A stretch of DNA of 45,438 nt from Candidatus Poribacteria bacterium (lineage in GTDB: Bacteria > Poribacteria > WGA-4E > WGA-3G), in assembly GCA_022822085.1 (NCBI GenBank), contig JAJECK010000152.1, positions 1 to 45,438 of the forward strand. Direction: 5' to 3'. Within the stretch, counting starts at the first letter, position 1, and each line of letters begins with the position of its first letter. Shown piece by piece: positions 1-45,438 of the stretch. The notes beneath the pieces were generated by a model, which did not search any database, was not told where the DNA came from, and saw nothing but the letters and a program-made list of their open reading frames with translations. The position numbers were made by a program, and so were the translations under genes.

Positions 1-30
1 AAAGGATCGGGTAATTCCAAAAATCCGAAA

Positions 31-60
31 AATAGGGCACAATAGGGCACAATAGGGCAC
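31..60. repeat. Tandem repeat, 3 x AATAGGGCAC
   Basis: Three perfect head-to-tail copies of the 10-mer AATAGGGCAC. The unit is close to one helical turn. There are no spacers, so this is not a CRISPR. Its function is unknown and it could be a simple slippage product. Confidence 0.9.
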
Positions 61-125
61 TCAACACCAATCATGCAGAACGCAATTCGTACACTCCCCA
101 AACCCATTTGGTGTTGATTGATAAT

Positions 126-300
126 ATAACGTGAGCTTGATCAAAGAATTCAATTTTGATAGGATAGACGCATTCCCCCTTGATAAGGGGGTTAGGGGGG
201 TTAGAAGTCGCTATTTCAGTTATTGACTCCTAAATCCCTCTTATCAAGGGACTTTAAAGAGGCATGCGTCCATCCTGTCCTATTATCAAACTCACGTTAT
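126..300. repeat. Palindromic MITE-like element, family A copy 1
   Basis: A 175-bp imperfect palindrome with ends ATAACGTGAG (126-135) and CTCACGTTAT (291-300). The inverted repeat continues inward through TTGAT, AGGAtaGACGCAT and CCTTGATAAG. Each arm carries its own small hairpin (CCCCCTT-gat-AAGGGGG on the left). Related copies lie at 9701-9874 and 37413-37550. There is no coding capacity, which fits a non-autonomous mobile element or a REP/BIME-like repeat. Confidence 0.85.
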
Positions 301-340
301 CGTAAGATTGTAATTAGAACAAATTCGGAGTGAATGAAAG

Positions 341-1879
341 ATGAAGAATGTGAAAAATCCACTATTTTGCACGCTCCTATTATTCGTTTGCTTTTTCGCG
401 ATTTGTGATTTGTCTGCCGAGGACAATGGATTAGTATATGTACTGGATATACGTAATGAAATTGGAGGAGGCGTAAGCAGTTATATTAGTAAAGGAGTCC
501 AAAAAGCAGAGAATATGAAAGCGGATGCGATAATCTTTGATTTAGAGACACCAGGCGGAAGTGTTGACGCTGCTCGAAAAATCATTAGAGAAATCCAAAA
601 AACACAGATCCCTACTATCGCTTTCGTAAATAGACGTGCAATCTCTGCTGGTGCTATGATTTCAATTGCATGTGATCAGATTGTTATGACATCTGGAGCA
701 ACTATTGGCGATTCTCAACCGGTTGATGCAAGAGGAATTGAAGCTCCTGAGAAAATCGTATCTGACCTTCGGGGTACTATACGTTCAACTGCAGAACGTT
801 CAGACAGAAATCCGGACATCGCAGAGACTATGGTTGACAAAAGATTGTACCTTGTTCGGCTTATATCTGGAGACATTATTAAATTACGACCTGAAGAATA
901 CCGTGATGAACAGGAAGCAGGGACGCGAATGGATGTTCTTTGCTCGGAAGGAGAACTTCTGACCTTAACGACGCGACAAGCACTTGAATACGGTTTCGCA
1001 GATTCACAAGTTGAAACAATTTCTGAATTACTATCAAAATACCATATCGTTGAGATTGATCCAAAATATAGAGAAGATAAGGGTGATATTCGTCTGTCAA
1101 TACTAACACAAGAAGGGATTCAAAATAAACTGGAAGACCCGGGTGTCGCACAAATAACACCAATAAAATCTTTAGCAGATGCCCAAGTTACTCGTTATTC
1201 AGTAACAATCGGAGATCGTTTAGTCTTTTTTATTACAAGTCCTTACATTAGTGCATTGCTTCTATCATTAGGTGGTCTGGGTCTCTTTGTTGAAATCCGC
1301 ACACCAGGATTTGGAATACCGGGCTTTCTTGGGCTGTTGTTCATCGGTTTATTCTTCGGTGGACATATGTTGAATCAAATAGATCAGGTGTGGATGCCAC
1401 TGCTCTTTGTGATCGGATTAGCGTTAATTGTTTTAGAGGTATTTGTCATACCTGGTTTTGGTGTAGCCGGAATTCTCGGTTTAATATTGATGTTCGGTAG
1501 TGTATTTTATGTGTTTTTTATGAGCACTGATAATTTTAATATTGCACTGTTATGGCTTTCGATTTCTGTAATCCTTACCTCAGTATTGGCAGTTGTAGCA
1601 ACGGTTTTCCTACCAAAATCAACCCCTTTTCAGAGATTTGCTTTAGGTACAGTAATGAGTACTGATCAAGGTTATCATTCGGCTGGTAATGAGGATTTTC
1701 AGAGTTTTCTTGGCAAAACTGGAGTAGCATTAACACCTTTACGGCCAGCAGGGACAGCAAGAATTGATAATAAGCGGTTAGATGTTGTAACCGTCGGTGA
1801 TTTCATCGCACAGAATACTCCAGTTAAGGTATTAGAAGTAGAAGGATCAAAGATTTCTGTTGAAGCACTTGAGGAATAA
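341..1879 (+). CDS. NfeD family membrane-bound serine protease (ClpP class)
   Basis: A 512-residue protein with three parts. An N-terminal signal or anchor (about 1-25) is followed by a ClpP/SppA-like protease domain (about 30-230). It has FDLETPGGSV near 67-75 and AISAGAMIS with a candidate nucleophile Ser102. Lys138 matches the Ser-Lys dyad known from the archaeal 1510-N protease. Four or five membrane segments (about 295-430) and an NfeD OB-fold (about 450-512) follow. Long NfeD proteins act with flotillin/stomatin partners in membrane quality control, and here the partners are the next genes (a short NfeD and two FloA). The start at 341 gives a good hydrophobic leader. The gene is full length and the family assignment is secure, but the natural substrate is unknown. 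Confidence 0.92.
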   Translation: MKNVKNPLFCTLLLFVCFFAICDLSAEDNGLVYVLDIRNEIGGGVSSYISKGVQKAENMKADAIIFDLETPGGSVDAARKIIREIQKTQIPTIAFVNRRAISAGAMISIACDQIVMTSGATIGDSQPVDARGIEAPEKIVSDLRGTIRSTAERSDRNPDIAETMVDKRLYLVRLISGDIIKLRPEEYRDEQEAGTRMDVLCSEGELLTLTTRQALEYGFADSQVETISELLSKYHIVEIDPKYREDKGDIRLSILTQEGIQNKLEDPGVAQITPIKSLADAQVTRYSVTIGDRLVFFITSPYISALLLSLGGLGLFVEIRTPGFGIPGFLGLLFIGLFFGGHMLNQIDQVWMPLLFVIGLALIVLEVFVIPGFGVAGILGLILMFGSVFYVFFMSTDNFNIALLWLSISVILTSVLAVVATVFLPKSTPFQRFALGTVMSTDQGYHSAGNEDFQSFLGKTGVALTPLRPAGTARIDNKRLDVVTVGDFIAQNTPVKVLEVEGSKISVEALEE

Positions 1880-1912
1880 AAACAAAATTAGGTAAATTGG
1901 TGGAGGAAAAAT

Positions 1913-2392
1913 ATGTGGGTAGCAATTATTTTAATTGCACTTGGAATATTATTAGTATTTGTTGAGATATTAATTCTCCCAGGTTTCGGAGCCGCTGGAA
2001 TACCAGGAATAGTTATTTTCTGTGTAGGAATTGGTTTAGTTTGGGCAAAATCAGACGTGACAACCGCTCTCATATATGCAAGTGTTGCCCTTATATTTGT
2101 AATACCTATTTCAGTCATCGGACTATCACTCTTTCGTGATTCTTCAGTTGGGAAAACTTTTATCTTGAGTGCCTCACAAAAGACTGAAGACGGTTTTCAA
2201 GCTGCTCCAAAAGAGTTAACTTCACTTGTAGGTAAATCTGGGAAAACTGTCACGCCACTTCGTCCAGCAGGTGTGGCATTGATTAATGGACAACGGGTTG
2301 ATATCGTCACTCAAGGAGAATTTGTAGCAGCAGAAACCGATGTTGAAGTAATTTTAGTAGAGGGTAGTCGTGTAGTCGTACGTAGTTTATGA
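1913..2392 (+). CDS. Short NfeD-like membrane protein
   Basis: A 159-residue protein with two or three N-terminal membrane segments (about 1-75, including LVFVEILILPGFGAAGIPG) and a C-terminal OB-fold (about 95-159). The C-terminal part closely resembles the end of the preceding NfeD protein: both have LVGKxGxxxTPLRPAGxAxI and a VDIVTxGEF-like stretch. It has no protease domain, so it is the truncated NfeD1b type normally paired with flotillin-like proteins. It follows the first gene by 33 bp, with a GGAGG ribosome binding site upstream, and precedes floA by 64 bp. A role as partner of the FloA proteins is inferred from family and position. Confidence 0.9.
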   Translation: MWVAIILIALGILLVFVEILILPGFGAAGIPGIVIFCVGIGLVWAKSDVTTALIYASVALIFVIPISVIGLSLFRDSSVGKTFILSASQKTEDGFQAAPKELTSLVGKSGKTVTPLRPAGVALINGQRVDIVTQGEFVAAETDVEVILVEGSRVVVRSL

Positions 2393-2456
2393 TAAAATAG
2401 TCAATCATTATGTAATAGAATCAATCAACGAACCGTAATCATAAAGGAGAAATGTC

Positions 2457-3374
2457 ATGGGAGAATTTCAGGCTGCAGTTCCAATAGTTGCTGTCCTCGT
2501 TCTCATTGTTATTTTTGTGTTCTTCTGGTTCGTCCCTGTGGGTTTATGGATAGCAGCCGTTGCTGCTGGTGCCCCACTTCGCATATCTGAACTTATCGGG
2601 ATGCGTCTGAGACGAGTCAATCCAAATATTATTGTCAAAGCATTAATTAGCGGATACAAAGCAGGATTAACAGTAGCCACCACAGAATTGGAAGCACATT
2701 ATCTTGCTGGTGGGAATGTTCTCAATGTTGTTAGTGCCCTTATCGCTGCTGATAAAGCTAAAATAGATTTAACTTTTCAACAGTCTTCCGCGATTGATCT
2801 CGCGGGTAGAGATGTGTTTGAAGCGGTGCAAGTTAGTGTTAATCCACGAGTTATCACTACACCAAAAATCACTGCACTTGCCCTTGATGGTGTTGAGTTA
2901 ATTGCCACTGTCAGGATAACCGTTAGAACAAATATCAATCAACTTGTTGGTGGGGCAGGAGAAGAGACAATCATAGCACGTGTCGGGGAAGGTATCATCA
3001 GTGCTATAGGTGCATCAGAAACTTATGAAGATGTGCTTGAAAATCCTGATATTATATCCAAAACAGTACTTGACCGAGGTCTTGACGCTGGTACTGCATT
3101 TGAAATCTTATCTATAGATATTGCTGATGTAAATGTTGGTAAGAATATTGGGGCAGAACTTCAAGCAGAACAGGCAGAAGCAGACCTCGTTGTAGCACAA
3201 GCAAAAGCAGAAGAACAACGTGCTATTGCTGTTGCAAGAAAACAGGAGATGACCGCAAATGTACAGGAAAAACGTGCACAAGTTGTTGAAGCTGAAGCAA
3301 CCGTTCCTCGTGCTCTGGCATCAGCATTTCGTGCAGGAAATTTAGATATTTCACCACAAAGGGAAGGAGAATAA
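2457..3374 (+). CDS. floA: Flotillin-like protein FloA, first of two tandem copies
   Basis: A 305-residue YqfA/FloA-family protein. An N-terminal membrane hairpin (about 10-40, ending [10 protein letters not shown]) is followed by the SPFH/PHB domain. Family stretches are visible, such as [30 protein letters not shown] and [10 protein letters not shown]. An Ala/Glu-rich coiled coil (about 230-285) contains [12 protein letters not shown]. FloA organises membrane microdomains; in Bacillus subtilis it is encoded with an NfeD protein (yqeZ-yqfA), the same arrangement as here. The protein is slightly shorter than the usual 330 or so residues at its C-terminus. Only 2 bp separate it from a second FloA, which suggests translational coupling and a hetero-oligomeric scaffold. 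Confidence 0.92.
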
Positions 3375-3376
3375 TA

Positions 3377-4408
3377 ATGGAATCTATAGTAATTGCAATT
3401 ATTGCTGTATGTATATTACTATTTATAATAGTTATTGCATGGTTAGTTCCGCTTGGTTTGTGGATTACAGCAATTGCAGCTGGCGTTAAAGTAGGTATTT
3501 TTGACCTTGTTGCCATGAGGCTACGGCGTGTTCCACCCTCAGCGATCGTTGAACCACAAATTAATGCTACAAAGGCAGGCTTAACCTTGTCACTGGATGA
3601 TCTTGAGGCGCATTTTCTTGCGGGTGGACGGGTGGCGACTGTAGTTTCCGCACTTATCGCCGCAGATAAAGCAAATATTGAACTTGACTTTGCACAAGCT
3701 GCTGCAATTGACTTAGCAGGTAGGGATGTCTTACAGGCTGTCCAAGTCAGCGTTACACCAGAAATTATTGATATTCCAAGTCAAGAGGATCCCGCTAAAG
3801 GCATAACCGCAGTAGCACGAGATGGAATCCAACTGATTGTTAAGGCGCGTGTAACTGTCAGGGCAAATATTGATCGTCTTGTCGGTGGAGCTACTGAAGA
3901 TACTATCCGCGCCAGAGTGGGTGAAGGTATTATCACGACTATAGGGTCATCTGGCAACCACAAGCAAGTTTTAGAAAATCCTGTCAGAATATCTGAAACA
4001 GTGCTTGACAAGGGACTTGAAGCAGGAACTGCATTTAATATCTTGTCTATTGATATTGCAGATATAAACGTTGGTGAGAACGTCGGTGCAAAATTGCAGA
4101 CAGACCAAGCAGAAGCTGAACTCAAGATCGCACGCGCAAAAGCTGAAGAACGACGTGCACGTGCGGAAGCTGAAGAGGAAGAAAATAAGGCTCTTGTAGA
4201 AGAAATGACAGTAAAACTAATTGAAGCTGAGGCAGAAATTCCATTGTCCATCTCTGACTCTTTCAACTCCGAAGCCATGAGCGTAATGGACTACTATACC
4301 TTACGCAACATCCTTGCGGACACAGAAATGCGACAATCTATTGCATCCCCAGGAGGTCCTCAGGATACTGACACTACACGCTCTTCACACTCTTTAGGCC
4401 TGTCATAA
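3377..4408 (+). CDS. Flotillin-like protein FloA paralogue, second of two tandem copies
   Basis: A 343-residue second FloA/YqfA protein with the same layout as the one before it: membrane hairpin ([10 protein letters not shown]), SPFH domain and Glu/Ala-rich coiled coil (about 235-285). It differs by an insertion near residue 133 ([10 protein letters not shown]) and a longer C-terminal tail (about 285-343) ending in a Ser/Thr-rich stretch. The two copies are clearly diverged, so the duplication is not recent. The start 2 bp after the previous stop and the AAGGAGA ribosome site inside the upstream end support coupled translation. Specialisation of the two copies is inferred. Confidence 0.9.
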
Positions 4409-4430
4409 TAGTATTATAAAGGAGGATGTA

Positions 4431-4916
4431 ATGGATTTTGATCCACAGACACTGTTATATATTGTTGTTGCCATTCTGTTTTTGGTTTTTAGCGGTTTAC
4501 GAAGACGACGAAAACCATCTGAGCAGGCTCCTGATACGAACACTCAAGAGAACATACCACGGGAAATTAGGGCAGATGCGAATGTCCCATCTGATAGTGA
4601 TATAGTTCTACCTCCTTTCATGCAGAATTTTGAAGGATCAGATCCTGACGTGGGTACATTACAAGACACTATAGAAAGTGAAGCAGCAGAACTTCCAATG
4701 GAGCCAGAACAAGCTGAACTTGTAACCGAACCAGAACCTGAACCACAGACACAGCCAATTGAACCGCCTCCGGTCCCGGTAGATGCTCCTACAAAATTTC
4801 CAACAAAACCATTACCAGCGACATCGCTGATTGAACTTTCTCCAGAAACTTTCCGTCAAGGTATAATACTGTCTGAGATACTCGGAAGGCCCAAAGGATT
4901 ACGTAATAGGAAATAG
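4431..4916 (+). CDS. Small membrane-anchored Pro/Glu-rich protein of the NfeD-FloA operon
   Basis: A 161-residue protein that I do not recognise. It has one N-terminal membrane segment (about 7-22, TLLYIVVAILFLVFSGL) followed by a basic RRRRK stop-transfer patch. A long acidic and proline-rich linker follows (about 30-125, many EPEPEP-like units). The short C-terminal segment LIELSPETFRQGIILSEILG looks folded and conserved. It starts 22 bp after the second FloA with AAAGGAGG upstream and is followed by a terminator, so it is the last gene of the operon. It may be an adaptor tethering the C-terminal segment to the microdomain; that is inference. Confidence 0.75.
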   Translation: MDFDPQTLLYIVVAILFLVFSGLRRRRKPSEQAPDTNTQENIPREIRADANVPSDSDIVLPPFMQNFEGSDPDVGTLQDTIESEAAELPMEPEQAELVTEPEPEPQTQPIEPPPVPVDAPTKFPTKPLPATSLIELSPETFRQGIILSEILGRPKGLRNRK

Positions 4917-4936
4917 TCAGCTTGTTAAAATTAATG

Positions 4937-4976
4937 TCCGTAGTCTATTGATACAATAAGACTACGGATATTTTTT
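4937..4976 (+). terminator. Intrinsic terminator of the NfeD-FloA operon
   Basis: A stem TCCGTAGTCT (4937-4946) pairs with AGACTACGGA (4959-4968). The stem extends through ATTG/CAATA with one bulge and is followed by a run of six T (4971-4976). It lies 20 bp after the last stop codon of the operon. Confidence 0.9.
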
Positions 4977-5076
4977 GTCCTTGCATAAACTGCGTTAATC
5001 GTATTATAGTGGAAACCATAAGGACCTGCACACAATTATAGTGCAAATTTTTAGTTGGCATCCGGGACTGCACAAA

Positions 5077-5208
5077 CTAGTGGATAGTCCAGACTAAATA
5101 AGTAGGTCGGGTAGAGGAACGAAACCCGACACGTGATGATTATGTCTATCATGTCGGGTTTCGCTTCGCTCTACCCAACCTACAAGTTTAACTTGGACTA
5201 TCCACTAG
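5077..5208. repeat. Palindromic element, family B copy 1
   Basis: A nested palindrome. The outer arms are CTAGTGGATAGTCCA (5077-5091) and TGGACTATCCACTAG (5194-5208). The inner core, 5102-5183, runs from GTAGGTCGGGTAGAGG through GAAACCCGACA to a matching inverted arm. The core recurs at 21007-21086 but the outer arms do not, so the core appears to be the mobile or repeated unit. Confidence 0.85.
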
Positions 5209-5397
5209 GAAGTTTATGGGACAGCACAGTCCAATAAGGCAGTTTAAGTTCCAGGGACCAAAAGTGTGCATATATTGGGATTTTACTATAAGAATTTTGA
5301 ATCAGGAACGGACTGCAAATTTCCTGATAAGGGGATTTTTTAGAGGTTTCTTTCAATGCAATACCATTATTTGTAATGAACTTCTTCGCTTTGGTAA

Positions 5398-5565
5398 ACC
5401 GAAGGTGATGGCAAATCTAAATTAGATCATGTTCAGGATATGCTTGATGTTTTAGTGAACGCCCGCAATGTTGCTTTTAGCACAGTGTTGATGCATAGTT
5501 GGTCCTTGACAGAGCAAACGCCAGCGTACAGACAAAAAGCACACATTGATGGGGAATGTGGATGA
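5398..5565 (+). pseudogene. Transposase remnant (IS4/IS701-like)
   Basis: A 55-codon frame without a start codon reads TEGDGKSKLDHVQDMLD..., then VAFSTVLMHSW. In IS4/IS701-type DDE transposases this region has a form like KSKLDHVQEML...VLMDSWYA. The usual catalytic Asp of the LMDSW motif is His here, and similarity ends just after it. The piece has no start, no ends and no other catalytic block, so it is a decayed fragment. The assignment rests on remembered family pattern and is moderate. Confidence 0.45.
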
Positions 5566-5640
5566 GCACAAATGCTGATATAAAAAAGCGGATACAGCAA
5601 GGATACCTGTCTGTAAATTGTGTGTCTATAGATTAAGGTT

Positions 5641-6669
5641 CTACTGCTTCAGCGTTCCCCACATGATTTCTTTTTTGCCAACTGGAGTCACAGACAACAC
5701 ATCATCGTCAATCCAGTTTACCGTCTGTTCATCGCCAAGAGCGTCCGTGAGTTGTGTCAAGACACCTGTAGCGATATGATATTTATAGATATTAATGGGT
5801 TCTCGCTCTTCTGGTCCTGGTGGCGGTTCGTTTATCGGATACTTACTTGCACTGAAAACAATAGATTTGCCATTGTCCATCCAGTCATTACCAGCATGAC
5901 GTAAATTTTTGGGGATATTCAACGTTTGAAGTTTTTTGCCGTTTTTGTCGCAAATGATATATTTGAACTCTTCACGTATCAAGGCATTGACATTCGGGGC
6001 AAGCTGACGTCGGCTATATTTCATTTGTGAATACAGCAGTTTTTGACTATCAGGCGACCATCTCGGACGTGATGCACTCAGAATAGAGTTTCCAACCCTC
6101 ACAGATGGCACAATAGTTTTCAGATTACGTCCATTTGCTGTCATTACCGAAATGCCGCTCCCCAGTCCACCTAAATTAATTGCACCTGAACACGCAATAT
6201 ATTTGCCATCAGGCGACCAATCGGGAGAAGTTGCATTTATTTCTGCTATCTGATGAACCTTACCGCTTTTTAGATTGAGCACCATGAGATAATATTCATT
6301 GGGTCCGTCTGCTATGTCCACATTCCTATAAAACACAATGGATTTGCCATCAGGGGAAAAAGCACCCGGCCAATCCACTGCGTTTTCAGGAGGGGTCGTG
6401 ATCTCTCGGATATTTGTGCCATCCGCATTCATCAAAAGAAGTGGACGTTTTCCAGTTTGTCTAAACACAATAAGTTTTCCATCAGGCGACCAGTTCGGTA
6501 AATAACGCCTTTTTTCATTTGTGAGGAGTGTAATGTTGCTGCCATCATCGTCCATGACGTAAATACCTTTGACACCATCGCGTGTTGAAGTAAAAAGGAT
6601 TTTGGCACTTGCAACAGTAGAAAAGAACAACAATAAAACACTCAGCATACTCATTGTCAATAAACGCAT
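5641..6669 (-). CDS. Secreted TolB/PD40-type beta-propeller protein 1
   Basis: A 342-residue protein. The start at 6669 is chosen over in-frame starts further upstream because it has an AAGGAG site 6 bp away and gives a clean signal peptide (MRLLTMSMLSVLLLFFSTVASA, probable cut ASA-K). The body is a series of PD40 repeats marked by WSPDGK/FSPDGK (near residues 57, 97, 146 and 196). It has the opening blade ILFTSTRDGVKGIYVMDDDG. Such propellers are usually periplasmic or surface interaction domains without enzymatic residues. The C-terminus, VTPVGKKEIMWGTLKQ (327-342), matches the C-terminal motif of three other secreted proteins in the window. A paralogue lies at 27858-28913. The ligand is unknown. 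Confidence 0.85.
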   Translation of the reverse strand: MRLLTMSMLSVLLLFFSTVASAKILFTSTRDGVKGIYVMDDDGSNITLLTNEKRRYLPNWSPDGKLIVFRQTGKRPLLLMNADGTNIREITTPPENAVDWPGAFSPDGKSIVFYRNVDIADGPNEYYLMVLNLKSGKVHQIAEINATSPDWSPDGKYIACSGAINLGGLGSGISVMTANGRNLKTIVPSVRVGNSILSASRPRWSPDSQKLLYSQMKYSRRQLAPNVNALIREEFKYIICDKNGKKLQTLNIPKNLRHAGNDWMDNGKSIVFSASKYPINEPPPGPEEREPINIYKYHIATGVLTQLTDALGDEQTVNWIDDDVLSVTPVGKKEIMWGTLKQ

Positions 6670-6686
6670 GTGAACTCCTTGTTTAT

Positions 6687-6711
6687 GGAAGGGACAGTGA
6701 GTGCCCCTTCC
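6687..6711 (-). other. Hairpin between two minus-strand genes
   Basis: GGAAGGG (6687-6693) and CCCTTCC (6705-6711) form a 7-bp GC-rich stem in the 52-bp gap between the hypothetical gene and the PD40 gene. No T run follows on the minus strand. It may partly uncouple the two genes or protect an mRNA end; this is uncertain. Confidence 0.45.
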
Positions 6712-6721
6712 GCAAAAGACT

Positions 6722-7495
6722 TTATGGATTATCATCTTCTGTAAAATCTTCGTCATGTCCAACAAACCAGGTGTCTGCTATACCCCTAACTCTAAGCCGG
6801 ATATACGCATCAGAATTATATTGTTCATCTTCCCAGATTTCACCGACATATTCTGAGAGAGAATCGGACGCATAATAAGTGCCCCCATTCTTTTCTAATT
6901 TCTTTCCCGGTTGTTTACGTTCATCAGGAGGTTGCCGGACGAGATTGTCATGCTTGTCACGGATGGAATGTCTGAACTTACCACTAGCTTCATAGTCTTT
7001 AGCTGTTGGGTTATAGGCAGAGATATAGCAAACTATCGTGATATAATATCCATCGTAGGACTGAGAGTACAGCTCTGCCCTCCCATATACACCTGACTTC
7101 TCGTCTCTATCCACTATCGGTTTATAGGCATCTACCGTATCCGTAGCGGTGTCCTTACTTGCATCCTCAAATATAACCTCTGCTTTTATATCATATTCCG
7201 CGATCTTTATGTGCCCCTCTAACCAACCAATGTTTACACAAACACTTGTTTGGCCGTCCGCATGCCCACTAACATGGATGCATTCATAATCATCGTCTGC
7301 TTCCGTTTCTGGATAAGTCTGTTTGGCATACCAGTTTATAACCCATATATTTTCATCTGTTGTCAAAGATGCGTAGCAGCCAGATGCCCCGTTCTCAACA
7401 GACAGCGAAGTGATTGAAGCTGCCTCACTATTTCCAACAAAAAAGCAACTCAAACCGAATAATCCGATCAGGGAAAGTATCAATAATCTTTTCAT
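6722..7495 (-). CDS. Secreted protein of unknown function
   Basis: A 257-residue protein that I do not recognise. The start at 7495 (MKRLLILSLIGLFGLSCFF) gives a compact signal peptide with a probable cut after SEA or EAA near residues 23-26; the upstream in-frame start would add 13 residues before it. GLSC is a poor lipobox, so a soluble secreted form is more likely. The rest looks beta-rich: SGCYASLTTDENIWVINWYAK, and a repeated Tyr/Ser/Asp pattern around AELYSQSYDGYYI. It has several Cys residues that could form disulphides and an acidic C-terminus. It lies 52 bp upstream of the PD40 gene on the same strand. Confidence 0.65.
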   Translation of the reverse strand: MKRLLILSLIGLFGLSCFFVGNSEAASITSLSVENGASGCYASLTTDENIWVINWYAKQTYPETEADDDYECIHVSGHADGQTSVCVNIGWLEGHIKIAEYDIKAEVIFEDASKDTATDTVDAYKPIVDRDEKSGVYGRAELYSQSYDGYYITIVCYISAYNPTAKDYEASGKFRHSIRDKHDNLVRQPPDERKQPGKKLEKNGGTYYASDSLSEYVGEIWEDEQYNSDAYIRLRVRGIADTWFVGHDEDFTEDDNP

Positions 7496-7657
7496 TTTGT
7501 CTGCTTTATACCATACAGACATACTGTATGGCAATAAAAATTAGAAAGAATATTCTAAATAACGGTGCTAAACCGACAAATCCGGTCATTGCACCAGATA
7601 CATTAACTGAAATAATAACATGTCGCAAAAAAAATCAAACACTTTCTAAACTTTTGT

Positions 7658-7805
7658 GGGTAAAAAGATTTTGCCACTAACTTCGGACCATCCATTGTAG
7701 GGCGGATCTCTGTTCCCGAAATCTTTAATCTACCAACAATTGCGAAGCACGGAGCCTCCGCACTACAATGGATGATGGGATGTTGGCACAAAATCTTTTA
7801 CACCC
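7658..7805. repeat. Palindromic MITE-like element, family C
   Basis: A 148-bp element whose arms are inverted copies. The ends are GGGTAAAAAGATTTTGCCA (7658-7676) and TGGCACAAAATCTTTTACA (7784-7802). Further inside, CCATCCATTGTAGGGCGGA faces CTCCGCACTACAATGGAT. It has no coding capacity. The long terminal inverted repeats suggest mobilisation in trans. Its right end lies 14 bp from a promoter. Confidence 0.8.
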
Positions 7806-7818
7806 TATTTACATACTC

Positions 7819-7847
7819 TTGACACATAAGCGTGTTATTGATATATT
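7819..7847 (+). promoter_or_regulatory. Sigma-70-type promoter for the enolase-superfamily gene
   Basis: A TTGACA box (7819-7824), a 17-bp spacer and TATATT (7842-7847), 60 bp before the start codon at 7908. The -35 box is consensus and the -10 box differs at one position. Confidence 0.7.
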
Positions 7848-7907
7848 CTATTCAATGAAATCAGTCAATAATTCCAACCAGATTATATACTGTCTTAGGA
7901 GTTAAAC

Positions 7908-9179
7908 ATGAAAGTTACAGATATAGAACGGACTTTAGTTGATGTTCCATTCACACCGCGCCAACAAGAGATAACTACTACCAGCGTCTCAACAGTTTAC
8001 AATTGGTCTCTCCTTGAACTGTGTAAAGTTACAACAGATACAGGACACATTGGATGGGGTGAAACCGTAATCCACTATACCTATAGTCGTGTAAGCGATG
8101 GTAGTGTGGAACGTGTTCTTGGGAAAAGTCCGGCACTACACATGAACGATGATTCTCTCGGTGCAGGATTGCAGATCGCACTCTTTGATGTTGTTGGGAA
8201 AATCTTGGAAGTGCCAGTACATAAGCTTCTTGGCAATAAATGTCGTGACGAAGTACCTATCTCATGGTGGAGCATTGACTCATCACCAGAAAATTGGGCA
8301 GCAGAAGCAGCAGATTCAGTGTCAAAGGGTTACACCAGTTTCAAAAACAAACCGCGTCCGTGGTGGGATATTGTTCAGCAGGTAGAGGCAGTCGCAGAAG
8401 TCGTTCCAAACGACTACAAATTGGATCTTGATCCAAACGCTTGTTTACGTGATGCAGAAACCGCAATCCCTTTGTTACAGAAACTCGCAGCACATCCAAA
8501 TGTAGCAATCTTCGAATCACCTATCCCACAAAATGATGTAGAGGGCAACAAGCAGATACGGCAGGAAGTTGAGTGTCCAATTGCTATGCATTTTGGTTCA
8601 CCGCCTTATACAACATGTATCAAAGAAGATGTGTGCAATGGATTTGTAATCGGTGGCGGTAAATCTCGGACGATGTCCGACGGATACCTTAGTGCAGCAG
8701 CAGATATGCCTTTCTGGCTTCAGATAGTCGGAAATGGATTGACATCCACATGGGCTGCACATCTCGGTAGCGTTCTAACACATGCGACTTGGCCCGCAAT
8801 TACTTGCCTTAATCTTTACAGTGATCATCTCATCACAAAGCCGATTGAAGTATCAGAAGGATGTCATACTGTTCCTGATGCACCAGGATTAGGTGTAGAG
8901 GTAGATGAAGATGCAGTAGAAAAGTTCCGCGTCCCTGATGAGGAATTAGATGATGATGGATATACCATACACCCACATCCTCGTCTTATAAAAACTGCAG
9001 TCTATCCTGACGGGAGTTGTATCCACATGGCAGGTGACGGATTGAGTTATTTCAATGCAGGTAATGGAGATGCTTATGTTGAAGGAGCACGACTTGAATT
9101 GACTTATGATGATGGGACAAAGGAGTGGTCAGATTTATATGAGAAAGCATTAGAAAAACCTGTGCATGCACAATGGTAA
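7908..9179 (+). CDS. Enolase-superfamily protein with incomplete metal site
   Basis: A 423-residue protein of the mandelate racemase/muconate lactonizing enzyme family. It has an N-terminal capping domain (about 1-115), a TIM barrel and an unusual C-terminal extension (about 330-423). Present are a KxK-type pair (Lys146 and Lys148 in SFKNKP), a first metal ligand (Asp175 in LDPN) and a second (Glu203 in FESP). At the expected third ligand the sequence is PIAMHFG (224-230), where the family usually has PIAxDE or PIAxGE. The usual second-base lysine before the glycine-rich turn also looks absent (CNGFVIGGG). It may be a diverged enzyme with altered metal binding or a non-catalytic member. The substrate is unknown. 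It has its own promoter and is followed by a repeat cluster. Confidence 0.8.
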   Translation: MKVTDIERTLVDVPFTPRQQEITTTSVSTVYNWSLLELCKVTTDTGHIGWGETVIHYTYSRVSDGSVERVLGKSPALHMNDDSLGAGLQIALFDVVGKILEVPVHKLLGNKCRDEVPISWWSIDSSPENWAAEAADSVSKGYTSFKNKPRPWWDIVQQVEAVAEVVPNDYKLDLDPNACLRDAETAIPLLQKLAAHPNVAIFESPIPQNDVEGNKQIRQEVECPIAMHFGSPPYTTCIKEDVCNGFVIGGGKSRTMSDGYLSAAADMPFWLQIVGNGLTSTWAAHLGSVLTHATWPAITCLNLYSDHLITKPIEVSEGCHTVPDAPGLGVEVDEDAVEKFRVPDEELDDDGYTIHPHPRLIKTAVYPDGSCIHMAGDGLSYFNAGNGDAYVEGARLELTYDDGTKEWSDLYEKALEKPVHAQW

Positions 9180-9390
9180 GTTGATATAATAACCCATAAG
9201 CGTCAATTTAAGAATATGTCCGCAAAGTAGTCCGCACACTCCGTGTGCCGTTCACGATAATAAGTTTTCAGAAAGTAGTTTGCGGATGCCGTGTGCCGTG
9301 ATCTTTTCGCTTACGGACGGCACACGGAGTGTGCCTGCTACCTTTAAATTTCCGCTAAATTGATGCCTATAGGTAAGTTGATATAATAAC
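9175..9390. repeat. Palindromic element, family D, flanked by 19-bp direct repeats
   Basis: GGTAAGTTGATATAATAAC occurs perfectly at 9175-9193 and 9372-9390. Between them, 9194-9371 is a palindromic unit: the core GCACACTCCGTGTGCCGT faces ACGGCACACGGAGTGTGC, and the outer arms CATAAGCGTCAATTTA and TAAATTGATGCCTATAG also match. The left direct repeat includes the TAA stop of the enolase-superfamily gene. The layout is what insertion with a long target duplication, or duplicated recombination sites, would leave. Confidence 0.8.
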
Positions 9391-9643
9391 GTGAGTTGCC
9401 ACCTATGTAGCACAAACTTCATGAAGATTAATTTATTAATTGGGTAATGTTCGGGCGGGGAAACCCCGCCCCTACAGTATCATTTAAGGAATGAATTACC
9501 GAAATAATTATTTAAACTTCATCCAGTTTGTGTCATAAGCGCGCAAACTGAAGTGGACGCTACGATAATTGCGAATAATAAGCGTTTCTCAAATAAAAAC
9601 AGGATATACGTGTCTAAAATCTTGTCCGTAGCAACTTGGGTTA
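9387..9643. repeat. Palindromic element, family E copy 1
   Basis: The ends are TAACGTGAGTTGCCAC (9387-9402) and GTAGCAACTTGGGTTA (9628-9643), 12 of 16 positions complementary. Inside is a second palindrome (9410-9533) with arms around CACAAACTTCATGAAG and a GC-rich hairpin, GGGCGGGG-aaa-CCCCGCCC (9453-9471). A related, shorter copy lies at 14617-14769. Confidence 0.7.
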
Positions 9644-9700
9644 TAATAACGTAAGTTGTGCTACAACAAATGCTTATAACGAACTCACGTTATGTTATTC

Positions 9701-9874
9701 TAACGTGAGTTTGATAAAAGAATTTATTTTGATAGGATGGACACATTCCCCCCTTGATAAGGGGGTTTAGGGGGGTAAAAGGTGTTATTTCCGTGATTTA
9801 ACCCCCTTTATCCCCTTATCAAGGGGACTTTAAGAGGAATGCGTCTGCCCTGTCCTATTATCAAACTCACGTTA
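9701..9874. repeat. Palindromic MITE-like element, family A copy 2
   Basis: A 174-bp copy of the element at 126-300, with TAACGTGAGTTTGAT and ATCAAACTCACGTTA ends and the same internal CCTTGATAAGGGG and CCCCTTATCAAGGGG hairpins. Its right end lies 2 bp from the stop codon of the minus-strand lipoprotein gene. A free-standing inverted half, AACTCACGTTA at 9682-9692, pairs with its left end. Confidence 0.88.
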
Positions 9875-9876
9875 TT

Positions 9877-10494
9877 CTACCACTTTTTATCAAGAAATTT
9901 TACAGTCGTAAGTTTTCCATCATGGAACATAAAGTCATATTCCATCATCTTATCAGGTTTTTCACTCATACTTGTTCCAGATTCTCTTACCATGTAAGTC
10001 ATAGAAACAATGTCAGTTATTACTGGTCGTTTGGTAATAGTTAATTTCTTTATCTCAATTCTATCTCCGAGTAGAAATTCCTTGTCACCCTTAAGTGTAG
10101 TCTTATGAAATGCGGTTAAATAATAAAATGTACCTGAACCACCCCAGTTATAGGATACTACTGCAAATATATATCTGGGAGCTTCAACTACATGTTCTCT
10201 GAAGAAGTTATATTGAAACTCATGTGTTTCTCCATTACCGATTGAATACTCTCCCTTACCACTAAATGCATCACCAACGATGATTTCTATAGGTTGGCCG
10301 TTTTCATCTTCATTTTCTGGCACTACCAAAGTCAGTTTGGGTAACACCTCCTTAAGAGGTGCATCTAACTTAACAAAATTCCCACTATGATTTTGATTAC
10401 AACCAAATAACAATGACACTGCAAATAAGATTAGCAAGTATACAGAAACTTTTGATAACTTTTGAAATGACTGATGTAAAACTTGATTTAACAT
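9877..10494 (-). CDS. Lipoprotein of unknown function
   Basis: A 205-residue protein with an N-terminal signal and a good lipobox, LLFGC, placing the lipidated Cys at residue 32. The start at 10494 has AGGATAGGATA upstream. The remainder looks like a small mixed or beta-sheet domain with no enzyme motif that I can name. Tyr/Phe-rich strands such as FAVVSYNWGGSGTFYYLTAF and a C-terminal YDFMFHDGKLTTVKFLDKKW suggest a lipocalin- or LolA-like sheet, but this is speculative. It is transcribed alone and its end abuts a palindromic element that may serve as its terminator. Confidence 0.75.
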   Translation of the reverse strand: MLNQVLHQSFQKLSKVSVYLLILFAVSLLFGCNQNHSGNFVKLDAPLKEVLPKLTLVVPENEDENGQPIEIIVGDAFSGKGEYSIGNGETHEFQYNFFREHVVEAPRYIFAVVSYNWGGSGTFYYLTAFHKTTLKGDKEFLLGDRIEIKKLTITKRPVITDIVSMTYMVRESGTSMSEKPDKMMEYDFMFHDGKLTTVKFLDKKW

Positions 10495-10602
10495 TATCCT
10501 ATCCTTTATTTTTGTTATTTCTTTGAGTGTTTCCTGAATTTATTATACCATGTTTAAAATGTAAAATGTTAACTCATTTGTTCAATAACAAAAGATTAAT
10601 TC

Positions 10603-10632
10603 TTGACAGTAGTAGTGAATTTAGAGTAATAT
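10603..10632 (+). promoter_or_regulatory. Promoter upstream of a Gfo/Idh oxidoreductase gene
   Basis: TTGACA (10603-10608), an 18-bp spacer and TAATAT (10627-10632), about 80 bp upstream of the chosen start at 10713. The -35 box is consensus and the -10 box is weak. Confidence 0.55.
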
Positions 10633-10712
10633 ATCATCAGAAGTATCACTCTTGATATGGACTTAAAAATTCTGAATTTGTCACCTAAGAATTGGAATTG
10701 AGATTTACAGTT

Positions 10713-11870
10713 ATGAAAAACTATCGCGTAGCAATACTTGGCTGTCGTAGCCGTGGTACGTCTGCTGCAAAGGCATATCATGCACACCCTCGCACAGAGA
10801 TTGTAGCACTCTGTGACCTCGTCCAAGATCGGTTAGAAGCACTCGGTAAAATCGTCAATGTCTCAACACATTTCACAGATTTAGATGAGATGATAACGCA
10901 GACAAAACCGGATATCGTTGCAATTCCAACTGCAACAGAAATGCATTATCCACTCTGTATGCGTGTAATTGAGTATGGCGTAAACATAGAGGTAGAAAAG
11001 CCACTCTGTGTTGACTTAGTGCAAGCGGATGCTGTTTTAGCAAAAGCAGAAGAGAAAAATGCAAGCGTTGTTGTCCATCATCAAAGAAGGGTAAGTCCGA
11101 CTATCGAAGCTGTGGCAAAGACATTTGATGAAGGTAAGATTGGTGAATTACGTTATATGTATGCTTGTGGCAAAGGATATTACGCTGGCTACGGATTGAT
11201 GAATATCGGCACGCATGTTGTAAACAATATGCTCCGTTTTGGCGGTCATTGTAAGAGTGTTGTTACGCAAGCGACTGCAGGTGGACGCGAACTCGAACCT
11301 GAAGATGTCCTTCCATCACCAGCAGGGATGGGAACAGTCGCTGGAGAATATACAACGTCAACACTCCAATTTGATGGAAATGTGACTGGCACACTAATTC
11401 AACAACGGTTTCCTAAAGTCAGTAGTGATGCATACATTATGGAACTCTACGGAAGTGAAGGTCGGTTGTTTTGGTCTGAATTGAAAGGTGCATGGTGGAT
11501 ACCTAATCCACACTTTATCCCTGATGGCACACTTGACCAATGGGAAAGACTCACTCCAATCTATCCTGAACATTTTGACAGAGACAAAGGGGCAGATGCT
11601 GACGATTATTGTATGGTAGATGAATATGTCAAAGCTTTGGACGAAAACCGTGAACATGAATGCAGTGGTGAAGAAGGTCGTCATGTAATGGAGATTTTAA
11701 TGGGTGTATTTGAATCTGCAGTTTACGGAACTCGCATAGAGTTACCGCAAAAGAATCGTGAACATCCTTTACTGCGATGGCGTGAAGAAAATGGTCTCGG
11801 TCCACCAAAAGAAATGCCGAGAGATTACGGTACTTGGTTATCACAAGAAGATAAAAGGTTATATGGATAA
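10713..11870 (+). CDS. Gfo/Idh/MocA family oxidoreductase
   Basis: A 385-residue NAD(P)-dependent oxidoreductase. The start at 10713 begins MKNYRVAILGCRSRG, which puts the Rossmann dinucleotide loop directly at the N-terminus; an upstream TTG at 10692 is possible. The family EKP motif is present (VEKPLCV near residue 91), with the HHQRR stretch after it (about 123-127) and the C-terminal substrate-binding alpha/beta domain. The family oxidises or reduces sugars, inositols and related polyols. The neighbouring PhyH and galactonate-dehydratase-like genes suggest a small sugar-acid or polyol catabolic set. The substrate cannot be told from sequence. Confidence 0.88.
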   Translation: MKNYRVAILGCRSRGTSAAKAYHAHPRTEIVALCDLVQDRLEALGKIVNVSTHFTDLDEMITQTKPDIVAIPTATEMHYPLCMRVIEYGVNIEVEKPLCVDLVQADAVLAKAEEKNASVVVHHQRRVSPTIEAVAKTFDEGKIGELRYMYACGKGYYAGYGLMNIGTHVVNNMLRFGGHCKSVVTQATAGGRELEPEDVLPSPAGMGTVAGEYTTSTLQFDGNVTGTLIQQRFPKVSSDAYIMELYGSEGRLFWSELKGAWWIPNPHFIPDGTLDQWERLTPIYPEHFDRDKGADADDYCMVDEYVKALDENREHECSGEEGRHVMEILMGVFESAVYGTRIELPQKNREHPLLRWREENGLGPPKEMPRDYGTWLSQEDKRLYG

Positions 11871-11963
11871 AATGCGTCCTACATATTTATACAAAGTTTG
11901 CAGGTACGCTTTGTAAGCGCGAATGAAATCTAATCAATTTAAATTATATTGTGAGAGTATCTT

Positions 11964-12770
11964 ATGCCAAATCCAACAACGAATGCTGACAATTTACCAA
12001 CTATACCACTCACAGAAGAACAACGATTTCTTTTTGATACACGGGGTTGGTTACTGTTTCCTGGCGTGTTAAATGAAACTGAAGCAAAAGAGATGCGTGA
12101 GTTCTGTTATCAACTTCAGCAGGATCCAGAATCTATACCGGAACACCACCGTTCATCAATTGGAGGTCCATTAGAAACATTGACTGATCATCCAGTAGTA
12201 CTCGGTTTTATGGATGAATTTTTAACATCCGGTTATGCTAATGATAATTGCTATGGCTTCCGTTTTGAGGGCACCTTCCTGACCATACGGGGGAATGGAC
12301 ATGACAACTTCCGGCCTCACGGTGGACGAGGTATGCTAAACTTTCCCGGTAACTCACACACTTACCATTTACACCATGATAGAGCACACAGTGGATTGAC
12401 TCGTGTTGTCTGGGAACTCAATCCTGTAAAGGAACGTAGTGGTGGAACGATGTTTCTCACGGGAAGCCATAAAGGTGCGTTTCCTGCACCACAATCAACC
12501 ACAGATCGAAATTCTCCGCTATGGGAGGATTATAGTTGTCCAGCCGGTTCAGTCCTGATTTTCACTGAGGCGATTACACACACTGGTGCCAAATGGACTG
12601 ACGAAGAATTAGACCGCGTGGCTATATTCAACTGTTATAATACTGTGGGTAATAAATGGCATAGATGGGAACCACATCCAAAACATGTTGACGAGATGCC
12701 ATTCAAACGCAAAACTCTATTTCGACCGGTATACTGTCAAGACAATACCCCGGTTTTGGACACAGTTTAA
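11964..12770 (+). CDS. Phytanoyl-CoA dioxygenase (PhyH) family protein, HGG type
   Basis: A 268-residue Fe(II)/2-oxoglutarate oxygenase-fold protein. Family features are an N-terminal FDTRGWLLFPGVL region, VVWELNPVxERSGGTMFLTGSHKG and CPAGSVLIFTEAITHTG with the distal His206. At the usual first metal-binding region it has RPHGGRG, with His119-Gly-Gly121. A separate HHD (137-139) lies closer to the core strand; the related protein at 39333 has Asn-Asn-Gly there, while HGG is shared. If HGG is the metal site, the carboxylate ligand is missing, as in non-haem iron halogenases. It sits between a Gfo/Idh gene and an enolase-superfamily gene. The substrate is unknown. Confidence 0.85.
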   Translation: MPNPTTNADNLPTIPLTEEQRFLFDTRGWLLFPGVLNETEAKEMREFCYQLQQDPESIPEHHRSSIGGPLETLTDHPVVLGFMDEFLTSGYANDNCYGFRFEGTFLTIRGNGHDNFRPHGGRGMLNFPGNSHTYHLHHDRAHSGLTRVVWELNPVKERSGGTMFLTGSHKGAFPAPQSTTDRNSPLWEDYSCPAGSVLIFTEAITHTGAKWTDEELDRVAIFNCYNTVGNKWHRWEPHPKHVDEMPFKRKTLFRPVYCQDNTPVLDTV

Positions 12771-12810
12771 GTCAGAATCATACAATTCTTAATGAAATTA
12801 GAGATATTAA

Positions 12811-13944
12811 ATGAAAATTACTAATGTTAAAACTTATGTTTCATCATCTGGTCATTTCTTCGTCAAAGTCGAAACTGATGCAGGTATATACGGTGTCGGC
12901 GAAGGCGGAATTAGACGACGTTCACTTGCTTTAGCAGAAGTTGTCCGTTCTTTTGATCCCATACTTATCGGATCAGATCCGTTTCAGATTGAGCATTTAT
13001 GGCAGGTTATGTTTCGCGGAGGATTTTTCCCTGGCGGAGTCGTTCAATCCGCAGCAGTAAGTGCAGTTGACATCGCACTGTGGGATATTAAAGGTAAAGC
13101 ACTAAATGTTCCCGTTTATGACCTCTTAGGGGGTCGTACAAGAGACAAAGTCGTATGTTATCCACATAATGGTGGTGGCAATTTAGAGGCACTTGTAGAT
13201 AGTTGTAAACAGACTTTTGATGCAGGTTGGAAGTTTGTGCGTTGGGGTTTAGCTGATAGAACAGGTTCAGGAACTTTTGAACCGCGACGTGCTGTGCAAT
13301 TCGGGTTGGAAGAAGTTCAAGCTGTCCGTGAAGCATTGGGAGAAGAAGTTAATATACTTGTAGATGTGCATACACGACTTGATCCTGCCGATAGTCTTGA
13401 CTTCTGCACCAAAGTTGAACAATACAATCCGTTCTTTATTGAAGATCCTTTGCGGAGTGAAAACACTGCGAGTCTCAGAAGGTTACGACAACAAACATCA
13501 GTTCCCATTGCAGTTGGTGAGCAGTATGATAGTAAATGGAAATTCAGAGAAGTAATTGAAGAAGACCTATTGGATTATTGTCGCGTTGACTTATGTATTG
13601 CAGGTGGATTGACAGAAGCACAGAAGATAGCGGGAATGTGTGAAACACATTACATATATTTGGCTCCACACAACCCACTTGGACCTGTTTCTACCGCAGC
13701 ATGTCTACATCTCTGTTTAGCATCTTCACTGGTTGGTGTGCAGGAACTTCCACGCGCGCCAATGTCTTCTCTTACTGATGTTTTTCCAGTACAAGTGCCG
13801 TTTGAATCTGGTTATTTATTACCACCTGAATTACCCGGTCTCGGAATTGAATTCAATGAGGACGCGCTCACTAATGTAACAAAACAGGAATACGGACCAC
13901 CCCACGGGTATCAACGAGAGGACGGTTCGTATACAAACTGGTAA
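12811..13944 (+). CDS. Galactonate-dehydratase-like enolase-superfamily enzyme
   Basis: A 377-residue enzyme with a complete active site of the D-galactonate dehydratase type. It has Asp185-x-His187 (VDVHTRLDP), Glu211 (IEDPL), Glu237 (VGEQ) and His287 (APHNPLGP). These are close in number and spacing to the known Escherichia coli enzyme residues. An N-terminal capping domain (about 1-115) precedes the barrel. Family chemistry is Mg-dependent proton abstraction and dehydration of a sugar acid. The exact acid sugar cannot be assigned, because this subgroup includes many specificities. It follows the PhyH gene by 40 bp, so co-transcription is likely. Confidence 0.85.
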   Translation: MKITNVKTYVSSSGHFFVKVETDAGIYGVGEGGIRRRSLALAEVVRSFDPILIGSDPFQIEHLWQVMFRGGFFPGGVVQSAAVSAVDIALWDIKGKALNVPVYDLLGGRTRDKVVCYPHNGGGNLEALVDSCKQTFDAGWKFVRWGLADRTGSGTFEPRRAVQFGLEEVQAVREALGEEVNILVDVHTRLDPADSLDFCTKVEQYNPFFIEDPLRSENTASLRRLRQQTSVPIAVGEQYDSKWKFREVIEEDLLDYCRVDLCIAGGLTEAQKIAGMCETHYIYLAPHNPLGPVSTAACLHLCLASSLVGVQELPRAPMSSLTDVFPVQVPFESGYLLPPELPGLGIEFNEDALTNVTKQEYGPPHGYQREDGSYTNW

Positions 13945-14005
13945 GGAATGACTACAAATACTGTTGATAACAAAATACTTACTTGTCAAATTTAGGAGAT
14001 ACATC

Positions 14006-14424
14006 ATGAGCATGCTAAAAGAAACTTTTGATTTTGCAAAACGCCAGATATCTATATCAGATAGATACGAATCCAATTCTGACGTTATCCTCTTTGAGGG
14101 AAATTGCAGTACACTTTTAAAGGATATACCCTCAGATTCAGTAGATTTAGTGATAACATCTCCACCATACAATGGACGTAGTTTTCGACCCATATTCTGG
14201 TGTTGGATCTATGATTTTTGCATCCCTACAGCACAATCGTAAAGCAATTGCTTCTGAACTTGATTCAAACTTATATTGCAATAACGCGAGATCGTTTAAA
14301 GAAGTTTGCTAATGGTGAATTGCCGCTCCGTCCACTCAGTAAACCGATACATGAGCCGTCAGGAAAAGAACAGGTTGTCCAATTTCCGTTAGATTTCATG
14401 ACAAACAACTCTTACTTGAATTAG
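14006..14424 (+). pseudogene. DNA (adenine/cytosine-N4) methyltransferase, internally deleted and frameshifted
   Basis: Three pieces of one methyltransferase lie in different frames. The first frame starts at 14006 (AGGAG 7 bp before) and reaches SVDLVITSPPYNG, the catalytic motif IV. The sequence then jumps without a gap, in another frame (from about 14177), to VVFDPYSGVGSMIFAS, the AdoMet-binding motif I region, and LQHNRKAIASELDSN. A further shift leads to RLKKFANGELPLRPLSKPI and a C-terminal end at 14424. The middle of the enzyme is missing and the parts cannot be read together, so it is dead. No restriction endonuclease is nearby, which suggests an orphan methyltransferase. Confidence 0.8.
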
Positions 14425-14616
14425 ACGACAAGATGCAGTAAAATTAAAATAGTCATATAACTTCTTTTAGATTTACGTTGTTTATCATAACGCAATTTAT
14501 TGCCAACCAGCACCAAATTAGCAGAATACGCGTATGTATTCTACCTGATTTTGCAGGAAACCGCACCCGCCAAAGGCGCATTTGGCGTTGATTTACCAAG
14601 GCGTTCACATATTTAT

Positions 14617-14769
14617 TAACCCACGTTGCTACCTATATGGTGAATACTCTTGTTGGAGGGGTTTCTAACCCCGATTCATACCTTCAATATGACCAGAATC
14701 AGCGAAAGCCCATGTTTTTCCCTAAAATAGTAATCCATTGAAAAATATTGTCCGTAGCAACTTAGGTTA
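14617..14769. repeat. Palindromic element, family E copy 2
   Basis: Ends TAACCCACGTTGCTAC (14617-14632) and GTAGCAACTTAGGTTA (14754-14769), 14 of 16 positions complementary, and similar to the ends of the element at 9387-9643. The middle differs (GGAGGGGTTTCTAACCCCGATT instead of the GC hairpin), so end sequences rather than the middle are conserved. The 153 bp have no coding capacity. Confidence 0.75.
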
Positions 14770-14859
14770 TTAAGATCTAACTATAAAACATTAACGTTTG
14801 TCCTAAAAATTGCCAGAAAAATGGAGAACTAATAGTCCTATGTATAGGATTAAAAAGAA

Positions 14860-14888
14860 TTGACAACCTTTTGTGCAGATTGTATAAT
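14860..14888 (+). promoter_or_regulatory. Perfect consensus sigma-70 promoter
   Basis: TTGACA (14860-14865), exactly 17 bp, and TATAAT (14883-14888), about 90 bp upstream of the gene at 14978. A short palindrome (14836-14849) ends 10 bp before the -35 box and could be a regulator site. Confidence 0.85.
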
Positions 14889-14977
14889 TAAAATAAAAAT
14901 TAAACAAAAAGCAGAATTCAAGATGTTGAAAATGCCTAAACTCCTTACAGTGCTAATCAATAATGTAGGAGATGAAT

Positions 14978-15244
14978 ATGCAGGTGGTCACAGAACGTCT
15001 AACAGAAGATGAGATGTTTAAGAGATACCCAAACCAATGGCTGTATATCACAGAACCTGAAATTGATGAAAAAACGAATCAACTCATATCGGGAATAGTT
15101 GTTGTTAACTGCCAATCACGAGATACTATGGTTGAAAAGTCTAAAAATATTACAGGCAGTTTTGCGATAAGGTTTACAAGTAGTGATGTTATACCAGAAG
15201 ATAGACCTTCATTAATTTCTTACAGCCTTAAAAGTGATAAATAA
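14978..15244 (+). CDS. Small conserved-looking protein paired with a retropepsin-like gene
   Basis: An 88-residue protein. The second of two close ATG codons (14978) is chosen because AGGAG (14968-14972) overlaps the first ATG and sits 5 bp before the second. It begins MQVVTERLTEDEMFKRYPNQ and includes WLYITEPEID and SGIVVVNCQSRDTMVEKSK. I recall similar roughly 90-residue proteins beginning with a YPxxWV-like segment next to retropepsin-like genes in cyanobacteria and planctomycetes, but have no name for them. It has no membrane segment. It is driven by a consensus promoter and followed by a strong terminator. Confidence 0.75.
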   Translation: MQVVTERLTEDEMFKRYPNQWLYITEPEIDEKTNQLISGIVVVNCQSRDTMVEKSKNITGSFAIRFTSSDVIPEDRPSLISYSLKSDK

Positions 15245-15250
15245 GTTATT

Positions 15251-15301
15251 AATAAAACCTTTATTGCATGTAGTGTCAATCAATGCAATAAAGGTTTTAT
15301 T
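15251..15301 (+). terminator. Strong intrinsic terminator between the two small genes
   Basis: A perfect 19-bp stem: AATAAAACCTTTATTGCAT (15251-15269) with ATGCAATAAAGGTTTTATT (15283-15301), 13-nt loop, then TTCGTTTC. The A and T runs at its two ends would let it work on both strands. It starts 7 bp after one gene and ends 28 bp before the next. Confidence 0.88.
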
Positions 15302-15329
15302 TTCGTTTCTAAGATTGCAGGATATTCCC

Positions 15330-15770
15330 TTGAAATTCACCATAGAAATACCTATTAGCAAATATGTGAAAAATCGTATTTCAGTTACATGTCATATAAT
15401 CAACAAACAAAACAATTATTCTGCAAATATAAACATGGTTGTAGATACTGGTGCAACAAAAAGTGCTATTAGTAATTATGTTGCAACAAAATTAGGGTAT
15501 GATCCTTCACAAGCTAATAGGTTTGAAATTGTAGATACTGCTGGCGGAGAGATTGAAGAAATACCTGTATACAGAATTGACATCCTTAGAATCGCTACAG
15601 AACAGTATGATTGTATAGATCTTCTATGTATAAAATATTTAGATGATCAGTTTATAGACGGTGTATTGGGTATGGATATACTAACGGGCTATGATATATA
15701 CATAAGTTTTACCGATCAGAAAATACATCTTAGAAAAAGACCGATAAAAGATTATATACATACACCCTAA
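15330..15770 (+). CDS. Retropepsin-like aspartyl protease family protein
   Basis: A 146-residue protein with the catalytic aspartate motif VVDTGATKSAISNYVATKLG (about residues 39-58) and the second family block GVLGMDILTGYD (about 109-120). This is the single-domain, clan AA fold that works as a dimer. The start is taken as TTG at 15330, with AGGA 7 bp upstream. The in-frame ATG at 15234 lacks a ribosome site, overlaps the upstream gene and would force translation through the terminator stem. There is no signal peptide with this start. It probably forms a module with the small gene before it; the target is unknown. Confidence 0.78.
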   Translation: MKFTIEIPISKYVKNRISVTCHIINKQNNYSANINMVVDTGATKSAISNYVATKLGYDPSQANRFEIVDTAGGEIEEIPVYRIDILRIATEQYDCIDLLCIKYLDDQFIDGVLGMDILTGYDIYISFTDQKIHLRKRPIKDYIHTP

Positions 15771-16018
15771 CAGGAAATTAATAAGTTTGATATACATCCG
15801 TGCTGTTGTAAATTGCCAGCGTCACATGTTAGTCTACTCAAGGTTCAAACCTACAAGGCTAATTGCAGAATAAAATACATAGTGCCTATTAGTAGACACT
15901 TTGTAAGTGCACCGATCAAGACGTATTTTTATCATGAAAACTATTACAATGCTTATGCTATATCCACTAAAAAATGGCTAAAACCATACCTACCCAAAGC
16001 ACACAAGGAGAAACACTT

Positions 16019-17209
16019 ATGTCAACAGCAGATATTAAAGCAATGGCAACGGAATACATCATAAACACTTATGGCGACAGAAGTCTGGCATTCGTCAAGG
16101 GTGAAGGACCTTATCTATGGGATGCAGAAGGTAAAAAGTATCTCGACTTTTTAGGTGGATTAGCAGTCAACGGATTAGGACATGCCCATCCAAAGGTTGT
16201 AGATGCAATACGCGAGCAAGCAGGTAATATCCTCCACACCTCCAACCTTTACTACATCCAACCACAAGCAGAATTAGCAAAGCTTCTCATTGAGAATTCA
16301 GATATGGACAATTGTTTCTTCTGTAATAGCGGTGCTGAGGCGAATGAAGCCGCGATCAAACTGGCGCGAAAATGGACGAAAGACAGCGGTAGAAATGATG
16401 CTTATGAAATAATTACAATGGACAACTCGTTTCACGGCAGAACAATGGCAACCATCACCGCTACAGCACAGACAAAATATCACGTTGGATTTGAACCGAT
16501 GCTTGAAGGTTTCTCTTATGTCCCTTTTGACGATCTTGATGCAACTGCATCTGCAATTAATGAAAAAACATGTGCCATTTTAGTTGAGCCGATTCAGTCC
16601 GAAGGCGGTGTGAATATCCCAAGTGATGGATATTTACAGGGATTACGTGAACTTTGTGATAAACATAACCTTTTACTGATTTTTGATGAAGTCCAAACTG
16701 CAATGGGAAGATTAGGAACATTTTTCGGTTATCAAAGCTACGGCGTTGTACCTGATGTAATTACTATGGCTAAGGCACTTGGTAGCGGAGTACCTATTGG
16801 TGCAATGTTAGCCAAACGTAATGTCGCAGAGAGTTTTGTTCCTGGAACACATGCAGCCACTTTTGGTGGAAATTTCTTATCATCCGCAGCAGCTGTCGCA
16901 ACAATAGAAACAATATTAGAGGAAAATCTGGCAGTGAATGCAGTCAAAATGGGGAATTATCTCGCAGGTGGTCTTATGGAACTCAAAGATAAGTATCCAA
17001 TTAAAGAGGTGCGAGGAAAAGGGCTCCTTCGGGGTTTAGTCATGGAAGAAGACGCAAAACCACTTGCTGCGAAATGTATTGAAAACGGTTTAGTAACGAT
17101 ATGTACTAATGACTATGTGCTCCGTTTTCTACCGCCTCTCAATATCAATAATTCACATGTTGAAGAAGCAGTGAATATCGTTGAAAAATCTATGTCGGAG
17201 GTCTACTAA
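16019..17209 (+). CDS. argD: Acetylornithine aminotransferase (class III PLP aminotransferase)
   Basis: A 396-residue class III aminotransferase. The start at 16019 has AAGGAG 8 bp upstream; an earlier in-frame ATG at 15974 has no such site. Visible features are FLGGLAVNGLGHAHP, the NSGAEANEAAIKLARK stretch, FHGRTMATITAT, the FDEVQTAMGR block and the PLP lysine in TMAKALGSGVPIGAM. These fit ArgD best. It transfers the amino group between N-acetylornithine and 2-oxoglutarate in arginine synthesis, and in many bacteria also serves the lysine pathway. The stop codon touches the next start (TAA then ATG), so the LolB-like gene is translationally coupled. Other class III substrates are possible. 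Confidence 0.88.
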   Translation: MSTADIKAMATEYIINTYGDRSLAFVKGEGPYLWDAEGKKYLDFLGGLAVNGLGHAHPKVVDAIREQAGNILHTSNLYYIQPQAELAKLLIENSDMDNCFFCNSGAEANEAAIKLARKWTKDSGRNDAYEIITMDNSFHGRTMATITATAQTKYHVGFEPMLEGFSYVPFDDLDATASAINEKTCAILVEPIQSEGGVNIPSDGYLQGLRELCDKHNLLLIFDEVQTAMGRLGTFFGYQSYGVVPDVITMAKALGSGVPIGAMLAKRNVAESFVPGTHAATFGGNFLSSAAAVATIETILEENLAVNAVKMGNYLAGGLMELKDKYPIKEVRGKGLLRGLVMEEDAKPLAAKCIENGLVTICTNDYVLRFLPPLNINNSHVEEAVNIVEKSMSEVY

Positions 17210-18076
17210 ATGAGAAACCATCAAAATAGTGAAATTCTAATTTTGTTAGGTTTCTTGATAGTGTGTGCATGTACATTCTATCTTGGTTGTAGTGGAAAGA
17301 ACACAAATGTCAACTGGTCACCAATGGAAATGTCCGACTTTGAACCACATTTAGTTACACTACAAGCACGATATAACCTAACTGAAACACTGAAATCCAC
17401 TAGGATGATGGTAACAATTCAGGAAGCTGACCGTAGTCCTGAAGAACTCCGCGAATTGTTATGGTATAAGAAGACTGCAGATAGAGGAGAACAACTTCGC
17501 ATTAATGTATTAGGAGCATTCAACGATACGAAGGGATTGGCAATTGCAAACAGAGAAAAATTCCTTTTAACACTTCTTGATGAACAGAAAACATATATCG
17601 GTGAATTAAACGACGGTATATTAAGAGAAATCTTTGGTGTGGATTTACGAGTTTCAGATGTATTGAGTGCAATTTTTGCAAATCCATTTCTTGATGGAAG
17701 AAATGCATCATTGAAAATAGAGAAATACGGTCAGATAATCCGAGTCACTCGACCTGGTGTTGAACCTGAACACATAGAAACGATTTTACTCAAAGTTCAA
17801 GAAGATGAACCACGCGTAACTGAATGGCAGATCAAGAATAAAGATGTAATACTGCAACGTGCTATATTCGCTGATTATAGTGAAGTAGATGGAATCTTAA
17901 GAGCAAACAAGGTGGAAATTGTCCGTCCACTTGAAAAGACACGAGTTGTAGTAAAAATAGAGCAAGTTCAAATGAATGTTGATATTAAAGATAGTAAATT
18001 TGATCTTGAACCATTCCTATCCGACGATTTTGAGATTATAACCATTTCAAACGACGAGCCTGATGAACCAGAATGA
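17210..18076 (+). CDS. LolB-like outer-membrane lipoprotein (DUF4292-type)
   Basis: A 288-residue protein with a signal segment and a lipobox-like YLGC placing the lipidated Cys at residue 27. The rest fits the LolA/LolB half-barrel: a run of strands with LWYKKTADRGEQLRINVLGAF, ANREKFLLTLLDEQKTYIGEL and IFGVDLRVSDVLSAIFANPF. These resemble the pattern in LolB and DUF4292 proteins. LolB receives lipoproteins from LolA at the outer membrane. Its position directly before ispE, overlapping it by 4 bp (ATGA), is the same as lolB-ispE in gammaproteobacteria, which strengthens the call. Sequence similarity alone would be weak. Confidence 0.7.
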   Translation: MRNHQNSEILILLGFLIVCACTFYLGCSGKNTNVNWSPMEMSDFEPHLVTLQARYNLTETLKSTRMMVTIQEADRSPEELRELLWYKKTADRGEQLRINVLGAFNDTKGLAIANREKFLLTLLDEQKTYIGELNDGILREIFGVDLRVSDVLSAIFANPFLDGRNASLKIEKYGQIIRVTRPGVEPEHIETILLKVQEDEPRVTEWQIKNKDVILQRAIFADYSEVDGILRANKVEIVRPLEKTRVVVKIEQVQMNVDIKDSKFDLEPFLSDDFEIITISNDEPDEPE

Positions 18077-18963
18077 AAAAATTAAAGGAACTTAGAATTC
18101 GTGCGTATGGAAAAATTAACCTATATCTTGATGTTCTAAGTAAACGCGAGGATGGATATCACAACATTGAAACGATTTTTCATTCAATAGATTTGCATGA
18201 CGAAGTAATTCTGCGTGAACGATCCGCTAATGGAATAACTGTATCTTGTAATCATCCAGATATTCCTATAGATAATAAGAATATAGCATATCGTGCTGCA
18301 GAGTCAATCAGCGATGCTGTAGATGGGATTGGTGGCCTTGAGATACAGATTAACAAACGGATCCCCGTAGCTGCAGGTCTTGCTGGAGGTAGTGCGAATG
18401 CAGCTGCAGTTCTATTTGGTATAAATGAGTTATACGAATTAGGATTAACAAAAGAAACACTAATGGCAATTGGTGCAGAATTAGGAGCAGATGTGCCTTT
18501 CTGTATACAAGGTGGGGCAGCTATCGGAACAGGAATTGGAGATAAACTAAATCCACTGCCACCTCTTACCGATGTTACGATTATTCTTGTTAACATGGGA
18601 CTTGCAATCTCTACTGCTGAGGTATTCAAAAATTTACATATTCCCTTGACAAAACAGGAAAATAGAAGTATAATTATTAGGCAATGTATTGAGAAGTGTG
18701 ATGTCATCGGTGTTGGAAAGAATCTGTATAATTATCTTGAATTTCAGGTTTTTCATAAACATCCAGAATTAGCCGTGTTAAAAACCAAGTTAACTACGCA
18801 GACTGGTTGCTATGGGGCATTGATGTCGGGCAGTGGTGCGACATTGTTCGCAATTATGAGCGATATGTCTATTGCCCATCAATGTAAATCTCGTTTTGAT
18901 AACATTGTAAGTTTTTGTACGATTACAACCACCAATTCAGTTGGAGTTTGTATTGATAATTGA
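18073..18963 (+). CDS. ispE: 4-diphosphocytidyl-2-C-methyl-D-erythritol kinase
   Basis: A 296-residue GHMP kinase of the non-mevalonate isoprenoid pathway. It phosphorylates the 2-hydroxyl of CDP-methylerythritol. Seen are the AYGKINLYLDVL start with the catalytic Lys, DGYHNIETIFHSIDLHD, the ATP loop PVAAGLAGGSANAAAVL, the ELGADVPFCIQGGAA block with the catalytic Asp, and MSGSGATLFA near the end. Length and motif order are normal. Its ATG overlaps the previous stop by 4 bp, and its own TGA is directly followed by a tRNA gene with no gap. Confidence 0.97.
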   Translation: MKKLKELRIRAYGKINLYLDVLSKREDGYHNIETIFHSIDLHDEVILRERSANGITVSCNHPDIPIDNKNIAYRAAESISDAVDGIGGLEIQINKRIPVAAGLAGGSANAAAVLFGINELYELGLTKETLMAIGAELGADVPFCIQGGAAIGTGIGDKLNPLPPLTDVTIILVNMGLAISTAEVFKNLHIPLTKQENRSIIIRQCIEKCDVIGVGKNLYNYLEFQVFHKHPELAVLKTKLTTQTGCYGALMSGSGATLFAIMSDMSIAHQCKSRFDNIVSFCTITTTNSVGVCIDN

Positions 18964-19035
18964 AGGGCGGTGGCCAAGCGGTAAGGCACAGGTCTTTGGA
19001 ACCTGCATGCGTAGGTTCGAATCCTACCCGCCCTG
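18964..19035 (+). tRNA. tRNA-Gln (anticodon UUG)
   Basis: A 72-nt cloverleaf. The acceptor stem AGGGCGG (18964-18970) pairs with CCGCCCT (19028-19034), with discriminator G at 19035. The D-arm is GCCAAGCGGTAAGGC and the anticodon stem is CAGGT/ACCTG around loop CTTTGGA with anticodon TTG. The T-arm is GTAGG-TTCGAAT-CCTAC. The body closely matches bacterial tRNA-Gln. CCA is not encoded. The tRNA starts on the base after the ispE stop codon, so it must be cut from the ispE-rplY transcript. Confidence 0.96.
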
Positions 19036-19068
19036 TTTATTTATAAGAAAAAGGTTTAGAAGAACAAA

Positions 19069-19794
19069 ATGCAACAAGCAAACTTAGAAGTACAACAGAG
19101 AGATACTTTCGGTAAACAAAGTGCTCGGGCGATCCGTCGTGCTGGTGAAGTTCCTGCTGTTGTCTATGGACGTAAACAGGATACTATCTCCCTAAGAATA
19201 AATGAACGTGCATTTAAACAGTTCCTAAGAACTTATGGTGAAAACGTCATCATAAATATTGAAGTAGCTGAAGGCAGCCCAGAACCTGTCATTATTAAAG
19301 AAATACAGCGAGATCCTGTTGAGAAGCAAGTATTGCTCCATGCAGATTTTATCCGTATTTCCTTAGATGAACCCGTCACCTCTGCTGTTCCAATATTATT
19401 AGTCGGTACACCTGCTGGTGCACAAGAGGGTGGTGTTGTTGAATTCCCACTACGTGTTCTCACACTTAATTGTCTACCTGCTTTGATGCCAAACGATATT
19501 ACTGTTGATATCACTGATATGAATATCGGTGATATTATCTATGTCCAGGATATAGAACTTGAAGATGAAATCGAAGTATTAGATGAACCACAACGTATGA
19601 TTGTCTCTGTCAGTCAGCCACGTGTCATAGTTGAAGAAGTCGTTGAAGTTGAAGAAGGTGAGGAAGGCGAAGAAGGTGAGGAAGGCGAAGAAGGTGCAGC
19701 AGAAGAAGAAACAGCAACCGAAGATGCCGAAGAAGAACGCACTGAACCTGAGGTAATTTCACGGAGACGTGGTAAGGACGAAGACGAAGAATAA
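19069..19794 (+). CDS. rplY: 50S ribosomal protein L25, Ctc long form
   Basis: A 241-residue L25/TL5/Ctc protein that binds 5S rRNA. The N-terminal L25 domain (about 1-92) starts LEVQQRDTFGKQSARAIRRA and contains EVPAVVYGRK. The C-terminal TL5 beta domain (about 93-185) contains ITDMNIGDIIYVQDIELED. An acidic tail (about 190-241) has an in-frame repeated GEEGEE unit encoded by direct DNA repeats. The tail is common in long-form L25 but varies in length. The gene lies 33 bp after the tRNA-Gln and belongs to the ispE-tRNA-rplY-pth neighbourhood. Confidence 0.95.
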   Translation: MQQANLEVQQRDTFGKQSARAIRRAGEVPAVVYGRKQDTISLRINERAFKQFLRTYGENVIINIEVAEGSPEPVIIKEIQRDPVEKQVLLHADFIRISLDEPVTSAVPILLVGTPAGAQEGGVVEFPLRVLTLNCLPALMPNDITVDITDMNIGDIIYVQDIELEDEIEVLDEPQRMIVSVSQPRVIVEEVVEVEEGEEGEEGEEGEEGAAEEETATEDAEEERTEPEVISRRRGKDEDEE

Positions 19795-19807
19795 ATTATA
19801 ATATAAG

Positions 19808-20968
19808 ATGTGGGTACGCTTATTTAATTCATTGGCTCTCTTTCTATTCATTTTTATTTTCTCCACAACGCACGGTTTTGCACAAGCAACAACCGTGCGT
19901 TTTGTTGATGAGCAAGGAGAAACACTCGCTGATATAGATGTAAAACTTCATGAAGATATAGTCTACCTTCCAGTTGATAGTCTCAAATCCGTATTTGATT
20001 CAGATTTAACACAAGAATATCACCGTCCCCGTAGAAAACTGACCTTAAGAATGAAGGGTATTGAAATTGGATTACAGATTCGTAATTCTACTGTCAGTAT
20101 TGACTCAGGGAAAAAGACCTTTACACTATCTGATCCTCCACGTGTAATTCAAGGTCAATCGATGTTACCTATTACATTTTATACAGAATTGCTACCAGAA
20201 CTCTATGATGTTGAGGTGAAATATAACGCTAACCTGCAACGTGTCAGAATCATGTCTAAAACAGTTTGGAAATTACCAACAACGGATACTGTACAAGAAT
20301 GGACAATCATTATAGATCCTGGACATGGTGGAGAAGATGTTGGTTGCCAAAGTCAAGATGGGTTAATTGAAAAGGATATTGTACTTGGAATATCTAAAGA
20401 GGTTCAACAGATTGGTGAGCAGGATGGACTATCAATATTACTAACACGTAACAAAGATGTACCAACGAAACGTCTGCAACGAGTTCAATTTTCAAATCAG
20501 AATCAAGGACAACTTTTTCTTAGTGTCCACTGTAACGCATCTTATTCTGCGGGACACAAAGGCATAAGAATATATCTCAATAATCCAAATGGGTTGCTAC
20601 GATTCAGGCAGAGACCTATAACATTAATAGGTAGAGAAAGTCTTAATATTCTTACACAGGACGATTTTTTGAATCAAAGTAAGGATTTTGCAAGGATCTT
20701 AGAAAAAGAGATGAATTTTCTTGTAGAAGATCCGATTGAAATTATAGAATTACCTCTCATATCACTCTCAGACATCTATATGCCAGCTGTACTTATAGAA
20801 ATTGGTTATCTGTCAAATATTGACGATGTTACCCGTCTTTCAAAACCTGAACATATTACCGAACTTTCGAAGTCAATTGTCCGATCAATACAAATCTATT
20901 CTGCATCTGTCAATAAATCCACTGAACCAGAGGAAATTCCAGTAGAAGATCCAGCAGATTCAAATTGA
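19808..20968 (+). CDS. N-acetylmuramoyl-L-alanine amidase (Amidase_3) with N-terminal wall or ligand domain
   Basis: A 386-residue exported cell-wall hydrolase. It has a signal peptide (about 1-27, ending HGFAQA) and a beta-rich domain (about 28-150) of the AMIN or copper-amine-oxidase-N type. A zinc amidase domain (about 165-370) follows. The zinc and catalytic residues are visible: His in IIDPGHGG, Glu in LIEKDIVLG, His in LSVHCNAS and the catalytic Glu in IEIGYLSN. It cleaves the bond between muramic acid and the stem peptide. The C-terminus is acidic. It starts 13 bp after rplY, so it is likely co-transcribed, and is followed by a palindromic repeat that may end the transcript. Confidence 0.9.
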   Translation: MWVRLFNSLALFLFIFIFSTTHGFAQATTVRFVDEQGETLADIDVKLHEDIVYLPVDSLKSVFDSDLTQEYHRPRRKLTLRMKGIEIGLQIRNSTVSIDSGKKTFTLSDPPRVIQGQSMLPITFYTELLPELYDVEVKYNANLQRVRIMSKTVWKLPTTDTVQEWTIIIDPGHGGEDVGCQSQDGLIEKDIVLGISKEVQQIGEQDGLSILLTRNKDVPTKRLQRVQFSNQNQGQLFLSVHCNASYSAGHKGIRIYLNNPNGLLRFRQRPITLIGRESLNILTQDDFLNQSKDFARILEKEMNFLVEDPIEIIELPLISLSDIYMPAVLIEIGYLSNIDDVTRLSKPEHITELSKSIVRSIQIYSASVNKSTEPEEIPVEDPADSN

Positions 20969-20972
20969 TATA

Positions 20973-21129
20973 ATACCAATTCTAATTATTTTTGGACCAT
21001 TCTTCCGTAGGTCGGGTAGAGGCACGAAACCCGACATGATAACCACAATCAATACATGTCGGGTGTCGTGCATCTACCCGACCTACGGAAAAGGGTTCAT
21101 TATATAGTAGAATATAGTAGAAATGGTAT
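20973..21129. repeat. Palindromic element, family B copy 2, within a larger inverted repeat
   Basis: The core 21005-21088 is a near-perfect palindrome (CCGTAGGTCGGGTAGAGG to its complement), and 21007-21086 matches the core at 5102-5183. Outside it, ATACCAATTCTA (20973-20984) faces TAGAAATGGTAT (21118-21129), 11 of 12 complementary. The element begins 5 bp after the amidase stop codon and fills the gap to the next gene, so it may act as a terminator or processing site. Confidence 0.8.
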
Positions 21130-21197
21130 AACGGACAATTGGGATGTATGTGTAACATAATTCTGGCTATAGGACGTGTGTTTTATGGAGCAACTAT

Positions 21198-21785
21198 ATG
21201 GATATTTTGAAAAAAATCATACATTCAAGACTATTTATTACATGGTGTATAACTTTGGTTGTGATTGTAATAGGTCTATCACTAACACTACTCCTAATCT
21301 CACATTCAAAACGGACAATATTACAGGATGCGCCACCCATACTTCCTGATACCGCAAATTCTACCGATTCCTTGCCTGTACCACAACAAGTAAACCTATT
21401 TCTATTGGAAACAATAGGAACGAAACTTGTACCTAAGAGTGTTGAATTACGCCTATTTCTTGAAACTACAGAACGATTAAATCAGGTAATTACAGCACTC
21501 ATCAAAGAAACACCGCCCAATTATAGAAATCCTATTCCTCGGGGAACGGTTCTTAACCATGTATATATAGACAGTCAAAAGATTGCGTATTTAGATTTTT
21601 CTCATCATCTTGCCTCCGGACAAATCGGTGGAACAACTGCTGAATTATTGACTGTTTCTGCTATTCTAAAGACTGTTTTTGACGCTTTTCCAGATGATGT
21701 TTTACATGTCCAAATTCTAATTGAAGGTAAAGAACAGGAGACATTATCCGGACATATCAACATTTCTCAACCCTTAAGATTTTAG
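21198..21785 (+). CDS. Membrane-anchored GerMN-domain protein
   Basis: A 195-residue protein with a single N-terminal membrane anchor (about 13-33), a short linker rich in Pro/Thr (about 40-65) and a C-terminal GerMN domain (about 66-190). The domain shows NLFLLETIG, LFLETTERLNQVITALIKETP, the PRGTVLNHVYID block, AYLDFSHHL, the TTAELLTVSAILKTVF helix and VQILIEGKEQETLSGHI. GerMN domains occur in spore proteins and in many non-spore formers, where they are linked to envelope or peptidoglycan processes. Being next to an amidase fits a cell-wall role. No catalytic residues are known for this family. Confidence 0.88.
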   Translation: MDILKKIIHSRLFITWCITLVVIVIGLSLTLLLISHSKRTILQDAPPILPDTANSTDSLPVPQQVNLFLLETIGTKLVPKSVELRLFLETTERLNQVITALIKETPPNYRNPIPRGTVLNHVYIDSQKIAYLDFSHHLASGQIGGTTAELLTVSAILKTVFDAFPDDVLHVQILIEGKEQETLSGHINISQPLRF

Positions 21786-21825
21786 TATTGATAATCCAAT
21801 TATTATAAAGGACATAGGACATACT

Positions 21826-22434
21826 GTGAAACTAATTGTTGGTCTCGGTAATCCAGGGCTTCGCTTTGAAAATACAAAACACAATATCGGTTTTAGGGTG
21901 ATAGATTCACTCTATGACAAGACAACCGCAGCAGTGGACTCTGATTCTCCAACAAAAAAACGTGTGACATCAATATGCAATTCTCTTGTTATCCAAACTG
22001 ATTTGCATGATTCACCGATAATCCTTGCTAAACCGATGACCTATATGAATAATAGTGGTTCTGCAGTTTATGCATTAGTCAATCGTTTTGAAATACCACT
22101 TACAGACCTATTGGTTGTCTATGATGATGTCCATTTAGATATCGGAGTGATAAGAATAAGAAGAAAAGGTAGCGACGGAGGACAAAAAGGAATGCAGTCA
22201 ATTATACATCACTTGGGTTCAATTGAATTTCCTCGTCTGCGCATTGGTATCGGTGAACCTGTAGGAGATATATCAGATTATGTTTTATCGGAATTTACAC
22301 AAGAGGAAGAAAATACACTTGAACTTGTGATAGAACATGCAGTCGGAGCGATTGAAACTTACCTAAAAGATGATGTTCAGAAAGCAATGAATCAGTATAA
22401 TAGAAGTGTATCAAATCCAGCAGAGGAAAAATGA
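21826..22434 (+). CDS. pth: Peptidyl-tRNA hydrolase
   Basis: A 202-residue enzyme that releases peptides from peptidyl-tRNA made when ribosomes stall. The start is GTG at 21826 with AGGA 6 bp upstream. Diagnostic stretches are LIVGLGNPGLRFENTKHNIGF (catalytic His19), PMTYMNNSG, VVYDDVHLD with the conserved Asp, and GSDGGQKGMQSIIHHLG. The length is normal. It belongs to the ispE-tRNA-rplY-pth neighbourhood and is separated by 1 bp from the next gene, so it is translationally coupled to it. Confidence 0.97.
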   Translation: MKLIVGLGNPGLRFENTKHNIGFRVIDSLYDKTTAAVDSDSPTKKRVTSICNSLVIQTDLHDSPIILAKPMTYMNNSGSAVYALVNRFEIPLTDLLVVYDDVHLDIGVIRIRRKGSDGGQKGMQSIIHHLGSIEFPRLRIGIGEPVGDISDYVLSEFTQEEENTLELVIEHAVGAIETYLKDDVQKAMNQYNRSVSNPAEEK

Positions 22435-22435
22435 G

Positions 22436-23545
22436 ATGGATCAAAAATACCTTATTAAGAATGTTGAAGAGATTCCAAGTCCAGCACTTGTGGTGTATCT
22501 TGAGTTAGTTGAGAAGAACATTGAACGTGCCATTGAAATGGTTAATGGCGATGTTTCTAAGCTAAGACCCCATGCTAAAACTCACAAGACCGCCGAGATA
22601 ATTGAAATGGAACGGGAAGCAGGTATCGTCAAACATAAATGTGCAACGTTACGAGAAGCAGAAATGTTGGCACATAACGGGATTCAGGATATAGTAATCG
22701 CTTACCAAATGGTTGGTCCAAATATCCACAAATTTCTTTCGCTTCAACTACAATTTCCTGATGTAGATTTCAAGGTGATCGTCGATCATCTTGACACAGT
22801 TACACAACTATCAGAAGCGGCAATAAAATTGGATTTAAATGTAAAAGTCATGCTTGATCTTGATGTTGGAATGAAACGAACAGGTGTGCCTATGGGTGAT
22901 GATGCTGTCAGGATTTATGAATCTATTGCTCAGTCAGATGGACTTTTACCATGGGGTTTGCATGTATACGATGGACATATTCATGATGTAGATGTTATAG
23001 GTAGATTGAATGCATGCAACAAAAGTATAGCACAAGTTGAAATTATGCAGAACAGGTTATCAAAGAAAGGACTTCCAGTACCTATAGTTATTATGGGTGG
23101 CACACCTACATTTCCAATCTATGCAGAAACCCCTGGCGTTGAAGCATCTCCTGGCACTTTCGTTTTCCATGACTACGGATATGCATCACATTATCCTGAC
23201 CTCGGTTTCATACCTGCTGCTTTACTTTTAAGCCGCGTCATTAGTATACCTTCTTCCACACGTTTCACGCTTGATTTAGGACACAAGGCTATTGCCGCTG
23301 ATCCAGAAGGAGCACGTGGCACAATTTTGAATATTGACAATACAGAAGTAGATACGCAACATGAAGAACATTGGGCAGTGAATGTGCCTGATACTTCCCC
23401 AATACATATAGGACAAGAGGTGTATGTTTGTCCGACACATATCTGTCCATCTGTAGCGTTACATCCGTTTTACTATGTCATAGATTCTGATGGGTATTAC
23501 CGAGAGACATGGGAGGTTACTGCACGAAATCGCACTGCGTCATAA
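22436..23545 (+). CDS. D-threonine aldolase / D-serine dehydratase-like (fold-type III PLP) protein
   Basis: A 369-residue protein of the alanine-racemase-like PLP family. The start at 22436, with AGAGGAAAAATGAG before it, lies 1 bp after the pth stop. The PLP lysine motif RPHAKTHK (44-51) is present. GGTPTFP near 235 and the metal-binding CPTHICPSV near 340 (His and Cys) also match D-threonine aldolase and D-serine dehydratase. These enzymes use a divalent metal and cleave or dehydrate D-beta-hydroxy amino acids. Sequence does not separate the two activities. A DUF1611 protein gene, of a family known in D-glutamate metabolism, lies nearby on the opposite strand. Confidence 0.85.
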   Translation: MDQKYLIKNVEEIPSPALVVYLELVEKNIERAIEMVNGDVSKLRPHAKTHKTAEIIEMEREAGIVKHKCATLREAEMLAHNGIQDIVIAYQMVGPNIHKFLSLQLQFPDVDFKVIVDHLDTVTQLSEAAIKLDLNVKVMLDLDVGMKRTGVPMGDDAVRIYESIAQSDGLLPWGLHVYDGHIHDVDVIGRLNACNKSIAQVEIMQNRLSKKGLPVPIVIMGGTPTFPIYAETPGVEASPGTFVFHDYGYASHYPDLGFIPAALLLSRVISIPSSTRFTLDLGHKAIAADPEGARGTILNIDNTEVDTQHEEHWAVNVPDTSPIHIGQEVYVCPTHICPSVALHPFYYVIDSDGYYRETWEVTARNRTAS

Positions 23546-23598
23546 ACGATAAAAAATGTCATGTTTTATTGTCAAATGTAACAAAAGTGCTATAGTTG

Positions 23599-23850
23599 TT
23601 ATTGTAATTTTCCATCAACCCACAGTTCATACTGAAAATCTACTGCCCGCGGCAAGATCCGTACAATACATGGTAGATTATCGATTTTAAAGCGATATTC
23701 ATCACCTAAATCCAATACCTTAGGTTTTCTTTCATATACTAATTCATCATCTAACCATATACGAATTCTATTACCGAACCAGACAAAATTGTGCTCAAGC
23801 TTGACATTTTGAGCACTTAAATTTTCCAATTGCCATGTTTGAGTAGCCAT
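23599..23850 (-). CDS. Small beta-rich protein, possibly FAIM-like
   Basis: An 83-residue protein. The second ATG at 23850 is chosen because GGAG sits directly against the first one and 6 bp before the second. It begins MATQTWQLENLSAQNVKLEH. Short strands such as RIRIWLDDELVYERKPK, DEYRFKIDNLPCIVRIL and VDFQYELWVDGKLQ give an alternating pattern that recalls FAIM-type beta domains. That resemblance is only by eye. There is no signal peptide or membrane segment. It is convergent with the D-threonine-aldolase-like gene. Confidence 0.55.
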   Translation of the reverse strand: MATQTWQLENLSAQNVKLEHNFVWFGNRIRIWLDDELVYERKPKVLDLGDEYRFKIDNLPCIVRILPRAVDFQYELWVDGKLQ

Positions 23851-23900
23851 GAACATCTCCGATTGAATTGATATCAGGAAAGCTAAAGTTTATTTTCTGG

Positions 23901-24950
23901 TCATAATTGCTGAATAGCATCAACCAGCTTATCTGCACCATACTTTACCACATCAGTAGCAGGTAATCCTGTTTCTTTTTCTATATCAGTAATTGCTTTG
24001 ACAGTTTCTCTTTCTGATAAATCAAAACAATTGAGTGCAATACATACTACCTTGGCAGGTTTTATAGGGGCGGTTAACATCTCATAGTGTGCAATCATTT
24101 CTGTGATGGAAGGCAATGGCACTGTATAGCGTGCAACTGTGTCACGAGAGGGTTGATGGCAAAAGATCATTGCATCTGGCATGCTGCCGTGTAGCAAACT
24201 TAATGTCACACCCGAATAACCCGGATGTACTAATGATCCCTGTCCTTCAACGATAAGTAGGTCGTGATTTTTTGCTCCTTCAAGGACAATTTCTTCAGCT
24301 GCACCTGCGGTGAAATCAGACACTACAGCATCAATTGCAATTCCCCAACCCCATACCATGATACCGTTTTGTCCAGTTGGGCAAAATTCAGCGTTGAGAC
24401 CGCGTGCCCTTGCAGTTTTTGTAATCTCTATACCAGATAGCATTTTCCCAACACGGCAATCCGACCCTACAGTGAGGACCACAGTCGCCTCAACATCATC
24501 GGCTTTGCAAGTAGCAACTGGTAAGTAATCGGGTGGTTTTCTTGCATCCCATAGCACTGTGTTGTTTTTTTCTGCTAACTCGGCCAGTTCGTCGTTATCA
24601 CTCAAAAAATGGTGAAGACCGCTCATAATGTGCAATCCATGACTGATCGCATCACGAATAATCCCATCCCATGCCGTAGGTAATTCACCGCCGGGAGGTG
24701 CAATTCCGATTGCTAACATCGTTGGTTGGAACTGCAGTGCATCTGCCAGATTTTTGATAACTGGTATTCCGTGACCAATTTCAATGATTTCACTGACATC
24801 TTTTCCTGCATTTGTGCTATCAAGGACAGCGACAACGTTATCTGGCAGATATCGTACGAGGACGGTTGCAGTCTTAGATTCAAGGACACCAAACGAACCT
24901 TCTGCAAGTATAACTATTCTATGTGATTTTGGATTCAATTGTTTCATCAT
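23901..24950 (-). CDS. DUF1611 family P-loop protein (DgcN-like)
   Basis: A 349-residue protein with an N-terminal Rossmann-like half (about 10-110, including AEGSFGVLESKTATVLVRY) and a C-terminal P-loop half with GSDCRVGKMLSG near residues 158-169. CPTGQNGIM, DFTAGAAEE and VEGQGSLVHPGYSGV are family hallmarks. DUF1611 proteins include DgcN, a D-glutamate N-acetyltransferase acting with an enolase-superfamily racemase DgcA. No dgcA lies next to it here, so only the family is secure. It follows a TIM-barrel isomerase gene on the same strand by 33 bp. Confidence 0.82.
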   Translation of the reverse strand: MMKQLNPKSHRIVILAEGSFGVLESKTATVLVRYLPDNVVAVLDSTNAGKDVSEIIEIGHGIPVIKNLADALQFQPTMLAIGIAPPGGELPTAWDGIIRDAISHGLHIMSGLHHFLSDNDELAELAEKNNTVLWDARKPPDYLPVATCKADDVEATVVLTVGSDCRVGKMLSGIEITKTARARGLNAEFCPTGQNGIMVWGWGIAIDAVVSDFTAGAAEEIVLEGAKNHDLLIVEGQGSLVHPGYSGVTLSLLHGSMPDAMIFCHQPSRDTVARYTVPLPSITEMIAHYEMLTAPIKPAKVVCIALNCFDLSERETVKAITDIEKETGLPATDVVKYGADKLVDAIQQL

Positions 24951-24983
24951 TATTCATTAGATTACCATATATCATCTTGTTTT

Positions 24984-25871
24984 TCAAGAAGTTGGTAGGA
25001 ATTGACGAAGGTGTCTGCATCCAATAGCAAAACCTTCTAACCCTGGTGCACCTCTGTCTTCGTTTTCAACACATAAGACATAGTCGTAACCAGATTCTAA
25101 TAGTGCTCCAATGATAGTTCCCCAGTTCAATTGTCCTCTTCCTGGTACTCTATATTGCCACCACCAATTCCCAATTATCCCTTGCCGAAATAGCATCCGT
25201 GGACTAATTTCGCAATCCTTAACATCTGCATAGGACCACTTTCCATCAAACATACGAATTGCATCTTCTGCAGGCATAATCCCCATCCATAACCAGTGTG
25301 ATGGATCGCAAGATAGACCGAGGTAATCGGATGGAATTGCATCAAGGATACGTTCCCACATCTCAGGATTACATGCGATGTTTCCCATCCGCACAGCACA
25401 ATCTAAAGCAAGTTTCACACCTTTCTCTTCTGCGAATTGCACAACTGGTGCCCACATCTCTTTGAATCTGTGGACGAGTTCTATAGAACGATCCCCTGGA
25501 TTACCTGGTTCGGAAGAGAATTGCCCATAAAAGTGCCAACTCACGGGACTTCCAGCATAGGTAACAACTACTGGAATATCAAGGATATGTGCCGCTTCAA
25601 TTGCCTTTAGCAAAGAATTCCGTGCATTTTCTCGTGCTTCAAAATCATCATCTAACAAGTTTGAATGTGCCGTTAATGCCGCGAGAAAGATTTCGGTTTC
25701 AGATAAGGACTTCTTGACTTCTTCCCCGTTGGTTGGTATAATCTGCTGCGGATCAAAGAGTCCACTTGCATTTGGACGGATTGCGTCAAAATCGTTCTCT
25801 ATTGCCCATGTGGTGCATTCTTCAAGGCTCCATGCACCACCACCAACATTTGTGCTAAAACTGATCTTCAT
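24984..25871 (-). CDS. Sugar phosphate isomerase/epimerase-like TIM barrel (xylose isomerase-like)
   Basis: A 295-residue single-domain TIM barrel of the AP endonuclease 2/xylose isomerase-like family. It starts MKISFSTNVGGGAWSLEECT and has the typical metal-site segments: LALDCAVRMGN, GLSCDPSHWLWMG with Asp and His, YADVKDCEIS and the final CVENEDRGAPG with Glu. Relatives isomerise sugars or inositol derivatives such as 2-keto-myo-inositol. Divergent from the glycosylase gene at 25915 with only 43 bp between the start codons, so the promoters must overlap. It is likely co-transcribed with the DUF1611 gene. The substrate is unknown. Confidence 0.85.
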   Translation of the reverse strand: MKISFSTNVGGGAWSLEECTTWAIENDFDAIRPNASGLFDPQQIIPTNGEEVKKSLSETEIFLAALTAHSNLLDDDFEARENARNSLLKAIEAAHILDIPVVVTYAGSPVSWHFYGQFSSEPGNPGDRSIELVHRFKEMWAPVVQFAEEKGVKLALDCAVRMGNIACNPEMWERILDAIPSDYLGLSCDPSHWLWMGIMPAEDAIRMFDGKWSYADVKDCEISPRMLFRQGIIGNWWWQYRVPGRGQLNWGTIIGALLESGYDYVLCVENEDRGAPGLEGFAIGCRHLRQFLPTS

Positions 25872-25914
25872 TATTTACCTCACACGAATTTAGAAATGGA
25901 CCAATTATACAGAT

Positions 25915-26592
25915 ATGCAAATTGTTTGTGAAGAGAATCTTGACAAGAGACTACTTGAGTTATATAAACAACTACGGTCTGAGCACGGTAACCTTAGATG
26001 GTGGCCGGCAGATTCACCCTTTGAAGTTGCACTTGGGGCAATACTAACACAAGCAACTGCATGGCGGAACGTTGAGAAAGCGATTGATAATCTCAAGGCT
26101 GCAGATGCGTTCACTCCAGAACAGATCCATGCAATCAGTCAAGACGAATTGGAGAAACTACTGCACCCATCCGGCTATTTTCGAATGAAAGCGAAGAAAG
26201 TGCGTGCTTTTGTTGAACATATCATTGAACGTCCGATGGCGGTCATGTTTAAGCTTGATGTTCCCGATCTACGAAAGGAATTACTTTCTATCTACGGTGT
26301 TGGTCCAGAAACAGCAGATTCAATCATACTCTATGCAGCTGAAAAACCGAGTTTTGTTGTTGATACGTATACCTATCGTCTATTCAGTAGATTAGGATGG
26401 GTTGCGGGTAACTTCCACTATGAAAGACTACGGGCATTATTTATGGACAATCTCCCTCATGATGTCAATCTGTTCAACGAATACCATGCATTGATAGTTC
26501 GTCATGGGGCAAGAGTATGTAAAAAAACACCTAACTGTGAATCATGCTTTCTTCAAAGTCAATGTGATTTCTTTCAAGTTGGTTCTGGTTAA
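25915..26592 (+). CDS. Endonuclease III-related DNA glycosylase lacking the lyase lysine
   Basis: A 225-residue HhH-GPD protein with [4Fe-4S] cysteines. The hairpin-helix-hairpin and active-site region read IYGVGPETADSIILYA (126-141) and the catalytic Asp150 is in VVDTYTYR. Endonuclease III has Lys in the position of Glu132 (GVGRKTA), so this protein should be a monofunctional glycosylase without AP-lyase activity, as in MagIII-type 3-methyladenine glycosylases. Four Cys (202, 208, 211, 217) give C-x5-C-x2-C-x5-C, one residue shorter than usual. It probably removes alkylated or damaged bases. The start at 25915 has no clear ribosome site. Confidence 0.85.
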   Translation: MQIVCEENLDKRLLELYKQLRSEHGNLRWWPADSPFEVALGAILTQATAWRNVEKAIDNLKAADAFTPEQIHAISQDELEKLLHPSGYFRMKAKKVRAFVEHIIERPMAVMFKLDVPDLRKELLSIYGVGPETADSIILYAAEKPSFVVDTYTYRLFSRLGWVAGNFHYERLRALFMDNLPHDVNLFNEYHALIVRHGARVCKKTPNCESCFLQSQCDFFQVGSG

Positions 26593-26627
26593 TTCCTCCA
26601 TCCTACATATATCTATCTACAATTTTT

Positions 26628-26656
26628 TTTACACAGACATGTGTTTGTGATATAAT
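26628..26656 (+). promoter_or_regulatory. Promoter for a Gfo/Idh gene
   Basis: TTTACA (26628-26633), a 17-bp spacer and a consensus TATAAT (26651-26656), about 115 bp before the chosen start at 26772. The stretch ACACAGACATGTGTTTGTG spans the spacer and contains short inverted motifs. Confidence 0.65.
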
Positions 26657-26771
26657 ACCATCATCTTGAATCTAATCTAACATCCAGATTATGAATGAAC
26701 TTGTCTGGTGTTACGTTTTTAATGTGCTTTGGACTGAATACCTACTTGGCACAATATTAGGAGTGAATTTA

Positions 26772-27740
26772 ATGGCTAATAATCTACGTTTCGGTGTTGT
26801 TGGTTTAGGTATGGGTATGAATCGTTCAGGTGTTATTCATGGTACAGACGGTGCTGAACTTGTCGCTGTTGCAGACTTAAAAGCAGATCGGCGTAAAGCT
26901 GCAGAAGAGAAGTTCGGTTGTGAAAGTCATGAAGATGCACTTGAGATGTTTGACCGTGATGATATTGATGTTGCGATGATAATGACACCCAGCGGTTTAC
27001 ATGGACATTTCGGTGAGCAAGCTGCCCATCGTGGAAAACATGTGATTACGACTAAACCGATGGATGTAAGCGTTGAAAACTGCAATTCTCTAATCAAAAC
27101 ATGTGAAGACAACAATGTTAAACTTATGGTTGACTTCGGTGAAAGATACGGTAATAACAACAGACGTATCAAAACAGCGTTGGATCAAGGTGCGATCGGT
27201 AGACCACTTCTGTGTGAACTCCGTATGAAATGGAAAAGACCCGATAGTTATTATGTCGGTTGGCACGGCACATGGGAATTAGATGGTGGCGGTTCTATCA
27301 TGAACCAAGGTGTACACTCCATTGATCTGATGTTGTGGTTTATGGGACCTGTCAAACGTGTCATCGGTGCTCATTTTGATGTCTACGATCATGAAAATTG
27401 TGAAACTGAAGATATGACCTCTGCTATTTTAGAGTTTGAGAATGGAGCCTTGGGGCATGTGCTAACAACTACGACCTATCCCGGTGGTAGTATAACTATG
27501 ATTCATATTCACGGTCAAACAGGAATAGTTGGTGTTGGACCGGATATCTGGCAGTTTCCTGAAGGTGAAGAACCTGAGATTGAACTGCCTCCTTATCCTG
27601 GCAATGTTATTCAGGATGCAATACGTGTCGTTAATGAGGATGGGACGCCTGCAGTAGATGGTTATGAAGGCAGACGTTCTGTTGAACTCAACATGGCAAT
27701 CTACGAATGTGCGCGTAGTGGAAAATCTGTGATGTTATAA
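26772..27740 (+). CDS. Gfo/Idh/MocA family oxidoreductase with TKP instead of EKP
   Basis: A 322-residue oxidoreductase. The start at 26772 (AGGAG 8 bp before) puts FGVVGLGMGMNRSG, the dinucleotide loop, near residues 6-19; an ATG 27 codons upstream adds a sequence with no family match. The family EKP motif reads TTKPMDV near residue 97, so its Glu is Thr. DFGERYGNNNRR follows and GWHGTWELDGGGSIMNQGVHSID gives the family GGG...HxxD block. The subfamily is used for sugars or polyols. It has its own promoter. Weak hairpin after the gene at 27768-27801. Confidence 0.87.
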   Translation: MANNLRFGVVGLGMGMNRSGVIHGTDGAELVAVADLKADRRKAAEEKFGCESHEDALEMFDRDDIDVAMIMTPSGLHGHFGEQAAHRGKHVITTKPMDVSVENCNSLIKTCEDNNVKLMVDFGERYGNNNRRIKTALDQGAIGRPLLCELRMKWKRPDSYYVGWHGTWELDGGGSIMNQGVHSIDLMLWFMGPVKRVIGAHFDVYDHENCETEDMTSAILEFENGALGHVLTTTTYPGGSITMIHIHGQTGIVGVGPDIWQFPEGEEPEIELPPYPGNVIQDAIRVVNEDGTPAVDGYEGRRSVELNMAIYECARSGKSVML

Positions 27741-27767
27741 ATCACTAAGGTATTCTGTAAGATTTGG

Positions 27768-27801
27768 ACGGTAGGACGTGTCTCCTAATCATGCCTACCG
27801 T
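27768..27801. terminator. Weak terminator hairpin between convergent genes
   Basis: ACGGTAGG (27768-27775) and CCTACCGT (27794-27801) with an 18-nt loop, followed by TTCTTTAAAT. It lies between two convergent genes and could serve both. The loop is large, so the call is weak. Confidence 0.45.
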
Positions 27802-27857
27802 TCTTTAAATAGTATTGTTTTCAAACAAGAATTGGTTTATTGCCCTATTTTACAATT

Positions 27858-28913
27858 CTAATCATGATATTCTGGTAAAAATGTTTTAATTGCGCCCCAC
27901 CGAATCGTTTGTTTACCTTTTGGAGTAACTGTATAAACATCGTCACTTATCCAATCTACTAAATAATCATTCCCCTTGTGTTCAGTTATACGAATTAACT
28001 CTCCACTATCAATATGATATTTATAGATGTTGTATGGCGGTATCACTATATCTGGGAGCAGTGGTTTGTTCAACTCAATTTCACATCCACTAAATACAAT
28101 TGATTTGCCATTATTCATCCAATCTATACTGGCACAGAATCTATTTATGGGTATATCCAACTGTCGTATGAGATTACCTTTGCTGTCGCTAATCATATAG
28201 CGGTGTGCTTTCCAGACGCGGATGAGTTTCAGTCGGTTGTCTGCCCCCCCTGTCTCACGTTGAACGAACAATATCCGTTGACCATCGGAAGACCAACGTG
28301 GATATGCTCGTGAGATTATTAAGTCATTTGCAGGTGGTGGTAGTAACAATTCCTGTAGATTATTACCATCAGCATCCATAATAAAGATATTTGAATCATG
28401 TTCATCTACCAAAGTACGATTTAAAAATGCAATCTTCTTACCATCAGGTGACCACTCAGGATAATCTACTTGCAGTTCTCTGATCTCATGGATTTCACGG
28501 TTCACAAGATTCAGAATATTCATGCTGAATTTATTGGTTCCGTTTTCGAATCTTTCATATCTTAAAAATAAGATAGATTTGCCATCTGGTGAAAACGAAG
28601 GATAATCATCAATGCTGTTATGAGGACCAGTGATTTGTCTGATGTTTGTCCCATCTGTATTCATTAAGAAGAGATAACTATGTTCTCTATCATCAGGATT
28701 TGCGCTTCTAACGAACACAATTTGTTTACCATTAGGAGACCAACGTGGATATGTAGGTGAATTTGTATCAGTCAGTAGCGTCTTATTGTTACCATCGTCG
28801 TCCATTATGTAAATTCCTCCTTCTCCATTTCTTACAGAAGCAAAGAGGATCTTTGCATTTGCAATTGTTGTAGAAAGAAGAAGAAGAGAACAGATAAAAA
28901 AGTATTTCCGCAT
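27858..28913 (-). CDS. Secreted TolB/PD40-type beta-propeller protein 2
   Basis: A 351-residue paralogue of the propeller gene at 5641-6669. The start at 28913 (AAGGA upstream) gives the signal peptide MRKYFFICSLLLLSTTIANA, cut ANA-K; an in-frame start 33 bp upstream overlaps mutS. Both proteins open with ILFxSxRxGxxGIYxMDDDG. Repeats are marked by WSPNGK, FSPDGK and WSPDGK. Near the C-terminus is VTPKGKQTIRWGAIKT (329-344), the motif shared with the other propeller and two LamG proteins, here with 7 extra residues after it. It lies 22 bp downstream of mutS on the same strand, so it probably shares its transcript, a curious partner for a repair gene. Confidence 0.85.
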   Translation of the reverse strand: MRKYFFICSLLLLSTTIANAKILFASVRNGEGGIYIMDDDGNNKTLLTDTNSPTYPRWSPNGKQIVFVRSANPDDREHSYLFLMNTDGTNIRQITGPHNSIDDYPSFSPDGKSILFLRYERFENGTNKFSMNILNLVNREIHEIRELQVDYPEWSPDGKKIAFLNRTLVDEHDSNIFIMDADGNNLQELLLPPPANDLIISRAYPRWSSDGQRILFVQRETGGADNRLKLIRVWKAHRYMISDSKGNLIRQLDIPINRFCASIDWMNNGKSIVFSGCEIELNKPLLPDIVIPPYNIYKYHIDSGELIRITEHKGNDYLVDWISDDVYTVTPKGKQTIRWGAIKTFLPEYHD

Positions 28914-28935
28914 TGTATATTCCTTATCATAAAAA

Positions 28936-31617
28936 TCATGACTCATCTGCTTTTGCTTTTAGGTCATATAGTAAATTCACAGCATCCAGTGGAGTGATCT
29001 GAGATAATTCCAACTTTCGTAACTCTTCAACAAGTGGGTGTGTTTTTGGTGTGAATAGTGCCATCTGTAGTGAATCACTTTGCATCGTTTTACGGGTAAT
29101 TTGTCGTTGTGGTCGTGGCATCGTTTGCGTAGTTTTCGGTGGTTTCTCAGTGGCTTCATCTGCTTCAACGCTGAGATTATGTTGCTCAAGCACTTCAAGG
29201 ATCTGCTGTGCACGTGCAATTACAGCATGTGGTAGACCAGCAAGCCGTGCAACGTGAATCCCATAGCTTTGGTCTGCACCACCAGGAACTACTTTTCGCA
29301 AAAATGTCACCTTCTGTCCATCTTCATGCACAGCAACGTTGTAGTTCTTTGCACGTTTGTATTTACTTGCGAGTTCAACAAGTTCATGGTAGTGTGTAGC
29401 AAAGAGCGTTTTTGCCCCAATCTTTTTCTCATCTAATAGATACTCTGATACTGCCCAGGCAATGCTAAGACCATCAAATGTACTGGTCCCTCGTCCCACT
29501 TCATCCAGAATAACAAGGCTTTTTCTTGTTGCATTGTTGAGGATATTTGCGGTTTCGTTCATTTCCACAAGGAATGTGCTTTGCCCCATCACGAGATTAT
29601 CTGAAGCACCGACGCGCGTGAAAATCCTATCTACTAATCCTATTTTCGCTGCAGATGCGGGGACAAAACACCCGATTTGTGCCATCAAGACAATCAGTGC
29701 AGTTTGACGTAGATATGTGCTTTTACCACTCATATTCGGTCCAGTGATGATATGTAGTTGTTCATCATCACAGTTCAGGTTCGTATCATTCGGAACAAAG
29801 CCTTCTTGGATATTTAATTGCTCTACTACTGGATGCCGTCCATCACGGACAATAATCTCCTCACTGTTTTCTATAGTAGGTTTGACATAATTATATTTTG
29901 ATGCGCAAAAAGCGAAACTTGATATAACGTCAGTCATAGCGATGACCGATGAGATTTTTTGGACCTCCTCAGTATGTTCTGCAACCTGATCTCTGATTTC
30001 ACAAAACAGATCGTATTCCAGCGTCTGTATTCTATCCTCAGCGTTTAGGACCTTTGCTTCCTGTTCTTTGAGTTCTGGAGTGATGAATCGTTCGGAGTTG
30101 CGTAATGTCTGTTTTCGGATATAGTGTTCTGGCACTAAGTTTAGATTTGGTTTGGTAACCTCAATATAATAGCCAAATACCTGATTAAATCCGATTTTCA
30201 ATGATGAAATACCGCTTCGTTTTCTTTCTTCTTCTTGGAGGGCAGCCATCCAATCTCTACCTTGCCCAACAATCTGTCGCAATTCATCAAGTTCAGCATT
30301 GTAACCATCGTTAATCACACCCCCTTCACGAACGGTTGCAGGTGGATCAGGATGAATTCCATTTTCAATCAATTCAATTAACGAGGTCATCGGATTTAAT
30401 TCTGTATTCAGTGAAGCCAATAGGGGTGATTCACAACTATCAAGTTGTACCTTGACATCCGGTAGAAGCGTGAGTGAATCTTTGAGAGAGAGTAAATCCC
30501 GGCCATTGACTGCCCCCAGACTTATACGTGTGATGAGTCTTTCAATATCTGACATTTTTCCAAGTGCTTCGCGTAATTCCTCTTGTCTGTTGATCTGTGT
30601 TTTGAGTTCTTCAACGGCATCCAACCGTCCTTGAATATCGTTTTGGTCCAGTAACGGCTGTAATAGACATTGTCGTAATTTCCGAGCACCCATAGATGTT
30701 ACAGTTTGATCCAGGACATCAAGCAAAGTGCCTTTTGTTGCGCCATCTCTAATAGATGCTGTCAATTCGAGATTGCGTTGTGTATCGGCATCCAACACCA
30801 TATAATCTGAGAGCGTGTATGCATGGAGTGAAATAATATGTTGAACTTCTTGTTTCTGTGTTTCATGGAGATAATAGATGAGTGCTCCGGCGGCACAAAT
30901 AGCGGTGGGAAGATGTTCACACCCAAATCCGTCAAGAGATACTGTTTGGAAATGTTCAAGAAGTTCACCTCTTGCTGAATCATAGTCAAAACGCCAATCA
31001 GGAAGAAAATTCACCACAGCCTTCAGTTCAATCTTAAGCTGCTCCAACAATTCTTCATTGGCGTAAGATTCAGAAAAAAGACATTCTTTCGGAGAAAAAC
31101 GGTGTATTTCTGCCCAGAGTCGGGAAGGATCAGTGAGTTCAGTTACTTGAAACTCTCCTGTAGATAGGTCAACAACTGCGAGTCCATAAGTCTCTTTTTG
31201 CAGATAAATTGAAATAAGGAAATTATTTGTTTTATGTTCGAGAACTTTGGGGTCAGTGACGGTTCCAGGTGTTACAATACGGACAACATCCCGTTTTACA
31301 AGTCGGTTTTCGTCGCGTGCAACTTTCGCATCTTCAGTTTGGTCTAATATAGCGACTTTATGTCCTGCAGAAACTAATTTATATAGATAGGAGTCAAGTG
31401 CGTGATGTGGGATTCCGGCCATTGGGGGTGGTGGGGTCTTCTGATTCTTGTGGCTTCGTTTGGTGAGTGCTATTTCAAGCAGTCGTGAAATCAATTCTGC
31501 ATCATCATAAAATGCTTCATAGAAATCACCTACCCGACAAAGAAGGATGGCATCTTCATTCTGTTTTTTTACTTGTCTATAAAGTTCCATCATTGAAAGT
31601 TCATTCTGTTTTGGCAT
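28936..31617 (-). CDS. mutS: DNA mismatch repair protein MutS
   Basis: An 893-residue MutS. The N-terminal mismatch-binding Phe-x-Glu is present as GDFYEAF (Phe32-Tyr-Glu34), followed by the connector, lever and clamp domains. The ATPase has the Walker A GPNMSGKSTYLRQ, VGASDNLVMGQSTFLVEM, the Walker B VILDEVGRGTSTFDG and the LFATHYHEL block. The length is a little above the usual 850-870. It recognises mismatches and recruits MutL; mutL is not in the window. The start is ATG at 31617. A gene for a secreted propeller follows it. Confidence 0.98.
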   Translation of the reverse strand: MPKQNELSMMELYRQVKKQNEDAILLCRVGDFYEAFYDDAELISRLLEIALTKRSHKNQKTPPPPMAGIPHHALDSYLYKLVSAGHKVAILDQTEDAKVARDENRLVKRDVVRIVTPGTVTDPKVLEHKTNNFLISIYLQKETYGLAVVDLSTGEFQVTELTDPSRLWAEIHRFSPKECLFSESYANEELLEQLKIELKAVVNFLPDWRFDYDSARGELLEHFQTVSLDGFGCEHLPTAICAAGALIYYLHETQKQEVQHIISLHAYTLSDYMVLDADTQRNLELTASIRDGATKGTLLDVLDQTVTSMGARKLRQCLLQPLLDQNDIQGRLDAVEELKTQINRQEELREALGKMSDIERLITRISLGAVNGRDLLSLKDSLTLLPDVKVQLDSCESPLLASLNTELNPMTSLIELIENGIHPDPPATVREGGVINDGYNAELDELRQIVGQGRDWMAALQEEERKRSGISSLKIGFNQVFGYYIEVTKPNLNLVPEHYIRKQTLRNSERFITPELKEQEAKVLNAEDRIQTLEYDLFCEIRDQVAEHTEEVQKISSVIAMTDVISSFAFCASKYNYVKPTIENSEEIIVRDGRHPVVEQLNIQEGFVPNDTNLNCDDEQLHIITGPNMSGKSTYLRQTALIVLMAQIGCFVPASAAKIGLVDRIFTRVGASDNLVMGQSTFLVEMNETANILNNATRKSLVILDEVGRGTSTFDGLSIAWAVSEYLLDEKKIGAKTLFATHYHELVELASKYKRAKNYNVAVHEDGQKVTFLRKVVPGGADQSYGIHVARLAGLPHAVIARAQQILEVLEQHNLSVEADEATEKPPKTTQTMPRPQRQITRKTMQSDSLQMALFTPKTHPLVEELRKLELSQITPLDAVNLLYDLKAKADES

Positions 31618-31911
31618 GTAGATGTCCTAAATTAAATGCAATTTGATCAGTAATATTTTTTCTTAATACCATATCACAGTCTTTAGCATTGTGTCAAATT
31701 TTATATCTCAAAGGATGTGTGAAGTTTATGAATTCATTTTGGAATTCCTTGCCTACCAGTGAATATAAGGGGTGCAATGAATTGCGGTACTACGAACGAA
31801 ATATTTCCTACGGTTTTGTTCAATGAATTTCAATAACCTGCAATGTATTATTTTGATATAATACATTAGTTTCATATTTATGAATTTGTTGGATATTGAA
31901 AGGAGGACATA

Positions 31912-32946
31912 ATGAACAACTATAGAACGGCTATCGTTGGGGGAAGACGCGGCGTTCACCACGCAAAGTCCTACGATGGTATAGAAAACATGAAGGTGAT
32001 TGCAATCTGTGAAATAGATGAGGAGCGTCTCAAAAATGCTGTAGATGAATTGAAGGTTACTGGTTATACAGATTACGAAGAGATGTTAAAGATTGAAAAA
32101 CCGGATATTGTTCACGCAGTTACGGATCCGACAGTGCCACGACATATATGGGTTGAACCTGCTGCCGATGCGGGTGTCCAAGCCTTAGTTATAGAGAAAC
32201 CGTTAGCTCTAAGACCACGAGATTCTGAACTACTTGCTGCAGCACACGAGAAAACAGGATTAAAAATTGTCGTCAATCATCAACGTAGATATTTGCCATT
32301 TGCAGAAAAAATGTTGGAATTTTTTGCCGAAGACAGTCTCGGTGATATACATTTTATTCGGGCATCTACAGAATGTGTACTAACGGATATGGTGACACAT
32401 CTGATGGATGTTGTGCTGTTTGCTCTTAGAGATATTCCAATTACTCATGTGTGGGCTGCAGTAGATGGCGGTGAAACTTATGAAAGTCCAAATCTTGATT
32501 GCCCTGACGATATGATAGCTCAATATACTTTTGAAAATGGTGCTCGGGTGTTTTTTGAATCCGCGAGAAAAGCATTTGGCACTATAGACTTTCCGGGTAG
32601 TAATCCACGTTGCAATCTTGATTTTTGGGGCACGAAGGGTCGTATGTGGTGGCGTGAAAATGGGTCATGGGGATACCATCTTGAGGGTATGTCACAACAG
32701 TTTGTAGAAGAAACCAATTTTGGTATTGATGATAGATATGGACAAGCTGCTTTCACACAGGCGATAGCGACATGGCTTGATGATGAGAACCAACCCCACC
32801 GTAATCGGTTGGAATATGCTTTATTGGGATTTGATTTAATTATGGCTGCCTATCGTTCTGCACTTATAGGTAAACGTATTGCCTATCCGCCGAAACTGTC
32901 CGATGATGAATGGGTTGAACTTAAGGAACGTTTGACAGGAAAATAG
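31912..32946 (+). CDS. Gfo/Idh/MocA family oxidoreductase
   Basis: A 344-residue oxidoreductase with MNNYRTAIVGGRRGVHHAKSY, where the dinucleotide loop is unusually Arg-rich, followed by EKPLAL (VIEKPLALRPRDSEL) and VNHQRRYLPFA. A TATAAT-like box (31857-31862) and AAAGGAGG precede the start. The 294-bp gap from mutS is a divergent promoter region. Of the three Gfo/Idh proteins in the window this one is not closely similar to the others. The substrate is unknown. Confidence 0.87.
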   Translation: MNNYRTAIVGGRRGVHHAKSYDGIENMKVIAICEIDEERLKNAVDELKVTGYTDYEEMLKIEKPDIVHAVTDPTVPRHIWVEPAADAGVQALVIEKPLALRPRDSELLAAAHEKTGLKIVVNHQRRYLPFAEKMLEFFAEDSLGDIHFIRASTECVLTDMVTHLMDVVLFALRDIPITHVWAAVDGGETYESPNLDCPDDMIAQYTFENGARVFFESARKAFGTIDFPGSNPRCNLDFWGTKGRMWWRENGSWGYHLEGMSQQFVEETNFGIDDRYGQAAFTQAIATWLDDENQPHRNRLEYALLGFDLIMAAYRSALIGKRIAYPPKLSDDEWVELKERLTGK

Positions 32947-33107
32947 GGGCGTTTCTTTATTGTAGAAATTATCTCTGTTTACGTGGTTTGATTCTGAAAC
33001 CAACACGGACGAATTATCTGATTATTGGGTATGTAAAGCTTTTGTCACTATATGAGTCTAAGAGTGCGTCCATATTTTTGTCAATCGTTTGTGGACGCGT
33101 TGCGCGG

Positions 33108-33177
33108 CTTCTGTCCGAGCGAGGTTTGCTCGCGTCATGGGGCGAACGGTCGCGAGCAAACCTCGCTCCTACAGAAG
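33108..33177. repeat. Palindromic repeat, family F
   Basis: A hairpin with the perfect 18-bp arms GAGCGAGGTTTGCTCGCG (33117-33134) and CGCGAGCAAACCTCGCTC (33151-33168), extended outward by CTTCTGT (33108-33114) and ACAGAAG (33171-33177). It is more GC-rich than its surroundings. Only one copy is in the window. It lies between a Gfo/Idh gene and a consensus promoter and may end the upstream transcript. Confidence 0.85.
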
Positions 33178-33227
33178 AAAAACGGTTAATGCCAAAAACT
33201 TTACAGACCCCTGATTATTTTTCCAAT

Positions 33228-33256
33228 TTGACATAAAATATTTAAATTGCTATAAT
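33228..33256 (+). promoter_or_regulatory. Perfect consensus promoter of the tandem PhyH genes
   Basis: TTGACA (33228-33233), a 17-bp spacer and TATAAT (33251-33256), the ideal sigma-70 arrangement, 31 bp before the start codon at 33288. Just downstream, AAAGATG-aa-CATCTTT (33261-33276) forms a perfect 7-bp inverted repeat. Confidence 0.9.
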
Positions 33257-33260
33257 GCGG

Positions 33261-33276
33261 AAAGATGAACATCTTT
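33261..33276. promoter_or_regulatory. Possible operator or 5' hairpin at the PhyH transcription start
   Basis: AAAGATG and CATCTTT flank a 2-base centre and would fall at about +1 to +15 of the transcript. Placement fits a repressor operator, or a small 5' mRNA stem. The ribosome site (AGGAGA, 33278-33283) follows directly. Confidence 0.5.
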
Positions 33277-33287
33277 AGGAGAGATAT

Positions 33288-34100
33288 ATGCTTACCCAAA
33301 CTCAAGTTGACACATTTCGTGAGAAAGGTTTTCTACTTGGTAACCGTGTTCTCACTGATGAACAAGTTGAAGAATTGCGTACAGAGTTAGCGCGCGTTAT
33401 TGATGACTATGAAAAACCCGATGTTAAGCAACCGGTACGTATTACGAACCTTGGTAGACAGGTAAAGAATCCTGTCATGCAAATTGTTAATATATGGGAG
33501 GCGAGTGCTGCCTACCACAAACTCATATATAACCCTATCATAGTAGAAGAAATAGGACAACTCACTTCTTCAACAGAACTACGTGTTTGGCACGACCAAA
33601 TCCAATATAAGCCTCCTGAGATCGGAGGTAAAAATGGGTGGCATCAGGATTCTCCACTGTGGGGAATACTAATGCCGAAAACAAGTCAGGTAACCGCATG
33701 GGTCGCATTAGACGATATTGATGAAAGTAATGGATGTATGCGGATGGTTCCAGGTTCATATAAATGGGGACCTCAAATGAAGTTTTTGGGATCTGTTGGA
33801 GACATACACAATATGCATGACTATTTTGAAGATAATGAGTTATCAGTAGAACTCTGTCCGGTACCAAAAGGACATGTGCATTTCCACCACTCTCTGACTT
33901 GGCACGGATCACATCACAACACCAGCGGCGGACCAAGGCGTGCAATAGCAGTTCATTATATGACAAACGAAACCATATATCATGAGGAGGGAAATCATCT
34001 CATGAAGCCTTTTGTTACGGTAAAGGGTGGGGATGTTTTGTCAGGTGAACATTTCCCACTAGTGATGGAATCAGGAACACCGACCAATCCCGAATTATAA
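33288..34100 (+). CDS. Phytanoyl-CoA dioxygenase family protein, canonical HxD type (tandem copy 1)
   Basis: A 270-residue Fe(II)/2-oxoglutarate oxygenase. The canonical iron site is visible: His119-Gln-Asp121 (GWHQDSP) and the distal His206 in LTWHGSHHNTSG, with Arg217/218 (PRRA) to bind 2-oxoglutarate. The core strand VTAWVALDDIDESNGCMRMVPGS is typical of PhyH. It lies behind a consensus promoter and a possible operator, 34 bp before a close paralogue and ahead of the ThDP enzyme. The substrate is not known; PhyH proteins hydroxylate many lipids, amino acids and natural products. Confidence 0.9.
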   Translation: MLTQTQVDTFREKGFLLGNRVLTDEQVEELRTELARVIDDYEKPDVKQPVRITNLGRQVKNPVMQIVNIWEASAAYHKLIYNPIIVEEIGQLTSSTELRVWHDQIQYKPPEIGGKNGWHQDSPLWGILMPKTSQVTAWVALDDIDESNGCMRMVPGSYKWGPQMKFLGSVGDIHNMHDYFEDNELSVELCPVPKGHVHFHHSLTWHGSHHNTSGGPRRAIAVHYMTNETIYHEEGNHLMKPFVTVKGGDVLSGEHFPLVMESGTPTNPEL

Positions 34101-34134
34101 CCGTCTATGCAGTTAAACAGAATTGGAGATAAAA

Positions 34135-34941
34135 ATGCTTAACCAAGTCCAAGTTGATACTTTTCGTGAGAAGGGATTTCTCCTTGGTAGTCATGTCGTT
34201 AATGATGAACAGGTTGAGGAACTACGTTCAGAATTGACACGCGTGATTGATGAGTATCAAAAGGAAAATATACCTCAACCCGTTCATATAGCCAACCTTG
34301 GCGGTAGGGAAGATACACCTGTCTGGCAAATTGTCAATATTTGGGAAGCAAGTCCAGCATACCATGAACTGATTCATAATCCGATTATCGTAGAAGAGAT
34401 TGGACAATTAACATCTTCCACAGAAGTGCGTGTATGGCACGATCAAATCCAGTATAAACCACCAGAAATTGGTGGTGTGAATATGTGGCACCAGGACTCA
34501 CCTTATTGGCCAATACTCACGCCGAAGACCAGTCAAGTAACTGCCTGGGTCGCGTTAGATGATGTTGATGAAAGTAATGGGTGTATGCGGATGGTGCCAA
34601 GGTCATGTCATTGGGGTAATCAGATTTCCTTTTTACATTCTGTCAAAGACATACATTCTATGCCTAACAAATTTGAAGAGAATGAATTGGAAGTTGAACT
34701 TTGCCCAGTCCCTAAGGGTTATGTGCATTACCATCATTCGTTGACCTGGCACGGTTCACACGATAACAGTAGTGGTCTGCCGAGGCGCGCTATTGCCGTA
34801 CACTATATGACAGGTGAAACACTATACGACGGAAGTGGTAATCATGTCATGAAAAGGTTTGTAACGGTTGAGGATGGTGAAAAGTTAGCTGGTGATCATT
34901 TTCCTCTTGTTATGGACTCAGGAAGTCCAATCAGTATGTAA
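34135..34941 (+). CDS. Phytanoyl-CoA dioxygenase family protein, canonical HxD type (tandem copy 2)
   Basis: A 268-residue close paralogue of the preceding protein. The start at 34135 is chosen because GGAG sits 6 bp before it and the N-terminus then aligns with the first copy (MLNQVQVDTFREKGF against MLTQTQVDTFREKGF). WHQDSP and LTWHGSHDNSSGLPRRA preserve the metal and 2-oxoglutarate residues, so both copies should be active. Most differences are in solvent-type positions. The copies look like a tandem duplication with altered substrate fit. The 20-bp gap to the ThDP gene suggests one operon. Confidence 0.9.
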   Translation: MLNQVQVDTFREKGFLLGSHVVNDEQVEELRSELTRVIDEYQKENIPQPVHIANLGGREDTPVWQIVNIWEASPAYHELIHNPIIVEEIGQLTSSTEVRVWHDQIQYKPPEIGGVNMWHQDSPYWPILTPKTSQVTAWVALDDVDESNGCMRMVPRSCHWGNQISFLHSVKDIHSMPNKFEENELEVELCPVPKGYVHYHHSLTWHGSHDNSSGLPRRAIAVHYMTGETLYDGSGNHVMKRFVTVEDGEKLAGDHFPLVMDSGSPISM

Positions 34942-34961
34942 ATAGATTGTAGGAGAAATAT

Positions 34962-36596
34962 ATGAAAGTAGTCGATGCGATAGCCAAAGTCCTAAAGACT
35001 GAAGGCGTAGAATATCTATTCGCATATCCAGTTAACCATATCATTGAAGCCGCTGCAAAACTTGATATCCGACCTATAATAGTTCGTCAAGAACGTATCG
35101 GATTACACATGGCGGACGCTTTGAGTCGGATGACATCAGGAGAAAAGATAGGTGTATTCTGTATGCAGAGCGGTCCCGGTTCAGAAAATGCATTCGGTGG
35201 CGTAGCACAAGCTTATGGAGATTCTGCCCCTATTGTTGTTTTACCAATGGGTTATGCCAGAACATTATCGCAAATTCAACCCAATTTCAGTTCTGCCTTG
35301 AATTATAAACATGTTACAAAGTCTTGTGAAACGCTCACCGTCCCGGAAGCTCTACCAGAAGTCATGCGGCGTGCATTTACGCAAGCGCGAAACGGTAGAC
35401 CGAGACCGGCACTTGTAGAAATTCCAGCGGATCTGATGATGCAGGATATACCCGAACCTTTTGACCCTGTCCCTGTTCCAACGGTACGATATGGCCCGAA
35501 CAGTGCGGATATTGAATCTGTCGCAGAAGCATTATTGAAGGCAGAGTGTCCCGTAATCTATGCGGGGCAGGGTGTCCACTACGCCCAAGCATGGGATAAG
35601 TTAAGAGAACTTGCTGAACTCCTCGCTGCACCTGTGACAACCAGTTTAGGGGGAAAGAGTGCATTTCCTGAAAATCATCCGTTGGCACTCGGTTCTGGAG
35701 GACGTTCCATACCAAAACCAGTTCATCGTTTTCTACAAAAGACTGATCTACTATTTGGAATTGGTTGTAGTTTCAGCAGAACACATTTTGGGGTTACAAT
35801 CCCTGAAGGGAAACGGGTTATCCATGCGACATTAGATCCGGCAGACATCAACAAAGATGTTCCAGTAGAATCTGCTCTTGTTGGTGATGCGGGTTTGATT
35901 TTAGATGGATTAGTTGAGACTGTTAGAGATCGTTCTAATGGTGCATCCGCAAGTAAAACTGCTGCTATTGCAGAAGAAATTAGTTCAGTAAAGGAAGAAT
36001 GGCTTGAGGAGTGGATGCCCAAACTCACATCTGACGAAGTACCGATGACACCTTATCGTGTTATTTGGGATCTGTTGCGGACAGTGGACGTGAAAAACAC
36101 AATTATTACTCATGATGCAGGTAGTCCGCGTGATCAACTATCACCATTTTGGCAATGTGAGACACCGCTATCATATATCGGTTGGGGTAAAACTACACAA
36201 CTGGGGTATGGACTTGGTTTGGCTATGGGTGCGAAGCTTGCAAAACCGGATGCACTATGTGTGAATGTATGGGGCGATGCAGCCATTGGATTCACAGGTA
36301 TGGACTTTGAGACTGCTGTCCGGGAAAGAATTCCGATACTTTCTGTCCTATTCAATAATTTTTCTATGGCAATTGAGATACCAATTATGCAGGTGTCAAC
36401 TGAGAAATACCGGAGCACAGATATATCTGGACATTATGCGGATATGGCAAAAGCATTCGGTGGGTACGGTGAACGTGTTGAAACACCTGACCAAATAATT
36501 CCCGCAATTCAGCGAGGAATACAAAAAACGCAGGAAGGAGTTCCTGCATTACTTGAATTTATTACTGCGAAGGAGATACAGATTTCAAAGTACTAA
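34962..36596 (+). CDS. Thiamine-diphosphate-dependent enzyme, acetolactate synthase-like
   Basis: A 544-residue member of the acetohydroxyacid synthase/benzoylformate decarboxylase family. The N-terminal PYR domain has RQERIGLHMADALSRMT with the activating Glu (about 44). The central domain follows, and the C-terminal PP domain carries the ThDP motif WGDAAIGFTGMDFETAVRE ... SVLFNN. The AHAS-type catalytic subunit needs no regulator here: no ilvN-like gene is nearby, so synthesis of branched amino acids is unlikely. Its setting between PhyH and LamG genes points to catabolism of a 2-oxo or hydroxy acid. The AGGAG site lies upstream of 34962. Confidence 0.88.
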   Translation: MKVVDAIAKVLKTEGVEYLFAYPVNHIIEAAAKLDIRPIIVRQERIGLHMADALSRMTSGEKIGVFCMQSGPGSENAFGGVAQAYGDSAPIVVLPMGYARTLSQIQPNFSSALNYKHVTKSCETLTVPEALPEVMRRAFTQARNGRPRPALVEIPADLMMQDIPEPFDPVPVPTVRYGPNSADIESVAEALLKAECPVIYAGQGVHYAQAWDKLRELAELLAAPVTTSLGGKSAFPENHPLALGSGGRSIPKPVHRFLQKTDLLFGIGCSFSRTHFGVTIPEGKRVIHATLDPADINKDVPVESALVGDAGLILDGLVETVRDRSNGASASKTAAIAEEISSVKEEWLEEWMPKLTSDEVPMTPYRVIWDLLRTVDVKNTIITHDAGSPRDQLSPFWQCETPLSYIGWGKTTQLGYGLGLAMGAKLAKPDALCVNVWGDAAIGFTGMDFETAVRERIPILSVLFNNFSMAIEIPIMQVSTEKYRSTDISGHYADMAKAFGGYGERVETPDQIIPAIQRGIQKTQEGVPALLEFITAKEIQISKY

Positions 36597-36640
36597 AATT
36601 AGAACTGGATAAATTGTGGTATTCCACAAAGGAGTTTGAA

Positions 36641-37411
36641 ATGAAATTTACAATAATTGTTCTTCTGATTACAATCGGTCTCTGTAATTGTGTTTGGGCA
36701 ATTAAAGATGATAAAGATCTGATGTTGTATTTACCTTTTGATGAAGGAAAAGGTGATACAGCAATGGACGCAAGTGGAAATGACCTGGAAGCAGTGTTTC
36801 ACGGTGCAACTTGGTCTGAAGATGGCAAAATTGGTGGGTGTGTCCATTTACCTGATACTGAGAAGTACTTAGAGATAGAATCCGTTCCTGAGCTTGATAT
36901 TACAGGAGAAATTACGATACAGGCATGGTTTTTCCCTGAACAGGATCAAGGTGACTCTAACTTGATGGGACGAAGAACACCAGGTAACACTGGTGGATAT
37001 TGTCTTCAGTGGAGTTCAAATCCTACAAAATCACCACAAATTGAGACGTGGATGAATGTCGGTGGTGGTTGGCAAGGGTCACGTAATAAACAGACTATTA
37101 AACCAGCATTGAATGAATGGCATCATGTCTCATCCACCTTTGATGGAAATATGATACGTCAATATATTGATGGTGAATTAGACACTGAATGGAAACCACC
37201 TGGAAAAGAGATTTTCAGTGTAGATATTGTTTTCCGTATTGGAAAATCACAAACAGGACTTTCTGGTACGGTATGTCTAATTGATGAGGTAGCTATTTAC
37301 AGCCGGGCACTATCCGAAGATGAAATAAAAAGTGATATGAATAACGGAGTTTTCTTTGATGTGTCTCCAAAAGGAAAATTGGCAACGACTTGGGCAAATT
37401 TGAAAAGATAG
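36641..37411 (+). CDS. Secreted LamG/concanavalin A-like protein 1
   Basis: A 256-residue protein. The start at 36641 (AAAGGAG upstream) gives a signal peptide (MKFTIIVLLITIGLCNCVWA, probable cut VWA-I). The remainder is one LamG/laminin-G-like jelly roll, with LMLYLPFDEGKGDTAMDASGND, the ITIQAWFFPEQ strand, WHHVSSTFDGNMIRQYIDG and the calcium-site-like IDEVAIYSRALSEDEI. LamG modules bind carbohydrates or calcium. The last residues, VSPKGKLATTWANLKR (241-256), match the other LamG protein and two PD40 propellers. The stop is 1 bp from a family A palindrome. Confidence 0.88.
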   Translation: MKFTIIVLLITIGLCNCVWAIKDDKDLMLYLPFDEGKGDTAMDASGNDLEAVFHGATWSEDGKIGGCVHLPDTEKYLEIESVPELDITGEITIQAWFFPEQDQGDSNLMGRRTPGNTGGYCLQWSSNPTKSPQIETWMNVGGGWQGSRNKQTIKPALNEWHHVSSTFDGNMIRQYIDGELDTEWKPPGKEIFSVDIVFRIGKSQTGLSGTVCLIDEVAIYSRALSEDEIKSDMNNGVFFDVSPKGKLATTWANLKR

Positions 37412-37412
37412 T

Positions 37413-37550
37413 ATAACGTGAGTTTGATAAAAGAATTCAATTTGATAGGTCAGATACATTCACCCTTGATAAGGGGTAAGGATTTAAAGTGCTATTTCAG
37501 TCTTCTAACCCCTCCATCCCCCTTAGCAAGGGGAATGTGTAAGTCCTGTA
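37413..37550. repeat. Palindromic MITE-like element, family A copy 3 (eroded)
   Basis: The left end ATAACGTGAGTTTGAT begins 1 bp after the TAG of the first LamG gene. Internal CCCTTGATAAGGGG and CCCTTAGCAAGGGG arms match the other copies, but the outer right end is lost after about 37550. It separates the two LamG genes and probably works as a terminator or processing site. Confidence 0.82.
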
Positions 37551-37632
37551 TAACTTAACTGAACAACTAATGTGTGTATAATCGTGTCTCAATGTCTTTA
37601 ACAACTCATTTTTTTTTACAGGAGGAATTGTA

Positions 37633-38421
37633 ATGAAATCTCAGAGATTTTTAACCCTAACCACTATTCTCATCCTGTTCTTCTGTCAAGTTGTCCATGC
37701 AGCTGGTGGGAAAGGTAACGTTGACCAACTTGGTAAAAAGATATATGTTTGGCATTTTGACGAAGGGGCCGGAGATCAGACAAAGGATGCAACTGCTGGC
37801 TTAGTTGGAAAATTTAATGGTGATATTGAGTGGACTAACGGAATACTGGGTAAAGCAGTTCAAATGAAAGGTATGGCAGGTAAACCCGAATATATAGAGA
37901 TAGCACACTCTGATGAAGTTGACATAGATGAAGCTATAACGATGATGACATGGGTTTATATTGATAAACTTCCTGAGGGAGGACAAGAGAACAAAAATAC
38001 CATTTTCTACAAAAATACTTACTATTTGCAAATTGAGCCTGGGGACGGGAAACTTGCGTATTATTTCTATGATACTGATAATGAAGGATATCATATTTCA
38101 AATGGAAAAGTCAATGTTAAAGAGTGGACACATGTTGCTCTTGCTTGGGATGGAAATGAAGCGCGTTTTTATATAAATGGAGAACACGATGGTAAGGTTA
38201 TTGCTCAAGGCGGAGTTGGTAGGAGTTCTCCAAATAAAGTGTTGCGTTTTGGTGGGGAAAACAACGCATGTTGTCCACGATTCTTTGTCGGAATTATGGA
38301 TGAATTGATGTTAGCAAACTACGCCCTATCTGCAGCTGAAATACAAAGAATCGTCAAAGATACGCTTGATGTTTCTGCCATAGGGAAAGTTACAACAACA
38401 TGGGCAAATATTAAGCTTTAA
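37633..38421 (+). CDS. Secreted LamG/concanavalin A-like protein 2
   Basis: A 262-residue protein with AGGAGGAA upstream, a signal peptide (MKSQRFLTLTTILILFFCQVVHA, probable cut VHA-A) and one LamG domain. The domain shows VWHFDEGAGDQTKDATAG, ITMMTWVYIDK, WTHVALAWDGNEARFYING and MDELMLANYALSAAEI. It is about as long as LamG protein 1 but clearly diverged, so this is an old duplication. The C-terminus VSAIGKVTTTWANIKL (247-262) is the shared tail motif, with Ala for the Pro. A family A palindrome lies between it and LamG protein 1. Confidence 0.88.
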   Translation: MKSQRFLTLTTILILFFCQVVHAAGGKGNVDQLGKKIYVWHFDEGAGDQTKDATAGLVGKFNGDIEWTNGILGKAVQMKGMAGKPEYIEIAHSDEVDIDEAITMMTWVYIDKLPEGGQENKNTIFYKNTYYLQIEPGDGKLAYYFYDTDNEGYHISNGKVNVKEWTHVALAWDGNEARFYINGEHDGKVIAQGGVGRSSPNKVLRFGGENNACCPRFFVGIMDELMLANYALSAAEIQRIVKDTLDVSAIGKVTTTWANIKL

Positions 38422-38470
38422 CCGTATATTTCGTCAAAAATCAAGTTCTGTGAAGTAGAGGATTCAATGA

Positions 38471-39298
38471 ATGAAATTCAAACGTGAAGATATATTACAC
38501 CAATTACGGACCAATATTGAAAATGGCAAACCGATCATAGGAGCTGGGGCAGGTACGGGTATCTCAGCAAAATGTGAAGAAGCAGGGGGTATAGACCTGA
38601 TTATCATATACAATTCCGGTAGATTCCGAATGGCCGGTAGAGGGTCGCTTGCTGGTATGATGCCTTATGGAGATGCAAATCAAATTGTCGTTGAGATGGC
38701 AAGCGAAGTGTTACCTGTCGTCAAAAAAACCCCCGTTCTTGCGGGAGTCTGCGGTACTGATCCGTTCCGTTTGATGGATATATTTTTAGCACAAATAGAT
38801 GCAGTAGGTTTTTCTGGTGTGCAGAACTTCCCGACTGTAGGGTTGATAGATGGGACATTCCGCCAACTCCTTGAAGAGACCGATATGGGATATGGTCCAG
38901 AGGTGGAAATGATACGTACTGCGCATCAGATGAATCTACTGACTACACCTTATGCATTCAACGAAACTGAAGCAGAACAGATGGCAGATGCGGGTGCGGA
39001 TATACTCGTTGCGCACATGGGTCTCACGACTAAAGGATCGATCGGTGCGAAGACTGCATTTACGCTTGAGGATGCAGCAAAACGTGTACAAGCAATTCAT
39101 GACGCAGCTAAAGGTGTGAATCCTGAAATACTGGTAATATGTCATGGGGGTCCTATTGCTGAACCAGATGATGCTACTTATGTCTTGGAAAATACCAAAG
39201 GAGTTGTTGGATTTTACGGTGCATCAAGTGCGGAACGTCTACCAACGGAACGCGCAATAACAGCACAGATTGAAGCATTTAAAAAAATATGTTTATAG
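38471..39298 (+). CDS. Phosphoenolpyruvate hydrolase-like TIM-barrel protein
   Basis: A 275-residue TIM barrel of the phosphoenolpyruvate hydrolase-like family (PF09370, also called TIM-barrel signal transduction protein, related to plant Tm-1). Seen are [20 protein letters not shown] near residue 22, [48 protein letters not shown], the long [17 protein letters not shown] loop and [14 protein letters not shown]. The family includes nucleotide-binding and hydrolytic members, and is often fused to or near sugar-catabolism genes. Start 38471 with AGAGG upstream. It precedes a PhyH gene by 34 bp. Confidence 0.85.
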
Positions 39299-39332
39299 AC
39301 AATTATATTCTTCCCTGAACAGGAGATTAGCT

Positions 39333-40133
39333 ATGACTGATGAAGAAAAATTTAGGTTTGATTTAACTGGTTTCCTTGTTCGTCCTGCGATTTTGAGCAA
39401 GGATGAAGTAAATGACATTGTTGACCAACTTGACCGAATTAGACATAACCCTGAGTCCCTTCCACCAGAACACAGAGCCGTTCCTGGCGGTGCTTCAAGT
39501 GTTTTAATAGATCATCCCAAAGTTATTGATGTTTTACACGAAATTATCGGACCTGATGTCCGTATGGAAAGCACATTTTCTGTGTGGCGGAAAAAAGGAC
39601 AAGAGCATGGCGGTCTACATGGCGGTGGACCTCGTCAAGGAGATCCTATCTTTGGGTATCGTGTGAACAATGGGAGGATCCATGCTGGTATGGTGCGTGT
39701 CGTTTTTGAACTCACTGATATATCAAAAAACGATGGGGCAACGCATTTCATAGTCGGTAGTCATAAGTCAAACTTTCCGATGCACTCTGACCACATGTCT
39801 TTAGATCCAGAGAAACGCAGCCCCTATCTGATGACATACGAATGTCCAGCTGGGAGTGCAATCTTTTTTACAGAAAACCTATGTCATGCAGGACCTGTTT
39901 GGCAACGTGAAACACCTCGAATTGCGATACTTAATGCGTACGCTCATCTGGCAACGCATTGGCATCGACTCCGTATCCCTCCAGAAGTACTCAATGGACT
40001 ACCAAAGGAAAAGCAAGCCTACTTCCGTGAACCTTGGATTGCCGATTTTCGGACAAGTCCTGCCACACGCAATACAATTGAAAGGTTTATGGAAAAGGAT
40101 GAACCACCGATAAATACTGACCATAGTCCGTAG
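39333..40133 (+). CDS. Phytanoyl-CoA dioxygenase family protein, HGG type
   Basis: A 266-residue PhyH protein of the same subgroup as that at 11964. The start at 39333 has AGGAG 7 bp upstream. At the usual iron-ligand region it reads GGLHGGGPRQGD, a His-Gly-Gly instead of His-x-Asp, and the stretch aligned with HHD in the 11964 protein is NNG. The other family parts are present: MVRVVFELTDIS, GATHFIVGSHKSNFP, CPAGSAIFFTENLCHAGPVW with the distal His. The lack of a recognisable metal carboxylate suggests either another ligand or halogenase-like chemistry. It lies between the PEP-hydrolase-like and ABC ATPase genes. Confidence 0.85.
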   Translation: MTDEEKFRFDLTGFLVRPAILSKDEVNDIVDQLDRIRHNPESLPPEHRAVPGGASSVLIDHPKVIDVLHEIIGPDVRMESTFSVWRKKGQEHGGLHGGGPRQGDPIFGYRVNNGRIHAGMVRVVFELTDISKNDGATHFIVGSHKSNFPMHSDHMSLDPEKRSPYLMTYECPAGSAIFFTENLCHAGPVWQRETPRIAILNAYAHLATHWHRLRIPPEVLNGLPKEKQAYFREPWIADFRTSPATRNTIERFMEKDEPPINTDHSP

Positions 40134-40153
40134 GACACCACGGTTTTGAGTAT

Positions 40154-41272
40154 ATGGCACAAATCAGATTAGAAAACATAGAAAAACGTTTTGGTGATGT
40201 CGTCGCTGTAAGAGATTTTAACCTGCAGGTAGAAGATAAAGAATTTGTTGTCTTTTTAGGTCCATCAGGATGTGGCAAAACAACAACACTTCGATTGATT
40301 GCAGGTTTGGAACATCCTAATCAAGGTGATATCTTGATTGATGGTAACAGGGTAAATGATCTATCACCTGCGGACAGGGATATTGCTTTTGTTTTTCAGT
40401 TCTATGCCCTTTATCCACATTTGAGTGTCTATGACAATATCGCATTTCCTTTAAAAGCTGTGAAAGTTACCAAATCGGCGATTGACGAACAGGTAGCAAA
40501 TGTGGCAAAGATACTACAGATTACCGATATATTAAATCGTAAACCGAGTGTATTAAGTGGCGGTGAGATGCAACGTGTTGCTCTTGGACGAGCTATGGTG
40601 CGTCAGCCTAAGGTCTATCTCCTTGATGAACCCATGGCGAACTTGGATGCTAAACTCCGAATTGATACGCGAGCAGAAATAAAAAGACTTCAACATGAAA
40701 TAGGTGCAACAACAATTTATGTTACCCATGATCAAATTGAGGCAATGTCTCTGGCAGACAGAATTGCTGTGATACATCAAGGTTTGTTACAACAAATTGG
40801 TACACCGCATGAGGTATATAACAAACCCAAAAGTCTTTTTGTTGCAGGATTCATGGGAATGCCGACTATGAATTTACTTGATGCTGAGGTTACTACTCAT
40901 GAAGGAACAACAGCATTACAATTGAGTCATACTGATGTTCGCTTATTTCTATCATCAGAAAAACAGACAATACTAAATAATTCGAACTCTGATAAAAGTT
41001 TTGTATTTGGTATCCGACCAGAACATATTAATGTAAGCAATGAACCCTCCGGGGAAGGTATATCTGCTAATGTCCACTTGATTGAACCACTTGGCTCAGT
41101 TAATATCCTTGACATGATTCTTGGGACCAATCAGGATACACAAGAACCTATACTTCTCCGAGTTAGAACTCACCCATCATACCAAGTTGCTGTGGGAGAT
41201 ACTATCTGGTTAGACTTTAATGTTGATCAGATGCACCTATTTGACAGAGATACAGAACAAGCAATTTGGTAA
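40154..41272 (+). CDS. ABC transporter ATP-binding protein, MalK/UgpC type
   Basis: A 372-residue CUT1-type ATPase. It has Walker A GPSGCGKTTTLRL, the Q-loop FQFYALYPHLSVYDN, signature VLSGGEMQRVALGRAM, Walker B VYLLDEPMANLD, and the H-loop in YVTHDQIEAMSLADR. A C-terminal TOBE/OB domain (about 235-372) follows FVAGFMGMPTMNLLD. Such ATPases energise importers of sugars, glycerol phosphate or oligosaccharides. No permease or binding protein lies next to it, so it may be shared by several transporters encoded elsewhere. It overlaps no gene and lies 20 bp after the PhyH stop. Confidence 0.92.
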   Translation: MAQIRLENIEKRFGDVVAVRDFNLQVEDKEFVVFLGPSGCGKTTTLRLIAGLEHPNQGDILIDGNRVNDLSPADRDIAFVFQFYALYPHLSVYDNIAFPLKAVKVTKSAIDEQVANVAKILQITDILNRKPSVLSGGEMQRVALGRAMVRQPKVYLLDEPMANLDAKLRIDTRAEIKRLQHEIGATTIYVTHDQIEAMSLADRIAVIHQGLLQQIGTPHEVYNKPKSLFVAGFMGMPTMNLLDAEVTTHEGTTALQLSHTDVRLFLSSEKQTILNNSNSDKSFVFGIRPEHINVSNEPSGEGISANVHLIEPLGSVNILDMILGTNQDTQEPILLRVRTHPSYQVAVGDTIWLDFNVDQMHLFDRDTEQAIW

Positions 41273-41295
41273 CCATAAACATTGAGATAAAATAA

Positions 41296-42096
41296 ATGAA
41301 AATACTTTGCCGAATGGCAGCGTTTGATTTAGATGGCACATTATTGAGTAGCCATAACCAACTGTCTGATGAGAATCGTGAAGCACTGCAGGCACTATCA
41401 ACAAATGATGTGCTTGTTGTATTGGTATCAGGTAGGATGCACAGGTCAATTTTACCTATCAGTGAACAGATAGGATTAGAAAATCCTATTATTTCCTATA
41501 ATGGTGGCATGGTCAAACATGCAATCACAGGTGAGATATATCACCACACACCTGTTTCAACAGAGGATGCAAAAGAGGTTGTCAAGGATTGTATAGAACA
41601 GAATTTACATCTAAATTATTGTTGGAACGATGAACTTTATGTCGCTGCAAGAAATGAATGGAGCGATCTGTATGAACTTCGAACAGGTGTTCCTGCAACT
41701 CCAGTAGGCGATCTTAATTTGATGGTTGAAAAAACACCCACGAAACTCCTCATAATCCATCCAGCAGAAAAACTTCAACCCTTATTAACGAGATTTAAAA
41801 CAAAGTATGTTGATACTCTTTATGTCACACAGACGCAACCGGAATACATAGAATTTATGAATCCAGAGGTGACAAAGGGACGCGCACTGACAGCACTTGC
41901 TGACCAATGTAATATACCGATAGATTCAGTTGTTGCTTTCGGTGATAGTTACAACGATGAGAGTCTATTAAGAACAGCAGGATTTGGAATTGCGATGGAT
42001 AATGCAGTTGAGCCGATAAAAGCGTGCGCTGATTATATCACCACGTCAAATGATGAAAACGGTGTAGCAAGAGCTATTTGGGACTTAATACTCTAA
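41296..42096 (+). CDS. HAD-superfamily Cof-type sugar phosphatase
   Basis: A 266-residue HAD hydrolase of the Cof/YidA (subclass IIB) type. Motif I is FDLDGTLLS (Asp nucleophile and acid/base), motif II is VLVSGRM, the motif III Lys is in EVTKGRAL, and motif IV is FGDSYNDESLL. The cap (about 85-185) inserts between motifs II and III. Cof enzymes hydrolyse sugar phosphates and some cofactors. It follows the MalK-like ATPase by 23 bp, a pairing that would suit handling of imported sugars. The exact substrate cannot be read from the sequence. Confidence 0.9.
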   Translation: MKILCRMAAFDLDGTLLSSHNQLSDENREALQALSTNDVLVVLVSGRMHRSILPISEQIGLENPIISYNGGMVKHAITGEIYHHTPVSTEDAKEVVKDCIEQNLHLNYCWNDELYVAARNEWSDLYELRTGVPATPVGDLNLMVEKTPTKLLIIHPAEKLQPLLTRFKTKYVDTLYVTQTQPEYIEFMNPEVTKGRALTALADQCNIPIDSVVAFGDSYNDESLLRTAGFGIAMDNAVEPIKACADYITTSNDENGVARAIWDLIL

Positions 42097-42144
42097 TATA
42101 TATTGCAGAGTATGACTAGCATATTGTAGGTTACAGATGAAAAA

Positions 42145-42402
42145 TCACCGAAGTTTGGAAGACTCCTGATATGGAAAATCTGCCATTAGTACGTAGGAAT
42201 TCCCCTCACGTTTTAAGGACATACTGACAGAATTCATAGTAAATTCAAAGTATTTCGCCAACACTTCAGTTAGTTCAAATTGTAATTTCTTCATTGAATC
42301 CTCGCTAACATCAAACCTATCCTGTGTGAGGATGAGTTTTAGTCGCTGCGTTGCGATATTACTTGATTTTGTTTTACGGGAAAATATACTTTTGAAATCC
42401 AT
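42145..42402 (-). CDS. minE: Cell division topological specificity factor MinE
   Basis: An 85-residue MinE. The N-terminal amphipathic stretch MDFKSIFSRK binds membrane. Then comes the MinD-stimulating region with RLKLILTQDRFD, and a C-terminal anti-MinCD topological domain with MKKLQFELTEVLAKYFEF and VSMSLKREGNSYVLMADFPY. It stimulates the MinD ATPase and drives pole-to-pole oscillation, so this organism likely uses an oscillating Min system. It is last in the minC-minD-minE operon, 12 bp after minD. Confidence 0.95.
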   Translation of the reverse strand: MDFKSIFSRKTKSSNIATQRLKLILTQDRFDVSEDSMKKLQFELTEVLAKYFEFTMNSVSMSLKREGNSYVLMADFPYQESSKLR

Positions 42403-42414
42403 GATTTCCTCTTT

Positions 42415-43212
42415 TTACTTTCTTGAAAACCAGTTGAGAATGTTTGAAAAAAAGTTGTCTTCTCGCATTTCTGGAATTGGCACACGTTGTCCAGTCATAC
42501 GTCGTGCAATTCGCATATATGCCTCAGCACCGGGAGAACCATCGTTATGAACGAGTGGAACACCTCGGTTTGTTGATGCAATAACACCTTCGTCTTCAGG
42601 CACAATGCCAAGAAGATCTATGTTCAGAATGTCTAATACATCATTCTTACTAATCATATTACCTTTTTTAACGAGTGTTGGCGATAATCTATTCAGAATC
42701 AAACTGATAGGATTAATATCTTGGTTTTGTAATAATCCGATAATGCGGTCTGCATCACGGATTGCAGATACGTCAGGTGTAGTGATGATGATAGCTTCTT
42801 CTGCCCCAGCGGCAGCATTATGAAACCCTTGTTCAATACCAGCAGGTGAGTCTATAAGTACAAAATCGTACTCCACTTTTAGTCTTTCACAAATGTCCTG
42901 CATCTGTTCAGGTTTAATATCATCTTTTCTGTTACGCTGTGATGCTGCAAGCAGCATCAAATCTTCAACTCTTCTGTCTTTTACAAGTGCTTTTTCTAAA
43001 TCACATTTTTTTTCAATTACATCCATAGATGTAAAAACAACACGACTCTCTAAACCCATAACAACATCAAGATTACGTAAACCGACATCAGCATCAATGA
43101 TGACGACAGTTTTGCCGAGCAATGCTAAAGCGGTCCCGATATTTGCGGTTGAGGTTGTTTTGCCGACTCCCCCTTTTCCAGAAGTAATCACGATTACCTT
43201 ACCCATATTCAA
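42415..43212 (-). CDS. minD: Septum site-determining ATPase MinD
   Basis: A 265-residue MinD ParA-family ATPase. The deviant Walker A is GKGGVGKTTSTANIG, with further family parts VVIIDADVGLRNLDVVMGLE, DFVLIDSPAGIE and a C-terminal amphipathic membrane-targeting helix, NFFSNILNWFSRK. It binds membrane in its ATP form, recruits MinC to block FtsZ rings away from midcell, and is released by MinE. Between minC (11-bp gap) and minE, all in the same direction. Confidence 0.98.
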   Translation of the reverse strand: MNMGKVIVITSGKGGVGKTTSTANIGTALALLGKTVVIIDADVGLRNLDVVMGLESRVVFTSMDVIEKKCDLEKALVKDRRVEDLMLLAASQRNRKDDIKPEQMQDICERLKVEYDFVLIDSPAGIEQGFHNAAAGAEEAIIITTPDVSAIRDADRIIGLLQNQDINPISLILNRLSPTLVKKGNMISKNDVLDILNIDLLGIVPEDEGVIASTNRGVPLVHNDGSPGAEAYMRIARRMTGQRVPIPEMREDNFFSNILNWFSRK

Positions 43213-43223
43213 CCTTCCTTCAT

Positions 43224-43895
43224 TTAGAATTTAATGAATTCTTCTACGATGATAATATCTTCAGCACCGACACGTGCGATTTCTGGATATCCTCTCGGTT
43301 TTTGACCTAATGGAGGCCGATTCACATACGAACCAATTTGTAGTTGTAATGGAACCAATTCCATTGCCATAATAACAGATGTTAGTTTTCCGTGTGCACC
43401 TGCATGTGCATTTCCTCGCAAAGCCCCAAGAACTATTACATCACCAGATGCGATAACTTCACCACCAGGATTAACATCACCATATATAATAACGCTTCCA
43501 GTTAAACAAGATGTAGTTTGACCGGAGCGTATTGTTTGGCGGACGATTTGAGCATGCCCATAATCTTGTTGATTATCTGCTGGTAAACCTTGTGGTATAC
43601 TGTGTGCTGCAGGTGCTGCCAGAATTGGTGATTCGTCATTCTCATCTAATACGTTGAATCCACTGACTACAAGATTATAGTTATCAGAAAGATGTGTTTC
43701 TAAATTCCTAAGATCATCTGAAGTTAAGGGTGATGTTGACATATCAATGTGCACAGAAGTACCTGATAAGGGTTGATTCATACCACTAATCAATTCCTTG
43801 ATAGCATTCTGAATGTCAATAAGTGAGACCTTTGGTCTGATAATTAGATGTAAACCGTCTTTGTATCCTCTGAGTTTCACAACTGCATTTTCCAT
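43224..43895 (-). CDS. minC: Septum site-determining protein MinC
   Basis: A 223-residue MinC. The start at 43895 gives MENAVVKLRGYKDGLHLII, a typical N-terminal domain (about 1-105) that inhibits FtsZ polymerisation; an upstream in-frame ATG at 43931 adds 12 unmatched residues. The C-terminal right-handed beta-helix (about 118-215) is clear: QTIRSGQTTSCLTGSVIIYGD, NPGGEVIASGDVIVLGALRG and NAHAGAHG. This domain dimerises and binds MinD. It is the first gene of minCDE on the minus strand and lies 53-89 bp after the lactate-racemase-like gene. Confidence 0.95.
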   Translation of the reverse strand: MENAVVKLRGYKDGLHLIIRPKVSLIDIQNAIKELISGMNQPLSGTSVHIDMSTSPLTSDDLRNLETHLSDNYNLVVSGFNVLDENDESPILAAPAAHSIPQGLPADNQQDYGHAQIVRQTIRSGQTTSCLTGSVIIYGDVNPGGEVIASGDVIVLGALRGNAHAGAHGKLTSVIMAMELVPLQLQIGSYVNRPPLGQKPRGYPEIARVGAEDIIIVEEFIKF

Positions 43896-43984
43896 AGTAT
43901 TCTCACATGAAACAATATTGCTTTTATACATCTTAGTATTTTATAAGATGTTGTAATTTTAATTAACGGATAATTTTATAAAAC

Positions 43985-45253
43985 TCACAATTTTGCTAAT
44001 ACATAGGGTCCTTCAGGAATCGCTGCAATCTGAACATTATTCCCATATCTTTTTATTATATCTTCAATTCCATCTTGCGGTTTTTCTAATGGATGTACAA
44101 ATAGTTTTGATCTTTGCTGAGATGGTATCCCATCAGTATAAAAATAGATATCAGCTTTACGTGCAACTTTAGCCAATTCCTCCAACTGCCATTGATCTAT
44201 CACGAAATTTTCGGGGTTATATAACCCTTCTACGAATGCAGTTAAATCATCAGTTTTGAAGAGCAAATCGGTGAAAGGTTTACTTCCAATTCCTTCACTG
44301 CATGCCGCTACAAGGAGTATACTTCCTCCTTGTTTTACAATTTCAACTGCGGTTAGTAATCCTTTTATTGCCTGATAGAATGTAGTGTCTAAAGGGTAAC
44401 CTGCACTTGATACAACAACAGCGTCAACAGGTTCAGGTATAGTTACTTTTGCCTGATTTTCAACGAAATGTGCACCAGCCAGATGTGATTCAACCAAATC
44501 ACCCGCGAAGACACCTGTTATCTGCCGTTTTTTATCTATAGCAACATTTAGATTAAAATCTACTCCTGCCATCAATGCAATTTCGGTAGCCTCCATGTGG
44601 AATGGATTTCCATCCAATATTCCTACTGCCGATTTTGGGTGTTCCATCAACTCTGGTCCATGCATAATTTTCATTGTTTCAATAGATGCCAGACCTGGGC
44701 AGATTGCCTTTCTTCCACCTGAATAACCCGCCATTAAATGAGGTTCTATTAATCCAGTAACAATTTTTAAATCTGCTTCAAGATATGTTCTGTCAATATA
44801 AACTGGTGTGCCATTATTTGTTTCACCAAGGTATGAGTGTGTTTCCGGTTTTTGAGAAAAATGATTTATAATTTGGTAAGAGTCCATGATTGAACGACCA
44901 ACCATTTCCTCAAGTTCTTTACCGTCATTAGGGCGGTGAATACCTGTCGCTATCAGGATAGTGATTTTATCACGAGAAATCCCTTGCTGTTCAAGTGTTT
45001 CCAGTATCGGAGGTAGAATTACCTTATTTGGAACAGGTCGGGTGATGTCAGAAATTACGACACAAGCAGACTTTCGTTCCTTTGCCAGTTCAGCCAAAGG
45101 AGGAGATGCAATAGGTTGAGAAATCTCATTCTGAACAGAGGCATCAACGTCATCAAGTGGAATGGATTGGGCGGTTTCTAAGACACCTGCTAAATTAGCA
45201 TCAGGAATTTCCACCTTTACTGTGCCATGACCATATCTCATCTCTATTTGCAT
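43985..45253 (-). CDS. Nickel-dependent lactate racemase-like protein (LarA family, DUF2088)
   Basis: A 422-residue LarA-family protein. His106 (TGIHRP), His172 and Lys182 (EPHLMAGYSGGRKAICPG) occupy the places of His108, His174 and Lys184 known in Lactobacillus plantarum LarA, which carries a nickel-pincer cofactor bound to that Lys. The two-lobed family layout is seen. LarA homologues racemise lactate and a range of other 2-hydroxy acids, malate and some sugar acids. The cofactor synthesis genes larB, larC and larE are not in the window, so function depends on genes elsewhere. Two near starts exist (45253 and 45241); the first is used. Confidence 0.88.
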   Translation of the reverse strand: MQIEMRYGHGTVKVEIPDANLAGVLETAQSIPLDDVDASVQNEISQPIASPPLAELAKERKSACVVISDITRPVPNKVILPPILETLEQQGISRDKITILIATGIHRPNDGKELEEMVGRSIMDSYQIINHFSQKPETHSYLGETNNGTPVYIDRTYLEADLKIVTGLIEPHLMAGYSGGRKAICPGLASIETMKIMHGPELMEHPKSAVGILDGNPFHMEATEIALMAGVDFNLNVAIDKKRQITGVFAGDLVESHLAGAHFVENQAKVTIPEPVDAVVVSSAGYPLDTTFYQAIKGLLTAVEIVKQGGSILLVAACSEGIGSKPFTDLLFKTDDLTAFVEGLYNPENFVIDQWQLEELAKVARKADIYFYTDGIPSQQRSKLFVHPLEKPQDGIEDIIKRYGNNVQIAAIPEGPYVLAKL

Positions 45254-45313
45254 TTGTATTATTCCAAAGTAACTTGTCCGAAATTGTTATGTATGTTACA
45301 ATACCTTCGCCAA

Positions 45314-45438
45314 TTATCCTGGTTTTAATTCAGGTTGCGTGTAGTGAATAGCACCGATTGATCCCAGATGTTCATTGATTTGCTGAATAACAATAGGTTC
45401 AGGTTTTTGCGGAAGTATTTTTAATGTTTCGATCATAT
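45314..45438 (-). CDS. C-terminal end of a gene cut by the window edge
   Basis: An open frame on the minus strand enters the window at 45438 and stops at 45314-45316. The visible 40 or so residues include TLKILPQKPEPIVIQQINEH and end IHYTQPELKPG. It is too short to assign to a family, and whether the ATG at 45434-45436 is internal or the start cannot be known. It would end 60 bp before the lactate-racemase-like gene on the same strand. Confidence 0.4.
   Translation of the reverse strand, partial: MIETLKILPQKPEPIVIQQINEHLGSIGAIHYTQPELKPG

Follow-up and report, generated by a model that had tools for sequence, protein, structure and literature searches.

The 19-bp perfect direct repeat that brackets a palindromic element in a 45,438-nucleotide contig of Candidatus Poribacteria (the window, analysed here at its full length) is, judged by comparison with relatives and with other copies of the element, a true target-site duplication and not the outcome of recombination between old repeats. 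The element, a non-autonomous MITE, was very probably moved by an IS4-type transposase that would cut the two target strands about two helical turns apart, with a preference for symmetric, often hairpin-forming sites.

The repeat (GGTAAGTTGATATAATAAC) lies on the forward strand at 9175-9193 and 9372-9390, its only two copies in the whole window on both strands, and it brackets the palindromic element exactly, as the initial annotation had stated (Table 1). That element is real, and its length, first given as 178 bp, is refined to 177 bp (9195-9371) by terminal symmetry (the termini read CATA...TATG) and by unambiguous copies elsewhere that start at CATA (for example, the sister element L182 in G010). 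By analogy with unambiguous copies, the duplication itself was set at 20 bp (9175-9194 and 9372-9391), with a single mismatch at the last base (C/G); given the junctions of the dispersed repeat family E elsewhere, the C at the end of the left copy may be the older base. Two further details of the initial annotation were confirmed: the left copy contains the TAA stop codon (9177-9179) of the enolase-superfamily ORF at 7908-9179, the reading frame of which is unchanged because the duplication includes its stop codon, and the right copy continues into family E, into the tip of which the MITE is inserted. Elsewhere in the genome the left edge of family E is in most cases TAAC-CTAAG or TAAC-TCAAG, and the GGTAAG of the window repeat is part of the gene end, outside family E. 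Repeat length alone proves nothing here, as the window holds 29 other distinct perfect 19-mer repeats, contributed by a small number of dispersed and tandem repeats; what sets this 19-mer apart from chance is that it abuts both element ends and that further element copies are bracketed likewise, by different sequences.

Table 1. Features of the MITE insertion and its surroundings in the window.
Feature	Position	Strand	Remarks
Upstream enolase-superfamily gene, 423 aa	7908..9179	+	Pfam MR_MLE_C
Target-site duplication, left copy GGTAAGTTGATATAATAACC	9175..9194	+	20 bp; first 19 equal the right copy
Non-autonomous MITE, 177 bp	9195..9371	.	No listed ORF inside; strongly self-complementary
Left terminal inverted repeat CATAAGCGTCAATTTA	9195..9210	+	Matches intact IS ends
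Internal inverted-repeat arm, CCGCACACTCCGTGTGCCGT core	9224..9251	+	Pairs with 9317-9344
Partner arm of internal inverted repeat	9317..9344	+	86% complementary
Right terminal inverted repeat TATAGGCATCAATTTA	9356..9371	-	Outermost base is T where most other copies have C
Target-site duplication, right copy GGTAAGTTGATATAATAACG	9372..9391	+	Continues into family E
Dispersed repeat family E, TATAATAAC...AGTTGCCACCTATGTAGCACAAACTTCATGAAGATTAATTTATTAATT...	9382..9445	+	~50 genome matches, E <= 1e-3

The surroundings of the insertion are themselves rich in repeats. Family E (TATAATAAC...AGTTGCCACC...TGTAGCACAAACTTCATGAAGATTAATTTATTAATT) is a dispersed element distinct from the MITE. Its left edge (TAAC) follows variable AT-rich sequence, which suggests that family E itself inserts at an AT-rich site. 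An unbroken GGGCGGGGAAACCCCGCCCC hairpin, of a type that serves this element family as a target, lies at 9455-9475, some 65 bp downstream of the right duplication. Additional dispersed repeats with TCAAACTCACGTTAT / TAACGTGAGTTTGATAAAA ends (274-300 and 9849-9875; 9701-9724 and 37414-37437) are probably the 'family A' ends named in the initial annotation.

Across the host genome (5.63 Mb in 158 contigs), approximately 16 full-length MITE copies were recovered at 83-92% identity, along with many fragments. In relatives most matches were partial and fell largely on the internal hairpin core, which is dispersed there on its own. The flanks of the host copies revealed fixed ends (CATARGYRTCAATTTA), inverted at both termini. 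With at most one mismatch, CCYATARGYRTCAATTTA occurred at 129 places in the genome (65 forward and 64 reverse) and its reversed control pattern at none, and other miniature elements of ~105-410 bp are bounded by the same ends. The window element folds as DNA at -35.4 kcal/mol (z = -5.9 relative to shuffles), and a search of Rfam returned no match for it. It is short, non-coding and multi-copy, with terminal inverted repeats, and its flanking duplications vary between copies, all as in a MITE. Specifically, a survey of the other copies, as the initial annotation had proposed, found that 24 of the 43 well-bounded host elements carry direct flanking repeats of their own, of 19 bp (14 elements), 20 bp (8) or 18 bp (2), with lengths ambiguous by 1-2 bp where CC/GG is common to target and element at the junction; when the left and right flanks of the same 43 elements were re-paired at random in 1000 trials, the mean was 2.6 and the maximum 8.

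For a parent element, we searched the host genome with the Pfam DDE_Tnp_1 profile and obtained 12 matches, only one of which (L096, on contig C131) has element ends in the right arrangement; the others are not flanked by such ends and were set aside. This intact IS is 1451 bp long, has the ends CATAGGTGTCAACTTAAG and encodes a 428-aa transposase that matches NCBIfam transpos_IS4_1 (NF033592; E = 5e-63, 213 bits, cut-off 115) and Pfam DDE_Tnp_1 (PF01609; E = 2e-24, 87 bits). MITE and IS ends match over 16-18 bp and differ in the host genome as AATTTAAG in the MITE versus AACTTAAG in the intact IS, so the immediate parent of the MITE may be a sister IS that was lost or left unassembled. Full-length relatives of the transposase, at 41-91% identity, are present in genomes of Candidatus Poribacteria, a phylum for which our literature search on insertion sequences found nothing relevant. 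Intact IS relatives in general are flanked by duplications of 17-20 bp; for example, five near-identical intact copies in one chromosome (OX638352.1) have duplications of 20, 20, 20, 19 and 20 bp. An intact IS in OX638352.1 (L246) measures 1767 bp, with apparently ~300 bp extra near its right end and a 20-bp duplication still at its outer edges.

Such lengths depart from the IS4 family as described, which is defined by a duplication of about one helical turn together with the YREK motif, Y-(2)-R-(3)-E-(6)-K (PMC2266710), and in which duplications range from 7 to 13 bp by subgroup, with 10-12 bp for IS231 (PMC2266710, Table 1); against this published range, the 19 bp of the window repeat is indeed unusually long, as the initial annotation held. 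The transposases share the family's single ORF without frameshift (428-460 aa), whereas the flanking duplications span 17-20 bp and the YREK motif is incomplete in the Poribacterial proteins, where R, E and K are kept and the tyrosine is replaced by V, F, I or A; Methylobacter and Chlorohelix relatives retain the tyrosine. In a tree of transposases, those of Poribacteria, Chloroflexota (Herpetosiphon and Chlorohelix) and Methylobacter form one clade with 100/100 support, and the members of this clade that could be read have repeats of 17-20 bp (20-21 bp in Herpetosiphon and exactly 20 bp in Chlorohelix). Bacteroidota relatives outside the clade (that is, separated by the 100/100 branch, the tree being rooted at its midpoint) have duplications of 9-11 bp, and the 9-bp cases (L253, L262 and L263) are likewise centred on hairpin loops. 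These patterns point to a known kind of element with an unexplained double-turn stagger, the latter deduced from sequence.

Many targets are REP-like hairpins (for example, GGGCGGGGAAACCCCGCCC, GGTAGAGCGAAGCGAAACC and GTGCGGTTAGGAAACCGCAC) that also stand alone elsewhere, one type having 32 near-matches in the genome, a few of them beside elements. With the axis at the duplication centre, targets were complementary at an average of 7.5 of 14 symmetric pairs (background, 3.6); a half-base shift of the axis lowered this value to 4.4-4.6 of 14. Symmetry is weak in the window target (7 of 14 positions) and almost absent from those of L182 and L203 (3 of 14), and these also gave 19-20 bp, so a hairpin appears to be preferred, not required. 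Target copies were in direct orientation in 38 and inverted in 12 of the 75 elements examined, relative to about 4 of each for re-paired flanks, in genomes that are mostly metagenome-assembled, such that some flank pairs may be products of assembly or recombination and some of the 12 inverted calls may be due to chance. In about one-quarter of recognizable cases, then, the two target copies are inversely oriented, and such pairs look like hairpin flanks with the loop of one copy turned round (inverted scores were high, 16-20, in L017 (20/20), L020, L096, L249, L250, L264, L269 and L270). Inverted flanks of 15-20 bp, perfect or nearly so, were also seen in L264 (Saprospiraceae), L269 (Bacteroidales) and L270 (Chromatiaceae); as these IS relatives lie outside Poribacteria, target-copy inversion is not peculiar to the host genome. 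Of the 75 element-like pairs, 24 lack a flanking repeat of 17-20 bp, whether direct or inverted; the short-duplication group is among these, and the rest may include recombinants or false end-pairs.

The main rival reading takes its start from these hairpins: acting on a hairpin or cruciform that has been extruded, the transposase would attack both stem-loops at their 5' feet and duplicate the whole hairpin, such that duplication length would equal hairpin size, with no fixed stagger. In many copies the duplication is exactly one whole hairpin (GTGCGGTTAGGAAACCGCAC, 20 bp; GTGCGGTTAGAAACCACAC, 19 bp; L109 and L235, 17 bp), length parity tracks the palindrome because the best axis sits at offset 0 in most targets, the inverted flank copies suggest loop flipping in a hairpin intermediate, and a structure-dependent route has been drawn hypothetically by Wan et al. 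as 'pathway b' of IS1272 (PMC5678879). However, 19-20 bp is also the length at targets with little symmetry or none (the window, ATTACAATCCTTAGATACAC in L182, GGGGGTCGAAAAGTTGCAC in L240 and GTTTGCTCATAGTTTTCCC in L203), L109 and L037 differ (17 and 19 bp, respectively) at hairpins of one type, and beyond the long-duplication clade, relatives at hairpins duplicated only 9 bp (L253, L262 and L263). Because non-palindromic targets yield the same length, they argue against cruciform targeting as the sole mechanism, which we regard as unlikely. More doubtful still is the wider proposal that a deep IS4-like clade (Poribacteria, Chloroflexota and Gammaproteobacteria) recognizes extruded hairpins, attacks both feet, duplicates the whole stem-loop and resolves the intermediates either way; if true, this would be structure-guided, flip-flop DDE transposition that leaves target copies directly or inversely repeated.

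The best proof of target duplication is, in the alignments at hand, the G010 sister site, which is single-copy when empty: the L182 element has an exact, non-palindromic 20-bp duplication (ATTACAATCCTTAGATACAC) on both sides, and relatives without it (L314, L315, L317 and L320) carry one homologous copy of ATTACAATCCTTAGATACAC in continuous alignment. The host has a different insertion of ~180 bp (L310; G000:C101, near 20912) at the place occupied by the L182 element in G010, between the same two genes, so the gap was hit independently in the two genomes. At the window site, the empty-site comparison that had been proposed succeeded in part: a single homologue of the 19-mer (GGTAAATTGATAAATATATAG) follows the stop in the nearest relative, but family E is absent there, making this an imperfect empty site that is supportive only. 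In 15 relatives with an orthologue of that gene, the alignment extends through the stop codon and no further; family E is absent from the relatives. At L029 (GGTGTCACTTGCGAAAAAC) the comparison is blurred, the target hairpin itself being absent or diverged in relatives. The initial annotation had offered two origins for the repeat, namely an unusual insertion mechanism and recombination between two existing repeats. The latter, in which the element would have come to lie between two older copies of a dispersed repeat, might draw on the overlap of the 19-mer with the family E end and on the many REP hairpins in the genome, but GGTAAG derives from the gene end and not from family E, each copy has its own matched flanks at a frequency far above re-paired controls, relatives have the sister target of G010 only once and, at the window site, none of them has two copies after the stop; the empty-site alignments contradict recombination, which is highly improbable and was rejected, whereas insertion with target duplication gains support from the different 18-20 bp repeats at other copies and from the single-copy sister site. 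Least credible of all is spread as a REP/REPIN-type unit by a RAYT (HUH) single-strand transposase with repeats arising by chance, which we rejected because, despite the strong palindromic fold and a genome rich in short palindromes, the element combines fixed terminal inverted repeats common to a DDE-transposase IS with target duplications, which HUH single-strand transposition is not known to make.

Among known systems, the IS231 subgroup of IS4 (including MIC231 cassettes) is similar in its IS4-type DDE transposase, single ORF and IS length of ~1.45 kb. IS231A prefers GGG-N5-CCC targets, compared with targets here that often have GG...CC at their edges. The parental end CATAGGTGTCAACTTAAG fits every stated position of the IS231 end consensus, CAT-N7-AA-N2-TAA (PMC2266710). 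Unlike IS231, with its duplications of 10-12 bp, the present elements duplicate 17-20 bp and their Poribacterial members lack the YREK tyrosine; the transposases also group apart from the plasmid IS4-type sequences compared (Priestia and Klebsiella). IS1272 (IS1182 family) likewise targets inverted repeats or potential stem-loops (PMC5678879), but there the target hairpin is deleted, whereas here it is kept and present twice and the parent transposase fits the IS4 model; IS1182/IS1272 stem-loop replacement was therefore rejected, as the target hairpin is not lost. Long target duplications (16-28 bp) also occur in members of the IS1202 group, but the ISAjo2 group of that family has 5'-TGT...ACA-3' ends and a TnsB-like transposase with two HTH domains, and we rejected this assignment given the CATA...TATG ends and IS4-type transposase here. 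IS1549 and IS1634 (IS1634 family) make long direct repeats within an IS4-related family (PMC2266710), of 8 to 514 bp compared with 17-20 bp here, and this family was rejected because the IS1634 model scored 34 bits against a cut-off of 100. Finally, among REP-targeting ISs, copies of ISRm22 (IS4 family) sit in REP elements, but the duplication reported for the IS4Sa subgroup is 8-10 bp (PMC2266710), and the available portion of the description mentions none of 19-20 bp.

Returning to the favoured reading of an IS4-type insertion with a two-turn stagger, we infer the stagger, the mobilization in trans and the loop flip from these comparisons, and the steps would be as follows. The MITE would be mobilized in trans by an IS4-type DDE transposase; an intact 1.45-kb IS whose ends are of this kind is still present in the genome. 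Paired transposase would cut the target strands 19-20 bp apart, a distance of approximately two helical turns where one is usual, the 3' ends of the element would be joined at the staggered cuts, and gap repair would produce the direct repeat. REP-like palindromes would be preferred because two subunits read symmetric half-sites (GG...CC), and inverted flank copies would probably arise when a hairpin loop flips, either during or after insertion. In the window, insertion would have struck a weakly symmetric site made of the last codons of the gene and the tip of family E, and the duplication would have regenerated the stop codon of the upstream gene.

Duplication length reflects the spacing at which the two active sites of a transposase meet the target, and the long-duplication clade and the 9-11 bp Bacteroidota relatives, with similar ends and hairpin-centred targets, form a natural pair in which to study what determines the stagger. 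The inverted target copies, a minor phenomenon as yet unexplained, are open to experiment. More broadly, these elements show how, in a phylum of uncultured sponge symbionts, REP-like palindromes come to serve mobile elements as platforms.
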